Origin: Roseburia hominis | GTDB taxonomy: Bacteria > Bacillota > Clostridia > Lachnospirales > Lachnospiraceae | Assembly (NCBI GenBank): GCA_040702975.1 | Contig: CP159990.1 | Coordinates: 930,001 to 994,000, forward strand | Direction of reading: 5' to 3' | DNA length: 64,000 bases | Shown here: positions 1 to 64,000 of the stretch, in pieces | Position numbering within the stretch: position 1 is the first letter of the stretch | How the letters are laid out: each line of letters begins with the position of its first letter | Notes under the pieces: generated by a model | What the model saw: the letters and a program-made list of their open reading frames with translations, nothing else | Database searches by the model: none | Told to the model about the DNA's origin: nothing | Position numbers and translations under genes: made by a program

Positions 1-2
1 CA

Positions 3-617
3 AACGTATCTGTTTACAATATCGAAGGCAAAGAAGTTGGCACAATCGAGCTTAGCGACGCTGTATTCGGTGTGGAAGTAAATGAACACCTTGTGCATAT
101 GGCAGTTGTGAGCCAGCTTGCAAATAATCGTCAGGGAACACAGAAAGCAAAGACACGTTCCGAAGTTTCCGGCGGCGGAAGAAAACCGTGGAGACAGAAA
201 GGTACCGGTCATGCAAGACAGGGTTCCACAAGAGCACCGCAGTGGACAGGCGGCGGAGTTGTATTCGCACCGACACCGAGAGATTACTCTTTCAAGATGA
301 ACAAGAAAGAGAAGAGAGCTGCTCTTAAATCTGCTCTTACATCAAGAGTAGAGGAGAACAAACTGATCGTAGTTGATGAGATCAAGTTTGATGAAATCAA
401 GACAAAGAAATTCCAGGAAGTATTAAACAACCTGTCAGTATCTAAAGCATTAGTTGTATTGGAAGACGGCAACAAGAACGCAGAGATCTCTGCAAGAAAC
501 ATCGCTGATGTTAAGACCGCTAAGACGAATACAATCAATGTGTATGATATCCTGAAATACAACACAGTGATCGTAACGAAAGCTGCTGTTGCTGCAATCG
601 AGGAGGTGTACGCATAA
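3..617 (+). CDS. rplD: 50S ribosomal protein L4 (5' end outside window)
   Basis: L4 binds 23S rRNA domain I, lines the exit tunnel and in many bacteria represses its own S10 operon. The frame is open from base 3 (N-V-S-V-Y-N-I-E), so only the first few residues are missing; a start at the internal Met at base 72 would cut off the conserved N-terminus. The basic tunnel loop with a [16 protein letters not shown] stretch is diagnostic of the family. Its stop overlaps the rplW start by one base, which suggests translational coupling. Upstream rpsJ and rplC are presumably just outside the window. Confidence 0.97.
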
Positions 618-922
618 TGGCAAACGTTCAGTATTATGATGTAATCCTTAAACCGGTAGTGACCGAGAAGACTATGGAGCTTATGGCAGACAAGAAATAC
701 ACATTCCTTGTACACACAGAAGCTACAAAGAACCAGGTAAAAGAAGCTGTTGAAAAGATGTTTCCGGGAACCAAGGTTGCAAGTGTTAACACGATGAACC
801 TTGACGGAAAGAAGAGAAGAGTTCGTGGAACCATGCAGTATGGAAAGACAGCTAAGACGAAGAAAGCGATCGTACAGCTTACAGAAGAGTCTGCTGAGAT
901 CGAGATATTCCAGGGACTTTAA
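617..922 (+). CDS. rplW: 50S ribosomal protein L23
   Basis: L23 sits at the tunnel exit and is the docking site for trigger factor and the signal recognition particle. The 101-residue product has the family opening (DVILKPVVTEKTMEL) and the C-terminal basic loop (GKKRRVRG). The ATG overlaps the rplD stop, and an AGGAGG lies inside the end of rplD. It is followed by a 63-base spacer before rplB. Confidence 0.97.
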   Translation: MANVQYYDVILKPVVTEKTMELMADKKYTFLVHTEATKNQVKEAVEKMFPGTKVASVNTMNLDGKKRRVRGTMQYGKTAKTKKAIVQLTEESAEIEIFQGL

Positions 923-985
923 GAATAACGAGTATACGGTGCAATTCCGTGAAAACAATAACTAGCAACGAAAGGAGATAGAGTA

Positions 986-1828
986 ATGGGAATTAAAACA
1001 TACCGCCCATATACACCTTCCAGAAGACATATGACTGGCTCTGATTTCTCTGAAATCACCAAGACTACTCCGGAGAAATCCTTAGTAGTATCTCTGAGCA
1101 AGACAGCCGGCCGTAACAATCAGGGTAAAATCACTGTAAGACACCGCGGAGGCGGAGTTAAGAGAAAATATAGAATCGTAGATTTCAAACGGAAAAAAGA
1201 TGGAATTTCCGCAACGGTAATCGGAATCGAGTACGATCCGAACCGTTCAGCAAATATCGCGCTGATCTGCTATGAAGACGGAGAAAAGGCATACATCCTG
1301 GCTCCGGCAGGACTGACAGACGGCATGAAGGTAATGAATGGACCGGAAGCTGAGGTAAGAGTAGGAAACTGCCTGCCGCTTTCCTGCATCCCGGTTGGTA
1401 CACAGGTACACAACATTGAGCTGCATCCTGGAAAAGGCGGACAGATGGTTCGTTCCGCAGGTAACAGCGCACAGTTAATGGCAAAAGAAGGAAAGTACGC
1501 AACACTTCGTCTTCCTTCAGGTGAGATGAGAATGGTTCCGATCGAGTGCCGCGCATCTGTTGGTGTTGTCGGAAACGGCGACCACAACCTGATTAACGTA
1601 GGTAAAGCAGGACGTAAACGTCACATGGGATTCAGACCGACCGTTCGTGGTTCTGTTATGAACCCGAATGACCATCCGCACGGTGGTGGTGAAGGTAAGA
1701 CTGGTATCGGACGTCCGGGCCCGAGTACTCCGTGGGGCAAACCGGCACTTGGCCTTAAGACCCGTAAGAAAAATAAACAGTCTAATAAGCTGATCATCAG
1801 AAGAAAAGACGGTAGAGGTATCAAATAG
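986..1828 (+). CDS. rplB: 50S ribosomal protein L2
   Basis: L2 is a core 23S-binding protein needed for subunit joining and peptidyl-transferase centre assembly. At 280 residues it is full length. It shows the N-terminal [13 protein letters not shown] stretch and the conserved C-terminal [13 protein letters not shown] segment containing the functionally important histidine, followed by the basic tail. The AAAGGAG site lies about 8 bases before the ATG. It sits in canonical S10 order between rplW and rpsS. Confidence 0.98.
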
Positions 1829-1853
1829 AGAATTTTGAAGGAGGTTAGAACCT

Positions 1854-2135
1854 ATGGCTCGTTCACTTAAAAAAGGACCATTCGCAGACGCAAGCCTGCT
1901 TAAGAAAGTGGAAGCAATGAACGCATCTGGTGACAAGGGCGTTATCAAGACCTGGTCACGTCGTTCTACGATCTTCCCGATCATGGTTGGACATACAATC
2001 GCAGTTCATGACGGAAGAAAACATGTTCCGGTATATGTAACAGAGGATATGGTTGGACACAAGCTCGGAGAGTTTGTAGCTACCAGAACCTACAGAGGAC
2101 ATGGAAAAGACGAAAAGAAATCCAAAGTTAGATAA
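1854..2135 (+). CDS. rpsS: 30S ribosomal protein S19
   Basis: S19 binds the head of 16S rRNA with S13 and contacts A-site tRNA. The 93-residue product starts [10 protein letters not shown] and contains the WSRRSTIFP and GHKLGEF motifs of the family. An AAGGAGG precedes the ATG. The spacing to rplB (25 bases) and rplV (30 bases) is normal for an operon. Confidence 0.98.
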
Positions 2136-2165
2136 TATTTAACGAAATGAAAGGAGGGTTCATCC

Positions 2166-2552
2166 ATGGCAAAGGGACACAGAAGTCAAATTAAGAGAGA
2201 AAGAAATGCAAACAAGGACACCAGACCGAAAGCGACGTTATCTTACGCACGGGTTTCTGTTCAGAAAGCATGTTTTGTTTTGGATGCCATCAGAGGTAAG
2301 GATGTACAGACAGCGCTTGGTATTTTAACATACAATCCAAGATACGCTTCAAGTATTATAAAGAAATTATTGGAATCAGCGATCGCTAATGCTGAGAATA
2401 ACAATGGTATGAATGCCGAGAACCTTTATGTTGAAGAATGCTATGCAAATAAAGGACCGACAATGAAGAGAATCAGACCGCGGGCACAGGGAAGAGCTTA
2501 CAGAATCGAAAAGAGAATGAGCCACATCACACTTGTGCTGAATGAAAGATAA
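2166..2552 (+). CDS. rplV: 50S ribosomal protein L22
   Basis: L22 is a tunnel-wall protein whose extended beta-hairpin loop reaches the macrolide-binding region. The 128-residue product carries the [20 protein letters not shown] helix region and the C-terminal loop ending HITLVL. The N-terminus has about 15 extra basic residues before the conserved core, as is common in Clostridia. The RBS AAAGGAGGG lies upstream. Confidence 0.97.
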
Positions 2553-2563
2553 GGAGGAAGAGT

Positions 2564-3220
2564 ATGGGACAGAAAGTTAATCCTCATGGCTTGAGAGTCG
2601 GTATTATTAAAGACTGGGATTCCAGATGGTATGCAGAGAAAGATTTCGCTGACTGCCTTGTGGAAGACCACAAGATCAGAACATTTCTTAAGAAAAAATT
2701 ATACAGCGCAGGTGTTTCTAAGATCGAGATCGAGAGAGCATCTGACCGCGTTAAGATCATCATCTACACTGCTAAACCGGGCGTTGTGATCGGTAAAGGC
2801 GGTTCTGAGATCGAGAAAGTGAAAGCAGAGCTTCAGAAGATGACCGATAAGAAACTTATCGTTGACATCAAAGAAGTTAAGAGACCTGACAAGGACGCTC
2901 AGTTAGTAGCTGAAAATATTGCACAGCAGCTTGAGAATCGTATTTCTTTCCGTCGTGCAATGAAGTCCTGCATGTCCAGAACTATGAAAGCAGGAGCACT
3001 TGGTGTTAAGACTTCCGTATCCGGACGTCTCGGCGGAGCTGATATGGCTCGTACTGAGTTCTACAGCGAGGGAACTATCCCGCTTCAGACACTGAGAGCA
3101 GACATTGACTATGGCTTCGCAGAGGCAGATACCACCTACGGAAAAGTTGGTGTTAAGGTATGGGTATACAAAGGCGAAGTTCTTCCAACAAAGGCTAGTA
3201 AGGAAGGGAGCGATAAATAA
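2564..3220 (+). CDS. rpsC: 30S ribosomal protein S3
   Basis: S3 forms part of the mRNA entry channel and has helicase-associated activity with S4 and S5. The 218-residue product has the [14 protein letters not shown] start, a KH domain with the GVVIGKGG loop (around residues 75-82), and the C-terminal domain ([21 protein letters not shown]). Its stop overlaps the rplP ATG by one base. Confidence 0.98.
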
Positions 3221-3657
3221 TGTTAATGCCAAAAAGAGTTAAACGTAGAAAACAGTTCCGCGGCTCCATGAAAGGTAAAGCATTAAGAGGAAACAAGATC
3301 ACCAACGGTGAGTACGGTCTTGTTGCTATGGAACCGTGTTGGATCAAGTCCAACCAGATTGAGGCTGCCCGTATTGCTATGACACGTTATATCAAGCGTG
3401 GTGGTAAAGTTTGGATTAAGATTTTCCCGGATAAACCAGTAACTACGAAACCGGCTGAGACTCGTATGGGTTCTGGTAAAGGAACTCTGGAATACTGGGT
3501 AGCAGTTGTAAAACCGGGACGCGTTATGTTTGAGCTTGCAGGAGTACCGGAAGAGGTTGCAAGAGAAGCGTTGCGTCTGGCTATGCACAAATTGCCCTGT
3601 AAATGTAAAATCGTTTCTCGTGCAGATTTAGAAGGCGGTGATAACAGTGAAAATTAA
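3220..3657 (+). CDS. rplP: 50S ribosomal protein L16
   Basis: L16 organises the A-site side of the peptidyl-transferase centre. The 145-residue product begins [15 protein letters not shown]. The first ATG (overlapping the rpsC stop) is preferred over the Met two codons later because the GGAAGGGAG site is better spaced for it. The [17 protein letters not shown] loop and HKLPCK segment are characteristic. Its 3' end overlaps rpmC by 11 bases. Confidence 0.97.
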
Positions 3658-3850
3658 GACATTCGTAGAAGATTTAAGAGCAAAATCAGTTGCAGAACTG
3701 AACGAAGAATTAGTAGCTGCTAAAAAGGAACTCTTCAACCTGAGATTCCAGAACGCAACAAACCAGTTGGATAATACAAGCAGAATTAAAGAAGTTAGAA
3801 AGAATATCGCAAGAATTCAGACCGTGATCGCTCAGGCAGAAAGAAACTAG
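3647..3850 (+). CDS. rpmC: 50S ribosomal protein L29
   Basis: L29 is a small two-helix protein next to L23 at the tunnel exit. A GTG at 3647 gives the standard 67-residue form ([10 protein letters not shown]), with a GAAGGCGGTG ribosome binding site inside the end of rplP. A GTG three codons earlier is open but not preceded by a good site. The LFNLRFQ and [11 protein letters not shown] segments match the family. Confidence 0.95.
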
Positions 3851-3951
3851 CGAGGTAGTTTCGAGCTTAGTTTTTCGTTGTTCTTTGAGCAAAACAAAAA
3901 GAACTTCATTTAGCGACAATGCGATATTGATATCTGGAAAGGAGCAAAACC

Positions 3952-4206
3952 GTGGAAAGAAACCTGAGAAAAACGAGAGTTGGTAAGGTTGTCAGCAACA
4001 AGATGGACAAAACGATCGTAGTTGCTGTAGAGGACCATGTAAAACATCCACTTTACAAGAAGATTGTAAAAAGGACATATAAGTTAAAAGCGCATGACGA
4101 GAATAACGAGTGCAGCATCGGCGACAGAGTAAGAGTTATGGAGACCAGACCGCTGTCCAAGGATAAGAGATGGAGACTCGTAGAGATCGTTGAGAAGGTT
4201 AAATAG
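3952..4206 (+). CDS. rpsQ: 30S ribosomal protein S17
   Basis: S17 is an OB-fold primary 16S rRNA binder. The 84-residue product starts at GTG ([21 protein letters not shown]) after GGAAAGGAG. The conserved [13 protein letters not shown] and [19 protein letters not shown] motifs are present. It follows a 101-base spacer after rpmC, longer than usual, which contains two TTAG-type words (see the spacer-word finding). Confidence 0.97.
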
Positions 4207-4242
4207 TTTGACTTTAAGAATAGTATAAGGAGGTTTACCTGC

Positions 4243-4611
4243 ATGATACAGCAAGAAAGCAGATTAAAAGTAGCAGACAATACAGGTGCGAAAGAATTAC
4301 TCTGTATCCGTGTATTAGGCGGTTCTACAAGAAGATATGCAGCTATCGGCGATGTGATTGTTGCCAGCGTTAAAGATGCAACACCAGGCGGCGTTGTTAA
4401 AAAAGGCGATGTTGTAAAAGCGGTAGTTGTACGTACTGTAAACAAGACCCGTCGTAAAGATGGTTCCTACATCCGTTTCGACGAAAATGCTGCGGTAATC
4501 ATCAAAGATGACAAAAACCCAAGAGGAACTCGTATTTTTGGACCTGTAGCCAGAGAACTTCGTGAGAAACAGTTTATGAAAATTGTTTCCCTGGCTCCGG
4601 AAGTGCTGTAA
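4243..4611 (+). CDS. rplN: 50S ribosomal protein L14
   Basis: L14 lies at the intersubunit surface, contacting 16S helix 14 and the RsfS silencing factor. The 122-residue length is standard, and the [18 protein letters not shown] start and [16 protein letters not shown] motif are diagnostic. The RBS AAGGAGG precedes the ATG. It heads the spc-type portion rplN-rplX-rplE. Confidence 0.98.
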
Positions 4612-4626
4612 GGAGGTTCGAGTATT

Positions 4627-4938
4627 ATGTCAACAATGAAAATCAAAAAGGGTGATACCGTTAAGGTCATCACCGGAAAAGATAAAGACAAAGAGGGCAA
4701 GGTAATTGCTGTTAATAAAAAAGACGGTACAGTCCTTGTGGAGAACGTGAACATGAGAACCAAACACGCAAAACCGAGTGCTGGCAATCCGGAAGGCGGA
4801 ATTATCCACCAGGAAGGCCCGATTGATGCATCTAATGTAATGTACGTTCACAAGGGAAAAGCTACCAGAGTTGGCTTCAAACTTGACGGCGACAAGAAAG
4901 TGCGTGTTGCAAAATCAACAGGCGAAGTGATTGATTAG
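4627..4938 (+). CDS. rplX: 50S ribosomal protein L24
   Basis: L24 is an early assembly initiator protein for the 50S subunit. The 103-residue product contains a KOW motif ([20 protein letters not shown], residues about 7-26) and the [10 protein letters not shown] segment. The AAGGAGG at 4610-4616 fits the ATG at 4627 better than the ATG at 4636. Only 15 bases separate it from rplN. Confidence 0.96.
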
Positions 4939-4961
4939 TTCGAGGAAGGAGGTCAAAGGCT

Positions 4962-5501
4962 TTGAGTAGACTTAAAGAACAGTACCAGAACGAGATCGTA
5001 GACGCTATGATCAAAAAGTTCGGTTACAAGAATATTATGGAAGTGCCGAAACTCGACAAAGTTGTAATCAACATGGGTGTTGGCGAAGCAAAAGATAATG
5101 CGAAAACTTTAGATTCAGCAATCGCTGATATGGAAAAAATCACCGGACAGAAAGCCGTAGTCACAAGAGCTAAAAAATCTGTGGCTAACTTCAAGATCAG
5201 AGAAGGTATGGCAATCGGATGTAAGGTTACCTTAAGAGGTGAGAAGATGTATGAATTCGTTGATCGTCTTATCAACCTTGCACTTCCCCGTGTACGTGAC
5301 TTCAGAGGTGTAAACCCGAACGCGTTTGACGGAAGAGGTAACTATGCTCTTGGAATTAAAGAGCAGTTGATTTTCCCTGAGATCGAGTACGACAAGATCG
5401 ATAAGGTAAGAGGAATGGACGTAATCTTCGTAACGACTGCCAGGACAGACGAGGAAGCTCGTGAGTTACTGAAACAGTTCAACATGCCATTCGCAAAGTA
5501 A
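4962..5501 (+). CDS. rplE: 50S ribosomal protein L5
   Basis: L5 forms the 5S RNP with L18 and contacts P-site tRNA. The 179-residue product starts at TTG ([12 protein letters not shown]) with GGAAGGAGG about 9 bases upstream. The conserved [26 protein letters not shown] and [16 protein letters not shown] motifs are present. Confidence 0.97.
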
Positions 5502-5514
5502 AGGAGGGAAATTC

Positions 5515-5700
5515 ATGGCAAAGACAGCAATGAAAAATAAACAGCAGCGCAAACAGAAATTCTCCACCAGAGAGTACAACCGCTGCAGAATCTGTGGACG
5601 TCCACATGCATATTTAAGAAAATATGGAATCTGCCGTGTATGCTTCCGTGAACTGGCATACAAAGGAGAAATTCCGGGCGTAAAGAAGGCAAGTTGGTAA
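5515..5700 (+). CDS. rpsN: 30S ribosomal protein S14, zinc-binding type
   Basis: S14 joins S3 and S10 in the 30S head. This is the short 61-residue Zn-binding (type Z) form: cysteines 24, 27, 40 and 43 form the zinc site (CRICG and CRVCF). Type Z is typical of Firmicutes, and a zinc-free paralog often exists elsewhere in such genomes. It is followed by a 154-base spacer rich in TTAG-type words. Confidence 0.98.
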
Positions 5701-5854
5701 ACACCGAACACTTAGCGAGCGCGCAGAGCGCGAGCTTAGTGAGAGGGTTCATCGTGCTGCTTAGTGAAGCCGAGCCGCAGGCGAAAGCTGAACTTAGCAG
5801 AGTGATGGGCATATTACCGTCTTAGATAGATTAGAAAAAAGGAGGAAATCCACA

Positions 5855-6256
5855 ATGACTATGAGTGATCCGATTGCAGATATGCTTACAAGAATCCGTA
5901 ATGCAAATACTGCAAAACATGATACAGTTGATGTTCCGGCATCAAAAATGAAAATCGCTATTGCAGACATCCTTTTAAACGAAGGATACATCGCAAAATA
6001 CGATATCGTGGAAGAAGGAAACTTTAACACTATCCGTATCGCATTAAAGTACGGTGCAGATAAGAATGAGAAAGTTATTTCCGGACTGAAGAAAATCTCC
6101 AAACCGGGTCTTCGTGTTTACGCTGGTAAAGACGAACTGCCGAAGGTACTTGGAGGACTGGGAACAGCAATCCTTTCCACGAACCAGGGCGTAATCACCG
6201 ATAAAGAAGCAAGAAAACTCGGCGTAGGCGGAGAAGTACTTTGCTTTATATGGTAG
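5855..6256 (+). CDS. rpsH: 30S ribosomal protein S8
   Basis: S8 is a primary 16S rRNA central-domain binder and, in Escherichia coli, the repressor of the spc operon. The 133-residue product begins [18 protein letters not shown] and ends with the conserved GGEVLCFIW. The RBS AAAGGAGG is 10 bases before the ATG. A 92-base spacer follows before rplF. Confidence 0.98.
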
Positions 6257-6348
6257 GCACTGAACACTTGTTAAGTGCTCACAGCAACTGAAAACAGAGC
6301 AGGCTTTAGCACCTGCTCCGAAAATGTAAGTGTAGGAGGTAAACAGGC

Positions 6349-6891
6349 ATGTCACGTATAGGAAGACATCCGGTAGCAATTCCGGCAGGCGTAACTGTTG
6401 AGATTGCAGAGAACAACAAAGTGACCGTAACAGGTCCTAAGGGAACTCTTGTAAGAGAACTCCCGGTTGAGATGGAAATCAAAAAAGAAGGCGAAGAAAT
6501 CGTTGTTACAAGACCGAACGACCTTAAGAGAATGAAATCTCTTCATGGTCTGACAAGAACCCTTATCAACAACATGGTAATCGGTGTGACCGAAGGATAC
6601 CAGAAGGTTCTTGAAATCAACGGTGTTGGTTACAGAGCAGCTAAATCCGGTAACAAGTTAACATTAAATTTGGGATACTCTCACCCGGTTGAGATGGAAG
6701 ATCCGGAAGGAATTGAGACAGTTCTTGAAGGACAGAACAAGATCATCGTTAAGGGTATCAGTAAAGAAAAAGTAGGCCAATACGCAGCTGAAATCAGAGA
6801 CAAGAGAAGACCTGAGCCATACAAGGGCAAGGGTATCAAGTATGCTGATGAAGTGATCAGACGTAAAGTTGGTAAGACTGGTAAAAAATAA
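6349..6891 (+). CDS. rplF: 50S ribosomal protein L6
   Basis: L6 lies near the factor-binding site and the sarcin-ricin loop. The 180-residue product has the two repeated L6 domains: the first opens [15 protein letters not shown], and the second ends with [13 protein letters not shown]. The spacer upstream contains a small inverted repeat (cacttgttaagtg, 6265-6277) of no obvious function. Confidence 0.98.
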
Positions 6892-6910
6892 GTAAGGAGA
6901 GTGTGAACAA

Positions 6911-7279
6911 ATGGTTAGTAAGAAATCAAGAAGCGAAGTTCGTGTAAACAAGCATAAAAAATTACGCAACCGTTTCAGCGGCACTGCTGAGAGACCGCGT
7001 CTGGCTGTTTTTAGAAGCAATAATCATATGTATGCTCAAATTATTGACGATACAGTTGGAAATACTCTTGTTTCAGCTTCCACTCTTCAGAAAGATGTGA
7101 AAGCAGAACTTGAGAAGACCAACAACGTTGATGCGGCAGCATACCTGGGAACAGTGATTGCGAAAAAGGCAATCGAAAAAGGTATTACTTCTGTTGTCTT
7201 TGACAGAGGAGGCTTTATATACCACGGAAAAATCAAAGCATTAGCAGACGCAGCCAGAGAAGCTGGTTTGAATTTCTAG
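6911..7279 (+). CDS. rplR: 50S ribosomal protein L18
   Basis: L18 binds 5S rRNA with L5. The 122-residue product has the basic N-terminal arm and the conserved [20 protein letters not shown] and [21 protein letters not shown] segments. The gene sits 19 bases after rplF and 15 before rpsE, in canonical order. Confidence 0.98.
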
Positions 7280-7294
7280 TAAGGAGGCGCACAC

Positions 7295-7804
7295 ATGAAA
7301 CAGGAACGTATTGATGCTAATCAGTTAGAGCTTACCGAAAAAGTAGTATCAATTAAACGTGTTACCAAAGTTGTTAAGGGTGGTCGTAACATGAGATTCA
7401 CAGCTTTAGTAGTTGTCGGAGATGGAAACGGCCATGTTGGTGCAGGTTTAGGAAAGGCAGCAGAAATTCCGGAAGCGATCCGCAAAGGAAAAGAAGATGC
7501 CATGAAGAAACTTATCACAGTAACATTAGATGAAAACGGAAGTATTACACATGATTATGTTGGAAAATTCGGAAGTGCATCTGTACTTCTGAAGAAGGCT
7601 CCGGATGGTACCGGTGTGATTGCCGGTGGTCCGGCCCGTGCCGTAATCGAGATGGCAGGTATCAAGAATATCCGTACCAAATCTCTTGGTTCCAACAATA
7701 AACAGAACGTAGTACTTGCTACTATCAACGGTTTAAGTGAACTGAAAGCTCCAGAAGACGTAGCTAAACTTCGCGGTAAATCTGTAGAAGAGATTTTAGG
7801 CTAA
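7295..7804 (+). CDS. rpsE: 30S ribosomal protein S5
   Basis: S5 affects decoding accuracy and mRNA unwinding at the entry channel. The 169-residue product has the double-stranded RNA-binding-like N-domain ([20 protein letters not shown]) and the [20 protein letters not shown] motif, followed by the conserved C-domain. The RBS AAGGAGG lies upstream of the ATG. Confidence 0.98.
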
Positions 7805-7818
7805 GGAGGAGATTACAG

Positions 7819-8001
7819 ATGGCAAATTTGAAGATCACATTAGTGAAATCCACAATCGGAGCTGTTCCGAAGCATAAAAAAACAGTAGAAGCATTAGGCC
7901 TTAAAAAGGTCAATAAGACAGTTGTCCTGCCGGATAACGCTGCAACCAGAGGAATGGTTCAGCAGGTAAGACACCTGGTAAAAGTTGAAGAAGAAGCATA
8001 A
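7819..8001 (+). CDS. rpmD: 50S ribosomal protein L30
   Basis: L30 is a small 5S-proximal protein absent from some lineages. The 60-residue product reads [20 protein letters not shown] with the [15 protein letters not shown] motif. An AAGGAGG ends 9 bases before the ATG. It lies in canonical position between rpsE and rplO. Confidence 0.97.
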
Positions 8002-8026
8002 ATCTGATAGATAAGGAGGTGTCACA

Positions 8027-8467
8027 ATGGACTTATCAAATTTAAGACCTGCTGACGGAGCAAAACAGAGCGATAATTTCAGAAGAGGCCGTGGACACGG
8101 ATCAGGAAATGGAAAGACCGCCGGAAAAGGACATAAAGGTCAGAAAGCTCGTTCAGGAGCAACCAGACCGGGATTTGAAGGTGGCCAGATGCCGCTTTAC
8201 AGAAGAATTCCGAAGAGAGGATTCACCTGCAGAAACTCTAAAACAATCGTGGGAATCAATGTTAGCGCATTAGAGGCTTTTGATAACGATGCAGTAGTAT
8301 CTGTAGAGACTTTAGTTGAAGCTGGTATCGTGAAGAACCCGAGAGATGGCGTTAAAATTCTTGGAAATGGAGAGTTAACCAAAAAGCTTACAGTTCAGGC
8401 AAATGCGTTCAGCGCAGGTGCAGTAGAAAAGATTGAAGCACTTGGTGGAAAAGCAGAGGTGATTTAA
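8027..8467 (+). CDS. rplO: 50S ribosomal protein L15
   Basis: L15 is a late-assembly 50S protein. The 146-residue product has the glycine/arginine-rich N-terminal extension (RRGRGHGSGNGKTAGKGHKG) and the globular C-domain. Its TAA overlaps the secY ATG by one base, the classic translational coupling of secretion machinery to ribosome synthesis. Confidence 0.98.
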   Translation: MDLSNLRPADGAKQSDNFRRGRGHGSGNGKTAGKGHKGQKARSGATRPGFEGGQMPLYRRIPKRGFTCRNSKTIVGINVSALEAFDNDAVVSVETLVEAGIVKNPRDGVKILGNGELTKKLTVQANAFSAGAVEKIEALGGKAEVI

Positions 8468-9822
8468 TGCTACAAACATTCCGTAAGGCATTTCAGATCG
8501 AGGATATACGGAAAAAAATATTGTATACTCTTGCAATGCTGTTTGTAGTGCGCCTTGGATCTCAGTTACCTACTCCAGGCGTAAATCAGTCCTTTATTAA
8601 AGACTTTTTTGCAAACCAGTCCGGTGAGACGTTTAACTTTTTTAACGCCTTCACCGGCGGCTCTTTTGAGCAGTTTTCAGTATTTGCACTTAGCATCACT
8701 CCGTATATCACATCTTCTATCATTATGCAGCTTCTGACGATCGCGATTCCAAAACTGGAAGAGATGCAGAAGGATGGAGAAGACGGAAGAAAGAAAATTG
8801 CTACAATTACACGTTATGTTACTGTACTTTTAGCTTTGATCGAATCTACTGCCATGGCAGTTGGATTTGGACGTCAGGGCCTGTTAGTCAAATTTAATTT
8901 TGTAAATGCAGCAATTGTAGTTATGACACTGACAGCCGGTTCCGCATTCCTGATGTGGATTGGCGAACGTATTACCGAAAAAGGAGTAGGAAATGGTATT
9001 TCTATAGTCCTGCTCATTAACATTTTGTCTCGTGTACCCAGCGATCTGACCACTCTTTACGAGAAATTCGTGAAAGGGAAAGGACTCGCCAAAGGTGGAC
9101 TCGCAGCACTTGTGATTTTGGCCATTATTCTGGCGCTTGTGGTATTTACCGTTATTCTTCAGGATGGCGAACGGAGAATTCCGGTTCAGTATTCCCAGAA
9201 GATGCAGGGAAGAAGAATGGTTGGCGGACAGTCCAGCAATATTCCTCTTAAGGTGAACACGGCAGGTGTAATTCCGGTAATTTTTGCATCCTCATTGATG
9301 CAATTCCCTATCGTCATTGCAAGTTTCCTCGGAAAAGGCGATGGCACGGGAATTGGAAGTGAGATCCTGCGGGGAATGAATTCAGGAAACTGGTGCAATC
9401 CGAACCACCTGAAGTATTCGTGGGGACTCATTGTTTACATCATTTTAACAGTGTTCTTTGCATATTTCTATACGAGTATCACGTTTAACCCGCTGGAAAT
9501 CGCAAACAACATGAAGAAGAGCGGCGGATTTGTTCCGGGTATTCGTCCGGGCAGACCGACAGTCGATTATCTGAATAAGATCCTGAACTACATTATTTTT
9601 ATCGGAGCGTGTGGTCTTGTAATCGTACAGGTGATTCCATTCTTCTTTAATGGTGTATTCGGAGCAAATGTGTCATTCGGAGGAACATCACTGATCATTA
9701 TTATCGGTGTAGTATTAGAAACTGTGAAACAAATTGAATCACAGATGCTCGTACGTAATTACACAGGATTTTTAAATAGCAAGGGATCCTCTTCCATGAA
9801 GAACAGTTTCCTTGGATTTTAA
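8467..9822 (+). CDS. secY: Preprotein translocase channel subunit SecY
   Basis: SecY is the ten-helix core of the SecYEG protein-conducting channel in the cytoplasmic membrane. The 451-residue protein shows the expected hydrophobic segments, the PTPGVN motif in the plug region, and the cytosolic loop GERRIPVQYSQKMQGRRMVGG that contacts SecA and ribosomes. The ATG overlaps the rplO stop. A long hairpin follows in the spacer before adk. Confidence 0.98.
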   Translation: MLQTFRKAFQIEDIRKKILYTLAMLFVVRLGSQLPTPGVNQSFIKDFFANQSGETFNFFNAFTGGSFEQFSVFALSITPYITSSIIMQLLTIAIPKLEEMQKDGEDGRKKIATITRYVTVLLALIESTAMAVGFGRQGLLVKFNFVNAAIVVMTLTAGSAFLMWIGERITEKGVGNGISIVLLINILSRVPSDLTTLYEKFVKGKGLAKGGLAALVILAIILALVVFTVILQDGERRIPVQYSQKMQGRRMVGGQSSNIPLKVNTAGVIPVIFASSLMQFPIVIASFLGKGDGTGIGSEILRGMNSGNWCNPNHLKYSWGLIVYIILTVFFAYFYTSITFNPLEIANNMKKSGGFVPGIRPGRPTVDYLNKILNYIIFIGACGLVIVQVIPFFFNGVFGANVSFGGTSLIIIIGVVLETVKQIESQMLVRNYTGFLNSKGSSSMKNSFLGF

Positions 9823-9828
9823 ATCATT

Positions 9829-9914
9829 TTTAGCTCGTTGTTTTTTATCTCAGATGAATGATAAATAGCAACGGGCTAAATTGACATAAGAATGCAGCAG
9901 GCTCCGCTGCGTTT
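9829..9914 (+). terminator. Hairpins between secY and adk
   Basis: Arms 9829-9840 (TTTAGCTCGTTG) and 9869-9880 (CAACGGGCTAAA) pair over 12 bp with one G-U. A second small hairpin (GCAGC 9894-9898, GCTGC 9906-9910) runs into GTTTTG and resembles a weak intrinsic terminator. Together they could lower read-through from secY into adk-map-infA or act as a processing site. Function is inferred. Confidence 0.5.
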
Positions 9915-9991
9915 TGTACCGGCTTCTGAACTATTCCGGTAAGGAAAAACGTGGCCTGTGGCTGTATTATAAATGTAAAGGAGGTAGCAAG

Positions 9992-10636
9992 ATGAAAATT
10001 ATTATGTTGGGCGCACCGGGTGCAGGAAAAGGGACCCAGGCAAAGAAGATTGCCGAGAAGTACGGAATTCCGCATATTTCTACCGGAGACATTTTCCGCG
10101 CAAACATCAAGAACGGAACAGAACTTGGTAAGAAAGCGAAAACTTACATGGATCAGGGGCTTCTTGTACCAGATGAGCTGGTGGTAGATCTGGTAGTGGA
10201 CCGTGTGAATCAGGAAGACTGCGCAAACGGATACGTGCTGGATGGATTTCCGAGAACTATTCCTCAGGCAGAAGCACTTGACAAGGCACTTGCAGCACAG
10301 GGACAGAAGATGGACTATGCCATCGATGTTGATGTGCCGGATGAAAATATTGTAAAACGTATGGGCGGACGCCGCGCATGTGTCGGCTGCGGAGCTACAT
10401 ACCATTTGGTATATGCAGCGCCGAAGAAAGAAGGAATCTGTGATACCTGCGGAGCCGAGCTGATCCTGCGCGATGATGATAAGCCGGAAACTGTTCAGAA
10501 ACGTCTTGGTGTTTATCATGAGCAGACTCAGCCGCTTATCGAGTATTATACAAATGCTGGTATCCTTAAGAGCGTTGACGGAACTGTTGATCTGGAAGAT
10601 GTATTTAAGGCGATCGTAGAGATTCTGGGAGAGTAA
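9992..10636 (+). CDS. adk: Adenylate kinase
   Basis: Catalyses ATP + AMP to 2 ADP, balancing cellular adenylates. The start is the ATG after AAAGGAGGTAGCAAG; the frame is open 26 codons further upstream, but those residues are not adk-like. The P-loop GAPGAGKGT is at residues 7-15. The LID carries a Cys4 zinc site (C130, C133, C150, C153), typical of Gram-positive enzymes. At 214 residues it is the long form. It is located between secY and map, as in Bacillus. Confidence 0.97.
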
Positions 10637-10639
10637 TCC

Positions 10640-11401
10640 ATGTCAATCAGCGTAAAGTCAGAACGGGAAATTGAACTTATGACAGAGGCCGGAAGAATTC
10701 TGTGGCTTGTACATGAGGAGCTTGAAAAAGCGCTAAGACCAGGAATGACGACACTGGAGATAGACAGATTAGGCGAGGAGGTCATTCGCAGCTACGGCTG
10801 CGAACCCTCTTTCCTGAATTATAACGGGTATCCGGCATCTATCTGTGTGTCAGTAAACGAGGAGGTCGTGCACGGAATTCCTTCGAGAAAACGCAGGATC
10901 CGGGAGGGCGATATCGTCAGTCTGGATGCGGGAGTTATCTACAAGGGCTATCATTCCGATGCGGCCAGGACGCATGCGGTCGGCGAGATTACGCCGGAGG
11001 CAAGGCAGCTCATCGAAGTGACCAGACAGAGCTTTTTTGAAGGAATAAAGTTCGCTAAGGAAGGCAATCATTTATTTGATATCTCTGCTGCGATTGGAAA
11101 ATATGCGGCTGGTAAAGGGTACGGTGTGGTGCGGGAACTGTGTGGACATGGAATCGGAACCCATCTTCACGAAGATCCGGAGATTCCCAACTATCCTATG
11201 CTTCGCAGGGGACCAAAACTAAAGGCGGGGATGACACTGGCTATAGAACCGATGATCAACCTGGGAACGGAAAAGGTCAGGTGGCTCGCGGACGACTGGA
11301 CCGTTGTTACAGCTGACGGGAAACTATCCGCGCATTACGAAAATACGGTACTTGTTACCAAAGGAGAGCCGGTTCTTTTGACTTTGGGAAGGGGAGCATG
11401 A
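10640..11401 (+). CDS. map: Methionine aminopeptidase, type I
   Basis: Removes the initiator Met from nascent proteins after deformylation. The 253-residue pita-bread fold shows the metal ligands in order: the Asp in VSLDAGV, the Asp in YHSDAARTH, the His in GHGIGTHLHEDP, the Glu in LAIEPMI and the Glu in AHYENTV. It starts 3 bases after adk ends, consistent with co-translation. Confidence 0.97.
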   Translation: MSISVKSEREIELMTEAGRILWLVHEELEKALRPGMTTLEIDRLGEEVIRSYGCEPSFLNYNGYPASICVSVNEEVVHGIPSRKRRIREGDIVSLDAGVIYKGYHSDAARTHAVGEITPEARQLIEVTRQSFFEGIKFAKEGNHLFDISAAIGKYAAGKGYGVVRELCGHGIGTHLHEDPEIPNYPMLRRGPKLKAGMTLAIEPMINLGTEKVRWLADDWTVVTADGKLSAHYENTVLVTKGEPVLLTLGRGA

Positions 11402-11407
11402 TCGTAA

Positions 11408-11716
11408 ATGGAAAGATGGGAAAAAGGCATGCTCGCTAAATCACTGGCAGGGCACGATAAAAACAAGATTTATGTAATTATAGAATTGGACGATACTTAT
11501 GTATATCTCGCTGACGGAGAAATAAGAACTCTCGCAAACCCTAAAAAGAAAAAGAAGAAACATGTACAACTTATCAGAAAAGTACATGAAATAGATGCGG
11601 CAGATGACGTAAGGATCAAACGGATACTGAAAGAATATGCTTTATCGCAAAAACAGAGCAGAGAAATATTGATAAGAAAGAACCGAATGGGAATCAAAAT
11701 CAGGAAACCAATATGA
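11408..11716 (+). CDS. KOW-type RNA-binding protein (L14e-like)
   Basis: A 102-residue basic protein with a KOW-like beta start (GMLAKSLAGHDKNKIYVIIELDD, residues about 7-29) followed by a lysine run (PKKKKKKHVQLI) and a basic C-terminus. Proteins of this kind recur between map and infA in Clostridia and are annotated as L14e/KOW domain RNA-binding proteins. A ribosome- or rRNA-linked role is inferred from position and charge. It is preceded closely by map (6 bases) and followed by infA. Confidence 0.8.
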   Translation: MERWEKGMLAKSLAGHDKNKIYVIIELDDTYVYLADGEIRTLANPKKKKKKHVQLIRKVHEIDAADDVRIKRILKEYALSQKQSREILIRKNRMGIKIRKPI

Positions 11717-11731
11717 ATGAGGAGGCGTAAT

Positions 11732-11950
11732 ATGTCTAAAGCAGATGTAATTGAAATCGAAGGAACCGTAGTAGAAAAACTTCCGAACGCAATGTTTCAG
11801 GTAGAGCTGGAAAATGGACATCAGGTCCTGGCTCATATCAGTGGGAAGCTGCGTATGAATTTTATCAAGATCTTACCGGGTGACAAGGTTACACTTGAGT
11901 TATCGCCATATGATTTATCAAAAGGCAGAATTATTTGGAGAGATAAATAG
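11732..11950 (+). CDS. infA: Translation initiation factor IF-1
   Basis: IF-1 occupies the 30S A site during initiation. The 72-residue OB-fold protein begins [20 protein letters not shown] and ends KGRIIWRDK. The ATG at 11732 follows GAGGAGG; an in-frame ATG at 11717 lies inside that binding site and is rejected. It is the usual neighbour of rpmJ. Confidence 0.98.
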
Positions 11951-12088
11951 AAATAGGTATTGACTTTATTGAATTAATAGTGCTATAATATTAAAGCTGT
12001 CCGTGGGTGTATTGCGCCCACTCAGCAAAAGTTGCAATTTGTTTGCCGCTTATGCGGCAGGGAGCAAGGTAGGAAAGGAGGATTTGAC

Positions 12089-12202
12089 GTGAAAGTTAGG
12101 TCATCAGTAAAACCGATTTGCGAAAAGTGCAAAGTTATCAAGAGAAAAGGAAGCGTCAGAATTATCTGCGAAAATCCGAAGCATAAACAGCGTCAGGGCT
12201 AG
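12089..12202 (+). CDS. rpmJ: 50S ribosomal protein L36, zinc type
   Basis: A 37-residue protein starting at GTG ([15 protein letters not shown]) after AAAGGAGG. Zinc ligands C11, C14, C27 and H32 are all present, so this is the Zn-binding form. It helps fold 23S rRNA late in 50S assembly. In most Firmicutes rpsM follows within tens of bases; here 711 bases intervene, containing the RNA candidate described separately. Confidence 0.97.
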
Positions 12203-12353
12203 GCATTGAACACTTAGTGAATGCAAGCTGAAAGCGCAGCATGAATTTAGTGAGAAAGCCGTTCTTGAATCTTAGCGACGATGAGCCAATAGGCGACAGA
12301 GGAGCTTAGATGAAAGAACATGGATGACTTGTACGAAGTTTATTATTTAATTA

Positions 12354-12598
12354 GGCGGCTGATAGTAGGAAACGCAAGGGTGTGTGTAGAGCGCTTGCTA
12401 CTATTTCAAATATACAGGGAAGCACCCCACCTGCCGAGAGCTAAAGTGGTGGTTTCAAGTATATTGCGGTAAATACCGGCGGTCATTAACCGAAAGCTCG
12501 GTTGCCGGAAAGGGCGTGCATACCGACACGCCTGGGCTGGGATATCGGACAAAGAAGATCCGGTAGGGCGCTTTCGATAACTTTTGCTGCCCGCAGCC
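12354..12598 (+). ncRNA. Candidate large structured RNA between rpmJ and rpsM
   Basis: Within the 711-bp gap between rpmJ and rpsM, about 245 bases fold by hand into many nested helices. They are: a closing stem (GGCGGC 12354 with GCTGCC 12586, or alternatively GGCTG 12357 with CAGCC 12594); ATAGTA/TACTAT plus GCAAG/CTTGC with an internal bulge; AATATAC/GTATATT enclosing CCACC/GGTGG; CCGGC/GCCGG enclosing AACCGA/TCGGTT; GGCGTG/CACGCC; and TATCGGA/TCCGGTA. No credible ORF covers it. It lacks the signature sequences I know for RNase P RNA, tmRNA, SRP RNA and 6S RNA. The compact multi-helix design is like that of large clostridial RNAs of unknown role such as the raiA motif, but I cannot assign a family. 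Confidence 0.6.
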
Positions 12599-12711
12599 TC
12601 AGTTTAGGACAATATGCGAAAGCCAAGAAATGCGCAGATTGAAAAAATGACAGCAGGCAAGCTTGCTTGCATGATGGCATTTTTTGCAAGATGCATAGGG
12701 CGCAGCCCGAC

Positions 12712-12806
12712 ATCGAGATGTAGCGAAGCGGAATCGAGATGGCATTTCGTCCCTCTTGAACAAAGTAGCCAAAACACAATCGAGACGAGCGAAGCAAAGT
12801 CGAGAT
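12712..12806 (+). repeat. Pair of imperfect 28-29 bp direct repeats upstream of rpsM
   Basis: Units 12712-12740 and 12779-12806 share the pattern ATCGAGA-n-AGCGAAGC-nn-A(A/G)TCGAGAT. They lie between the structured RNA candidate and rpsM, in a stretch that otherwise holds only a short palindrome (GCAAGCTTGC near 12658). No coding potential is convincing here. They may be protein-binding or mRNA-processing elements, or decayed mobile repeats. Confidence 0.5.
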
Positions 12807-12913
12807 TATAGATTTAAAGAGGACCAAGGCCCATTCGCAGCTGGCAAAGAAGTGCTCTGACAAGCACTTCAAAGTGCAGGAACCAAGATCAAAGAAAATG
12901 GAGGAAATCACAA

Positions 12914-13282
12914 ATGGCTCGTATTGCAGGTGTAGACTTACCAAGAGACAAACGTGTAGAGATCGGTCTGACTTATATCTACGGAATTGGTAGAACAAGC
13001 TCCAACCGTATTCTCGCAGAAGCAGGAGTTAATCCTGATACCCGCTGCCGTGATCTGACTGACGACGAAGTTAAGAAGATCAGTGCAGTAATCGATGAGA
13101 CTCAGATGGTAGAAGGTGATCTTAGAAGAGAGATCGCTCTCAACATCAAGAGACTTCAGGAAATCGGATGCTACAGAGGAATCCGTCATAGGAAAGGACT
13201 TCCGGTTCGTGGTCAGAAGACCAAGACAAACGCAAGAACCAGAAAAGGTCCGAAGAGAACTGTTGCTAACAAGAAGAAATAG
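12914..13282 (+). CDS. rpsM: 30S ribosomal protein S13
   Basis: S13 in the 30S head contacts P-site tRNA and forms bridges B1a/B1b. The 122-residue product begins [21 protein letters not shown] and ends with the conserved basic tail ([24 protein letters not shown]). An AAATGGAGGAAATC site precedes the ATG. It opens the alpha portion of the cluster. Confidence 0.98.
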
Positions 13283-13412
13283 TCAGGCGAAGACCAGCTA
13301 AGTGAACGACTGAAGTTAGCTATTTCTTTGTTCACCGCACAGGGGGCGGGGAACTACCTTAAAAGTGAAACCGTATAACAATTAATATAGGAAAGTGTAG
13401 GTTAGTTTTATT

Positions 13413-13808
13413 ATGGCTAAGAAAGTTACAAAAAAAGTGACAAAAAAACGTGTCAAGAAAAACGTTGAACGCGGACAGGCACATATCCAGTCATCTTTCA
13501 ATAACACTATCGTTACTCTGACAGATGCACAGGGAAATGCTTTATCATGGGCAAGTGCCGGCGGTCTGGGATTTAGAGGTTCAAGGAAATCTACTCCGTA
13601 CGCTGCACAGATGGCAGCAGAGACAGCAGCAAAGGCAGCATTAGTTCATGGTCTTAAGACAGTAGACGTATTCGTAAAAGGACCTGGTTCAGGAAGAGAA
13701 GCAGCAATCCGTGCACTTCAGGCTTGCGGTATTGATGTAACAAGCATCAGAGACGTAACCCCGGTACCGCACAACGGATGCCGCCCGCCGAAGAGAAGAA
13801 GAGTCTAG
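13413..13808 (+). CDS. rpsK: 30S ribosomal protein S11
   Basis: S11 forms the platform near the E-site mRNA with S7. The 131-residue product has a lysine-rich N-terminus, the [15 protein letters not shown] and [14 protein letters not shown] motifs, and the C-terminal [13 protein letters not shown]. The 130-base spacer after rpsM contains further TTAG-type words, and no strong AGGAGG is visible; the nearest is GGAAAG about 20 bases upstream. Confidence 0.97.
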
Positions 13809-13845
13809 TCGAATAATTGTCGAATTATAATAGGAGGATAAGAGC

Positions 13846-14439
13846 ATGGCAGTAAATAGAGTTCCGGTTCTGAAAAGATGCCGTTCTTTAGGAATGGACC
13901 CGGTATATTTAGGAATTGATAAGAAGTCTAACAGACAGTTGAAGAGAAGCAACCGTAAAATGAGCGAGTATGCTCTCCAGTTACGTGAGAAACAGAAAGC
14001 TAAATTCATCTATGGCGTTCTTGAAAAACCGTTCAGAAACTATTTTGAGAAAGCACAGCAGATGAAAGGGATGACAGGTGCGAACCTGATGATCCTTCTG
14101 GAGTCCAGACTTGACAACGTTGTATTCCGTCTCGGATTTGCAAGAACCAGACGTGAGGCTCGTCAGATCGTTGACCACAAGCATGTACTTGTAAACGGAA
14201 AACAGGTAAACATTCCGTCTTATCTGCTGAAAGCCGGCGATGTAGTTGAGATCAAAGAGGATAAGAAGAGTTCCCCAAGATATAAAGAGATCGTAGAGGT
14301 TACCGGTGGACGTATGGTTCCGGATTGGCTGGAAGTTGACGCTGAGAACCTGAAAGGAACCGTAAAAGAGCTTCCGCTTCGCGAAGCGATTGACGTTCCG
14401 GTAGACGAGATGTTAATCGTCGAGTTGTATTCTAAATAA
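13846..14439 (+). CDS. rpsD: 30S ribosomal protein S4
   Basis: S4 nucleates 30S assembly and in several bacteria represses the alpha operon or its own gene. The 197-residue product has the N-terminal domain without a zinc Cys cluster and an S4 RNA-binding domain ([38 protein letters not shown], described by its ends LESRLD and HVLVNGK). AGGAGG precedes the ATG. Confidence 0.97.
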
Positions 14440-14454
14440 TAATTAGTACACTGG

Positions 14455-14478
14455 CTCACAGATGGTATAGTCTGTGAG
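14455..14478 (+). promoter_or_regulatory. Hairpin between rpsD and rpoA
   Basis: CTCACAGA (14455-14462) and TCTGTGAG (14471-14478) form a perfect 8-bp stem with an 8-base loop. No T-run follows, so it is unlikely to be a strong terminator. It may be an mRNA processing or attenuation element that sets rpoA levels relative to rpsD. Confidence 0.45.
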
Positions 14479-14532
14479 TCGGGATACTTCAACCCCTCAA
14501 CATTTTAAAACCCATAAGGAGGGACTAAAATA

Positions 14533-15492
14533 GTGTTTGATTTTAATAAGCCAAATATTGAGATTACAGAGATTTCTGAAGATAAGAAATATGGAAGATT
14601 CGTAGTAGAGCCTCTGGAAAGAGGATACGGTACAACGCTTGGCAACTCTTTGAGAAGAATCATGCTTTCATCCCTGCCTGGTGCTGCAATCAGCCAGATT
14701 AAGATTGAAGGGGTACTGCATGAATTCAGCTCGATTCCGGGTGTAAAAGAAGATGTAACGGAAATCGTTATGAATCTGAAGTCCCTTGCAATCAAAAATA
14801 CTTCCGAGACCGATGAGCCGAAGAGAGCTTATATTGAGTTTGAGGGAGAAGGTGTTGTGACCGGCGCCGATATCCAGGTGGATTCCGATATCGAGATCAT
14901 GAACCCGGAGACGGTTATTGCGACACTTAACGGCGGAACAGACAGCAAACTTTACATGGAACTGACGATTACAAAGGGCAGAGGCTATGTAGGCGCTGAT
15001 AAGAATAAGACAGAGGATATGCCGATCGGTGTGATTCCGATTGATTCTATCTACACACCGGTAGAGCGTGTCAACCTGACAGTAGAGAATACCCGTGTGG
15101 GTCAGATTACCGATTATGATAAACTGACTCTTGATGTATGGACAAACGGAACTCTTCAGCCGGATGAGTCTGTAAGCCTTGCGGCTAAAGTTCTTAATGA
15201 GCATTTGAAACTTTTTATCGACCTTTCTGAAGTAGCGCAGGCTGCAGAGGTCATGATCGAGAAAGAAGACGATGAGAAAGAGAAAGTTCTTGAGATGAGC
15301 ATTGATGAGCTGGAGCTTTCTGTTCGTTCTTACAATTGCCTTAAGAGAGCTGGAATCAATACCGTAGAAGAACTTACAAACAGAACTCCGGAAGATATGA
15401 TGAAGGTCCGCAACCTCGGACGCAAGTCATTAGAAGAGGTTCTGGCAAAATTAAAAGAGCTCGGTCTGGAACTAAGCCAGGGCGAGGAGTAA
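14533..15492 (+). CDS. rpoA: RNA polymerase alpha subunit
   Basis: Alpha dimerises to nucleate core RNA polymerase assembly and contacts UP elements and activators through its C-terminal domain. The 319-residue product starts at GTG after AAGGAGGG. The N-terminal domain contains [19 protein letters not shown]. The C-terminal domain (residues about 250-315) contains [17 protein letters not shown] and [11 protein letters not shown], which form the helix-hairpin-helix DNA-binding surface. Confidence 0.98.
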
Positions 15493-15673
15493 AGCGACGA
15501 GTCCTGGCACCGCGGAACAAGCTGCTAATGTTTGTTCCGACACCGCAATTATCAGGGCGAAGAATAACCTTGTAACTATCTGGCTAGTAAGCCCGATGAA
15601 GCATAACCAGATGGCATAGTGCGATAAGTCCGATGAGCGCGTATTATGTCCCGAATAATGGAGGATTAGAACA
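15493..15673 (+). promoter_or_regulatory. rpoA-rplQ spacer with hairpins and a direct repeat
   Basis: This 181-base spacer has a 7-bp hairpin (GGAACAA/TTGTTCC near 15516-15540). A second pairing (ATCTGG near 15580 with CCAGAT near 15607) encloses one copy of TAAGYCCGATGA. Another copy of that word lies near 15625. No ORF or promoter is apparent. Such a long insert within a two-gene unit that is normally tight suggests a post-transcriptional role or an inserted repeat remnant. Confidence 0.4.
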
Positions 15674-16210
15674 ATGGCAAAATATAGAAAGCTTGGCAGA
15701 ACAGCCAGCCAGAGAAAAGCATTATTAAGAAACCAGGTAACGATGTTACTTCAGCATGGAAAGATCAGAACTACCGAAGCTAAGGCTAAAGAGATCCGCA
15801 AGATCGCTGAAGGCCTGATCGCTATGGCAGTCAGAGAAAAAGACAACTATGAAGAAGTGACCATTAAGGCTAAGGTTGCAAGAAAAGACAAAGACGGCAA
15901 GAGAGTGAAAGAAGTAGTAGACGGCAAGAAAGTGACCGTATACGACGAAGTTGAGAAAAAGATTAAGAAAGACAATCCGTCAAGACTTCATGCAAGACGC
16001 CAGATGCTGAAAGTTCTTTACCCGGTAAAGGAAGTTCCATCTGCAGCGGCAGGAAAGAAGAAAAATACAAAGGAAGTTGATCTGGTAGAGAAAATCTTTA
16101 CTGAGATTGCTCCGAAGTATGTAGACCGCAAGGGCGGCTATACCAGAATTATCAAAATTGGCCAGCGTAAAGGTGACGCTGCTATGGAAGTTCTGATTGA
16201 ACTTGTTTAA
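15674..16210 (+). CDS. rplQ: 50S ribosomal protein L17 with inserted segments
   Basis: L17 lies near the tunnel exit of the 50S subunit. The conserved core is clear: MAKYRKLGRTASQRKALLRN at the start, TTEAKAKEIR, LHARRQML, and GGYTRIIKIGQRKGDAAMEV at the end. The protein is 178 residues against about 115-125 in most bacteria. The excess is a lysine-rich insertion at about residues 55-102 and a second at about 119-136. It is the last gene of the cluster, 17 bases before the terminator. Confidence 0.97.
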   Translation: MAKYRKLGRTASQRKALLRNQVTMLLQHGKIRTTEAKAKEIRKIAEGLIAMAVREKDNYEEVTIKAKVARKDKDGKRVKEVVDGKKVTVYDEVEKKIKKDNPSRLHARRQMLKVLYPVKEVPSAAAGKKKNTKEVDLVEKIFTEIAPKYVDRKGGYTRIIKIGQRKGDAAMEVLIELV

Positions 16211-16226
16211 TTAAAATGTAATATAG

Positions 16227-16265
16227 CTCCGCATCTCTGAGTCGAACGAGATGCGGAGTTTTTGC
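16227..16265 (+). terminator. Intrinsic terminator of the ribosomal cluster
   Basis: A perfect 11-bp stem, CTCCGCATCTC (16227-16237) with GAGATGCGGAG (16248-16258), is followed by TTTTTTTGC. It ends the S10-spc-alpha supercluster just after rplQ. Confidence 0.92.
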
Positions 16266-16351
16266 TACCAATTACATGAAGATTTGCCAGACAAACGCTT
16301 AAAGGGGCGTATTTGGCAATAAATCCTGTATAGAGGCGCGGAGGAAATCCA

Positions 16352-17542
16352 GTGAAAAATAAAAAGAACAAAATTATTTCGATTATTTTGAGTTTTGTAT
16401 TTGTACTTGGCCTGACTGGGTGTGGCGGTGAGGTAAGAAGAGCAGATGGAAGCCAGGAAGAATATGAATATCTAATTACGGTAGGATTTGCACAGGGAGG
16501 CGAGGAAGGATCTTGGAAGACGGCTAATACAGAGTCTTTTCAAACCATATTCGTTGAGGACAATGGCTATGAATTACTATTAGAAGATGCGGGAATAGAT
16601 CAGGAAAAGCAGATACACGTTATCAGAGAATTTATTGAAAAAGAAGTAGATTATATTTTGTTGGCTCCGGTGGCGGAGTACGGCCTGGAAGAGGTGCTCG
16701 AGGAGGCAAAGGAAGCACGTATTCCCGTACTTTTAGTAGGAGCGCTCAATGCAGATATCGATTCCTCTCTTTACGAGTGTCAGATTTGCAGTAATACGGA
16801 AAAGCAGGTGCAGGAGATGGGAAACTGGCTGGAGACGTATCTGGAAGAGCGTGAAAATAAGGGCGAAAACAAGGAAGTGACTGATAATAAAGGATACACA
16901 AAGAAAACGAAACAGGACAGGTTAAAAGAGGAAGAAAAGCAGAGGCAGGAAGAAAAAGCAAAGCAGCAAAAGTCCGGAGGCGGTGAGACGGACGAAAGTA
17001 AGGAAGAACAGGAAGAGGAAAAAGAAGCTCCCTATATTTTAGCAGTTGTCCAGGACTATATTGGGACTGCGCGGCAGCTCACCCTGGCAGAAGGATATCA
17101 AAAGCTGATTGAAAAACATTCAGACTGGCAAATGGAGGGACAGCAGACAGGGGAAAACAGCCGGGAAATCGCAAAACAAGTCGTAGAACTTTTTATAGAA
17201 CATTACCCGGAGCTGAATATCATCATTGCAGAGACCAGTGACATGGCGCTGGGAGTAGTCGATGCGCTTGAGGAGCATAAAAAAAATCAGCAGAGCGAGG
17301 CTGATGATCAGGAGGAAGTAATCCTGATTTCTCTGGGAGCGGGAAGAGAGGTTCTGGAAGCAGTCAGAGACGGCAAAATCCAGGCTGCTTTTGAACAGAC
17401 TCCGCTCCAAGCCCCGAAAACAGCAGAAATCATACAAAAACTGGAATCTGGTATCTATCTGGATAAAATACAATATGTCAAGGATGTTTATTATGACCAG
17501 ACGATGAATCTGGAGGAAGTTATCGCCAAGCAGACCTACTAA
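16352..17542 (+). CDS. Sugar-binding-type lipoprotein (Peripla_BP_4-like)
   Basis: A 396-residue lipoprotein starting at GTG after GGAGGAAATC. The signal peptide ends in a lipobox, LTGC, with lipidated Cys24. The rest resembles a type 1 periplasmic binding protein that recognises small ligands at the cell surface: the first lobe runs to about residue 160 and the second begins near residue 230 (APYILAVVQDYIGTARQ). Between them lies a highly charged Lys/Glu/Gln stretch (residues about 160-228) that is unusual in this fold. No permease or ATPase is adjacent, so it is an orphan or a sensor. Ligand unknown. Confidence 0.75.
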   Translation: MKNKKNKIISIILSFVFVLGLTGCGGEVRRADGSQEEYEYLITVGFAQGGEEGSWKTANTESFQTIFVEDNGYELLLEDAGIDQEKQIHVIREFIEKEVDYILLAPVAEYGLEEVLEEAKEARIPVLLVGALNADIDSSLYECQICSNTEKQVQEMGNWLETYLEERENKGENKEVTDNKGYTKKTKQDRLKEEEKQRQEEKAKQQKSGGGETDESKEEQEEEKEAPYILAVVQDYIGTARQLTLAEGYQKLIEKHSDWQMEGQQTGENSREIAKQVVELFIEHYPELNIIIAETSDMALGVVDALEEHKKNQQSEADDQEEVILISLGAGREVLEAVRDGKIQAAFEQTPLQAPKTAEIIQKLESGIYLDKIQYVKDVYYDQTMNLEEVIAKQTY

Positions 17543-17597
17543 CTGCCGGGCATGCCATGGTAAATGCCAACGTAGTTACAGGAGATGCCAAAAATTC

Positions 17598-17625
17598 TTG
17601 AAAAACAGTGAGTTTCGGGTATAAT
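17598..17625 (+). promoter_or_regulatory. Promoter of rpiB
   Basis: TTGAAA (17598-17603) and TATAAT (17620-17625) are separated by 16 bases, a good vegetative promoter. The expected start near 17632 leaves a leader of about 30 bases before the rpiB ATG. Confidence 0.75.
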
Positions 17626-17663
17626 AAAACTATCATATTATTTTATTAAAGGAGATGGAGAAT

Positions 17664-18104
17664 ATGAAGATTGGAATTGCAAACGATCATTCAGCGGTAG
17701 ATATGAAAAAGCAGGTTGTGGAATATCTGGTGGAGAAGGGCTATGAAGTAGTGAATTATGGAACAGATTCCTATGAGAGCTGCAATTATCCGGAATACGG
17801 TGAGAAGATTGGACGCGCAGTGGCTGCCGGGGAAGTGGATTTAGGTGTGGCGATCTGCGGAACCGGACTTGGCATCTCACTTGCAGCGAATAAAGTACAT
17901 GGCATAAGGGCAGCAGTTTGTTCTGAACCGTATACGGCTAAGATGGCAAAAGAGCATAACAATGCGAATGTTTTAGCCTTTGGCGCCCGTGTAATTGGAA
18001 TCGAGATGGCCAAAATGATTCTGGATGCCTGGTTGAACGCTGAATTTTTGGGAGGACGCCATCAGGATCGGGTAGATATGATTATGGCGATTGAGGAAAA
18101 ATAA
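17664..18104 (+). CDS. rpiB: Ribose-5-phosphate isomerase B
   Basis: Interconverts ribose-5-phosphate and ribulose-5-phosphate, linking pentose catabolism to the pentose phosphate pathway. The 146-residue protein begins MKIGIANDHSAVDMKK and has the active-site ICGTGLGISLAANK with the catalytic Cys. The ATG at 17664 is 9 bases from AAAGGAG; the in-frame ATG at 17655 abuts the binding site. RpiB relatives include LacA/B-type isomerases, but the sequence and the arabinose context favour RpiB. Confidence 0.9.
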   Translation: MKIGIANDHSAVDMKKQVVEYLVEKGYEVVNYGTDSYESCNYPEYGEKIGRAVAAGEVDLGVAICGTGLGISLAANKVHGIRAAVCSEPYTAKMAKEHNNANVLAFGARVIGIEMAKMILDAWLNAEFLGGRHQDRVDMIMAIEEK

Positions 18105-18130
18105 AAAATTTTCAAGAATAACATGTGTAC

Positions 18131-18192
18131 AAAAAAACCGGTGAGAGGATTTGTCAAGTAAAAAATGGGCGAATTCTCGAACCGGTTTTTTA
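18131..18192 (+). terminator. Terminator after rpiB
   Basis: AAACCGGT (18135-18142) pairs with ACCGGTTT (18181-18188) and a T-run follows. The mirrored A-run makes it likely to act in either orientation. The intervening 38 bases are unpaired or weakly paired. It separates rpiB from the ABC transporter promoter. Confidence 0.7.
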
Positions 18193-18236
18193 TGCGTTTT
18201 ATAGTGAAAACAGAAAAAAATAAAAAATATGTATAT

Positions 18237-18373
18237 ATACAACTTGCGAATAATAAAATACAAGTTTAAAATTTGTACAAAAAGTTGTATTTCATTTTGT
18301 AACATATTACATCTTGCAAAATATAAAGTTGTGTTGTATATTAATACTACAAACAAATTTGAGAGATCTCAAA
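18237..18373 (+). promoter_or_regulatory. Promoter and operator-like palindromes of the arabinose transporter
   Basis: TTGCAA (18314-18319) and TATATT (18337-18342) are 17 bases apart. Around them lie a perfect palindrome TTTGTACAAA (18272-18281), a 9-bp inverted repeat ATACAACTT/AAGTTGTAT (18237-18245 and 18282-18290), and TTTGAGA-GA-TCTCAAA (18358-18373) just after the expected start site. TTGTAC/GTACAA cores resemble known AraR boxes of Bacillus, so control by the GntR/LacI-type regulator at 22483 is a reasonable inference. The 333-base gap holds no gene. Confidence 0.55.
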
Positions 18374-18437
18374 AATATGCAAATTGAACAAAAAGCATAA
18401 AATTGAGACTCCAAAACAAAATAAGGAGGAAAAAAGA

Positions 18438-19550
18438 ATGAAAAAGAGAATTCTCAGCGTAGCTCTTGTAGCAGTGATGGCACTTTCTCTTGCACTGACC
18501 GGATGCGGCAGCAAGAAAGAAGGCGGCGGAGAAGAAGGCGGAGACAAAGGAGAAAGCAACGGCAAGAAAGTTGGCGTAGCAATGCCGACCCAGAGTTCTG
18601 AGAGATGGATCAAAGACGGCGAGAACATGAAGAAGCAGCTGGAAAAGCTCGGCTACGAAGTAGACCTGCAGTATGCAGAGGATGACATCGCTGCACAGCA
18701 GCAGCAGCTCGAGACTATGATCGCACAGCAGGTTGACTGTCTGGTAGTTGCAGCTATCGACTCATCTGCACTGGTTAACGTACTGGATCAGGCTAAACAG
18801 GCAGAGATTCCGGTTATCGCATACGATCGTCTGCTCATGGACACCGATGCAGTAAGCTACTACGCATCCTTCGACAATGAAGGTGTAGGTAGAAAGATCG
18901 GTGAGTACATCGAAGAAAAAGCCGGCCTGAAAGAAGCAACAGAGCCGCAGACCATCGAGTTCTTCATGGGATCTCCGGACGACAACAACGCAGTTCTTCT
19001 TCACAAGGGTGTTATGAGTGTTCTGGATCAGTATCTTAAGAGTGGCGTTCTGGTATGTAAATCAGGAAGAACTTCTTTTGACGATACCTGTATCTTAAGA
19101 TGGTCTCAGGAGACAGCTCAGCAGAACTGTGAGAACTACTTAACTGGATTCTATGCAGACGAAGATCTTGATATCGCTTGCTCAGCATTTGACGGTTTCG
19201 CTTATGGTATCAAGGCAGCTCTTGAGGGCGCTGGATATACAGAAGAGAACTGGCCGCTGATCACAGGACAGGATGCAGAGGTTATGGCAGTTAAGAACAT
19301 TATCGAAGGAAAACAGACACAGACAATCTTCAAAGACACAGGACTCCTTGCAGAGAAATGTGTAAAGATGGTACAGGCAGTGTTAGAAGGAACTGAGCCG
19401 GAGATCAACGATACAGAGACATATGACAATAACGTATTAGTTGTTCCGTCTTACCTTTGCGAACCAGTATCTCTTGACAAAGACAACTACAAAGAACTTG
19501 TAATTGATAGTGGATACTACACAGAAGCTGATATCGAGGCAGCAGAATAG
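18438..19550 (+). CDS. Sugar ABC transporter substrate-binding lipoprotein (ChvE/XylF type)
   Basis: A 370-residue extracytoplasmic sugar receptor. The ATG follows AAGGAGG; 18 open codons upstream are not part of the protein. The signal peptide ends in LTGC, with lipid-anchored Cys23, followed by a Gly/Lys/Glu linker. The mature domain (KKVGVAMPTQSSERW... to the C-terminus) matches the ChvE/XylF group of type 1 binding proteins. ATPase, permease, AraR-like repressor and araBDA follow, so L-arabinose is the likely ligand. It has its own promoter, and a stem-loop follows. Confidence 0.88.
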   Translation: MKKRILSVALVAVMALSLALTGCGSKKEGGGEEGGDKGESNGKKVGVAMPTQSSERWIKDGENMKKQLEKLGYEVDLQYAEDDIAAQQQQLETMIAQQVDCLVVAAIDSSALVNVLDQAKQAEIPVIAYDRLLMDTDAVSYYASFDNEGVGRKIGEYIEEKAGLKEATEPQTIEFFMGSPDDNNAVLLHKGVMSVLDQYLKSGVLVCKSGRTSFDDTCILRWSQETAQQNCENYLTGFYADEDLDIACSAFDGFAYGIKAALEGAGYTEENWPLITGQDAEVMAVKNIIEGKQTQTIFKDTGLLAEKCVKMVQAVLEGTEPEINDTETYDNNVLVVPSYLCEPVSLDKDNYKELVIDSGYYTEADIEAAE

Positions 19551-19570
19551 TGTTAATGCTCGTGTAGTCA

Positions 19571-19600
19571 AAGGGCGGCGGCGAACAGGCGCCGCCCTTT
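19571..19600 (+). terminator. GC-rich stem-loop between binding protein and ATPase genes
   Basis: AAGGGCGGCG (19571-19580) pairs with CGCCGCCCTT (19590-19599) and is followed by TATTCC rather than a long T-run. In sugar ABC operons such stems commonly stabilise the 3' end of the highly expressed binding-protein mRNA while allowing partial read-through; that role is inferred here. Confidence 0.65.
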
Positions 19601-19697
19601 ATTCCTAGGGAAACTTGAGGGATCCGAAAGAGGATTTCTTTGGTGATATACTCGGACATGGGGCCGGGAAAAATAGAAAAGAAAAGGAGTTGAGGAA

Positions 19698-21251
19698 ATG
19701 TCTGATTACATTCTGGAAATGAACCATATCACGAAAGAGTTCTCAGGCGTGAAGGCACTGGACGATGTGAATCTGAAGGTGGAACGTGGTGAGATTCATG
19801 CACTCTGCGGTGAGAATGGTGCTGGTAAGTCGACACTGATGAATGTACTGTCAGGAATTTATCCGTTTGGTACTTATTCCGGTGACATCGTATATAACGG
19901 TGAAATCGTTAAGAACCATAACATCAAGGACAGTGAGAAAAAAGGCATCGTTATCATTCATCAGGAACTTGCGCTTAGCCCGTATCTTTCCATTGCTGAA
20001 AACGTGTTTATGGGGAACGAGCAGACAGCGATGAAGGGGGTTATCGACTGGACGAAGACACGCAGCAAGGCACAGGAGATGCTGGAAAAAGTAGGACTTC
20101 CAAACGAGAATCTGGAGGCGCCTATTAATTCTCTGGGTGTAGGAAAACAGCAGCTTATTGAGATTGCAAAAGCGTTGGCGAAAAAAGTAGACCTTTTGAT
20201 TCTGGATGAGCCGACTGCCGCACTGAATGATGAAGAGAGTGCACAGCTTCTGGAGATTATGCTGCAGCTTAAGAAACAGGGTATCACCTGTATTATTATT
20301 TCACACAAACTGAATGAGATCAGTTACGTTGCAGATTCCATTACCGTTATTCGTGATGGACATACGATTGAAACTCTGCGTAAAGGTGTTGATGAGTTTA
20401 CAGAGGACCGTATTATTAAAGGCATGGTTGGACGTGAGCTCACCAATCGTTATCCGGAGAGAACAGATTGCCCGATTGGCGATGTGATTCTGGAGGTTAA
20501 GAACTGGAATGTATTTCATCCGGAGGACCCGGAACGTCAGGTGCTTAAGGATATCAATATCAAGGTACGTGCCGGCGAGGTAGTAGGTCTTGCTGGACTT
20601 ATGGGTGCCGGAAGAACAGAGTTCGCTATGAGTCTTTTTGGAAAAGAGTATGGACAGAAGATTTCCGGAGAGGTTTATATGCACGGCAAGCCGGTCAAGA
20701 TCAATAGCGTAAAGGATGCGATTGCAAATAAACTTGCCTATACCTCTGAGGACAGAAAGACCTATGGTCTTGTCCTTATCAATGATATTAAGTGGAATAT
20801 GACTCTGGCCGCACTGAAAGGCTTCTTCTCCAAGAACGGCGTAGTGAATGCGAACGATGAGATCGTAGCGGCAGAAAAATACAAGAAACTGATTAATATC
20901 AAATCAAATTCCATTAATCAGACGGTTGGTTCTCTGTCAGGAGGTAACCAGCAGAAGGTCGTTCTTGCAAAATGGATGCTGACAGAACCTGATGTATTGA
21001 TTCTGGATGAGCCTACCCGTGGTATTGACGTAGGTGCGAAATATGAGATTTACTGTGTAATCAACGATTTGGCGAAGGCCGGAAAGGCTGTCATTGTTAT
21101 CTCCTCCGAGATGCCGGAAATTATCGGTACATGTGATAGGACTTATGTGCTGAACGAAGGGCAGATCGCAGGTGAATTGTCAAAAGAAGAGTTATCACAG
21201 GAAAAGATTATGAAGTGCATTATGCAGCATAATAACAAGAAAGGAGCATAA
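19698..21251 (+). CDS. Sugar ABC transporter ATP-binding protein (double ATPase)
   Basis: A 517-residue fused double ABC ATPase of the MglA/XylG/GguA kind that powers monosaccharide import. The first domain has Walker [10 protein letters not shown] (residues 38-46) and [11 protein letters not shown]. The second has a degenerate P-loop (GLMGAGRTE) with an intact LSGGNQQKV signature and [12 protein letters not shown], the usual asymmetry of this family. It is followed after 2 bases by the permease gene. Confidence 0.92.
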
Positions 21252-21253
21252 CA

Positions 21254-22423
21254 ATGGAGAAGAAAAAAACAGTTAATCTTAATCTGAAGCAGTATGGTAT
21301 GATATTTGCCCTGCTTGCAATTTATATTATTTTCTATGTTCTGACAGGAGGTTCTAACGCGACTCCTATGAACATGAACAACCTGATCATGCAGAACGGC
21401 TACGTTGTTATCCTTGCAACCGGTATGCTGCTCTGTGTACTTACCGGTAACGTTGACCTTGGTGTTGGTTCTTATGTGGCTCTGACCGGTGCAGTTGCAG
21501 CTAAGCTTATCTGCGAGAACAACCTTCCGATCGCAGTTGGTTTCATTGTAGCACTTGCAGTAGGTCTTGCATTTGGTATATTCAATGGTATTTTCATTGC
21601 ATACCTGGATGTTCCGCCTTTCGTATCAACCCTGGCTTCCATGCTGATTGGACGTGGTCTTACATACGTATTCCTTGCAGCTAAGACGATCGGACCGGTT
21701 CCGGATGGATTCAAATTCTTTGGCGCAGGTTTCTTTATTTCCAAGAAGGTTCCTTTCGGAGATGGAACGATTGAACTTGTAACGATTATTGTGGCAGCAA
21801 TCGCAACTGCACTGATTATCGTCTCTGAGATGAAATCGCTTGCATCTAAGAAAAAATATGGATTTGCGGTTCCGCCGATGTGGCAGACGGTAGCAAAACT
21901 GGTAGTAATCCTTGGCATTATCTGGTTCTACGCTTATAAGCTGTCACGCTACAATGGTATTCCGATCGTGCTTGTTATCATGGGTGTGATCGTTGGTATC
22001 TATCATTTTATCACCAGTAAGACCGTTGCTGGACGTCAGATTTACGCATTGGGTGGTAACGCAAAGGCAGCAAGACTTTCCGGTATTAATACCAAGAAGG
22101 TATTCTTCTGGGTATACGCTAATATGGGTCTTCTTGCAGGTGTTGCAGGTATCGTTCTTGCAGCCCGTGCAGGATCTGCTACTCCGAAAGCCGGCGACGG
22201 ATTCGAGCTTGATGCGATTGCTTCCTGCTACATCGGTGGTGCAGCAGCAGCCGGTGGTGTTGGTACGATCATCGGAGCCGTAGTTGGTGCGTTCGTTATG
22301 GGTATTCTGAACAATGGTATGATCCTTTGCGGTCTGTCTACAGACTGGCAGAAGGTTGTCAAAGGTCTCGTTCTTCTTGGAGCAGTTACCTTCGATATCC
22401 TTTCTAACAAAAAGAAAAAATAA
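21254..22423 (+). CDS. Sugar ABC transporter permease (GguB/XylH type)
   Basis: A 389-residue polytopic membrane protein of the BPD_transp_2 family, with about 10 hydrophobic segments. It has the conserved GxYVALTGAVAA region and the cytoplasmic coupling segment (VAGRQIYALGGNAKAARLSGIN) that contacts the ATPase. It forms the channel for the sugar delivered by the lipoprotein at 18438. RBS AAAGGAG lies in the end of the ATPase gene. Confidence 0.92.
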   Translation: MEKKKTVNLNLKQYGMIFALLAIYIIFYVLTGGSNATPMNMNNLIMQNGYVVILATGMLLCVLTGNVDLGVGSYVALTGAVAAKLICENNLPIAVGFIVALAVGLAFGIFNGIFIAYLDVPPFVSTLASMLIGRGLTYVFLAAKTIGPVPDGFKFFGAGFFISKKVPFGDGTIELVTIIVAAIATALIIVSEMKSLASKKKYGFAVPPMWQTVAKLVVILGIIWFYAYKLSRYNGIPIVLVIMGVIVGIYHFITSKTVAGRQIYALGGNAKAARLSGINTKKVFFWVYANMGLLAGVAGIVLAARAGSATPKAGDGFELDAIASCYIGGAAAAGGVGTIIGAVVGAFVMGILNNGMILCGLSTDWQKVVKGLVLLGAVTFDILSNKKKK

Positions 22424-22434
22424 TCAGATAGTAG

Positions 22435-22464
22435 TCGGGCGAAGCTGTCAATGGCTTCGCCCTG
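22435..22464 (+). terminator. Stem-loop between permease and regulator genes
   Basis: GGGCGAAGC (22437-22445) pairs with GCTTCGCCC (22454-22462), followed by TGATAAAAAG, without a T-run. It probably partially separates transporter and regulator transcripts rather than stopping transcription fully. Confidence 0.6.
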
Positions 22465-22482
22465 ATAAAAAGAGGTAGAACC

Positions 22483-23577
22483 ATGCCGGAGATGGTTTCA
22501 AAATATGAAGAAATACTAAAGTGGATAAAAAAACGACTGGAAGAGGGAGAACTGAAACCCGGTGACCGGGTGGAATCAGAGCACCAGCTTTGCGCCCGTT
22601 TTCAGGTCAGCAGGCAGACGGTGCGGCACGCTATTTCTGTTCTGGAAAATGAAGGCGTGCTTGAGCGGCGCAGAGGAAGCGGGACCTATGTGAAGACCAT
22701 AGTGAACGTGCAGGAAAAAGAGAAGAAAGCGATGCAGGTCGCAGTTATGACGACCTATGTACAGGAATATATCTTTTCTTCCATTATTCAGGAAATTGAG
22801 AGGGAGTTGTCCCAGTCAGGATACGGGATGCAGCTTTCCTTTACGAATAACGCGGTGGAAAAGGAACGTTTTATTTTGAAAAATATTTTGGAGAAGAATA
22901 TGGTGGATGGACTGATTGCCGAACCGACAAAGAGTGGTCTGCCGAATCCAAATTTAGATTTATATAAGAAAATTATGAGTAAAGGAATCCCGATACTTTT
23001 CATCAACAGCTATTATCCGGGACTTGAGGCCCCGCATGTCAGTCTTAATGATAAGCTGGCGGGCAAGATGGTGACGAATCATTTGCTCCGATGCGGACAC
23101 AGGAATATTGCTGCGATATTCAAGGCGGACGATGGACAGGGACACCAGCGGTATGCCGGATACATAGAAGCACTTATGGAGGCAGACATCAAAGTGCGGG
23201 GGTCTCAGATTGTCTGGATTGATACGGATGGGGTTCGGAATATGCGTGAGGATGCAGGTTGGATTCTGCGGAGAATCCATGGCTGCAGTGCGTGTGTGTG
23301 CTATAACGATGAAGTGGCAAGCAGCCTGGTGGCGGTATGTCTGGAACAGGGAATCAGGATTCCGGAGGAGCTTTCCGTGATAGGAATTGACGATTCGGAC
23401 CTGGCAACTTATTGTGAAGTACCGCTCACATCGGCAAAGAATCCAATCCGCGATTTGGGAAGGATTGCAGCGCTTGAGATTCTGGAAATGATGAAGGGAA
23501 TGCCGGTCCCGATGTGTACGGAGCTTGATCCGGAGATCATCAACAGGAATTCCGTTACGATCATTGACAGTATATAG
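22483..23577 (+). CDS. araR: GntR/LacI-type regulator, AraR-like
   Basis: A 364-residue chimeric repressor. Residues 1-70 are a GntR winged helix (FQVSRQTVRHAISVLENEGVLERRRGSGTYV) and residues about 80-360 are a LacI/GalR-type sugar-sensing domain, the AraR architecture known from Bacillus. The position between the transporter and araBDA supports control of L-arabinose genes with L-arabinose as inducer. The palindromes upstream of 18438 are candidate targets. No well-formed RBS is obvious; AGAGG lies 10 bases before the ATG. Confidence 0.85.
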   Translation: MPEMVSKYEEILKWIKKRLEEGELKPGDRVESEHQLCARFQVSRQTVRHAISVLENEGVLERRRGSGTYVKTIVNVQEKEKKAMQVAVMTTYVQEYIFSSIIQEIERELSQSGYGMQLSFTNNAVEKERFILKNILEKNMVDGLIAEPTKSGLPNPNLDLYKKIMSKGIPILFINSYYPGLEAPHVSLNDKLAGKMVTNHLLRCGHRNIAAIFKADDGQGHQRYAGYIEALMEADIKVRGSQIVWIDTDGVRNMREDAGWILRRIHGCSACVCYNDEVASSLVAVCLEQGIRIPEELSVIGIDDSDLATYCEVPLTSAKNPIRDLGRIAALEILEMMKGMPVPMCTELDPEIINRNSVTIIDSI

Positions 23578-23646
23578 AATATGGAACAGAACGAAAGTGG
23601 CGTGGCGCTGCTTTGGATAAATGAGGAAAGGGAAAGGTGTAAAGAA

Positions 23647-25242
23647 ATGAATGATGTAAAAACTTCCATTTTGAATGGGAAAACAGCACTGGGAATCGAG
23701 TTTGGTTCCACCAGAATTAAAGCAGTACTGGTCGGCGAGGACAATGCCCCCATTGCATCTGGAAGCCATGACTGGGAGAACCGGTATGTGGACGGCGTAT
23801 GGACCTATACACTTGAGGACATCTGGATGGGACTTCAGGATTGCTACAAGAACCTGGCAGAAGATGTAAAATCGCAGTACGGCGTGGAGCTTGAGACAGT
23901 CGGTTCACTTGGCTTCAGCGCGATGATGCATGGATATATGGCATTTGACAAGGCGGGAGAGCTTCTGGTTCCCTTCCGTACCTGGAGAAATACGATTACA
24001 GAGCAGGCTTCCGTAGAGCTTACAAAATTGTTTGATTTCCATATTCCGCAGAGATGGAGCATCGCACATCTTTATCAGGCTGTTCTTAATGAGGAAGAGC
24101 ATGTAAAAGATGTTGAGTTCTTCACGACTCTGGCAGGATATATTCACTGGCAGCTTACCGGCGAGAAGGTCCTTGGCGTGGGCGAGGCTTCCGGTATGTT
24201 CCCAATCGATATCGCGACCAGAGACTGGAACGCGAAGATGATTGCACAGTTCAATGAACTGGTAGCACCGAAGGGCTTCCCGTGGAAGCTGGAAGAATTA
24301 CTTCCGAAGGTACTTCTTGCCGGGGATGCGGCAGGCGTGCTGACAGAAGAAGGTGCAAAGCTGCTTGACCCGACCGGCACACTGAAAGCGGGTATTCCGG
24401 TATGCCCGCCGGAAGGTGACGCGGGAACCGGTATGGTCGCAACGAACAGCGTAAAAGTACGTACCGGCAATGTTTCTGCAGGAACCAGTGTATTTGGCAT
24501 GGTGGTTCTGGAAAAGGAACTTAAGAAGGTACATGACGAGATCGACCTGGTAACGACTCCGTCAGGGGATCTGGTCGCTATGGTGCATTGCAATAACTGT
24601 ACCTCCGACCTGAACGCATGGGTAGGCATTTTCAAAGAATTTGCAGAGGCTTTTGGAATCGAAGTGGATATGAACAAGCTGTTCGGAACCCTTTATACAA
24701 AAGCACTTGAAGGAGACGCCGACTGCGGCGGACTTCTGGCATACAACTATTTCTCAGGTGAGCATATCACCGGATTTGAGGAAGGACGTCCGCTATTTGT
24801 ACGCACACCGGAGAGCAGATTCAATCTGGCGAACTTCATGAGAGTGAACCTGTTTGCATCTCTTGGCGTACTGAAGACCGGTATGGACATTCTTTTGAAG
24901 GAAGAGGGCGTGGCACTTGACGAGATTCTGGGCCATGGCGGACTTTTTAAGACGAAGGGCGTTGGCCAGGGAATCCTTGCAGCAGCTTTAAATACGCCGG
25001 TATCCGTAATGGAGACCGCGGGAGAAGGCGGCGCATGGGGAATCGCAGTGCTTGCATCTTACATGGCAAACAAAGCCGAGGGCGAGAGCCTGGACGCTTA
25101 TCTGGCAGAGAAAGTATTTGCCGGACAGAAAGGAAGCCGCATGGAGCCGAAACCGGAAGACGTAGAAGGTTTTGACGCATTCAGCAAACGCTATCTTGCG
25201 GGTCTTACGATTGAACGTGCAGCAGTGGAGTCCTTGAAATAA
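23647..25242 (+). CDS. araB: FGGY-family carbohydrate kinase, probable L-ribulokinase
   Basis: Phosphorylates L-ribulose with ATP to L-ribulose-5-phosphate. The 531-residue FGGY/ASKHA protein begins [20 protein letters not shown], with the phosphate-1 motif [12 protein letters not shown] and the C-terminal domain ATP-binding glycine segments ([21 protein letters not shown]). The ATG at 23647 is chosen over 23581 because the latter abuts the araR stop with no binding site. The substrate is inferred from araD and araA immediately downstream; this branch differs from the classic enteric AraB. Confidence 0.85.
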
Positions 25243-25262
25243 TAAAGCTTATATATTTGCGG

Positions 25263-25322
25263 AAGGCGCCGGAGGGCAGAAGATATGCTGCGGGCTTATC
25301 TGATACAAAAGGCGCCTGACGG
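25263..25322 (+). repeat. Short direct repeat in the araB-araD spacer
   Basis: AAGGCGCCGGAGG (25263-25275) and AAGGCGCCTGACGG (25309-25322) form an imperfect direct repeat, each with a GGCGCC palindrome; the two GGCGCC cores could pair in RNA. The araD binding site AGGAGGG follows at 25341. Confidence 0.4.
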
Positions 25323-25355
25323 AAATTATAATAAAAAGGCAGGAGGGTAAAAGAA

Positions 25356-26045
25356 ATGTTGGAACAGTTGAAAAAGGAAGTATATGAGGCAAATATGCTG
25401 CTTCCGAAGTACGGACTGGTTACCTTCACCTGGGGAAATGTAAGCGGAATTGACCGCGCAAGTGGTTTGTTCGTGATCAAGCCAAGCGGCGTTGAATACG
25501 ATAAGCTGACCCCGGAAGATATGGTAGTCATGGACCTTGAAGGAAATAAGGTAGAGGGACGTTACAATCCGTCCTCCGATACCGCAACGCATCTGGAGCT
25601 TTACAAGGCATTCCCGGATATGGGCGGAATCGTTCATACCCATTCTCCGTGGGCAACGAGCTGGGCGCAGGCCGGAAGAGGAATTCCGTGTTATGGGACC
25701 ACTCATGCTGATTATATGTACGGTGAGATTCCGTGTGTGCGCAATCTGACGAAGGAAGAGATCGACGAGGCATACGAGAAGAATACCGGCGTATTGATCG
25801 TGGAGCATTTCAAAGATAAAGAATACATGGCAATGCCGGCAGTACTCTGTAAAAATCACGGACCGTTCTCCTGGGGCAAGGACGCTCACGAGGCGGTGCA
25901 CAATGCGGTGGTATTGGAAGAGGTCGCGAAGATGGCGGCGCGCTGCGAGATGATCAATCCTGACGTAAAACCGGCTCCGCAGGAGTTGCAGGATAAGCAC
26001 TATTACAGAAAGCATGGAGCAAATGCGTATTACGGACAGAACTAA
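25356..26045 (+). CDS. araD: L-ribulose-5-phosphate 4-epimerase
   Basis: Converts L-ribulose-5-phosphate to D-xylulose-5-phosphate by retro-aldol chemistry. The 229-residue class II aldolase-like protein has the zinc histidines in [10 protein letters not shown] and the downstream GTTHADY region, together with [10 protein letters not shown] and KPSGVEYD for phosphate binding. An AGGAGGG site precedes the ATG. It is the middle gene of araBDA. Confidence 0.95.
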
Positions 26046-26101
26046 AAGTGTTAGTATGTCCCTGATTATATAACAAACTATCAAATAAGGAGAGTAAAAT
26101 T

Positions 26102-27601
26102 ATGTTAGCATGTAAAGATTACAAATTTTGGTTCTGTACAGGTTCCCAGGATTTATATGGAGATGAGTGTCTTGCACACGTTGCAGAGCATTCTCAGATT
26201 ATCGTTAAGGCTTTGAATGAGTCCGGCGTTCTTCCATACGAGATTGTCTGGAAACCGACCCTCATTACCAATGAACTGATCAGAAAGACCTTTAACGAGG
26301 CAAATATGGATGAGAACTGTGCAGGCGTCATTACCTGGTGCCATACCTTCTCACCGGCAAAATCCTGGATTCTGGGACTCAAGGAACTGAGAAAACCGCT
26401 TCTTCACCTGCATACCCAGTACAATCGAGAGATTCCGTACGATACGATTGATATGGATTTCATGAATGAGAATCAGGCAGCACATGGAGACCGTGAATTC
26501 GGACATATCTTCACACGTCTTGAGAAGAACCGCAAAGTCATCATGGGATATTGGGAAGACAAAGATACACAGGAGAGAATCGCTTCCTGGATGCGCACTG
26601 CGATCGGCGTGATCGAAAGCAGCCATGTTCGCGTAATGCGTATCGCGGACAACATGAGAAACGTTGCCGTGACCGAGGGTGACAAGGTGGAAGCACAGAT
26701 CAAATTCGGTTGGGAGATCGACGCGTATCCGGTAAATGAGATCGCAGACGCGGTAAAAGAGGTTCAGGCAGGCGACGTAAATGCTCTGGTAGAAGAGTAC
26801 TATGACAAATATGAGATTCTTCTGGAAGGCAGAGATGAGGCTGAGTTCAGAAAACATGTGGCAGTGCAGGCTCAGATTGAGATCGGATTCGAGAAATTCC
26901 TGGAAGAGAAGAATTATCAGGCAATCGTTACACACTTCGGCGATCTTGGAGCTCTTCAGCAGTTACCGGGACTTGCAATCCAGAGACTTATGGAAAAAGG
27001 CTATGGATTCGGAGCAGAAGGCGACTGGAAGACCGCTGCTATGGTTCGTATCATGAAGATCATGACTCAGGGAATGAAGGGCGCAAAGGGAACCTCATTC
27101 ATGGAAGATTATACCTACAACCTGGTACCTGGAAAAGAAGGTATCCTGCAGGCTCATATGTTGGAGGTCTGCCCGACGATCGCAGACGGCCCGATCAGCA
27201 TCAAGTGCCAGCCGCTTTCCATGGGCGACAGAGAAGATCCGACCCGTCTGGTATTCACTGCAAAAGAAGGACCGGCTGTTGCAACGTCACTTGTGGACCT
27301 TGGCGACAGATTCCGTCTGATCATCAACGATGTAAACTGCAAGAAGACAGAGAAACCGATGCCGAAGCTGCCGGTAGCTACCGCATTCTGGACACCGGAG
27401 CCGAACCTGAGAACAGGTGCAGAGGCGTGGATCCTTGCAGGCGGCGCTCACCATACCGCATTCTCCTATGACCTGACAGCAGAGCAGATGGGAGATTGGG
27501 CAGAAGCTATGGGAATTGAAGCTGTATACATCGACAAAGATACCACCATCAGAAACTTCAAGAATGAACTGATGTGGAATGCAGCAGCATTTAGAAGATA
27601 G
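26102..27601 (+). CDS. araA: L-arabinose isomerase
   Basis: Interconverts L-arabinose and L-ribulose using Mn2+. At 499 residues it is full length. Family features include FWFCTGSQDLYG at the start, the ITWCHTFSPAKSWI loop, GFGAEGDWKTAAM carrying a catalytic Glu, and GGAHHTAFSYDL with metal-binding histidine. It completes the pathway with the two genes upstream; a strong terminator follows. Confidence 0.97.
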   Translation: MLACKDYKFWFCTGSQDLYGDECLAHVAEHSQIIVKALNESGVLPYEIVWKPTLITNELIRKTFNEANMDENCAGVITWCHTFSPAKSWILGLKELRKPLLHLHTQYNREIPYDTIDMDFMNENQAAHGDREFGHIFTRLEKNRKVIMGYWEDKDTQERIASWMRTAIGVIESSHVRVMRIADNMRNVAVTEGDKVEAQIKFGWEIDAYPVNEIADAVKEVQAGDVNALVEEYYDKYEILLEGRDEAEFRKHVAVQAQIEIGFEKFLEEKNYQAIVTHFGDLGALQQLPGLAIQRLMEKGYGFGAEGDWKTAAMVRIMKIMTQGMKGAKGTSFMEDYTYNLVPGKEGILQAHMLEVCPTIADGPISIKCQPLSMGDREDPTRLVFTAKEGPAVATSLVDLGDRFRLIINDVNCKKTEKPMPKLPVATAFWTPEPNLRTGAEAWILAGGAHHTAFSYDLTAEQMGDWAEAMGIEAVYIDKDTTIRNFKNELMWNAAAFRR

Positions 27602-27622
27602 AAATTAAAAAGGAGCATAAAG

Positions 27623-27687
27623 AACCGGGATTCCATGCTATGTCCCTGTCAGGCAGACAGGTGAATAAGAAGGAATCCCGGTTTTTT
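27623..27687 (+). terminator. Terminator of the arabinose operon
   Basis: AACCGGGATTCC (27623-27634) pairs with GGAATCCCGG (27672-27681) and is followed by TTTTTT. An inner hairpin CCTGTC/GACAGG lies in the loop. Confidence 0.88.
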
Positions 27688-27747
27688 GATCGTGCGCCTT
27701 GCGCCACACGTTTCCGACAGCTTGCAGTATGTATAAGAATCCTGCGT

Positions 27748-28566
27748 TTATCCCCAGATGATAAAGTATAAAAGCACCAGCACGCCAAGTACGATCCGGT
27801 AGTATCCGAATGCTTTGAAGTCGTGTTTCTTGATATAAGACATCAGGAACTTAATCGCAAATACGGATACGAAGAATGCGACCAGGCAGCCGACGATCAG
27901 GATCACGACCTCAATCGGCGTATAGTGGAGGCCGAATTTGATCATTTTAAGGGCGCTGGCTCCGAACATGACCGGGATAGCAAGGTAGAAGGTGAATTCC
28001 GCAGCCACATAGCGGGAGGTCCCAAGCAGTAGGCCGCCGAGGATGGTCGCGCCGGAGCGGGAGGTTCCCGGAATCATGGCAAGCACCTGGAATAGACCTA
28101 TGTAAAAAGCAGTCGTATATGGCAGGGCGGAGAGCTTGGTGATTTTCGGAGTTGCATGTTCGTTGCGCTTCTCGATGAAAATGAAAAGTACGCCGTAGAT
28201 AATCAACATCAGAGCGACGGTGACGTAGTTATAGAGGTATTTGTCTAAAAGGTCATCAAACAAAAGCCCGATTACGCCTGCCGGTATGCAGGAAATGATG
28301 ATTTTACTCCAGAGAATTAATGTGTTTCTGCTTTGTTTTGCCGTTTTTTTGGATGAAAACGGATTGAGCTTATGGAAATACAGGACCACGACAGCCATAA
28401 TCGCGCCGAGCTGGATTACCACCCGGAACATTTCCATGAAATCTTTATCCACGGTCATGTGAAGGAATTCCTCCACGAGAATCATATGTCCGGTACTGCT
28501 GATTGGAAGCCATTCGGTAATACCTTCTACGATACCGAGGATGATTGCAATTAATACATTTATCAT
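27748..28566 (-). CDS. uppP: Undecaprenyl-diphosphatase (BacA type)
   Basis: Dephosphorylates undecaprenyl pyrophosphate to recycle the lipid carrier for cell-wall synthesis; overexpression confers bacitracin resistance in other bacteria. The 272-residue integral membrane protein has about eight hydrophobic segments, the [17 protein letters not shown] motif near the N-terminus and the [10 protein letters not shown] motif near residue 165, both active-site elements. AAAGAGG precedes the ATG on the minus strand. Confidence 0.96.
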
Positions 28567-28627
28567 AGTGTTTCCTCTTTTCTATCCCTGACGGGATTGG
28601 TTTTATTGTAAGTTTATTCTATGTAAG

Positions 28628-28646
28628 CGGTTATCATGTATAACCG
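28628..28646 (-). terminator. Small hairpin downstream of the HAD gene
   Basis: CGGTTAT (28628-28634) pairs with ATAACCG (28640-28646). It lies downstream of the minus-strand HAD gene and upstream of uppP. The T content after it is modest, so this is only a weak terminator candidate. Confidence 0.4.
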
Positions 28647-28686
28647 GAGTATTCAAGATTTTTCTGTCAATGCGGCGGAAGAAGTA

Positions 28687-29529
28687 TTATATGCGGTGTA
28701 CCTGCAATACAAAACGTTCAATTGCTTTGGCAGCACCGTCCTCATCATTGGAGCATGTGACATAATCGGCGGCTTCCCTCACTTCGTCGATGGCATTTGC
28801 CATGGCAACACCGAGGCCGGCGGCGCGTATCATGGGCAGATCGTTGTTGCCATCACCGAGAGCCATGATCTCTTCGCGGCGGATTCCCAACAGTTTGCCG
28901 AGTCGTAACAGGCCATTCCCTTTGTTGACGCCGGAGGCGTTGACTTCCACATTGTGTCCCATCGCACTGCTGATTTCTAAAGAACCTAAAGCGTGGATGC
29001 GATCTTCGGCTTCTTTTTGCTCGTCTGCATTGGCAAAGATAGCGTGCACCTTGTCCAGGCCATGGCCCTTCATCGCCTTCATCTTCTCCCAAAGATTCGG
29101 GATGGGAAGGCGGGTAGAACGTATATAATCTGCCATGGGCGGGGAGGACACATATTCATCCAGGCGCTTTAGCTCGTCTTCCTGAATATAGCCCTGACCG
29201 TCAAAGTAGATCTCATGGATGACATCGTAGTCGTCGAAGATTCTTAAGACTTCTGCGGAAAGCTCATAAGGTACCGGGCAGTTATAAAGTAGTTTATTCT
29301 CTTTGATATCTACGATGCGGCCGCCATTTGAAGCCACCACATAGCGGATTCCGGGAAAGGCGAGGAGTTCTTTCGGTACACCTGTCACTGGACGCCCGGT
29401 AGCAGGGAGGATGACCACGCCCTGCCGCACAGCTTCGGCCAGCACCTCTCTTGTATAGGTAGTCAGTTCTTTTTGGCTGTTCAGAAGAGTTCCGTCCAAA
29501 TCGAACCCGATCATTTTGACTTGTTCCAT
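28687..29529 (-). CDS. Cof-type HAD-IIB family phosphatase
   Basis: A 280-residue haloacid dehalogenase phosphatase of the Cof/YidA group, which dephosphorylate sugar phosphates or flavin-type metabolites. Motif I is GFDLDGTLLNS (nucleophile Asp), and motif IV is MALGDGNNDLPMI with the C2B cap between them. The Met at 29529 follows AAAGGAG; nine further upstream codons are open but lack a site. Substrate unknown. It is divergent from the gene at 29653. Confidence 0.9.
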   Translation of the reverse strand: MEQVKMIGFDLDGTLLNSQKELTTYTREVLAEAVRQGVVILPATGRPVTGVPKELLAFPGIRYVVASNGGRIVDIKENKLLYNCPVPYELSAEVLRIFDDYDVIHEIYFDGQGYIQEDELKRLDEYVSSPPMADYIRSTRLPIPNLWEKMKAMKGHGLDKVHAIFANADEQKEAEDRIHALGSLEISSAMGHNVEVNASGVNKGNGLLRLGKLLGIRREEIMALGDGNNDLPMIRAAGLGVAMANAIDEVREAADYVTCSNDEDGAAKAIERFVLQVHRI

Positions 29530-29587
29530 TGTTTTCTCCTTTGTGAATAACAACAATTGTACATTTCAGAAATTAGTATAACAAAAT

Positions 29588-29616
29588 TTGCGTAATAAAG
29601 CAATTTGTAGTATACT
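29588..29616 (+). promoter_or_regulatory. Promoter of the SleB-domain hydrolase gene
   Basis: TTGCGT (29588-29593) and TATACT (29611-29616) are 17 bases apart, giving a start near 29623 and a leader of about 30 bases. Confidence 0.7.
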
Positions 29617-29652
29617 ATATTAGACTCATTTTTTCTAAGAAAGGAAAATAGG

Positions 29653-30768
29653 ATGATGAATGGAAAGAGAAAGGCGCTGATTCGAACCATTACAGCGTTC
29701 GCATGTGCTATTGCTGTCTGTTTTACCGCGGTTCCTACTTATGCTGAGGATACGGTCGAGTCTTTGGAACAAAAGAAAAACGGGCTTCAGGACAAACTGG
29801 ATGCACTAAATAACGAATTGGGAAGCTTAAGTTCCCAGATTACGGCGCTTGCAGCGAAGATGGAAGAGACGGATGCCGCAGTTAAGAAGGCTGAGCTTGA
29901 TCTGGCAGCTGCCAGATTGAATGAAGAGATGCAGTACGATTCTATGAAAAAGCGTATTAAGTATATGTACGAAGGAGGCAATAATTCACTGCTCCATGTG
30001 CTGCTTTCCTCCGAGAGTATGGGGGACTTTCTGAATAAGGTGGAGTTTGTCCAGAATGTTACAGAGTATGATCGTAACATGCTGGTGGAATTACAGCAGA
30101 TTCAGGAAGAGATTGGGGAGAAAGAGGCCAGGCTGAAGAGTGAGCAGGCTGCTTTAAAGAAGATGCAGAGCCAGATGGAGGAGCGCCAGGGAGCGCTGAA
30201 TGCGGCCATTGCGTCGACATCGGGAGAACTGCAGGCTTCGGCGGAAGCTCTAAGTGCAGCTAAGGCTGCGCAGGAAGCTGCGAAGAAGGCGCTTGAAGAA
30301 CAGAAAAAGAAGGAGCAGCAGGAGAATGCGGATAACACGGGAGGGGATTCCGGAGATAAGAAGGATGAGGATTCCGGAAGCAGCCCTGATAATAGCCAGA
30401 CAACATCAACTCCGGTCGCTGCGGACAGTTCGGATATCGCCCTGCTTGCGGCAATCCTGCAGTGTGAAGCGGGAACTTCGAACTATGATGCACTTCTTGC
30501 GGTCGCGACGGTGATTATGAACCGTGTGGCAAGCGGAAGGTATCCGAATACGCTGCGGGGAGTGATTTACCAGAAGGGACAGTTCTCTCCGACCTGGAAT
30601 GGAAGTCTGAACCGGGTTCTGAAAAGAGGCCCTGCTTCGTTATGCTATCAGGTGGCACAGGATGCCCTCGGGGGTGCGCGGCTTTCCTCGGTAAGCGGCT
30701 GCTATCAGTTCCGGGCCTCGTGGACAGGCCATTCAGGAATCGTTGTGGGAGGCAATGTATTTTTCTAA
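29653..30768 (+). CDS. Secreted coiled-coil protein with SleB cell-wall hydrolase domain
   Basis: A 371-residue exported protein. A signal peptide (residues 1-31, ending near YAED) is followed by a long coiled coil (about 33-220) resembling the N-terminal region of PcsB/CwlO-type peptidoglycan hydrolases, then a low-complexity Ser/Asp/Gly linker. The C-terminal domain (about 259-371) resembles SleB cell-wall hydrolases (ILQCEAGTSNYDALLAVATV and KGQFSPTW). SleB enzymes cleave peptidoglycan, often cortex. The coiled coil suggests FtsEX-like control or surface localisation; that is inference. Confidence 0.85.
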   Translation: MMNGKRKALIRTITAFACAIAVCFTAVPTYAEDTVESLEQKKNGLQDKLDALNNELGSLSSQITALAAKMEETDAAVKKAELDLAAARLNEEMQYDSMKKRIKYMYEGGNNSLLHVLLSSESMGDFLNKVEFVQNVTEYDRNMLVELQQIQEEIGEKEARLKSEQAALKKMQSQMEERQGALNAAIASTSGELQASAEALSAAKAAQEAAKKALEEQKKKEQQENADNTGGDSGDKKDEDSGSSPDNSQTTSTPVAADSSDIALLAAILQCEAGTSNYDALLAVATVIMNRVASGRYPNTLRGVIYQKGQFSPTWNGSLNRVLKRGPASLCYQVAQDALGGARLSSVSGCYQFRASWTGHSGIVVGGNVFF

Positions 30769-30808
30769 AGAAGAGGCAGAAGGAAACTGCTTAGGTGGTG
30801 AATATAGG

Positions 30809-30860
30809 ACAGGCATTCATGGGGAGCGAGAAGCTCCGGCATGAATGCCTGTTTGAATTT
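30809..30860. terminator. Bidirectional terminator between convergent genes
   Basis: ACAGGCATTCAT (30809-30820) pairs with ATGAATGCCTGT (30841-30852), with a GGAGC/GCTCC extension inside, and is followed by TTGAATTTTC. It lies between the SleB-domain gene and the convergent HAD gene, so it can serve both. Confidence 0.85.
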
Positions 30861-30896
30861 TCAAAAATATTCTGAAGAAAGCAAAGATTTTCCTGA

Positions 30897-31676
30897 TCAG
30901 AGAGTTTTTAATACGGGAAGCACAGAGTCGATCACGTAATCTGCGTAACCGGTCACTTCCGGCACGCCGGTTTTCATGGCGTAACTGGTTCCTGCCATTT
31001 TGAGCATTTCCAGGTCGTTTTGCTGGTCGCCAAAGCAGATACATTCTTCGCGATGGATGCCGAATTTTTCCATAATAACGGCAAGAGCGGAGCCTTTATT
31101 GGCGTTGGGCGCGATAAAATCAATCCAGTGCGCAGCTGAAGTGGCAACTCGGATCTTATCTCCGACCCGCTTACGGAAGAAAGGTTCCAAGTTTTTTGTG
31201 CCATTAAAGTCACAGATTGCCGCCTTTATGAAAGCTTCGTGGACTTCATATAGATTCGGAGCATAAGTGAGCTGGTTACGCATAGTATTCAGCATATAAT
31301 CCCAGAACCTTGCATCTTCCGAGTCGGTATAGTAAGTATCTTTGAGAGAAAGAATGCAGTGTCCGGTGTGGAAATGTTCCCGGTATTCGGTGAGGGCATC
31401 CAGGATGCAGCGAATCGTCTCGTCAGGAATCCGTCCGGTCGAGAGAACCTCTTCCCGGTAGACACAAAGAGAGCCATTCTCGGCAATATAGGGGATATCA
31501 AAACCCAGGGGAGCAAACAGACGGCGGATGCCTGCGTACTGTCTGCCGCTTGCGGCAACAAAAATAATACCTTTGTCGTGAAGGCGTGTGATTTCTTTTA
31601 GAATCTCGGCGGGCACTTCCTGTTGATAATCACGAAGGAGCGTGCCGTCTAAGTCGCTTGCAATCAGTTTTATCAT
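30897..31676 (-). CDS. Cof-type HAD-IIB family phosphatase
   Basis: A 259-residue HAD phosphatase with motif I LIASDLDGTLLRD, a conserved ASGRQYAGIRRL motif II region and motif IV ICFGDQQNDLEML. It belongs to the same broad group as the product of 28687-29529 but is clearly divergent, so a recent duplication is unlikely. The usual role is hydrolysis of small phosphorylated metabolites; the substrate is not evident. AAAAAGGAG lies about 8 bases before the ATG. Confidence 0.9.
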   Translation of the reverse strand: MIKLIASDLDGTLLRDYQQEVPAEILKEITRLHDKGIIFVAASGRQYAGIRRLFAPLGFDIPYIAENGSLCVYREEVLSTGRIPDETIRCILDALTEYREHFHTGHCILSLKDTYYTDSEDARFWDYMLNTMRNQLTYAPNLYEVHEAFIKAAICDFNGTKNLEPFFRKRVGDKIRVATSAAHWIDFIAPNANKGSALAVIMEKFGIHREECICFGDQQNDLEMLKMAGTSYAMKTGVPEVTGYADYVIDSVLPVLKTL

Positions 31677-31832
31677 ATGGTAAACTCCTTTTTAACATAG
31701 TTGTAATCCTACGTGGTAAGTATATAACAGAATGGAAAAAAGAGAAAGAAAAAATTACGGATTCCAAATTTTGGGGAAAACATATAATAATAGGTTAGTA
31801 TTCAGAAGATAGAAGTACAGGAGGAAAGAATC

Positions 31833-32675
31833 GTGATTATAGGGACACACATGTCTATTGCAAAAGGACTGGTTAAGACGGCGGAGAATGTGGTGAAAAT
31901 GGAGGCGAATACCATGCAGATTTTCAGCCGCAATCCGCGGGGATCGAATTTTAAAGTGCCGGGTGCTAAGGAAGTGGAAGCATTTCAGAAGATAAGGCAC
32001 ACGCAGAATTTTGGGCCGCTTCTGGCACATGCGCCTTATACGATGAATCTGGCAAGTGCGAAGCCGGAGGTATATGAGTTTGCCTGTACCGTGATTCGGG
32101 AAGATGTGGCACGGATGGACGCACTGGGCATAGAGAATCTCGTATTTCACCCGGGGAGCCATACGGGAATCGGAGTGTCCGCCGGAATAGAAAATATAAT
32201 TGCCGGTCTTGATCAGGCGATTACCGGCAAAGAGAATATCACGGTCCTTTTGGAGACGATGTCGGGAAAAGGGACGGAGATCGGAGATAAGTTCGAGCAT
32301 CTGAAGGCAATCCGGGATGGGGTCAGCCATCCGGAACGGATCGGCGTCTGTCTGGACACCTGCCATGTTTTTGCGGCAGGGTATGATATCGTGGAAGATT
32401 TGGATGGGGTTCTGGAAGAGTTCGATCACGTTTTGGGGCTTGAGCTGCTCCGGACGATTCACTTCAATGACAGTATGATGCCGTTTGGCTCGCATAAGGA
32501 CAGACACGCACCGATCGGAGAAGGAGAGATCGGCTGGGAAGCGCTTCTTAGGGTGATAGAGCACCCGGCGCTTAGGGATCTGCCATTTTATCTGGAGACC
32601 CCGTTCGACGACGCCGGCCATAAAGAAGAAATAAAAACGATTCGTGAGAAACTTTTGAAGAACAACATAGTATGA
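31833..32675 (+). CDS. nfo: Endonuclease IV (AP endonuclease)
   Basis: Cleaves DNA 5' to abasic sites during base-excision repair. The 280-residue TIM-barrel protein starts at GTG ([12 protein letters not shown]) after AGGAGGAA. Trinuclear zinc-site motifs are present: [52 protein letters not shown] and GEGEIG. It appears to be a single-gene unit. Confidence 0.96.
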
Positions 32676-32693
32676 GCTAAGGAAGATAAATAT

Positions 32694-32722
32694 TTGAAGA
32701 TATAGACATATTATGATATAAT
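32694..32722 (+). promoter_or_regulatory. Promoter of the toxin-antitoxin pair
   Basis: TTGAAG (32694-32699) and TATAAT (32717-32722) are 17 bases apart. The -10 lies within an AT-rich imperfect palindrome (ATTATGATATAATT), a plausible site for autorepression by the antitoxin. Confidence 0.65.
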
Positions 32723-32752
32723 TAGTATATGATGAAAATGGAGGTGAAAGCT

Positions 32753-33031
32753 ATGTTGACATTACAAGAAAATATAAGACCATCTGCTGACTTAAGAAAT
32801 CATTATAATGAGATTTCAAAGCAGTGCAGAGAAGGTAAAGAAGCAGTGATTATTACAGTAAATGGACGTGGAGATACTGTATCACTTTCATATGAAGAGT
32901 ATAAAAATATGAAAGCACGTATAGAATTATTGGAAACTCTTGCTGAGGCAGATGAAGATGTGAGAAATGGGCGTGTAGCACCAATCAGGGAAACTTTTGA
33001 TGATTTGCGTACAATGCTGAAAGGGGAATAA
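32753..33031 (+). CDS. Phd/YefM-family antitoxin
   Basis: A 92-residue type II antitoxin. The N-terminal half (IRPSADLRNHYNEISKQCREGKEAVIITVNGRGDTVSLSYEEY) has the Phd/YefM DNA-binding fold pattern. The C-terminal half is acidic and would wrap the toxin. The ATG at 32753 follows GGAGGTGA; the upstream in-frame Met codons lie in the binding site. It precedes the toxin gene by 2 bases, the standard antitoxin-first layout. Confidence 0.85.
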   Translation: MLTLQENIRPSADLRNHYNEISKQCREGKEAVIITVNGRGDTVSLSYEEYKNMKARIELLETLAEADEDVRNGRVAPIRETFDDLRTMLKGE

Positions 33032-33033
33032 TT

Positions 33034-33351
33034 ATGAAATATCATATTATCCGAACTGATACAGCAGATGCAGGCATTAGAAAGATCGTTCTACATGTTG
33101 CACAAAATTTTGGCAATGATGTAGCATTAGAAAAGCTGGATGAATTAGAACAAAACATATTGTCTTTAGAAGATACTCCTTATATTGGCACAGATCCCCG
33201 GTACCCAATACTAAAAAGGCAAGGATTTAAAGTATTGATATTAGAGAAGGATTTAGTATTCTATAAGATTGATGAGGAACGAAAAGAAGTAACTCTTTAT
33301 GCTGTTGTCGATCAAAGACAAGACTATTTGAATATAATCCGTGGACTTTAA
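33034..33351 (+). CDS. RelE/ParE-superfamily toxin
   Basis: A 105-residue basic protein (MKYHIIRTDTADAGIRKIVLHVAQNFG) with the RelE/ParE fold pattern: a helical hairpin, then beta strands with the IGTDPRYPILKRQGFKVLILEKDLVFYKID segment and a C-terminal LYAVVDQRQDY strand resembling the conserved v.hrrdvY ending. RelE toxins cut mRNA in the ribosomal A site and ParE toxins poison gyrase; the sequence leans to the RelE/YafQ side. It is co-transcribed with its antitoxin. Confidence 0.82.
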   Translation: MKYHIIRTDTADAGIRKIVLHVAQNFGNDVALEKLDELEQNILSLEDTPYIGTDPRYPILKRQGFKVLILEKDLVFYKIDEERKEVTLYAVVDQRQDYLNIIRGL

Positions 33352-33411
33352 GCTCCAGGGTGTTTTAATCGGAAGCGGGTCAGAGGAGAGGAAACTCAAG
33401 GCAATTTTTTA

Positions 33412-33440
33412 TTGCGCTGTACATTTGACCGTGGTATAAT
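33412..33440 (+). promoter_or_regulatory. Promoter of the panD-panC leader
   Basis: TTGCGC (33412-33417) and a perfect TATAAT (33435-33440) are separated by 17 bases. This implies a leader of nearly 390 bases before panD. The gap 33352-33835 contains no gene. Confidence 0.7.
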
Positions 33441-33441
33441 A

Positions 33442-33722
33442 CCAGCGGAGATAGTATTTGAAAGAAGCTATACTCCGTCTGGTTCACTGAATTTCATATA
33501 GATATAAGGATATTGTAAGTAAGAGCTTATATTTTTGGTAAAAAAGCAAGACTCAGAAGATACAAGAACCGAAAGGTCCGCAGATACTGGTATATTTAGC
33601 GCAGGAGGGTGAGAATAGCCGCTCCATGCGAAGGTGGCAGTGTGTGCCGGGCATTTTGATATGCGTTGCAGTTGAAAGCATTTTCAGGGTCGAGTTGTAC
33701 CTACTCTGAAAGTGCTTTTTTT
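33442..33722 (+). promoter_or_regulatory. Structured leader with terminator upstream of panD
   Basis: The leader contains two hairpins, each with unpaired bases on the 3' strand. The first is CCAGCGGAGATAG (33442-33454) with CTAT-a-CTCCG-t-CTGG (33468-33482). The second is CGCAGGAG (33601-33608) with CTCC-a-TGCG (33623-33631). These are followed by ATGC..GGCA/TGCC..GCAT and an intrinsic terminator, AGCATTTTCAG (33677-33687) with CTGAAAGTGCT (33706-33716) plus seven T. Terminator plus conserved-looking bulged stems suggests attenuation. The known Pan RNA motif, which has bulged adenines and precedes pan genes, is the obvious comparison. The first stem starts about 5 bases before the expected transcription start, a caveat. 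Confidence 0.55.
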
Positions 33723-33835
33723 ACTGCTATGGATACGGAGAACATGTCCGGTCGTATTTTGCCGTCAGGCATACCGGAAGGGAAATGCCTGCGGACATTT
33801 CTCCTGACTTTTGGAAAAAGAAAGAGGTGTATGAA

Positions 33836-34228
33836 ATGACAGTAGAGATGTTAAAAGGAAAGATTCACCGTGCAACGGTCACTCAGGCAGAGCTTGACTA
33901 TGTGGGCAGTATCACGATAGATGAAGAATTGCTGGAAGCAGCCGGGATACTGGAGTACGAGAAGGTACAGATCGTAGATGTGAATAACGGCAGCAGATTT
34001 GAGACCTACACAATCTGCGGCAAGAGAGGCAGCGGCATGATCTGTTTAAATGGAGCGGCGGCCCGTTGCGTCAGCGTAGGGGATAAGGTTATCATTATGG
34101 CGTATGCAGGGTATGATGCGAAGGAAGCCGGGGCGCATAAGCCGGCAGTTGTTTTCGTAGATGAAGAGAATAAGATCAGCCGGATCACCAGCTATGAAAA
34201 GCATGGTCTGCTCAAGGATATGGAATAG
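33836..34228 (+). CDS. panD: Aspartate 1-decarboxylase precursor
   Basis: Makes beta-alanine from L-aspartate for pantothenate synthesis, using a pyruvoyl group formed by self-cleavage. The 130-residue protein starts at the ATG after AAAGAGG ([17 protein letters not shown]). The cleavage site Gly24-Ser25 is in YVGSITID. The conserved NGSRFETY and [18 protein letters not shown] motifs are present. It is followed by panC, which uses its product. Confidence 0.95.
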
Positions 34229-34260
34229 GACAGCGAAGCTAAGTAAAGGAGAGAGATAAG

Positions 34261-35100
34261 ATGCAGGTTACAAAGACAGTGGAAGAAACAAGAAGACTGG
34301 TAAAAGGGTGGAAACGCGAAGGGAAAACGGTAGGACTTGTGCCGACTATGGGATTCCTTCATGAGGGACATGCGAGCCTGATTAAACGGTGCCGCAAGGA
34401 GAACGATATCGTGGTGGTATCCGATTTCGTGAATCCGACCCAGTTCGGACCGAATGAGGATCTGGAAGCGTATCCGCGGGATTTTGAGATGGACAGCCGT
34501 CTCTGTGAGAGCCTGGGGTGTGATCTGATCTTCAACCCGGAGCCGGAAGAAATGTACCACGATCCGTGTGCTTATGTGAGCATTGACACGCTGTCTGAGA
34601 CGCTTTGCGGAAAGACAAGGCCGATTCATTTCAAAGGCGTGTGTACCGTGGTGTCCAAGCTGTTTCATATCGTAGCGCCGGACAGAGCCTATTTTGGACA
34701 GAAGGATGCACAGCAGCTTGCAATCATCAGGAAGATGGTGCAGGATCTGAACTTTGATATTGAGATCGTGGGCTGTCCGATCGTGCGGGAGGAGGACGGG
34801 CTGGCCAAATCCTCCAGAAATACCTATTTAAGCCCTGAGGAGAGAAAGGCGGCACTTTGCCTGTCAAAAGCGGTAAAATGCGGCAGCGAACTGATCCACG
34901 CAGGTATGTTTGCAGAAGAGGTATTAAGCAGGATGCGTGCGGTGATCGAGGCGGAGCCGCTGGCAAAGATTGATTACGTGTCCATGGTAGATGCGCTGAC
35001 GATGCAGCCGGTCGAAAAGGTTGAGAAAGATGTGCTGGTCGCTATGGCAGTGTATATTGGGAAGACGAGACTGATTGATAATTTTACTGTGAAACATTAA
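34261..35100 (+). CDS. panC: Pantothenate synthetase
   Basis: ATP-dependent condensation of pantoate with beta-alanine. The 279-residue protein has the HIGH-like motif VPTMGFLHEGHASLI, the FVNPTQFGPNEDLEAYPR loop and the KSSRNTYLSPEER motif corresponding to KMSKS. RBS AAAGGAGAG precedes the ATG. panB is not in the window, so pantoate must come from a distant locus or uptake. The IS110 element lies 74 bases downstream. Confidence 0.96.
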   Translation: MQVTKTVEETRRLVKGWKREGKTVGLVPTMGFLHEGHASLIKRCRKENDIVVVSDFVNPTQFGPNEDLEAYPRDFEMDSRLCESLGCDLIFNPEPEEMYHDPCAYVSIDTLSETLCGKTRPIHFKGVCTVVSKLFHIVAPDRAYFGQKDAQQLAIIRKMVQDLNFDIEIVGCPIVREEDGLAKSSRNTYLSPEERKAALCLSKAVKCGSELIHAGMFAEEVLSRMRAVIEAEPLAKIDYVSMVDALTMQPVEKVEKDVLVAMAVYIGKTRLIDNFTVKH

Positions 35101-35174
35101 CTTCCGGGTAGCCAAAAAGCGCAAACTGCCCCTATCAAGCTATTAAACATTCATTTTGAACTTAGTAGACAGGT

Positions 35175-36413
35175 CTATGTGGCAACTACAGGAGCCTCCC
35201 AGCCAAGTGCTTTTAACTTTTTCAGGTACGCATTGATTTTACGTTCCTTATTGAACTGATTATAGTATTCGGCACCGAGATCTTTGAAAACTACACTATC
35301 CTTGAGGATATGATAAATTGCTATCAGCATGGAATGAGCGACAGCAACGTAGGCACGTTTCGGTCCCCGATGTGAACTGATCCGCATAAATTGCGCATAA
35401 AAGTAGGACTTTTTATTCTTAACAGCTGCATGCGCACAGGTAATTAAGGTGGTTCGGAGAAGGGCATTCCCTTTCCTTGTTTTACCGGATTTTCGCTTCT
35501 TTGCGCTTTCATTGTCTCCGGGACATAGGCCTGCCCATGAAGAAATATGGGCATCCGTGGGAAAACGTTCCATGTCTGTGCCGATCACGGAAATGATTGC
35601 CTGAGCGCTGGTATTTCCAATCCCGGTAACATCCTGAATGGCAGCTGATGCTTCCTTTTCCTCCGGCTTCATAAAATTGTCTATCTCACCATCAAGATTC
35701 TTGATATGGATATTCAATTCATCCAGATGGTTCAGGAGTTCCTTCATCATCCTGCGCTGAAGCGGGGACATGAAACCATTGAGGTCGTCCACAATCTGCT
35801 CCTTTGTTGCTTTGAGATTATGCGCAATAATTTTTTTGTCATACATTTCATCGTACTTTGCACCGTCAATGGATTTACCCGTGAGCAGATATTCGAGGAT
35901 ACTGCGTGCGCTTTTACCATTGATATCGGTGACAGTTCCGGAAAGCTTGATATTTGCACCTTCCAGCATCTTTTGGAGCCGGTTCAGTTCCCGGGTTCGC
36001 TCTGCGACAAGGCTTTTGCGGTAGCGGACAAGCTCCCGCAGTTCCCGCTGGTCTTTATCTGGGATATAGCTGGGCCGTAACAGACCATGCTGAAGAAGGT
36101 CAGCAATCCATTCAGCATCCTTTACATCCGTTTTTCTCCCGGGAACAGCCTTCATATGGCGGGCATTTACCACCATGGCTTTCAGGTCAGAAGATTCAAG
36201 GATGTTATACAGAGGCTTCCAATACGAAGCGGTGCTCTCCATTGCGGTCATTTCACAGCCGCTGTCTTTGAGCCAGTCAGCCAGCATGAGAAGTTCTCTG
36301 GTTGTTGCACCAAACTCACGAACTTCCTGCCTGTTGCCTTTTCTAAGGCAGGCAACGATGAGTTTTTTGTGCACATCAATACCACAACAATTGTCGTAAA
36401 TTTTATCCATCAT
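35175..36413 (-). CDS. IS110-family transposase (bridge-RNA-guided recombinase type)
   Basis: A 412-residue DEDD transposase. The RuvC-like N-terminal domain carries Asp13 (GIDVHKK), the Glu in TAMESTASYW and the Asp pair in KTDVKDAEWIADLL. A coiled-coil middle follows, then a Tnp_20 domain with GIGNTSAQAIISVIG and the catalytic serine region HISSWAGLCPG near residue 292. The gene is intact, so the element may be active. RBS GGAGG is 5 bases upstream. Family members use a non-coding bridge RNA to choose donor and target. Confidence 0.95.
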   Translation of the reverse strand: MMDKIYDNCCGIDVHKKLIVACLRKGNRQEVREFGATTRELLMLADWLKDSGCEMTAMESTASYWKPLYNILESSDLKAMVVNARHMKAVPGRKTDVKDAEWIADLLQHGLLRPSYIPDKDQRELRELVRYRKSLVAERTRELNRLQKMLEGANIKLSGTVTDINGKSARSILEYLLTGKSIDGAKYDEMYDKKIIAHNLKATKEQIVDDLNGFMSPLQRRMMKELLNHLDELNIHIKNLDGEIDNFMKPEEKEASAAIQDVTGIGNTSAQAIISVIGTDMERFPTDAHISSWAGLCPGDNESAKKRKSGKTRKGNALLRTTLITCAHAAVKNKKSYFYAQFMRISSHRGPKRAYVAVAHSMLIAIYHILKDSVVFKDLGAEYYNQFNKERKINAYLKKLKALGWEAPVVAT

Positions 36414-36419
36414 GATACC

Positions 36420-36600
36420 TCCGTGGGAAATTTACGGCACGGTTTCCTGTCTGTTATCATTTTACTGTACGTCCTTTTGCCGCAAGCAGCTGGACAGATG
36501 GTGGTGCAAATGAGGAAACCTGAAATCAGTTTAGTTAGCGGGCTACAAGCCCAAAGTTAAATCGATCTTTGCCGTTAATACCAGTATAAGTTGCGTCAAA
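36420..36600 (-). ncRNA. Candidate bridge RNA region of the IS110 element
   Basis: In IS110-group elements, the region between the left end and the transposase start encodes the bridge RNA. Here that region, read on the minus strand, contains an 8-bp pair (36441-36448 GGTTTCCT with 36513-36520 AGGAAACC) enclosing CTGTC/GACAG and GTCC/GGAC pairings, plus a hairpin GGGCT-ACA-AGCCC (36540-36552). Two or more loop-bearing stem-loops fit the expected form, but the donor and target loops are not assigned. Limits are approximate. Confidence 0.5.
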
Positions 36601-36763
36601 GATAAATTCAATAACCTGTCGTCTGCATAGTTTCATTTATGGTGGTGTCAGGCGTGCGGACATGGGGGTTTAGTTTTGAAGTGTAAATCGTCAAAAATAC
36701 ATGAAATTAATAGCCGAAGGGAAGGCTTGCAGGAGCTTCCGTGAGGTATGCCTGGCAACAAAG

Positions 36764-36814
36764 AGAAGGTGCGAAAAACCACAGAATAAAATCGTTTTTG
36801 CACCTTCTTTTTTT
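36764..36814. terminator. Bidirectional terminator between the IS110 element and the DUF2786 gene
   Basis: AGAAGGTGC-g-AAAAAC (from 36764) pairs with GTTTTTGCACCTTCT (36794-36808) and is followed by TTTTTT. It can end transcripts of the minus-strand gene at 36878-37456 and of anything entering from the panC side. Confidence 0.75.
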
Positions 36815-36877
36815 CATTGTCACATGCCTTTTTCCGGTGATATTGTGCAAATTCAATATTCCGGCGTTGTCGCATTT

Positions 36878-37456
36878 TTATTTGTCTGGAACTGCGGAAG
36901 CAGGGACCGCCTCTTCGGCGGGCAGGGCGCTGGTAATCATGCGGACCGGACTGGACTTCTCGATATCCTCCGCAATCTTCTGTGCTTTGAGGAGGATGTC
37001 ACTGATTTCGGTGTCCTCCGCCTCTTCCGGGGTATAGCAGCGGGCGCTTTCGTCGGGGAAGAGATGATTCTTCAGCTTAAACGCCATCAAAAACGCTTCC
37101 AGCTCTTGCTTCAGTGCATCCCGGTAGAATTCAAAATAGAACCGGATCTCCGTTTTCTCGAAATCGGTGCACATACAGCCGCACTGAGTGCCGCGCGTGC
37201 GGCTTCTGCGGCGGAAGTATTCGCTATCGCCTGTCACCATGTAGAAAATCTGCACGAGAAGATTTTCTTCGATCTCGTTCTCATATGTAAACCAGTGTTT
37301 CCCCAAACTGTCTTTTTGAAGAGATTTCTCATCTATATCGTACTTTTTAAGAAGCTTATGGTAAAGTTTGAGAGCGGATTCCTTTTCTCCGCCTTCCCCG
37401 CGTTCCGCGAGGGCTTTGATCTTCAGAAGTTTGGCTTCGATCTTGTTTTCGTCCAT
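36878..37456 (-). CDS. DUF2786-domain protein
   Basis: A 192-residue cytoplasmic protein. Residues about 5-42 (EAKLLKIKALAERGEGGEKESALKLYHKLLKKYDI) fit DUF2786, a short helical domain of unknown function frequent in phage and bacterial proteins. The rest has two Cys (QCGCMC, three cysteines in six residues) in a basic stretch and an acidic C-terminus. GGGGAG precedes the ATG. No function can be assigned. It is convergent with the IS element and divergent from the gene at 37694. Confidence 0.7.
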   Translation of the reverse strand: MDENKIEAKLLKIKALAERGEGGEKESALKLYHKLLKKYDIDEKSLQKDSLGKHWFTYENEIEENLLVQIFYMVTGDSEYFRRRSRTRGTQCGCMCTDFEKTEIRFYFEFYRDALKQELEAFLMAFKLKNHLFPDESARCYTPEEAEDTEISDILLKAQKIAEDIEKSSPVRMITSALPAEEAVPASAVPDK

Positions 37457-37602
37457 GATAATACTCCCCTTAATTTTTGACCATGTCCGAAAGCTGGATT
37501 GCTTTCGTGCATAAGTATAGCATACTTTTTTCTATTGCAAAATGGCTAAAACAGGAAAAGATTTCAAAATCTTAAAGTTTTGTTTAGAATTTGTGAATTG
37601 GG

Positions 37603-37630
37603 TTGCAATATCGTGGGAGTAAGGTAAAAT
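37603..37630 (+). promoter_or_regulatory. Promoter of the small ORF and HAD gene
   Basis: TTGCAA (37603-37608) and TAAAAT (37625-37630) are 16 bases apart, giving a leader of about 55 bases before the ATG at 37694. Confidence 0.6.
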
Positions 37631-37693
37631 AAATGAAAGAAATATTTTGTTCCTAATGCGTAATTTTCAGACAAAAAGAAAAGGGGGATTCAT

Positions 37694-37855
37694 ATGACAG
37701 CAGATATGATCAAACAGCTTAAGACAATGAAGCAGGCATTGGTCAATGTGGAGATGACTGGGGAGGATGCCGAGGAGAGACAGGTAATTCTGGAAAAGAT
37801 TGAGGATATCACCAGCTATCTGAAGGATGCCCTCGGAAAAGGAATTGAGTTCTGA
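37694..37855 (+). CDS. Small acidic protein, function unknown
   Basis: A 53-residue ORF (MTADMIKQLKTMKQALVNVE to KGIEF) preceded by AAAGGGGGA, an excellent binding site. It is helical and acidic with no membrane segment. Its TGA overlaps the ATG of the next gene by one base (TGATG), which argues for real, coupled translation. I recognise no family. Confidence 0.7.
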   Translation: MTADMIKQLKTMKQALVNVEMTGEDAEERQVILEKIEDITSYLKDALGKGIEF

Positions 37856-38526
37856 TGGTGAGGATCAAGGCTTTAATCTTTGATATGGACGGTCTGATCT
37901 TTGACTCGGAGAGAGTGGTCCAGCGGACCTGGAATTATGCGGGAGAGAAGCTGGGCTATGGGCGGGTCGGAGAGCATATTTATCATACACTGGGGTTCAA
38001 TGTGAAACGACGGGAAGCCTATTTTAAGAGTGTATACGGCGAAGACTTCCGAATGGACGAGTTCAACGCGATCACCAGAAAGACATTTTATGATATTGTA
38101 GATGTGGAAGGGCTTCCGGTGAAAACCGGTGCGCGGGAGCTTCTGACCTATGCAAAGGAGAAGGGGCTCCTTCTGGGAGTTGCCACTTCTTCGCGGCGGG
38201 AATATTCCGTGCGGAATCTGACAAATGCAGGGCTTATGGAGTACTTTGACGGCTGTATTTTCGGCGATATGGTCACCCAGGCGAAGCCGGAACCGGAGAT
38301 CTATCTGCGGGCCTGCGAGATCGTTGGGGCAAGGCCGAAAGAGAGTATGGCGCTCGAGGATGCGCCGGCTGGGATTCGCTCGGCATATGCGGCGGGAATG
38401 TATCCGGTCATGGTGCCTGATTTGGTTCAGCCGGACGAAGAGGTGGAGAGGCTCTGCTATCGGAAGGTGGATTCTCTGTTGGAAGTGATTCCGATTCTGG
38501 AGAAGATTTTTGATGCAGAGGCGTAA
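37855..38526 (+). CDS. HAD-family hydrolase, beta-phosphoglucomutase-like
   Basis: A 223-residue HAD protein with C1 helical cap. Motif I IFDMDGLIFDSE (nucleophile and acid Asp), motif II ATSSRR, motif III Lys in TQAKPEPEIY and motif IV ALEDAPAGIRSA are in order. The DGxxFDSE type and length place it with the beta-phosphoglucomutase/phosphatase subfamily; substrate unknown. It is translationally coupled to the small ORF before it. Confidence 0.9.
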   Translation: MVRIKALIFDMDGLIFDSERVVQRTWNYAGEKLGYGRVGEHIYHTLGFNVKRREAYFKSVYGEDFRMDEFNAITRKTFYDIVDVEGLPVKTGARELLTYAKEKGLLLGVATSSRREYSVRNLTNAGLMEYFDGCIFGDMVTQAKPEPEIYLRACEIVGARPKESMALEDAPAGIRSAYAAGMYPVMVPDLVQPDEEVERLCYRKVDSLLEVIPILEKIFDAEA

Positions 38527-38611
38527 ATAGAAGTGATTCCGGTATTTGATGCGGAACATGTTTGAATAGACGTCTCGCGTATTTTCTTAAGCATATCTGG
38601 CAATGAAAAAC

Positions 38612-38655
38612 AGACTGCGGTAGGTAAGGATTACCAGCCGCAGTCTATTTTAAAT
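38612..38655. terminator. Bidirectional terminator between HAD and pseudouridine synthase genes
   Basis: AGACTGCGG (38612-38620) pairs with CCGCAGTCT (38638-38646), with an inner GGTAA/TTACC, followed by ATTTTAAATTG. It overlaps the last codons of the minus-strand gene, compactly serving both convergent genes. Confidence 0.75.
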
Positions 38656-39431
38656 TGCATATTCTTGCCGGTTCTCGGGTGAGAGAAGGAGAGGCTGCAG
38701 GCGCAGAGAGCGACAGAGCAGCGCTCAGAGCTGCCCGGACGGCCCGGGGAGGCTTCCGAAAACGCCGGGTTGTATTTGGTATCGTACAGAAGAGGCGCGC
38801 CTGCGCCGGCCATCTGAACCCGAATCTGGTGATGGCGCCCGGTTTTTAGCTGAATCTCCACTTCCGTTACTGTCTGCGGGCGGAAGGCGGGAAGTTCCCT
38901 GAGGACCCGGTAGCCAAGTTCGGCTTTTTTTGCGCCGGGCGTATCAGAACTGCAAATGCGGGAGGTGTTGGTGCATCCGTCTTTGACCAGATAATCGCAC
39001 AGGGTGCCCTGCGCCGGATGGAGAGTGCCGCATGCCAGTGCATGGTAGATTTTTTGGAATTTTCCGGTCTGCATCTGGTGGTTTAGCTGCTTAGCGGCAG
39101 AAGGGATCTTGGCGAATACCAGGATTCCTCTTACCGGCTGGTCCAGACGGTGAATGACCGCAAGGTAGGGAGCGCCTGATTGTGTTGCCTTTTTTGGTCC
39201 GCAGGGGGCAGGACGCTGACTGGGGGCTGCAAAATGTTGCCTGGTAGAGTCGGAACGCTGATTGGCAGACGCAGGACGCCGGCCGGCAGAAGCCGCAGTT
39301 TGAATCAGGTGATTTTTCAGCAGACTTTCCATATCAGGGGTGCGAAAACCTCGGGTCTGTACCGGAGTTCCGGCCGGTTTTACGCAGACGATGATATCGG
39401 CGTCTTCATATAAAATATTAATGTTTTCCAT
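38631..39431 (-). CDS. RluA-family pseudouridine synthase with an inserted segment
   Basis: A 266-residue enzyme expected to isomerise uridine in rRNA or tRNA. The catalytic motif HRLDQPV (Asp97, where RluA has HRLD.xTSG) is present, along with LKTGRHHQIRVQ. The insertion at about residues 45-87 is rich in Arg, Ser, Ala, Gln and Pro (SAGRRPASANQRSDSTRQH) and is not part of the fold. It lacks an S4 domain. GCGAGG lies 8 bases before the ATG. Target unknown. Confidence 0.88.
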   Translation of the reverse strand: MENINILYEDADIIVCVKPAGTPVQTRGFRTPDMESLLKNHLIQTAASAGRRPASANQRSDSTRQHFAAPSQRPAPCGPKKATQSGAPYLAVIHRLDQPVRGILVFAKIPSAAKQLNHQMQTGKFQKIYHALACGTLHPAQGTLCDYLVKDGCTNTSRICSSDTPGAKKAELGYRVLRELPAFRPQTVTEVEIQLKTGRHHQIRVQMAGAGAPLLYDTKYNPAFSEASPGRPGSSERCSVALCACSLSFSHPRTGKNMQFKIDCGW

Positions 39432-39496
39432 GTTGGTATCCTCGCTTATTTATTTCATCCGATAAATGTAATTTTACCTGTAAATGTAATTTGTCC

Positions 39497-39525
39497 TTGA
39501 CTTTTGAGAATTGGAAAGTTACACT
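39497..39525 (+). promoter_or_regulatory. Promoter of the cation exchanger riboswitch transcript
   Basis: TTGACT (39497-39502) and TACACT (39520-39525) are 17 bases apart. The expected start near 39532 falls exactly at the 5' strand of the riboswitch P1 helix. Confidence 0.75.
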
Positions 39526-39531
39526 AGTTTT

Positions 39532-39702
39532 GATAAGAGGGAGTAGCTTCCATTGAAGGACAAACCGATCGTTCAGTGTAATACGAAATCGTCATCACGA
39601 TTATTTAAACATAATCCGGTTCGTATTGTCAATTAGCGAGACTTTTATTGCAAATATTTTACGCCCGAAGTGTATGAATGTTGCAATTAAGAGTCTTTTT
39701 TT
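39532..39702 (+). promoter_or_regulatory. yybP-ykoY (Mn2+) riboswitch with terminator
   Basis: The aptamer shows the two conserved strands of the yybP-ykoY family: AGGGAGTAGC (39538-39547) and TTAGCGAGACTTTTA (39633-39647), with TCGTCAT and TTGTCAATTAGCGAGAC in the L1/L3 regions. P1 is ATAAGA (near 39532) with TTTTAT (39643-39648). The 3' strand also pairs with the expression platform: AGACTTTTATTGCAA (39639-39653) with TTGCAATTAAGAGTCT (39681-39696), followed by TTTTTTT. Ligand-stabilised P1 would therefore prevent termination and turn the downstream exchanger on. Known members sense Mn2+. Confidence 0.85.
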
Positions 39703-39750
39703 GTTGCATACATACCTAAGTGAAGGTCCAGTGTGCATTCATCTCAGTTG
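39703..39750 (+). repeat. Diverged copy of the 45-47 bp palindromic repeat
   Basis: GTTGCATACATACCTAAGTG, then GAAGGTCCAGTGTGCATTCATCTCAGT, aligns with the copies at 45246-45292 and 57938-58029, but the inner palindrome is degraded. It directly follows the riboswitch terminator T-run. Confidence 0.6.
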
Positions 39751-39794
39751 CATAAGAAGCGGGGTATACATTTAGGAAAGAGAGGAAAAAAATT

Positions 39795-40754
39795 ATGATG
39801 TATCTGTTACTGATTCTGGGATTTGTACTTTTGATCAAAGGCGCGGATTTCTTTGTGGACGGCAGTTCCAGTGTGGCGAAGCTTTTGAAGGTGCCCACGA
39901 TCATTATCGGTCTTACGGTGGTGGCGTTCGGGACCAGTATGCCGGAAGCATCGGTAAGTATCACTGCGGCATTAAAGGGGCAGAATTCCCTGGCGGTCAG
40001 CAATGTGCTGGGATCGAATATCTTCAACCTTCTGGTCGTTCTGGGATGCAGTGCGCTGATGAGACCGGTGGCTGCAAGCGCAGGAGTACTCAAAAAGGAA
40101 TTCCCATTTTCGATTCTGATTACAGCTGTTCTTCTGGCTTTAAATTCACAGCTTGCATTTGGTAAAGTGATGTCTGGTGAGGGAGAATTCGTGCTTGGCA
40201 GAATGAGCGGAATCATTCTGCTGGTGCTGTTCGTGTGGTTTTTGTTCGATCAGGTGCGAAGCGCATTAAAAGCCCGCAGTGAGGCGTCGGATGAGGAGGT
40301 AGAAGTGATGCCTCCGCTTAAAAGTGCGCTTTACATTATTCTTGGACTGGCAGGCATCGTTTGGGGCGGGGATCTTGTGGTGGATTCTGCTACGGAGATT
40401 GCTGTACAGTTCGGACTGAGCCAGACGTTTATCGGTCTTACCATTGTGGCGATGGGAACCTCCCTTCCGGAGCTCGTGACCTCCGTGATCGCGGCGAAAA
40501 AGGGAGAGAATGACCTGGCACTGGGAAATGTGGTGGGATCAAATATTTTCAATATCCTGCTGATCCTGGGGGCAAGTTCGGCGATTTCTCCGATTACGGT
40601 GGATATCAATGCAATTTATGATATGGTCATTTTGATTGTGTTCAGTGTTCTGGTCTACCAATGTGCGAGAAGCAAAAGGGAACTGTCGAAGAAAGAAGGT
40701 ATCTTGTTTTTGGTAGTCTATGCAGTGTATTTTGGATATATTTATACGAGATAA
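39795..40754 (+). CDS. CaCA-family cation exchanger (YrbG-like)
   Basis: A 319-residue inner-membrane antiporter with about ten helices in two inverted halves. Both alpha-repeats are intact: [17 protein letters not shown] near residue 45 and [17 protein letters not shown] near residue 215, each followed by a conserved [10 protein letters not shown] / [11 protein letters not shown] motif. The family exchanges Ca2+ for Na+ or K+. Placement behind a yybP-ykoY riboswitch suggests this member exports Mn2+ or responds to it; that is inference. GGAAAGAGAGGA precedes the ATG. Confidence 0.92.
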
Positions 40755-40824
40755 AAATGAAAATATTTTAAAGAATGGATAGAATATTCTGCGGACATTC
40801 ATTTCGGCGGAAGGAGTTGGGGAA

Positions 40825-41382
40825 ATGGAGAGGATCAAGGTATGGACGAAGCAGCATGAAAATGTATTAAAAGAGCTCATGAGTACGGGAAGATATACCG
40901 CGAAGCGGGACTATATCCGTATGGATCTCAGGGAACATGCGAATTTGGTCCTTGAAGTCTATGACTGGCTGGTGAAAAACGGACCGGACGCGGCAAACAG
41001 GCCGGCGGATGTGGAGTATCCGGTGTGGGTTTCGTTTGTGAGTGAGGGGACGATGATGGTGGAGAAGGGGTATCAGATTCTGGAACTGACAATTGAACCT
41101 AAGATCATTACCCCGGTGAATATCAGCAAGTGGGGCGCGATTTTGAATTATTCCTATATCCCGGCCGATGAAGCGGATGCCAGGCGTCACTATGAACTGC
41201 TTGACATGTACGGGATCGATGATGCCAAAGCCTATATGACACAATTCTATCCCCAGATTAAAAGGGAGATTGTGGACAGTTGGAAGCGATTGTTCGATGA
41301 GAAAATCCTGATGGGAAATGATTTGAAATACGGAACGATATGGGAGATTAAAAGAGAATGGCTGACAGATGTAATACAGTAA
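40825..41382 (+). CDS. DUF3841-like protein, first of a tandem pair
   Basis: A 185-residue soluble protein (MERIKVWTKQHENVLKELMS). The pattern of an N-terminal KVWTxQ strand, AYDWL-like helix (EVYDWLVKNG), PVWVSF and a C-terminal W-rich region resembles DUF3841, a family of unknown function. The ending (WEIKREWLTDVIQ) matches the ending of the next gene, so the two are paralogs. It overlaps the following gene by 25 bases. Confidence 0.6.
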   Translation: MERIKVWTKQHENVLKELMSTGRYTAKRDYIRMDLREHANLVLEVYDWLVKNGPDAANRPADVEYPVWVSFVSEGTMMVEKGYQILELTIEPKIITPVNISKWGAILNYSYIPADEADARRHYELLDMYGIDDAKAYMTQFYPQIKREIVDSWKRLFDEKILMGNDLKYGTIWEIKREWLTDVIQ

Positions 41383-41948
41383 AATTATATGCATCACAGA
41401 CGGATGTGGTGGTAGAAGCGCTGCGGCGCGACGGGGTGTGTTATTCGAAAGAGGCATATGTCCGCAGAAAATATCAGGAAAGCGCGCCGATTTTTGTGAC
41501 GGCGTATTCCTGGTTTGTGGGGAAGGCGCGTGAAATTGTCCCATGCCCTGCAGGGGCTGAGTATCCATACTGGGCTTTCAGGGATTTGTATAGCCTGGAT
41601 CAGTCCGGCGCGGGCAACGTGCTGGAACTGAGTGTACCAATCGATCAGGCTGTATTTTTTGACGTGATGGATTGGAATAAGATCATGCGCTTAAGTTACA
41701 TCGGCGCATCGGAAAAAGAGGAGGAAGCCTTTCAGGAGGAAATGCGTGAGCGGGGACTGAATTATAATGATGTGATGCTCACCCAGTTCTATCCGGAATA
41801 TAAGAAACAGATCATGAAGAGCTGGGACCGCCTGTTCCGTCATCATGATGAGATTAAATCGGGAGATTTTACCGGAACACACAGCGTTCAGGCGGGACTT
41901 TGGCAGATTCGGGAAGAATGGGTTGACAAAATCGAAAAATTCAATTAA
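41358..41948 (+). CDS. DUF3841-like protein, second of a tandem pair
   Basis: A 196-residue paralog of the preceding product: VKLYASQTDVVVEAL, YSWFVGKA, YPYWAF, MTQFYPQIK versus LTQFYPEYKKQIMKSWDRLF, and WQIREEWVDKI. Both proteins share the TQFYP..K..I..SW.RLF block, which is the best-conserved part. The start at 41358 lies within the preceding gene (GAGAATGGCTG); a weak GGGAG precedes it. Function unknown; the overlap suggests joint expression, perhaps a heteromer. Confidence 0.6.
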   Translation: MADRCNTVKLYASQTDVVVEALRRDGVCYSKEAYVRRKYQESAPIFVTAYSWFVGKAREIVPCPAGAEYPYWAFRDLYSLDQSGAGNVLELSVPIDQAVFFDVMDWNKIMRLSYIGASEKEEEAFQEEMRERGLNYNDVMLTQFYPEYKKQIMKSWDRLFRHHDEIKSGDFTGTHSVQAGLWQIREEWVDKIEKFN

Positions 41949-42029
41949 AATTCTTGGTAATTCCATATGAGAAACGCAAGGAGCGTCCGAATGCATACTA
42001 GAAAGGTGGGATTCAGGGCAATCAGATGC

Positions 42030-42320
42030 GTTTCTGTTTGACAATGAAGAGGAATAGTATATATCGGAAGTGGCACAGAGAGGTTTTGGGGACATGGCGT
42101 CGCCTATTCTGTAAGTAAAGAAGAGCGGGCAGGCGCGGTGTGCCGGTTGGTGGGAGAAACTGCATGGAAGATATAGAACCGGCCTTGGAGTCTCTGCATG
42201 AAAATGCGGCGTACCCGGCGTTAACGGGGAATGAAGCGAACTGTGTATTGCAGTTAATTAGGGTGGTACCGCCGGCTTTTCGGTCCCTTATAGAGGGATA
42301 GAAGAGCCGGCGTTTTGCTT
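42030..42320 (+). promoter_or_regulatory. T-box riboswitch for proline
   Basis: The T-box sequence AGGGTGGTACCGC (42260-42272) is exact. Stem I has GAAT (42052-42055) and AGTA (42056-42059) on the 5' side, and CCT (42103-42105) followed by ATTC (42106-42109) on the 3' side, so the specifier reads CCU, a proline codon, matching the gene. The terminator is CGCCGGCT (42270-42277) with AGCCGGCG (42305-42312) plus TTTTGCTT; it overlaps the T-box bulge as expected. Uncharged tRNA-Pro should allow read-through into proS. Confidence 0.92.
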
Positions 42321-42372
42321 GCTTCTGTCCCGAACGATGATGATATCATATAAATAGAAGGAGAAAAAACAA

Positions 42373-43812
42373 ATGGCAAAGGAAAAGAAATTTGTAGAAT
42401 CTATCACTTCCCGCGATGTGGATTTCGCGCAGTGGTATACGGATGTGGTCCGTGAGGCAAAGCTCTGTGATTACTCCAGCGTAAAAGGCTGTCTGAATTA
42501 CCTGCCCAACGGCTATGCGATTTGGGAGAAAGTACAGGCTGATCTGGACAGGAGATTTAAAGAGACCGGCGTGGAGAATGTATATCTGCCGGTTCTGATT
42601 CCGGAGAACCTGCTCCAAAAAGAGAGCGATCATATTGAAGGATTCGCTCCCGAGGTGGCGTGGGTGACGAGAGGCGGTATGGAGCGTCTCCAGGAGAAGA
42701 TGTGTATCCGTCCGACCTCCGAGACCCTGTTCTGCGATCTCTGGTCAAGGACCGTACAGTCCTACCGCGATCTGCCGAAGGTATGGAATCAGTGGTGTTC
42801 CGTTCTTCGCTGGGAGAAGACGACCCGTCCGTTCCTGCGTTCCAGAGAGTTCTTATGGCAGGAAGGACATACCATTCATGCAACCTATGAGGAGGCGGAG
42901 CAGAGGACCTTAACGATGCTGAGGGTTTACCAGGAGTTCATCAGGGATTCCCTGGCGATTCCGTTCGTATCTGGTCCCAAGACAGAGAGCGAGAAATTTG
43001 CGGGAGCACAGGACACCTACACCGTAGAAGCATTGATGCATGACGGTAAAGCACTCCAGTCTGCTACAAGCCATTTCTTCGGAAATGCATTCCCGGACGC
43101 TTTTGATATCAAATATTCTGATAAGAACAATGAGCTTCACAGTGTATATGAGACCTCCTGGGGACTTTCTACCCGTATTATTGGCGCGATCATCATGGTT
43201 CACGGCGATGACAGCGGTCTGGTACTGCCGCCGAGAATCGCACCGGTCCAGACCCGCGTGATTCCGATCGCACAGCACAAAGAGGGCGTGCTGGAAAAAG
43301 CGAACGCACTGACGGAGGCGCTTAAAAAGGCCGGATACAGTGCGAAAATAGATGACTCCGAGAAGAGTCCGGGGTGGAAATTCAGCGAGCAGGAGATGCT
43401 GGGAATTCCGACCCGTATCGAGATCGGTCCGAAGGATATTGAGAAGAATCAGGTTGTTGTAGTGCGCCGTGATACCCGTGAGAAGATCGTGGTAGCCATG
43501 GACGAGATTGAGACAAAGCTGGGCGAGATTCTGGAGACGATCCAGAAGGATATGTATGACCGCGCGAAGGCTTTCCTGGATGCTCATATTGATACGGCGC
43601 TTACTATGGATGAAATGAAAGAGAAGTTCAATGAGAACCGCGGCTTCATCAAAGCGATGTGGTGTGGAGATGAAGTATGCGAAGGCGAGATAAAATATGA
43701 GACCGGTGGAGCGTCCACAAGATGCATCTGCAAGGAAGCACCGATTGGAGATACCTGCATTTACTGCGGAAAACCGGCCAAACATCTCGTATATTTTGGA
43801 AAAGCATATTAG
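42373..43812 (+). CDS. proS: Prolyl-tRNA synthetase, archaeal/eukaryotic type
   Basis: Charges tRNA-Pro. The 479-residue length and sequence ([23 protein letters not shown] at the start; class II motif 2 and motif 3 regions [14 protein letters not shown] and [10 protein letters not shown]) identify the short eukaryote-like ProRS without the editing insertion domain. The Cys-rich C-terminus ([17 protein letters not shown]) ends in a tyrosine, as in that type. It is controlled by the T-box upstream. Confidence 0.96.
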
Positions 43813-43850
43813 GAATAATGGTCGTAGTTTAAGCCAGGAGTAGATGAAGT

Positions 43851-45194
43851 ATGATTAAAATAGAGTTGCCCGAAAAGGTAAGCAGAATCATTGCCACCTT
43901 GCAGGATCACGGATATGAAGCCTATGCGGTAGGGGGATGTGTGCGGGACAGCATTCTGGGAAGAAAGCCTGAGGATTGGGATATTACGACTTCAGCCACC
44001 CCCATGGAAACGAAATCGTTATTTGAACGCACCTTCGACACCGGGATTGAGCACGGAACCGTGACGGTTCTGCTGGAAAGAGAAGGATTCGAAGTCACCA
44101 CATACCGGGTGGATGGAAAATACGAGGACAGCCGTCATCCCAGCGAGGTGCATTTCACAAGGAGTCTTTCCGAGGACCTTTTGCGCCGGGATTTCACGAT
44201 TAATGCAATGGCGTACAATGAAAAGGACGGACTGGTCGATATTTTCGGCGGTCTGGAGGATCTGAAGAAGGGCTGCATTCGCTGTGTGGGAAATGCAAAG
44301 GAACGCTTCGGCGAAGATGCACTGCGTATTTTGCGGGCAATCCGCTTCTCTGCTCAGCTTGGATTCGAGATTGAAGAAGACACGAAAGAGGCGATACGAC
44401 TGCTTGCCTGCACCCTTGCGAATATCAGCGCCGAGAGAATTCAGGTGGAGCTTGTAAAGCTTTTGGTATCTCCCCATCCGGAACGAGTCGCACTTGCCTA
44501 TGAGCTTGGAATTACAAAGGAGATCCTGCCGGAATTTGATGCAATGATGCAGACAGAGCAGGAGACCCCTCATCACTGCTATAATGTAGGAGAGCATACG
44601 CTGCATGCCCTGATGGAAATTGCACCGGTGAAGGTTCTTCGGCTTACCATGCTCTTTCACGATATGGGAAAACCGGCGAAGAAGACGGTCGATGAGGATG
44701 GCGTGGCGCATTTTAAAGGGCACGCAGCCGTCAGCGCGGAGCTGGCAAAAGAGATCATGCAGCGTTTGAAATTCGATAATGATACGCTCCACAAGGTATC
44801 ACGCCTGGTGTGGTATCACGACTATCGTATGCACGCAACTTCCCGAAATGTACGGCGCGCCATGCATAAGATTGGAGAAGACATTTTCCCATATTATATG
44901 CAGGTAAGAAGGGCGGATACGATGGCGCAGAGCAGCTATCAAAAAGAAGAAAAGCTGGCAAATCTGGATGGAATCGAACAGCTTTATGAAGAGATTCTGG
45001 AAAAAAAGCAGTGCGTCTCTTTGAAAGAACTGGCCCTTACCGGAAATGACCTGATTGCAGCAGGATTAAAGCCCGGCCCCCAAATTGGAGAACTGTTGAA
45101 AAAGCTTCTGGACGAAGTGATAGAGAATCCCAAGAAGAATGAGAAGGAGTATCTGCTCCGGCTCGTTCAGGAATGGAGCAAACAGCTGGATTAA
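43851..45194 (+). CDS. cca: CCA-adding enzyme / tRNA nucleotidyltransferase with HD domain
   Basis: Adds or repairs the 3' CCA of tRNA. The 447-residue class II enzyme has GGCVRDSILGRKPEDWDITTSA with the catalytic DxD pair, RRDFTINAMAYN, and the EDxxR neck (GEDALRILRAIRFSA). The C-terminal half carries an HD motif (LFHDMGKP) and GHAAVSAELA, giving possible phosphohydrolase activity. Terminator and repeats follow. Confidence 0.94.
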   Translation: MIKIELPEKVSRIIATLQDHGYEAYAVGGCVRDSILGRKPEDWDITTSATPMETKSLFERTFDTGIEHGTVTVLLEREGFEVTTYRVDGKYEDSRHPSEVHFTRSLSEDLLRRDFTINAMAYNEKDGLVDIFGGLEDLKKGCIRCVGNAKERFGEDALRILRAIRFSAQLGFEIEEDTKEAIRLLACTLANISAERIQVELVKLLVSPHPERVALAYELGITKEILPEFDAMMQTEQETPHHCYNVGEHTLHALMEIAPVKVLRLTMLFHDMGKPAKKTVDEDGVAHFKGHAAVSAELAKEIMQRLKFDNDTLHKVSRLVWYHDYRMHATSRNVRRAMHKIGEDIFPYYMQVRRADTMAQSSYQKEEKLANLDGIEQLYEEILEKKQCVSLKELALTGNDLIAAGLKPGPQIGELLKKLLDEVIENPKKNEKEYLLRLVQEWSKQLD

Positions 45195-45215
45195 CACATT
45201 TTTATTGCGAAGCAT

Positions 45216-45247
45216 ACTAAAAAACGTCCGGTGGGCGTTTTTTTAGT
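45216..45247 (+). terminator. Terminator of cca derived from the palindromic repeat
   Basis: ACTAAAAAACG (45216-45226) pairs with CGTTTTTTTAGT (45236-45247), with a T-run in the 3' arm. Its core, ACGTCCGGTGGGCGT, and its flank, GCGAAGCATAC, match the 45-47 bp repeat beginning immediately after it, so a repeat copy appears to have become the terminator. Confidence 0.75.
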
Positions 45248-45292
45248 TGCCAAGCATACCTGAGTGAACGTCCGGTGGACGTTCATCTCGGT
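45246..45292 (+). repeat. 45-47 bp palindromic intergenic repeat
   Basis: GTTGCCAAGCATACCTGAG is followed by a palindrome TGAACGTCC-GGT-GGACGTTCA and then TCTCGGT. The GAG/CTC flanks extend the stem. Nearly identical copies occur at 57938-57984 and 57983-58029, with a degraded one at 39703-39750. It follows directly on the related terminator at 45216-45247. Confidence 0.85.
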
Positions 45293-45304
45293 ATAAAGAT
45301 TTCT

Positions 45305-45335
45305 GTCATGATTTTCCCTGTATCATGCATACATT
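45305..45335 (+). promoter_or_regulatory. Candidate sigma-E-type (mother-cell) promoter of the cotS-like gene
   Basis: GTCATGAT (45305-45312) and CATACATT (45328-45335) are separated by 15 bases, close to the Bacillus sigma-E consensus (GTCATATT and CATACAAT). A mother-cell promoter fits a spore coat gene. The predicted start near 45343 falls just before the three-way junction RNA. Confidence 0.6.
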
Positions 45336-45349
45336 AGAAAGAACGGTGG

Positions 45350-45421
45350 GCAGCGCAGAGGACCCGGTCAGGGGCAACTCTGGCTCAGGTCTTACCGGTG
45401 TATACGGTAAAACTGCGCTGC
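45350..45421 (+). promoter_or_regulatory. Three-way-junction leader RNA upstream of the cotS-like gene
   Basis: A perfect 9-bp closing stem, GCAGCGCAG (45350-45358) with CTGCGCTGC (45413-45421), encloses two hairpins. The first is GACC (45361-45364) with GGTC (45388-45391), containing AGGG-GCAA-CTCT with a GNRA-type loop. The second is TTACCG (45392-45397) with CGGTAA (45405-45410). No terminator follows; the gene begins 25 bases later. It lacks hammerhead and common riboswitch signatures known to me, so its class is open. Confidence 0.6.
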
Positions 45422-45446
45422 TAATTACAGGTTACAGGGGGATGCC

Positions 45447-46439
45447 ATGAAGGATTATGGAGTTAGTGTGCTGGAACAATATGAGATGGAAGTTTTTAGC
45501 ACCCGCAGGATAAGGGGTGCTGTTTTATGCGATACAGACAGGGGCGTTTTTCTGTTGAAAGAAACCCGGGTGGCGAAGGGGCGTCTCCCGGTGCTGCTGA
45601 GCGTGTATGAACTTCTTGGGGAAAACGGATTGGAGCTGGCAGATGCGCCGCTGGCAAACAGGGAAGGGGAGTATGTAAGCTGCGCAGAGGACGGGACTTT
45701 CTATATGGTAAAACGATGGTTCTGCGGGCGGGAATGTGATATCCGGCGGGAGGCGGAGCTTTTGGAAGGCGTCCGGCTTTTGGCGAATCTTCACCGCATT
45801 CTGCGATTTCCCGGGCGCTCAGACGCGGAGGCAGAGAAACGGGAGAGCTTGAAGGAAGAGTATGAGAGGCACAACCGGGAATTGAGAAAGGTGCGCAGCT
45901 TCGTCCGAAAACGTAGTGTAAAAGGGGAATTTGAGACCGTATTTTTGCAGGGCTTTGAGAAAATGTATCTTCCGGCGTCTCTGGCGGCAAAGCGTCTTGA
46001 AGGAGAAGGCATCGCGCAGCTTTATGAAGAATTTCAGCGGGAAGGCACCTTTATTCACGGCGATTACAATTATCACAATTTGATGATTTGTCCTCAGGGC
46101 ATGGCAGTCACTGGATTTGAACGGACCCATCAGGATGTTCAGATGGCAGATTTTTATTATTTTCTGAGAAAGACCATGGAGAAATACCACTATGATGAGA
46201 GATTGGGATATCGAATGATGCGTGCGTATGATGACGTGCTGACTTTGGACCGCCCCAAGCGGGATTATCTGGCGGTGCGCCTGGCATATCCGGAGAAATT
46301 CTGGAAAATCGTGAATATGTACTATCATTCCAATAAAGCATGGATTCCGGCTAAAAATGTAGAAAAATTACGAAATTCTATTGCACAGTCAGAGGAAAAA
46401 CGACGTTTCCTGGAAAATTTATTCTCATTTTCAATCTGA
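45447..46439 (+). CDS. CotS-family spore coat protein / aminoglycoside-phosphotransferase-like kinase
   Basis: A 330-residue protein kinase-like fold member. An N-terminal lobe with LLKETRVAKG, then the Brenner-type catalytic motif HGDYNYHNLMI (around residues 203-213), correspond to APH/choline kinase family proteins; CotS, YutH and CotI of the spore coat belong to it. The gene lies behind a mother-cell-type promoter. Whether it phosphorylates anything is unknown. GGGGGATGCC precedes the ATG. Confidence 0.85.
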   Translation: MKDYGVSVLEQYEMEVFSTRRIRGAVLCDTDRGVFLLKETRVAKGRLPVLLSVYELLGENGLELADAPLANREGEYVSCAEDGTFYMVKRWFCGRECDIRREAELLEGVRLLANLHRILRFPGRSDAEAEKRESLKEEYERHNRELRKVRSFVRKRSVKGEFETVFLQGFEKMYLPASLAAKRLEGEGIAQLYEEFQREGTFIHGDYNYHNLMICPQGMAVTGFERTHQDVQMADFYYFLRKTMEKYHYDERLGYRMMRAYDDVLTLDRPKRDYLAVRLAYPEKFWKIVNMYYHSNKAWIPAKNVEKLRNSIAQSEEKRRFLENLFSFSI

Positions 46440-46588
46440 GGGCAAAAAGTTATTGCAAGAAACAGGGGTTCCCGCGAATTTCTCTTCTTTTCATTTATCC
46501 TGAAGTGGTGTATAATGGAAATAAATATTGTTCCGGCAGACGATTGATGTGGTGGTGCCGGTCAAGAAATCATGGAGGTAAAAGGAGT

Positions 46589-48325
46589 ATGGAAGAATAT
46601 TTAAAGAGATACCAGGAGTGGTGCGAGAACCCGTATTTTGATGCTGACACCAAGGCTGAGCTCAAAGGAATCGAAGGCAACGACGGAGAGATCAAAGAAC
46701 GTTTCTACAAAGACCTTGAATTCGGTACCGCAGGGCTCAGAGGAGTGATCGGTGCGGGAACTAACCGTATGAATGTCTATACGGTACGCAAAGCTACTCA
46801 GGGTCTTGCAAACTATATCACGAAAAAAGATGCAAAGGACCGCGGAGTCGCGATTGCATACGATTCCCGTCGTATGTCACCGGAATTTGCAGATGAGGCA
46901 GCACTGTGCCTTGCGGCGAATGGTATCAAGGCTTACGTATTCGAGAGCCTCCGCCCGACTCCGGAGCTTTCCTTTGCAGTGCGTGAGCTTCACTGCATTG
47001 CAGGTATTAATATCACAGCCAGCCATAACCCGCCGGAATACAACGGATACAAGGTATATTGGGAAGACGGCGCGCAGATCACGCCGCCGCACGACAAAGG
47101 AATTATGGACGAGGTTCTGGCAGTTACGGATTATACGACCATGAAGACCATGGGACCCCGGGAAGCGAAGGCTGCAGGTCTTTATGAAGTGATCGGACAG
47201 GCAATCGACGATGCATACATCGCAAAATTAAAAGAACAGGTCATCCATCAGGATGCCATTGACGCAGTAAAAGATCAGATCAAGATTGTGTACAGCCCGC
47301 TTCACGGAACCGGTAATATTCCGGCAAGACGTGTGCTTAAGGAGCTTGGATTTGAGAATGTATATGTAGTAAAAGAGCAGGAACTGCCGGATGGAGAATT
47401 CCCGACCGTTTCTTATCCGAACCCGGAAGCAGAGGAAGCATTTGAACTGGGACTTAAGCTGGCGAAAGAGATCGACGCAGATCTGGTACTTGCTACGGAT
47501 CCGGATGCAGACCGTCTCGGCGTTCGTGTAAAAGATAGGGACGGCGTTTACCACACACTGACCGGTAATATGTCCGGATGCCTTCTGGCTGACTATGAGA
47601 TCGGACAGAGAAAGGAATTGAACGGAGGTCTTCCGGAAGACGGATATCTGATCAAGACGATCGTAACCTCTAACCTGGCGGATGCAATCGCAAAAGGCTA
47701 TGGAATCGGGCTGATTGAAGTCCTGACCGGATTCAAGTATATCGGACAGCAGATTCTTGGCTTTGAGACCACCGGAAAGGGACAGTATCTCTTTGGATTT
47801 GAGGAGAGCTACGGCTGCCTGATCGGTACTCATGCAAGAGATAAAGATGCGATCGTGGCAACGATGGCTCTGTGTGAGGCAGCGGCATATTATAAGACCA
47901 AGGACATGACCCTTTGGGATGCAATGGTAGCGATGTATGAAAAATACGGCTTCTATAAAGACGATATCAAGTCCATCACCATGAAGGGAATCGAGGGTCT
48001 GGAGAAGATTCAGAATATCCTTCAGACGCTGAGAGACAACCCGCCGGCAGAGATTGGCGGATACAAGGTGCTGAAAGCAAGAGATTACAAAGCAGATACC
48101 ATTAAGGATATGGAAAGCGGCGAGGTAGTACCGACCGGACTTCCGTCTTCTAATGTACTGTACTATGATCTGACAGATGATGCATGGGTATGTGTACGCC
48201 CATCCGGAACAGAGCCGAAGGTGAAGTTCTACTATGGAATCAAAGGCACCTCTCTGGAGGATGCCGATGCGAGGTCAGCGGAGCTTGGCAAAGCAGTTCT
48301 TGCTATGGTAGATAAACTGATGTAG
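46589..48325 (+). CDS. Phosphoglucomutase / phosphomannomutase family protein
   Basis: A 578-residue alpha-D-phosphohexomutase interconverting hexose 1- and 6-phosphates. The active-site serine is in [13 protein letters not shown], the Mg loop is DPDADRLGV, the sugar loop is [11 protein letters not shown] and the phosphate loop is [12 protein letters not shown]. The length matches the PgcA/PGM2-type enzymes of Firmicutes. The ATG at 46589 follows AAAAGGAGT; the open 28 codons before it lack homology. A terminator follows. Confidence 0.93.
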
Positions 48326-48376
48326 AAACCGCTTGCCAGAGAGGCATTTGCATCAAGAAAAGACATTGTGAATTTA

Positions 48377-48410
48377 AGGTCCTGCCATTTTTGATGGCAG
48401 GGCCTGTTTT
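48377..48410 (+). terminator. Terminator after the phosphohexomutase gene
   Basis: CCTGCCAT (48381-48388) pairs with ATGGCAGG (48394-48401), extended by AGG/CCT with a bulge, then TGTTTTGCC. Confidence 0.75.
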
Positions 48411-48444
48411 GCCCCAGATTTTCCCCATTTTCAGGGAAATATGC

Positions 48445-48473
48445 TTGACAAAGGACCTAAAAACCGATATAAC
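48445..48473 (+). promoter_or_regulatory. Promoter of the HU gene
   Basis: A perfect TTGACA (48445-48450) and TATAAC (48468-48473) are 17 bases apart. The implied leader of about 90 bases before hup is longer than usual. Nothing else is seen in the 245-base gap. Confidence 0.8.
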
Positions 48474-48570
48474 ATTACATAGAGTGTGTCATAGACCTAA
48501 CACAGGAACTCTGAACTCAGGACAGAATACATGGGGGTATTCGAAGATTATATTACAGGAGGAAATATCC

Positions 48571-48846
48571 ATGAACAAAACAGAATTAGTTGCAGCAATC
48601 GCTGAGAATGCAGAAATTTCAAAAAAAGACGCAGAAAAAGCAGTAAAGGCTTTTATTGATGTAGTGACAGATCAGCTTAAGAAGGAAGAAAAAGTTCAGT
48701 TAGTAGGATTCGGAACATTTGAAGTAAGCAAGAGAGCAGCAAGAGAAGGAAGAAACCCGCAGACTGGCGGAACCATGAAGATCAATGCCTGCAAAGCGCC
48801 GAAGTTCAAAGCCGGCAAAGCATTAAAGGATGCAGTGAACGAGTAA
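48571..48846 (+). CDS. hup: HU family DNA-binding protein
   Basis: A 91-residue histone-like dimer that bends and compacts DNA. It begins [20 protein letters not shown] and has the conserved [22 protein letters not shown] arm with the intercalating region and [10 protein letters not shown] at the end. AGGAGGA is 7 bases before the ATG. The open frame upstream (to 48391) is not coding. Confidence 0.96.
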
Positions 48847-49051
48847 TACAGATCGGTTGAATATGCGATGTTTTTGCATTTCCCGAAGTGGGCGTGCCAA
48901 AGATATCAGTTGATAGATGTGTGTAATGGAATGGTAGGAGAGCGATGGTGATGTCGCTCTCTATTTTTTACCGGGGAGAAGCCTGCGTGCCGAAGGGGTG
49001 TTGGAATTACCAGGCGTTTTCACGGAAGAGCAGATGAAGAGGAGAAGCAGA

Positions 49052-49291
49052 ATGCGGTTAGACAAATTTCTTAAGGTTTCGCGGCTGATCAAGCGACGGA
49101 CCGTGGCAAATGAAGCATGTGATGCGGGCCGTGTGTTGGTAAATGGCGTGGTGGCCAAGGCATCGCTGAAGGTAAAAAAAGGTGATATCATTGAGATTCA
49201 GTTCGGCACAAAGAACGTGAAGGCAGAGGTGCTGGAACTGAAGGATACGACGAAGAAAGAAGAAGCGGGAGAGTTATTCCGTTATCTGTAA
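49052..49291 (+). CDS. rqcP: S4-domain ribosome quality-control protein RqcP
   Basis: A 79-residue S4-domain protein (MRLDKFLKVSRLIKRRTVAN, ...DAGRVLVNGVVAK...KVKKGDIIEI), the YabO/Hsp15 group. RqcP binds stalled 50S subunits with RqcH and helps add C-terminal alanine tails. The ATG at 49052 follows GAGGAGAAG, so the longer frame upstream is ignored. In Bacillus it is likewise followed by yabP-yabQ-divIC. Confidence 0.9.
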   Translation: MRLDKFLKVSRLIKRRTVANEACDAGRVLVNGVVAKASLKVKKGDIIEIQFGTKNVKAEVLELKDTTKKEEAGELFRYL

Positions 49292-49382
49292 GGTGCCTGC
49301 TGCGGGGTACAGCAGAGTAGCAATGGCTTAAGCGACGACTGCAAATAGCAGGAAGCTTTGGTTCTAAATTTCGGGAATCTTT

Positions 49383-49390
49383 CATAGAAT
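49383..49390 (+). promoter_or_regulatory. Possible sigma-E-type -10 element upstream of yabP
   Basis: CATAGAAT (49383-49390) matches the sigma-E -10 consensus well, but the -35 region near 49361 (GTTCTAAA) is weak. yabPQ are mother-cell genes in Bacillus, which supports the idea. Confidence 0.35.
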
Positions 49391-49422
49391 AAGTAGAAAG
49401 CAGAAAGGTTGGGACAGGGAAG

Positions 49423-49713
49423 TTGGAAACAAAGCAGATGCCGAAGGTGCAGAATCATAAATTAGTTGTGAACAATAGACAAAGCAGTACAGTGACGGGG
49501 GTTTTAGATGTGCTGTCCTTTGATCTGAATGAAATTCTTCTTGAGACAGAACAGGGAATGCTGATGGTGAAGGGGACGGACATGCACGTCAACCGTCTCA
49601 GTCTGGAAAAAGGGGAAGTGGATCTTTCCGGGCATATTGACAGTATTGCTTATTCGGATATCCATGCCGGAGCGAAGTCGGGAGAGAATTTCCTGACAAA
49701 GCTGTTCCGATAG
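49423..49713 (+). CDS. yabP: Sporulation protein YabP
   Basis: A 96-residue soluble protein of the YabP family, required for sporulation in Bacillus. It has LVVNNRQSSTVTGVLDVLSFDLNEILLETEQGML and the acidic VDLSGHIDSIAYSD segment. A TTG at 49423 follows AGGGAAG; an ATG five codons later is a possible alternative start. It lies seven bases before yabQ. Confidence 0.88.
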   Translation: METKQMPKVQNHKLVVNNRQSSTVTGVLDVLSFDLNEILLETEQGMLMVKGTDMHVNRLSLEKGEVDLSGHIDSIAYSDIHAGAKSGENFLTKLFR

Positions 49714-49719
49714 GCAAAG

Positions 49720-50064
49720 ATGCTGGGAATCGGTGTAGAGTTTGCGGTATTTATTCACGCGGTGCTAAGTGGAATCGTAGTGACGTGCGTGTATTTAAGC
49801 CTGCGTGTACTGCGCCGGATCGTGCCCCACGCGCTCTGGGCGGTGAATCTGGAAGATGTGATTTACTGGCTTGGGACCGCATTATACCTTTTTGTGCAAA
49901 TTTACCATACCAGTGATGGGGTGATAAGATGGTATTGTGCACTAGGTATTGTGCTAGGGGCGTGCACGATTCGTTTTTTACTCTTTTTAGCGCAAAAAAT
50001 TGCAAAAAAAATGTACGTTTTTATTTTGAAAAAATCGGGAAAAAGTGTTGCGAAATCAAAATAA
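49720..50064 (+). CDS. yabQ: Spore cortex biosynthesis protein YabQ
   Basis: A 114-residue membrane protein with about three or four hydrophobic segments (FAVFIHAVLSGIVVTCVYLS, NLEDVIYWLGTALYLFVQ and RWYCALGIVLGACTIRFLLF) and a basic tail. YabQ localises to the outer forespore membrane and is needed for cortex formation. The YabP neighbour and length support the call. The binding site is weak (GATAGGC). Confidence 0.82.
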   Translation: MLGIGVEFAVFIHAVLSGIVVTCVYLSLRVLRRIVPHALWAVNLEDVIYWLGTALYLFVQIYHTSDGVIRWYCALGIVLGACTIRFLLFLAQKIAKKMYVFILKKSGKSVAKSK

Positions 50065-50137
50065 AACCGATAGAATAAGTTTGTTGATAATGGGTAAGTG
50101 AATCGAAAAGTGACGATTACGAAGGGTGAATATAGAT

Positions 50138-50464
50138 ATGAGGAGCTTAAAGCCAGAGAGCCGGAATCGGCGTCCGAAGAGCAGGCTTCAGAATCATAAG
50201 AGAAGTGTCGTATTGATCAGCCTTATTATTTTCCTGTTAGGCGCAGTGATATTTGCCCAGGGTATGTCTCTGCGGGAGAGAAATAAGGCGTACAAAGCAC
50301 AGGAGGCGGAGCTGATGGCTCAGCTTGATGAGGAGAAGGAACGTTCGGAAGAGATTGATCAGTTAAAAGAGTACGTAGGTACAGATGAATACATAGAAGA
50401 TGTTGCAAGAGAGAAGCTGGGTCTGGTTCATGAGAACGAGATTCTGTTTCGGGCAGAACAATAG
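50138..50464 (+). CDS. divIC: Septum formation initiator, DivIC/FtsB family
   Basis: A 108-residue single-pass membrane protein: a basic N-terminus, one helix (VVLISLIIFLLGAVIFAQ, about residues 25-42), then a leucine-zipper-like coiled coil and the DEYIEDVAREKLGLVHENEILFR ending typical of DivIC/FtsB. It acts with FtsL and DivIB at the division septum. The ATG at 50138 is preceded by GAAGGGTGA; the GTG at 50126 lies within that site. Confidence 0.88.
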   Translation: MRSLKPESRNRRPKSRLQNHKRSVVLISLIIFLLGAVIFAQGMSLRERNKAYKAQEAELMAQLDEEKERSEEIDQLKEYVGTDEYIEDVAREKLGLVHENEILFRAEQ

Positions 50465-50499
50465 ATCAGGCAGGTGCAGATCTCAGGAAGGGATCGGTC

Positions 50500-51999
50500 G
50501 TGCCGGGAAAGAGACAAAAGATGAGCTTTGGAAGAGATTTCCGGAGCTCTTTTTCTTTATTTCACAGGAAATATAAGGGGGAGTCGCAGATGGACAAGGA
50601 TTATAAGGGGCAGGAGGTCATGGTCAACCCATATGTAGCACAGGCGGACCGATTTGCTTCCTCTCTCCGCCATTTGGCAGATACATTTTTAAAAATGGAG
50701 GGGCCAAGGGAGACATTTACCCGGGAAGAGACCCGGGACATGTTCGATGAGGTGACGGGAAAAGTGTGCGCCCTCTGCAAGAATAAGGAAAGCTGTCTGA
50801 AAAAAGACCGGGAACAGGTATATGAGCTGATGTATGAGATTCTCTGCACGGTGGAGGAATATGGTAGCGGACTTAATGTGGAGATGAAGCGGAAGCTGCA
50901 AAAAAGGTGCATACTTGCGCCTCGTTTTTTGCGGGAAACACTGGGCGTATTCGGCGAGGCGAAAAAAATGCTTGCCTGGAATAATAAGATGGTGCAAAGC
51001 CGGGAAGGCTGCGCGGTCCAGCTCAACGCATTTGCGCAGATGATACGCCATGCGACGCGGGAGCTTGACGCCAGTATTTTTACGGATACTCCGATGGAGA
51101 AGCGAATCAGGGCACAGATGAAAAAAGAAGGGGTGAGGCTGCTCAGCTCTGTTTTTTTTGTAAATGCCAGGGGGAGATATGAGATTCATCTGACGGTGCG
51201 TCCGGAAAAAGGTATTTGTATGACGACAAGAGCGCTGGCAAGGGCGCTCTCTGCGTGTGTCAAGCGGCGTATGGTGCCGGCGAAAGAGGAACGCCCGGTT
51301 CTGGCGCAGGAATACTGTACAGTCGTGTTCGTGGAAGGACCGGGGTTCTATACGCTTCAGGGGGTGGCGCGGATCGGAAAAGGCTGCGAGAAGATATCCG
51401 GTGACAGCTTTTTGATGACCGAGCTTCCCGGCGGACAGGAAGCGGCGATCCTTTCGGACGGAATGGGAGCGGGGGAAGAGGCCGGCCGGGAAAGCGCCAT
51501 GGTGGTTGAGATGCTGGAGGAGCTTCTGATGGCCGGATTTCCCAGGCAGACGGCGCTTCAGATGCTGAACACGGCGCTTGTGATGGGACGCGAGGAGGTC
51601 TGCTTTTCCACGCTTGACATGTGCGTTTTCGACCTGTACAGCGGCGTGTGCGAGTTTGTAAAGGCAGGGGCTGCAACGACTTTTGTGCGCCATGGGGACA
51701 AGATAGAGCATATTTATTCGGAAAGCCTGCCCCTTGGAGTGGTGCAGAAACAGAAAATCGAGGAGGCAAGTATTAAGCTAAAGTCCGGAGACCTGGTGGT
51801 CATGGTAACGGACGGGGTGCTTGATGCACTCCCGGCAGGGGAGCAGGAGTATTTGCTGGATCTGATGCTGCGCTCGTCAGAGCAGGAGAATCCGAAGGAA
51901 CTGGCGCATGAGATTTTGGAGAAGGTTCTGGAGCTGGGGCAGGAAGAACCGCTTGACGATATGACGGTTTTGGTGGCGGGAATCTGGGATTTGTGTTAA
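50500..51999 (+). CDS. SpoIIE-family PP2C phosphatase lacking the membrane domain
   Basis: A 499-residue protein. The C-terminal domain (about 290-499) is a PP2C/SpoIIE phosphatase: SGDSFLMTE, AILSDGMGAGEEAGRES with Mg-binding Asp, and VMVTDGVLDAL and EPLDDMTVLV. SpoIIE dephosphorylates SpoIIAA to activate sigma-F in the forespore. The N-terminal half is soluble with a Cys motif (VCALCKNKESC). Bacillus SpoIIE is about 830 residues with ten N-terminal membrane helices; none are present here. The position after divIC matches Bacillus. GTG start after AGGAAGGGA. Confidence 0.85.
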   Translation: MPGKRQKMSFGRDFRSSFSLFHRKYKGESQMDKDYKGQEVMVNPYVAQADRFASSLRHLADTFLKMEGPRETFTREETRDMFDEVTGKVCALCKNKESCLKKDREQVYELMYEILCTVEEYGSGLNVEMKRKLQKRCILAPRFLRETLGVFGEAKKMLAWNNKMVQSREGCAVQLNAFAQMIRHATRELDASIFTDTPMEKRIRAQMKKEGVRLLSSVFFVNARGRYEIHLTVRPEKGICMTTRALARALSACVKRRMVPAKEERPVLAQEYCTVVFVEGPGFYTLQGVARIGKGCEKISGDSFLMTELPGGQEAAILSDGMGAGEEAGRESAMVVEMLEELLMAGFPRQTALQMLNTALVMGREEVCFSTLDMCVFDLYSGVCEFVKAGAATTFVRHGDKIEHIYSESLPLGVVQKQKIEEASIKLKSGDLVVMVTDGVLDALPAGEQEYLLDLMLRSSEQENPKELAHEILEKVLELGQEEPLDDMTVLVAGIWDLC

Positions 52000-52030
52000 G
52001 ATAGATGACAGAAAAACAGAGGATAAAATC

Positions 52031-53440
52031 ATGGTTCATACGGTAAAAGAATATATACAGAGATATCATATGCTGGCAAAGGACGATGTCGTGATTGCCG
52101 GAGTCTCCGGAGGCGCAGATTCTATGTGCCTTCTTTTGGTGCTGGAAGAGCTGGCAGGGCAGATGGATTTCAGGCTGGCTGTGGTGCATGTCAATCATAT
52201 GCTGCGCGGAGCTGATGCGGACGCAGATGAAAGGTATGTGGCCGCATTTTGCAGTAAGAGAGGGATTCCGTTCGAAGCATTTCACGTGGACGTGTCACTG
52301 CTTGCAAAGGAGAGAGGACTGTCTTTTGAGGAGGCAGGGCGCATGGCGAGACGGGAGGCGTTTCTTCAGGCAGCCGGAGAATATGGGGAGAGGAAGGGAA
52401 AGGTGCGCATCGCTCTGGCGCATCACCGGGAAGATAATGCGGAGACCTTTCTTATGAATCTGGCGAGAGGCAGCAGGCTTAAGGGGCTTGGGGGGATCAG
52501 TCCGGTAAATGGAATGTGGATTCACCCGCTTTTGTGTGTGGGAAGAGAGGAAATTGAGAAATTTCTGGAAGAAAAAAAGGTGTCTTATTGTATGGATGCC
52601 ACAAACCTGGAAGATACTTATACGAGGAACCGCATTCGCAGGAATGTCCTGCCGGTTCTGACAGAACAGGTCAACAACCGTGCAGTGGAGCATATGAACG
52701 GCGCCATAGAGCAGCTTCGTGAGGTTTGGAGGTATCTGGAAGGGCAGACGAAAGAAGCATACCGGGAGTGCGTAAGGACAGAAGAAGAGCATAAAATTCT
52801 GCTGGAAACGGTATTTCTGGCATTAGATGAAGTGATTCAGTCCATGGTGCTGTATCATTTGCTGGAAGATATGGCTGGTCAGGCGAAGGATATCGAGGAG
52901 CGTCATGTACACGCCTTGCGGGAGCTGATGGACAAACAGACCGGGAGAGCGATCAATCTTCCTTACGGAATGCGGGCCTTAAGGGTATACGATGGCATAG
53001 AGATCTGGCGGGAAAAAGAGGGGAAGGACAAGGCGGAGTCTTTGGAGGCAGAGGAACTGAAAATAGAGATCGGACCGGGAGAGGCAGAAGAGTATCACTT
53101 TAAGGAACGGACGATTCTTGTGCGGGTTTTTCCGCGTCCCAAGACAGATTTGGATATCCCGAAAAAAACATACACGAAATGGTTTGATTATGGTATAATA
53201 GAACAAGGTCTAACTATACGTACCCGCAGGGCGGGGGATCAGCTGGTTATCGACAGGAACGGAAGTTCCAAGAAGCTTAAGAAACTGCTGATCGATGAGA
53301 AGATTCCTTCGCGCAGGCGCGATGAGATTCTTCTGGCAGCGGACGGCAGCCGGATTCTGTGGGCCGTGGGCGTCCGCCAGAGTATGGCGTATCAGGTGAC
53401 ACAGCATACGAAAAATATTTTGGAAATTACGATTAGATAA
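52031..53440 (+). CDS. tilS: tRNA(Ile)-lysidine synthase
   Basis: Converts C34 of the CAU anticodon of tRNA-Ile2 to lysidine, essential for AUA decoding. The 469-residue protein has the PP-loop SGGADS (residues 26-31), the HVNHMLRGADADADERYV motif and LAHHREDNAETFLMNL of the N-type domain. It also has a C-terminal TilS domain (RTRRAGDQLVI...KKLKKLLIDEKIP). It follows the SpoIIE-like gene and precedes hpt. Confidence 0.95.
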   Translation: MVHTVKEYIQRYHMLAKDDVVIAGVSGGADSMCLLLVLEELAGQMDFRLAVVHVNHMLRGADADADERYVAAFCSKRGIPFEAFHVDVSLLAKERGLSFEEAGRMARREAFLQAAGEYGERKGKVRIALAHHREDNAETFLMNLARGSRLKGLGGISPVNGMWIHPLLCVGREEIEKFLEEKKVSYCMDATNLEDTYTRNRIRRNVLPVLTEQVNNRAVEHMNGAIEQLREVWRYLEGQTKEAYRECVRTEEEHKILLETVFLALDEVIQSMVLYHLLEDMAGQAKDIEERHVHALRELMDKQTGRAINLPYGMRALRVYDGIEIWREKEGKDKAESLEAEELKIEIGPGEAEEYHFKERTILVRVFPRPKTDLDIPKKTYTKWFDYGIIEQGLTIRTRRAGDQLVIDRNGSSKKLKKLLIDEKIPSRRRDEILLAADGSRILWAVGVRQSMAYQVTQHTKNILEITIR

Positions 53441-53455
53441 GCGGAGGTATGGAAG

Positions 53456-53977
53456 ATGTCTGAGACAGTAAAGGTATTAATCCCGGAGGAAGAGGTTTAT
53501 GCCAGAGTGCGGGAACTGGGAAAGAAGATCAGTGAGGATTATGCGGGGAAGCAGGTGCATTTGATCTGTGTTTTAAAGGGCGGCGTGTTCTTTATGTGCG
53601 AGCTTGCCAAACGTATCGAAGTGCCGGTTTCCATGGATTTCATGAGTGTGAGCAGTTATGGCGACGGGACGCAGTCAAGTGGAATCGTGAAGATCGCAAA
53701 GGATCTTGATGAATCCCTGGAGGGAAAGGACGTGCTGATTGTGGAGGATATCGTGGATTCAGGACGTACCTTATATTATCTGATGGATATTTTAAAGAAG
53801 AGGGGACCGAAGAGTCTGCGCTTATGCACCCTGCTGGACAAGCCGGACCGCCGCGTGCGCGACGTGAAGGTGGACTATGTCGGATTTGAGATTCCCGACG
53901 AGTTCGTGGTCGGCTTCGGGCTGGATTATGCGCAAAAATATAGAAACCTGCCGTACATTGGCGTTGTGCAGTTATAG
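53456..53977 (+). CDS. hpt: Hypoxanthine phosphoribosyltransferase
   Basis: Salvages hypoxanthine (and guanine) with PRPP. The 173-residue type I PRTase has CVLKGGVFFMCELAKRI near the N-terminus, the PRPP-binding VLIVEDIVDSGRT motif and the C-terminal DYAQKYRNLPYIGVV. It is the standard neighbour of tilS and ftsH in Firmicutes. GGAGG precedes the ATG. Confidence 0.96.
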   Translation: MSETVKVLIPEEEVYARVRELGKKISEDYAGKQVHLICVLKGGVFFMCELAKRIEVPVSMDFMSVSSYGDGTQSSGIVKIAKDLDESLEGKDVLIVEDIVDSGRTLYYLMDILKKRGPKSLRLCTLLDKPDRRVRDVKVDYVGFEIPDEFVVGFGLDYAQKYRNLPYIGVVQL

Positions 53978-53998
53978 CAGGTTGGAAGGAGCAGTTCA

Positions 53999-55810
53999 TT
54001 GAATAATCATAAGTCAAGAGGAATCAGCGGGCTCACGATTCTTTTATGCGTCGTGATGCTTTATGGAGTCTGGTTTTTTATGAACCAGTCTCAGAGTCAG
54101 GAGAATGCTTATACGTATCAGGCTCTGCAGAAGGATCTGAAAGCGGGCCGGGTGAAGAGCGTGGAGATCAGGCAGAATAAAGTGGCCCCGACCGGTACAC
54201 TTCGTATTGATTTCGGGGAGAATGTGTTTAAGGAACTGAATGTGTCGGACGTAGGGAAAGTGGAGGAACTTTTGGATTCCTACGACGTACCCTGTTTCGT
54301 GTACGATGTTCCGCAGGACAGCTGGGTGACTTCCTGGCTTCCCACTCTGGTCACGATTGGAGCATTCGTTTTCCTGTTCATGATGATGAATCGCCAGGGA
54401 GGCGCCAACGCCAAGGCGATGAATTTTGGAAAGAGCCGTGCCAGGATGAGTACGGAGGCGGATAACCATATTAATTTTGATCAGGTCGCGGGCCTGAAGG
54501 AAGAGAAGGAAGATCTGGAGGAAATCGTGGATTTCCTGAAAGCGCCGGGCAAATATATCCAGGTCGGAGCGAGGATCCCCAAGGGTGTTCTTTTGGAGGG
54601 GCCTCCAGGAACCGGTAAGACCTTGCTCGCAAAGGCGGTGGCAGGAGAGGCACACGTTCCGTTCTTCACCATCTCCGGTTCCGATTTTGTGGAGATGTTC
54701 GTGGGCGTGGGCGCGTCCCGTGTCCGTGATCTGTTTGAAGATGCGAAGAGAAATGCACCGTGTATTATTTTCATCGATGAGATCGATGCGGTGGCCAGAA
54801 GACGTGGAACCGGTATGGGCGGCGGCCATGATGAGAGGGAGCAGACTCTGAATCAGCTTCTTGTGGAGATGGACGGATTCGGAGTCAACGAAGGTATCAT
54901 CGTGATGGCAGCGACGAACCGTGTGGATATTCTGGACCCGGCGATTTTGCGTCCGGGACGTTTTGACCGGAAGGTGATGGTCGGCCGTCCGGATATACAG
55001 GGAAGATACGAGATCCTGCAGGTACATGCCAAGGGAAAACCGCTGGGAGAGGATGTGGACCTTCAGCAGATCGCGCAGACAACGGCTGGATTTACCGGGG
55101 CAGACCTTGAGAATCTGCTCAATGAAGCGGCAATCCTGGCGGCGAAGGAAGGCAGAGTTTATCTGCAGCAGGCGGATATACGTCACGCATTTATCAAGGT
55201 GGGAATCGGTTCGGAGAAAAAGAGCCGCGTGATCTCTGAGAAGGAGAAACGGATCACGGCCTATCATGAGGCGGGGCATGCGATCCTGTTCCATGTATTG
55301 CCGGATGTGGGACCGGTATACAGCGTATCGATCATCCCGACAGGGGTGGGCGCGGCAGGGTATACGATGCCGCTTCCGGAGAAGGATGAGATGTTCAATA
55401 CCAAGGGCAAGATGCTTCAGGATATCACGGTGGCGCTGGGCGGAAGAGCGGCTGAGGAGCTGATCTTTGACGATATTACGACAGGGGCTTCTCAGGATAT
55501 CAAGCAGGCGACGGCCTACGCCAAATCCATGGTGACAAAGTTCGGTATGTCCGAGCGGCTGGGACTTGTCAATTATGATAATGACAGCGATGAGGTGTTT
55601 ATCGGACGGGATCTGGCTCATGCCTCCAGGGGATATGGGGAGCAGATTGCGACCACCATTGATCTGGAAGTGAAGCGGATCATTGATGAATGCTATATCA
55701 AAGCGAAAGATATAATAAAGGAACACGAAAATGTATTGGAAGCCTGTGCAAAGCTTTTGCTTGAGAAGGAAAAGATTACGAGGGAAGAATTTGAAGCGTT
55801 GTTCGTGTAG
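53999..55810 (+). CDS. ftsH: ATP-dependent zinc metalloprotease FtsH
   Basis: A 603-residue hexameric membrane AAA+ protease for membrane and short-lived regulatory proteins. It starts at TTG after GGAAGGAGC. Two N-terminal membrane segments (about residues 11-28 and 117-134) flank an extracytoplasmic domain. Walker A GPPGTGKT begins near residue 200, Walker B is [10 protein letters not shown], the second region of homology contains [19 protein letters not shown], and the zinc motif HEAGH is near residue 422. Confidence 0.96.
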
Positions 55811-55824
55811 AATTGGGGTAATTT

Positions 55825-57867
55825 ATGAATAGGGATGCACTGTTTTGTGACGGGACGGAAGCCTATATGGCACCGCCTGAGCCGGAGGTAGGAGATACCC
55901 TGAAGTTCTGGTTCCGCACGGCAAAAGACGATGTAGATGAGGTATACCTGCAAAGCGGGGGCGTAGATTATCTCATGAAGAAAGTGATTTCCAGAGGGAA
56001 ATTCGATTATTATCAGACGGAAAAAAAGATGACGGAAGATATGCTCCGGTATCGTTTTCGGATCTTAAGTAAAGGCGAGGTCTGCTATTACAATAAATGG
56101 GGTCCTGCTGATGAGATCCTGGAATATTATGATTATCGGATCGCTCCGGGATTTTCCACGCCTGATTGGGCGAAGGGAGCGGTCATGTATCAGATTTATG
56201 TGGACCGTTTCCGCAATGGTGATAAGACAAATGACGTGTTGACCGATGAGTACAGTTATATTGGGGAACATGTGCACCGTGTGGAAGACTGGAACCGTTA
56301 CCCGCAGGCGATGGACGTGCGGGAATTTTACGGAGGCGATCTGCAGGGAGTGATCGACAAGCTGGACTATCTGCAGAGCCTGGGAATCGAGGTCATTTAT
56401 TGCAATCCGATTTTCGTCTCACCGTCCAACCATAAATATGACAGCCAGGATTATGACTATGTCGATCCGCATTTTGGCGTGATCGTAGAGGATGGCGGCG
56501 AACTTCTGGAAATGTGGGATCAGAACAACAGTCATGCGAAGCGGTACCGGATCCGCACTACCAGTAAGGCAAATTTGGAAGCAAGCAACCGGCTGTTCAT
56601 CAAGCTGGTGGAGGAGATACACCGCAGGGGGATGAAGATCATTCTGGACGGAGTATTCAATCACTGTGGATCCTTCAATAAGTGGCTTGACCGGGAGAAG
56701 GTGTATGAAGACGCCGATGGCTATCAGCCGGGCGCTTATATTTCAGCGTCAAGTCCATACAGAAATTTCTTTAAATTTGAGAGGAGCCAGGATCATGACT
56801 GGCCGGAAAATGGAAGCTATACAGGCTGGTGGGGGCATGATACCCTGCCGAAGCTGAATTATGAGGGCTCCAAGGAGCTGGAAGAATATATATTGGGTGT
56901 GGCGAGAAAATGGGTCTCACCGCCCTACAATGCGGACGGCTGGCGGCTGGACGTGGCGGCAGACTTAGGACAGAGCAATGAGTTCAATCACGGATTCTGG
57001 AAGAAATTCCGCAAGGCAGTGAAGGAAGTGAACCCGGATGCACTGATTCTGGCGGAGCATTATGGTGATCCGATCGAATGGCTTGAGGGCGATGAGTGGG
57101 ATACGGTGATGAATTATGATGCTTTTATGGAGCCGGTGACCTGGTTCCTGACCGGAATGGAGAAGCATAGCGATGAGTTCCGTGAGGACCTGCTGGGCAA
57201 TGCGCATAATTTTGAAAATGCCATGAAACATCATATGGCGAGTATGATGATGCCGTCCCTTCAGACGGCCATGAACCAGCTATCGAATCATGATCATTCC
57301 CGGTTCCTGACGAGGACCAATCATATGGTCGGCCGTGTGGCAGATCGCGGCTCAGAGGCTGCGAAGCAGAATATTGACTATGCCATTATGCGTGCAGCGA
57401 TTGTAATCCAGATGACCTGGATAGGCGCGCCGACATTATACTATGGCGACGAGGCGGGGGTGTGCGGGTTTACGGACCCGGACAGCCGGAGAACGTATCC
57501 ATGGGGCCATGAGAATAAGGGACTTATGAATTTCTATCGGGAGATGATCCAGATTCACCGCAGACATCAGTCTCTGGTGAAGGGATCGCTTAAGATGCTG
57601 AAGGTGGAGAAGGATCTGCTGGCCTACGGAAGATTCTGGGGAGATGAGCAGATCATCGTGATCGTGAATATAGCGGATTATCTGAGAGAAGTCGATGTTC
57701 CGGTGTGGCAGGTGGAGACTGCGGAGGGCAGCAGCATGGCACGGATGATGTATTCGTATGAGAAGGGCTACATTGGAGAGTTTGAAGAGTATCAGGTGCA
57801 GGATGGTATGATTTCGCTGATGATGGGAAAGAAATCGGCGCTTGTGCTTAAGAATAAGAAATGGTAA
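55825..57867 (+). CDS. GH13 glycoside hydrolase (neopullulanase/alpha-glycosidase type)
   Basis: A 680-residue cytoplasmic enzyme without a signal peptide, acting on alpha-glucans or maltodextrins. The N-terminal beta domain is followed by a TIM barrel with VIYCNPIF and DGVFNHCG. The nucleophile Asp376 is in GWRLDVAADLG, acid/base Glu411 is in LAEHYGDP, and the transition-state Asp490 is in LSNHDHSR. The conserved YYGDEAG follows. The exact specificity (cyclomaltodextrinase, neopullulanase, alpha-glucosidase) cannot be read from sequence. Confidence 0.9.
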   Translation: MNRDALFCDGTEAYMAPPEPEVGDTLKFWFRTAKDDVDEVYLQSGGVDYLMKKVISRGKFDYYQTEKKMTEDMLRYRFRILSKGEVCYYNKWGPADEILEYYDYRIAPGFSTPDWAKGAVMYQIYVDRFRNGDKTNDVLTDEYSYIGEHVHRVEDWNRYPQAMDVREFYGGDLQGVIDKLDYLQSLGIEVIYCNPIFVSPSNHKYDSQDYDYVDPHFGVIVEDGGELLEMWDQNNSHAKRYRIRTTSKANLEASNRLFIKLVEEIHRRGMKIILDGVFNHCGSFNKWLDREKVYEDADGYQPGAYISASSPYRNFFKFERSQDHDWPENGSYTGWWGHDTLPKLNYEGSKELEEYILGVARKWVSPPYNADGWRLDVAADLGQSNEFNHGFWKKFRKAVKEVNPDALILAEHYGDPIEWLEGDEWDTVMNYDAFMEPVTWFLTGMEKHSDEFREDLLGNAHNFENAMKHHMASMMMPSLQTAMNQLSNHDHSRFLTRTNHMVGRVADRGSEAAKQNIDYAIMRAAIVIQMTWIGAPTLYYGDEAGVCGFTDPDSRRTYPWGHENKGLMNFYREMIQIHRRHQSLVKGSLKMLKVEKDLLAYGRFWGDEQIIVIVNIADYLREVDVPVWQVETAEGSSMARMMYSYEKGYIGEFEEYQVQDGMISLMMGKKSALVLKNKKW

Positions 57868-57904
57868 TATACTTAGCTTTTATCATGGCAAAGAGCTGTG
57901 TAAA

Positions 57905-57936
57905 GAGGGTGTCGCAATTTTGCGACACCCTCTTGT
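57905..57936 (+). terminator. Terminator after the GH13 gene
   Basis: GAGGGTGTCGCAA (57905-57917) and TTGCGACACCCTC (57920-57932) form a perfect 13-bp stem followed by TTGTTGTT. Confidence 0.88.
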
Positions 57937-57937
57937 T

Positions 57938-58029
57938 GTTGCCAAGCATGCCTAAGTGAACGTCCGGTGGACCTTCATCTCGGTTGCCAAGCATGCCTAA
58001 GTGAACGTCCAGTGGACGTTCATCTCGGT
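57938..58029 (+). repeat. Tandem pair of 45-47 bp palindromic repeats
   Basis: Two copies, 57938-57984 and 57983-58029, repeat with a period of 45 bases. Each begins GTTGCCAAGCATGCCTAAG and ends TCATCTCGGT. The second has the perfect inner palindrome TGAACGTCC-AGT-GGACGTTCA; the first has one mismatch. The first starts straight after the T-rich tail of the terminator. The amidohydrolase binding site begins 11 bases after the last copy. Confidence 0.9.
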
Positions 58030-58054
58030 AAATAAAAGACGGAGGTTTTATTGT

Positions 58055-59407
58055 ATGGAAAGAATAAAATTAGATTATGCAAGAGACATATTGGCAGGTG
58101 TTAAGGATGATAAGCTTGTAGACCCTGTTGCACAAATGTACAAAAGTGGACGGACCATTATTAAAAACGGAACAGTAGTGGATCCTAAAAATGGAATTCA
58201 TGCGCAGAGGGATATCGCTTATATCGGTGATACCATTGTGGAAACTGCGGATGAAATCAAGCCGGAAAGAGGAGACAGGATCATTGACTGTGAAGGTCTT
58301 CTGGTATTCCCCGGATTAATTGATATGCATTTGCACATGCATGACCTTTTTGAAGTGACGACCAATTCCATATATCATGCAGCGGAGGATGGCGTGACGA
58401 CAGGATTTACCCCGGGAGCAGGAAATACGCTGATCGGGCCGGCGCTTCTTGGAGCAGAGATCGACAGAGGACTGCCGGTTAATGTAGGAATGTATTTGGG
58501 CGCGGCCAGCCTTTTGAGCACGCAGATGAGCACAGAAGATTGGATTTCCTATTTCAAGGGTACACTGCCTGCCGAGGTGGCATTTGAAAAAGCAACGTTG
58601 AATTTCTTTGCAAATACCTGTGGTAATTTAATTATGGGAATCAAGGATCACATGGGACATTTCTTATTGTCGGACGAAGACCTTGACGCTGTGTATGAGA
58701 TTACTTCAAAGGCGGGTCTGGTATTTATGTCACATACACAGGATCCATTCCGGGCGGAACATGTTGTAGGGATTTCCAAAGGAAGACCGGTGCATTTGGG
58801 ACATGTGGATATTGCCGGCTGTGGTACTCATGGGGATGCAGTAGAAAGTATGAAAATGGTTCTTGATTTATGTAAACAGCCAAATGTGTCGGGTGAGGTA
58901 ATCTCAACACTTATGCGCATAGGCAAAGGAAGCAGGGAAGCATTATTTATTCCAAAGGAAAGTCAGAGATTGCTTTACGATGCTATTCATGATGGATTGA
59001 TTCGAGTGATGATCTCAGATGGAGATAATGACGGAACGATAAAAGGCGGTGGAGATACAAGAGATAATATCCCTGCAATTCTGGAACTTGCTCAGCAGGA
59101 AGTAGTGACTCTTCCACAGGCGGTTGCACTGATGACATCAAATGTAGCAGAGCTTTTGGCCGAAAGATGTCATAATCCGTACTTTACCGAAAAACTGGGA
59201 CATCTTGGAGTAGGCGCATCCGCTAATATCACAATTGTGGATGAAGCCGATAAAATGGCAACTTATACAATCGTGAACGGAGCAATTTCCGGTTTCGAAA
59301 ATCGCGTAGTGCGGAAAAATGTAGGCTGCGGAAAATGGATATCCAGAATAGGAAGCTTAGAAAATATGGGAGTCGGAGAACTGCCAATGTTCTATTATTG
59401 GAAATAA
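58055..59407 (+). CDS. Amidohydrolase-superfamily metalloenzyme, cyclic-amidase like
   Basis: A 450-residue protein. The N-terminal beta sandwich (RTIIKNGTVVDPKNGIHAQRDIAYIGDTIVE) and GLIDMHLHMHD metal motif belong to the dihydroorotase/hydantoinase/adenine deaminase side of the superfamily. A lysine in GIKDHMGHF may be the carbamylated metal bridge, and MSHTQDP and HLGHVDIAGCG provide further histidines. ATG after GGAGG. It is co-directional with the M20 and permease genes; substrate unknown, probably a cyclic amide or ureide (inference). Confidence 0.8.
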   Translation: MERIKLDYARDILAGVKDDKLVDPVAQMYKSGRTIIKNGTVVDPKNGIHAQRDIAYIGDTIVETADEIKPERGDRIIDCEGLLVFPGLIDMHLHMHDLFEVTTNSIYHAAEDGVTTGFTPGAGNTLIGPALLGAEIDRGLPVNVGMYLGAASLLSTQMSTEDWISYFKGTLPAEVAFEKATLNFFANTCGNLIMGIKDHMGHFLLSDEDLDAVYEITSKAGLVFMSHTQDPFRAEHVVGISKGRPVHLGHVDIAGCGTHGDAVESMKMVLDLCKQPNVSGEVISTLMRIGKGSREALFIPKESQRLLYDAIHDGLIRVMISDGDNDGTIKGGGDTRDNIPAILELAQQEVVTLPQAVALMTSNVAELLAERCHNPYFTEKLGHLGVGASANITIVDEADKMATYTIVNGAISGFENRVVRKNVGCGKWISRIGSLENMGVGELPMFYYWK

Positions 59408-59423
59408 TCTGAGTGGTGAAAAA

Positions 59424-60593
59424 ATGTTAGTGTTTAATCAAACGAAAATAGAAAAATGTGAGGAAATTTTAGGATATCTGGTTTCCTGGGACACAAGACA
59501 GCCGGAAGGAAATGAAAAGGAAATAGTAGATTATATAGAAATGCTTTTTGGGGATACAGTGGAAAAAGAGGTATATCTTCATTCTCCGAAGCGTGCGTCA
59601 CTGGTTCTTAAGTTTGATGGGGAACAAAAAGATGGCGGGATCGCCTTTGTAGGACATCTGGATACGGTGTCCTACGAGAATCCCGATGACTGGAAATACA
59701 ATCCTCTGGAGGCAGTCGTAGAAGACGGCGTGATGTACGGCAGAGGAACGGCCGATATGAAAAGCGGCGTATGCGCTATGATACTGGCTGCTCTGTATTT
59801 GCAGGAACAGAAAGTAAAGCTGAAAAAGCCGGTATATTTTTGTTTCACAGCAGATGAAGAACGGGGAGGCATTGGCATACAAAAGATCATAGAATCAGGA
59901 ATTCTGAATACGATTGACGCTGCTATTATTTGTGAGCCCAGCAGCAGAAAGATAGGAATTGGAGAAAAAGGAGCATTGTGGCTTCAGGTAACGGCAACCG
60001 GAGCGGCGGCACATGGCTCCAATCCTTCCGCGGGAACGAATGCACTTGATTGCCTGATTGAAATAAAGACGATGCTGGATTCCTATATGACAAAAGAAAA
60101 CGGAGATAGTATGCTCGGAAAAAGCACTATCTCCCTCACGAAGATGAATGGGGGAACGGGAACGAATATCATACCTGTTTATGGAAGCATGGAACTTGAT
60201 ATCAGAACAATTCCCGAGACCAAAAATTCAGAGATTCTGGAGTTCCTGGAGACGGCATGCAAGGAAGTTCAGCGGAAAAACAGAGAGTTTAAGTACGGGA
60301 TTCATATTTTAAATAACAGAGGATCTGTCTGTACAAAGGAAGACAATCCGTTCGTGCAGGACTTCAAAACTGCTGTGGAAAGCTTAGAAATAGAAGCAAA
60401 TTGTGCAGGACTCAAGTATTATACGGATGCGTCCCAGATGATTCCGCCGCTTAATATTCCCTTTATCATCTTTGGGCCGGGAGAAGCTGAGCAGGCACAT
60501 AAGACAAATGAGCACGTCTCGCTGCATTCTGTTAAAGAGTGTAGTGATATCTACATTACTTATCTGATAAATTATTGTGGGGGTAGAATATGA
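59424..60593 (+). CDS. M20-family metallohydrolase (ArgE/DapE/CPG2 type)
   Basis: A 389-residue di-zinc amidohydrolase or peptidase. Ligands are visible in order: VGHLDTV (His, Asp), GRGTADMKSG (Asp), ADEERGGIG (Glu pair), IICEPSSRK and a late His in AHKTNEHVSL. A dimerisation lid (about 180-290) interrupts the catalytic domain. Such enzymes remove N-acyl or N-carbamoyl groups. It starts 16 bases after the amidohydrolase ends, suggesting successive steps on one compound. Confidence 0.88.
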   Translation: MLVFNQTKIEKCEEILGYLVSWDTRQPEGNEKEIVDYIEMLFGDTVEKEVYLHSPKRASLVLKFDGEQKDGGIAFVGHLDTVSYENPDDWKYNPLEAVVEDGVMYGRGTADMKSGVCAMILAALYLQEQKVKLKKPVYFCFTADEERGGIGIQKIIESGILNTIDAAIICEPSSRKIGIGEKGALWLQVTATGAAAHGSNPSAGTNALDCLIEIKTMLDSYMTKENGDSMLGKSTISLTKMNGGTGTNIIPVYGSMELDIRTIPETKNSEILEFLETACKEVQRKNREFKYGIHILNNRGSVCTKEDNPFVQDFKTAVESLEIEANCAGLKYYTDASQMIPPLNIPFIIFGPGEAEQAHKTNEHVSLHSVKECSDIYITYLINYCGGRI

Positions 60594-61759
60594 AGGAAAA
60601 ATCAACAATAAAACTTGGTTCAATAAAGGGATATCTTATTACTCTGGGTATAGGTTTTGGTTTATATTTTCTTACGAAAAATCTGCCAAGCCTTACTAAT
60701 AAAATGGCCTATGGGGACATTGCATCAGGGGTACTGGATCATACTTTCTATAAATTCTGCTGGTTCTTTATGGACTTTACAGAGGCCACCTTTTTTGCAA
60801 GTGTATGCGCTTCCTTATTTATGATTATTGGAGGAGCTTTAGCGTGGAGGATGGCGGTACATGGTTCCAAAAAACAGGTATTCCCCATTTGTTACGGAAT
60901 GAGCAGTATGTGGCCATGGGTTCTTGCGGGCCAGTGCCTGTCGCTGATATTGACTTTGTTTGTATTTGGGTATATAAATTTATTTAAAGAGGCAATGTGG
61001 ATTCCGTCTTTCCTCGTTACTGTGAGCACGCCCAACGCGGTACTTTTGCTTTATGGTCCGAGTGTGAGTGCTTTGCTGACAGGTTCTATTTTAACCGCAT
61101 TGATCTGTGCACCTTTAGCTACATGGTGTATCAATACTATAGTACCGCTTCTTCAGCTTCCGGCGGGATATGGCGGGCTGATGACCATGGCACTGATGGC
61201 TTTCTTAGTATGCTCAGTATGTAAATATTTGCCGTGGATGAAACAAAAAGCAGCAAAGCAATATCCGGCACCGGAAAGCCAGGTGGATCTATATTCTGCT
61301 CAGTGGGCAGTCAGAAGAACCTTCGCAGACTTTACAGAGCCGATGTTTTATGGAAATGATGTGGCGGGCGCCATGATGGTTCTGGGCGTTCTGGTGGATT
61401 ATCTGATCAATCATGATCATGTGGCGAATGGAGCAGGCGCGCTTCTTCCGGCGATTCTCTTATCCCAATTTGTGGCATCGGGAACAGGAGTATTCCTCTA
61501 TACATCAAAATATGAGGAATATGGATGGGTTGGAACGTTCATTCCTGTAGTCAGTGCAGCACCGTTTTGTGTATTGACTCATGGAGGAAGCATTGGCGTG
61601 GCAGTGCTGGCTGGCGTGATTGGCGGAGTCTTCTGTGCTCCGGTAGGCCATCTGATATCTGAACGTGTGCCGAAGGGAATTCATCCTTTCTTTGCAGGCG
61701 TATTGACTATGCTGCTGGTTACACCGGTGACATTGGCTGTAACAGGAATATTTTTCTAA
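60590..61759 (+). CDS. Polytopic membrane protein, probable transporter
   Basis: A 389-residue integral membrane protein with about nine or ten hydrophobic segments. Its ATG overlaps the M20 stop (ATGA), a strong sign of joint translation. Notable polar motifs in membrane segments are SMWPWVLAGQCLSL, STPNAVLLLYGP and DFTEPMFYGNDVAGAM. I do not recognise a named family; it is presumably the importer for the substrate of the two hydrolases upstream. Confidence 0.65.
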   Translation: MKEKSTIKLGSIKGYLITLGIGFGLYFLTKNLPSLTNKMAYGDIASGVLDHTFYKFCWFFMDFTEATFFASVCASLFMIIGGALAWRMAVHGSKKQVFPICYGMSSMWPWVLAGQCLSLILTLFVFGYINLFKEAMWIPSFLVTVSTPNAVLLLYGPSVSALLTGSILTALICAPLATWCINTIVPLLQLPAGYGGLMTMALMAFLVCSVCKYLPWMKQKAAKQYPAPESQVDLYSAQWAVRRTFADFTEPMFYGNDVAGAMMVLGVLVDYLINHDHVANGAGALLPAILLSQFVASGTGVFLYTSKYEEYGWVGTFIPVVSAAPFCVLTHGGSIGVAVLAGVIGGVFCAPVGHLISERVPKGIHPFFAGVLTMLLVTPVTLAVTGIFF

Positions 61760-61811
61760 ATGACGGGCAGGGCAGGTCTCTTTTAAAAGTAAAATAAAGG
61801 AGTGTATTGCA

Positions 61812-63261
61812 ATGATAACTGTACATGATGTAATGGGGATGTTCAAAGATTTTTCTGTACTTGCGGGAGAAGAAGCATTGGACAAGGAGCTTACGAATGT
61901 AACAGTAGTTGACGCACCGGATATCGGAATTTGGATCAAAGGAGGAGAGTTTGTCCTGTCAACAGCCTATGCTTTTCAGAATAATATTGAACAATAGTGA
62001 ATTAACCGCATTACAGTATTCAGAATATATTCACAATTTGTTTATTGAGATGATGAAGGGCGTGAAGGTTGAAAAAATTCTGGATGAGCTGGAAAGACTC
62101 ACAAATATTCAGACGGCCTTATACCAGTACCATGATGACAAGATTGTTTTCTCGTCGGGGTCAGAGGAACTGAAAGAGCAGATAGAGGTACTGGAAAAAA
62201 AGGAGATGTCTCATGTGAATATAACAAGGGCATTTCCTTTTTTTGAACTTCGTCTGGGAAATACCATATTTGGAAGACTGCTTTTTCTCGAGGACAATCC
62301 GGTATATGGAAGAGAAAAGAAAGAAAACAAAATTGTAATTGAACAGGCCGGAATGATTCTGATCTTGCTCATGCAAAGAGAGATAGCGGACAATAAAATA
62401 AGGGCACAGTACAAGGACGAATTTGTGCAGGACTTGTTATATCAGAATATCAAATCGGAGGAGGAAATCCAGAACAGGGCAAAACTTTATAATTGGAATT
62501 TCAGCAATGGCGGAATTGTTGTTATTGTAGATGTGGATGACTATAAGCTGATGTACCATAACAAAAATTATAATGTGGATATGAGCTGCGTGCAGGAGGA
62601 GCAAAGGAAAATTATATTTGCGAGATCCAAAAGAGTGATGACAAAAAGATTTGACAAGGTAGTATATAACTACTTAAGTGATCAGATTATATTTATAATA
62701 TCAGTAGAAAATTATAACAAAGAACAAGTTATCCGGCAAATAATAGAGGCAGGGGACGAAATCAGAAAAACCGTGGCAGAGGATACGGATTTTACGGTTA
62801 CAATTGGAATCGGACGATATATGGGTAAGATTGTAGATGTGCATAAAAGCTATACCCAGGCCAAAAAGAGTGTTTTGATCGGGCGTGCGATTTACAAAAA
62901 GGATAAAACGGTAGCCTTTGAGCAATTGGGCGTGTATAAATTGCTATGGGCGGTTATGAATACAGAAGAAGCAGTAGAACTGTATGATGAGTATATAGGG
63001 AAATTGGTGAAATACGACGAACAATTTCATACACAGTTGGTCCAGACAGTGGAGGCAATATCGAAATATGACTGGAACCTTATGAAAGCGGCAAAAGAAA
63101 GCTATATTCATTATAATACGATAAAATACAGGTTTTCTAAAATTTGTGAGATATTGGAGGTAAATCTGCGGTCAAAAGAGGAGCAAATTAATATGGATTT
63201 GAGCCTGAAATTGTATTATTTGAATGAGGAAAAATGTGAATATGTTAAAAGTATGAGCTGA
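61812..63261 (+). pseudogene. PucR-family transcriptional regulator, frame broken
   Basis: The first 61 codons (61812-61997) encode a PucR N-terminal domain (MITVHDVMGMF...DAPDIGIWIKGGEFVLSTAYAFQNN), then hit TAG. The remaining regulator continues in another frame from about 61990 to 63261 (LTALQYSEYIHNLFIEMMKG onward) and ends with the PucR-type HTH (NLMKAAKESYIHYNTIKYRFSKICEILEV). Compared with intact members, some 50-70 residues of the N-terminal domain are missing at the junction, so a deletion caused the shift. The C-terminal part could still be made from an internal start. The likely role was control of the operon upstream. Confidence 0.75.
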
Positions 63262-63312
63262 TGATGGGGAAATAGCCGGAGAGATAACTTAGAAGAAAAG
63301 GAGATAGATAGC

Positions 63313-64000
63313 ATGGTTACGGGATTTATCTGCGTAGCGGGGACAGCGGTCATATTGGGGATTATGCCGACGATTCAGAAGCAGATTATGCTGAACGGCA
63401 TGCCGCTGAATAGTTTGATGTTTTTTACAAATCTGACAATTACCATTGTATGCCTTGATAAAGAAGCGTAGTCTGAAGGCATCGGTAAAGCAAGCGGCTC
63501 AGACGCTTCTTATGGGAGTATTTGGAATGCTCCTCACACCAGTACTGTTAAACAGCAGTTATTTGTATCTGCCGGTGGGAACGACAATTATGCTGAATTT
63601 TCTGTATCCGACGATTGTATGTGTGATCATGGGAACCCTGTTCAAGGCTGGCTTTACCAGACTCCAGCTTATAGCGGTTGCAGCTTCGATTCTGGGAATG
63701 GTATTTCTGACCGGAGGAGGCAGCAGGATGCCGGTCATTGGCGTAATTATGGCGATCGCGTCGGCCTTTACATATGGAATTTATTTGGTGGCCAATGAAA
63801 AAGGGCCCGCCAATGATTTATCGATCGAGGTGAAATTATTTTTTGTGTCTCTGCCGGCGACTGTTCTGTTTGCTGTGCTTACACCGGCAACAGGCACATT
63901 GGTTATTCCGGTGGGTCTGACAGAATGGGCGATGGTAATCGGAGGTTCCGGCCTCTTTACCGTATGCGGATATTTCCTTATGATGTTTGGAATCAGTAAA
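63313..64000 (+). pseudogene. EamA-like (DMT) transporter, frame broken, runs off the window
   Basis: An ATG at 63313 after AAAAGGAG starts a membrane protein (MVTGFICVAGTAVILGIMPT) that stops at TAG 63469-63471. From about 63458 the next frame continues to the window end (LIKKRSLKASVKQA, then hydrophobic helices with NSSYLYLPVGTTIMLNFLYP and AIASAFTYGIYLV), matching the two-repeat EamA drug/metabolite transporter fold. A frameshift near 63455-63460 therefore separates helix 1-2 from the rest. Sequencing error is possible. Confidence 0.7.

Follow-up and report, generated by a model that had tools for sequence, protein, structure and literature searches.

A known S4 leader in the rpmJ-rpsM spacer of Roseburia hominis, its conserved extension, and a possible three-strand switch at the rpsM ribosome-binding site

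Gene context and spacer

The window, by which we mean the whole 64,000-nucleotide stretch of Roseburia hominis DNA analysed here, contains, in order, the genes infA, rpmJ, rpsM, rpsK, rpsD, rpoA, and rplQ, all identified by NCBIfam models with scores above cut-off. The sequence and the list of open reading frames place the end of rpmJ at 12202 and the start of rpsM at 12914, leaving a spacer of 711 bases. Spacer length was measured at 127 of 134 loci (L008-L134) and ranged from 189 to 711 bases; the window's own locus is present twice in this set, and several other loci repeat a genome already counted. The window's spacer was the longest, as suspected in a first-pass annotation of the bare sequence that had called it abnormally long. 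It is bounded by the following features:

12203..12348, plus strand: 5' flank, of which 12203-12330 is like DNA in four of seven other genomes of the genus
12618..12890, plus strand: 3' stretch, from helix B (described below) to the ribosome-binding site, carrying a dispersed repeat at ~12692-12745
12900..12916, plus strand: rpsM ribosome-binding site GGAGGAAAUCAC and start codon (ATG 12914-12916), read from the sequence
12914..16210, plus strand: downstream genes rpsM, rpsK, rpsD (encoding S4), rpoA, and rplQ (NCBIfam, each above cut-off)

The length of the spacer is explained by the 5' stretch, which is common to some relatives, together with the ~270-base 3' stretch and its dispersed repeat. 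The likeness to 12203-12330 is sited in the same spacer in two of the four genomes. No match to 12618-12890 was found at the rpmJ-rpsM spacer of the seven other genus genomes, and the repeat (GACAUCGAGAUGUAGCGAAGCGGAAUCGAGAUGG) has six further partial copies in the window's own genome; three and two of these are clustered, at a spacing of ~125 bases. The segment 12203-12330 looks like a structured element following rpmJ, and in some genomes of the genus it is found outside the rpmJ-rpsM spacer. An open reading frame of 50 codons also lies within the spacer, at 12320-12472.

Identity of the RNA in the spacer

When the whole window was compared with Rfam at the family cut-offs, no family passed; RNase P, tmRNA, SRP, and 6S RNA, whose hallmarks the first-pass view had found lacking, were rejected on this ground, as was raiA. 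The annotation had proposed an Rfam search of 12340-12610, and a relaxed search did find an S4-Clostridia leader there, at 1.6 bits below the gathering score:

12508..12607, plus strand: match to the S4-Clostridia leader RF03140 (P4, P5, GAAAGG start), 35.9 bits, cut-off 37.5, E 4.1e-7

With E values up to 10 allowed, the region 11940-12960 gave only this family, a weak match to Alpha_RBS, and a chance match to a microRNA. The RF03140 match takes in all 55 model positions, and the window's enlarged P5 stretches it to 100 bases. The GAAAGG start and the hairpins P4 and P5 of the family are there, and the element lies where such a leader is expected, upstream of rpsM-rpsK-rpsD-rpoA-rplQ. It is also homologous to RF03140 members that score above the cut-off: a single core model aligned 94 of the 100 loci it was given, the window and such members among them, at the same genomic place. 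The RNA core in the rpmJ-rpsM spacer is an already known S4-Clostridia leader.

This leader was described by Eckert and Weinberg in 2020 (PMC7247131) and serves as an example family in the Rfam 14 paper (PMC7779021). Its assignment to S4 rests on other known S4 leaders, and Table 1 of the original paper gives the basis as 'Prior' (PMC7247131, section 5). Section 10 of that paper names S4 as the protein bound by known leaders of the same gene set in other lineages, and describes the Clostridia leader as a short core for which rRNA mimicry is left open. Binding of S4 by the window's leader is a prediction, as it is in the original paper. The prior-based assignment would also allow the leader to answer to S13, S11, or L17 of the same operon, a reading that we consider improbable, given that the leaders known for these genes in other lineages bind S4 (PMC7247131).

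The first-pass annotation offered three identities, of which only the ribosomal-protein autoregulatory site gains support, from the RF03140 core, the S4 gene in the operon, and the conserved place. Its remark that the RNA looks unlike an mRNA leader finds no support. Nor does the raiA motif: Rfam contains a raiA model, and it was absent from the matches at cut-off in the window and from those with E up to 10 in 11940-12960. The third suggestion, something new, applies only to the extension and the switch proposed below, since the core is RF03140.

Occurrence in relatives and transcription context

In a draw from the family, RF03140 matched 52 of 200 genomes, 37 of them above the cut-off, and loci of other genera that share the window's place are among those that pass. 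In a draw from the class it matched 7 of 293; six of these seven are in Lachnospiraceae, and the one outside is weak and below the cut-off. DNA similar to 12340-12620 was present in 12 of 98 genomes, the window's own included. A core covariance model, R1, in which P3, P4, and P5 are paired but helix B is not, was derived from 20 sequences. It matched all 8 genomes of the window's genus, 76 of 396 genomes of the family, and 24 of 294 drawn from the order. All 24 belong to Lachnospiraceae, but so do all genomes listed from the order draw, so that this result says little about other families, and the strict filters of the large searches make absences uncertain.

At all 127 loci examined, rpmJ lies upstream and rpsM downstream; the loci had been chosen by RNA or DNA similarity, gene context not being a criterion. 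The R1 alignment was given 100 of them, second genome copies and both loci of genome G005 (L014, L085) having been excluded; the G005 and G002 (L013) cores are equally long and differ only a little. Six of the 100 loci had no match (L122, L128, L129, L131, L132, and L134). For the tests involving the ribosome-binding site, 87 distinct pairs of segment and site were kept. A set of further records comprised at least 80 loci, mostly chance matches to a 17-base pattern; 31 were picked by title and 28 matched R1. Two of the 28 had no rpsM start within reach, leaving 26 that were counted, including one whose start looks wrong (L178) and one truncated at its 5' end (L202).

Between infA and rpmJ (11960-11989) lies a promoter-like site that has 11 matches out of 12 and an extended -10, and a weaker plus-strand match was seen at 12647-12675. 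Given the strong site before rpmJ, the leader probably lies inside a transcript that starts upstream of rpmJ. A simple scan of 11900-13000 found no terminator-like site (1.2 expected by chance); transcription attenuation was rejected on this basis, and the absence fits translational control. The leader of rpmJ itself (11998-12088) contains two hairpins recognised by eye, GUGGGUG/CGCCCAC and GCCGC/GCGGC.

The length and structure of the element, and its variable distance to rpsM, would suit a free-standing small RNA, orphan or raiA-like, that lies inside the ribosomal operon by chance. We regard this as very improbable: no other Rfam family scored above its cut-off, the place is the same at 127 of 127 loci, the best promoter-like site precedes rpmJ, and part of the element co-varies with the rpsM ribosome-binding site, as described below.

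Conserved structure beyond the Rfam model

Comparison of the loci delimited the following parts:

12355..12361, plus strand: GCGGCUG motif, single-stranded-looking, at the 5' end of the element; 70 of 87 loci against a shuffled expectation of 0.5
12362..12404, plus strand: hairpin P1, AUAGUAG (12362-12368) with CUACUAU (12398-12404); two covarying pairs
12476..12508, plus strand: P3, CCGGC (12476-12480) with GCCGG (12504-12508); 94.3% of cells paired, both-side changes in 4 of 5 pairs
12512..12533, plus strand: P4, GGGCGUG (12512-12518) with CACGCCU (12527-12533); 97.6% of cells paired, both-side changes in 6 of 7 pairs
12534..12599, plus strand: P5, GGGCUG (12534-12539) with CAGCCU (12594-12599); 96.3% of cells paired, both-side changes in 4 of 6 pairs

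Over 92 distinct cores, 96.3% of the cells of P3-P5 were paired and 448 were double-changed, compared with 135 after shuffling (0 of 500 shuffles reached either value), and at most 48.4% of cells paired when the partners were slid; the alignment had been fitted to the tested structure, and the counts lean toward it. The collection of homologs from rpmJ-rpsM spacers that the first-pass annotation had recommended as a check thus yielded strong covariation in P3-P5. In P1, compared over 14 sequences, C-G and U-A alternate at two pairs; a third double change comes from one misaligned row (L040), and the measure of further pair types does not exceed that of shuffles.

Fold energy was dropped as evidence for an RNA. 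For 12340-12620 it was not unusual (z -0.89; 38 of 200 shuffles as good), and for the whole spacer z was -2.37, a value that none of just 20 shuffles equalled. The earlier claim of a structured RNA holds for the conserved element (P3-P5, P1). The terminal closing stem, which we take to be GGCUG/CAGCC, was rejected as a conserved structure: GCGGCTG occurs upstream at 70 of the 87 loci, CAGCC within the 3' part of the core at 12, and the two together at 11, and the window's CAGCC is part of P5.

The window's P5 is enlarged by an inner branched domain, and such enlargement probably lowers the RF03140 score of the loci that have it. A branched P5 domain with CUGGGCUGGGAUAUC was seen in the window's genus (12534-12599) and in records titled Mediterraneibacter or Claveliimonas (L103, L118, L120, and loci of alignment A5). 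The stretch 12467-12479 reads GCGGUAAAUACCGG in the window and GCUUAUAAUACCGG in most relatives; the former resembles what we take to be the 530 loop of 16S rRNA, GCGGUAAUAC. Between helix B and the rpsM ribosome-binding site, a hairpin-like UUUCAGRC...GRGCUG, seen by eye, is common to several other genera (L021, L025, L027, L034, L037, L040, L043, and L048) and is possibly a further element of the leader.

Judged by comparison of sequences, P1, P3, P4, P5, and helix A (below) are paired structures conserved at a single genomic place, and the data suggest a conserved element of ~260 bases at about 12355-12615, compared with the 55 positions of the Rfam model. To that model the window's element adds GCGGCUG, P1, P3, helices A and B, and the enlarged P5.

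Alternative helices A and B

Three further pairing segments surround or join the core:

12409..12465, plus strand: helix A (state A), AAUAUAC (12409-12415) with GUAUAUU (12459-12465); arms at most loci, with complementary flanks
12461..12615, plus strand: helix B (state B), AUAUUG (12461-12466) with CAAUAU (12610-12615), closing P3-P4-P5; pairing nearly invariant
12449..12456, plus strand: anti-ribosome-binding-site segment GUGGUUUC, complementary to GAAAUCAC at 12904-12911; predicted pairing probability 0.905

In helix A, an AAUAU-type sequence following P1 pairs with the strand before P3. The outer parts of the helix differ greatly between loci, with GUAUAUU/AAUAUAC, UAUAAUAUU/AAUAUUAUA, CAUUGUAUU/AAUAUAAUG, and others, these arms being chosen by complementarity. 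When the arms were anchored only on [AG]ATAT, which was possible at 65 of 87 loci, the flanks still showed a mean complementary run of 2.11 compared with 1.12 when swapped (0 of 5000; 35 distinct flank pairs). Covariation in helix B is weak, as 91.7% of its cells were paired compared with 90.8% after shuffling, a value reached by 9 of 500 shuffles. Some support is given by L012, which has a C-G replacement, and by six loci whose sequence differs there: read by eye, four have UUACU/AGUAA and two only UACU/AGUA. Helices A and B use the same AUAUU and are therefore mutually exclusive. In the unconstrained fold of the window, the pairing of the anti-site segment had a probability of 0.905, helix B 0.116, and helix A 0.001.

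Predicted pairing with the rpsM ribosome-binding site

Across the 87 loci, the 20 bases at and before the shared strand paired with their own ribosome-binding site at -7.96 kcal/mol on average and with swapped sites at -7.26 (0 of 5000 swaps as good); none of the swap tests, that on helix A included, takes relatedness into account. Shuffled segments paired less well (-5.34 kcal/mol; 0 of 200). The signal persisted when 60 distinct ribosome-binding sites were each used once (3 of 20,000 swaps as good) and when the ten bases before the start were taken alone (5 of 20,000; 50 classes), and three control segments gave no own-over-swapped signal. The best complement to the site adjoins the shared strand at 42 of 87 loci, compared with a mean of 12.8 and a maximum of 21 in 100 shuffles. 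With ties counted against it, the own site ranks only about the median of all sites (0.518 and 0.455), which means that only some loci carry the signal.

The clades differ. In the window's clade (41 loci), 13 and 3 of 20,000 swaps were as good, and in the mixed remainder (34 loci) 29 and 169. The swap test fails in the TATAATATT clade (12 loci; 19,860 and 19,908 of 20,000 as good); there, CCUCC occurs within 60 bases upstream at 8 of 12 loci compared with 0 of 75 elsewhere, which could also reflect shared ancestry. Paired differences between segment and site include GUGAUUUC/GAAAUCAC, GGAUUCCUUC/GAGGGAAUUU, GUCCUC/GAGGAC, GUCUUUU/GAAAGAC, and GAUUAUUC/GAAUAAUC. Among the further records, 10 of 26 reach -7 kcal/mol, and the window's genus accounts for three of the 10; of those titled Mediterraneibacter, 4 of 14 do. 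Within the window's clade, comparison of the loci indicates joint variation of the ribosome-binding site and the segment next to the shared strand.

State A or B was also enforced in folding at the 56 of 87 loci where both arms were found. The two states differ by a median of 0.75 kcal/mol, and 48 of 56 loci lie within 5. The region of the ribosome-binding site was predicted to be unpaired at 0.56 in A and 0.465 in B, with lower values in B at 38 of 56 loci (Wilcoxon 3.6e-5), and shuffling the segment raised the value in B to 0.544. Where pairing in B is marked, the site is less open in B at 22 of 27 loci, partly by selection; at the other 29 of the 56, the two states are alike (16 of 29, p 0.20). 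At the window locus the predicted openness was 0.47 in A, 0.218 in B, and 0.651 in B with the segment shuffled.

It is possible, if rather unlikely, that the S4 leader represses without hiding the site, for example by entrapment of the 30S subunit, and that the complementarity is a by-product of the pyrimidine-rich strand of helix A. Entrapment is described for E. coli (PMC10931766), and the complementarity is absent or weak at part of the loci; the near-median rank of own sites also fits. Such a by-product sits less well with the advantage of own over swapped sites in mean energy, which extends to the ten bases before the start and to the window's clade (its 3 of 20,000), or with the opening of the site in state B when the segment is shuffled.

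Discussion

We somewhat favour the reading that the S4 leader represses the rpsM-rpsK-rpsD-rpoA-rplQ operon, and that it does so as a three-strand switch. The middle strand (~12448-12466) would pair either with an upstream copy, forming helix A from 12409, or with downstream sequence, namely the helix B partner at 12610-12615 and the rpsM ribosome-binding site at 12904-12911. S4 may bind the junction of P3, P4, and P5 that helix B closes. An excess of S4 would then hold state B and the ribosome-binding site would be covered, whereas without such an excess, helix A, being transcribed first, would capture the middle strand and ribosomes could start. The direction of control and the order of folding are those we infer for this scheme.

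Known S4 leaders resemble the element in part. The S4-Clostridia family shares P4, P5, the GAAAGG start, and the place before the operon. The E. coli alpha-operon site (Alpha_RBS, RF00140) controls the same genes, and there S4 traps one of two mRNA conformations; it differs in having a pseudoknot over the ribosome-binding site and in trapping the 30S subunit (PMC10931766). The window's RF00140 match falls on the rpsM start and, at 17.5 bits against a cut-off of 38, does not amount to membership. The Bacillus rpsD and Fusobacteriales leaders carry a GUAA motif where the Clostridia leader has GAAA (PMC7247131, section 10) and are described in the same paper as other structures; neither had an Rfam match in the window.

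As far as our searches reach, the new part is the extension beyond the RF03140 model and the proposed output, the leader itself being known. The sections of the original paper cited here give no regulatory output for the Clostridia leader (PMC7247131), and a partial literature search, mostly of titles and the beginnings of abstracts, yielded no description that we recognised of an extended or switching form.

More tentatively, and at slightly less than even chances, the Lachnospiraceae S4 leader as a whole may be a three-strand switch driven by a protein, with an output strand that evolved together with the rpsM site. The sequences of this strand would be clade-specific (GUGAUUUC, UUCCUC, GAUUAUUC, and, for the TATAATATT clade, perhaps a CCUCC lying further upstream), and in the window the pairing would have been kept across an insertion of ~270 bases. 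If the larger element is right, it tells which RNA suits a binding test, for the short core may lack the closing helix. It would also provide a specific path, open to testing, by which S4 could act on an operon encoding the alpha subunit of RNA polymerase as well, in common gut bacteria.
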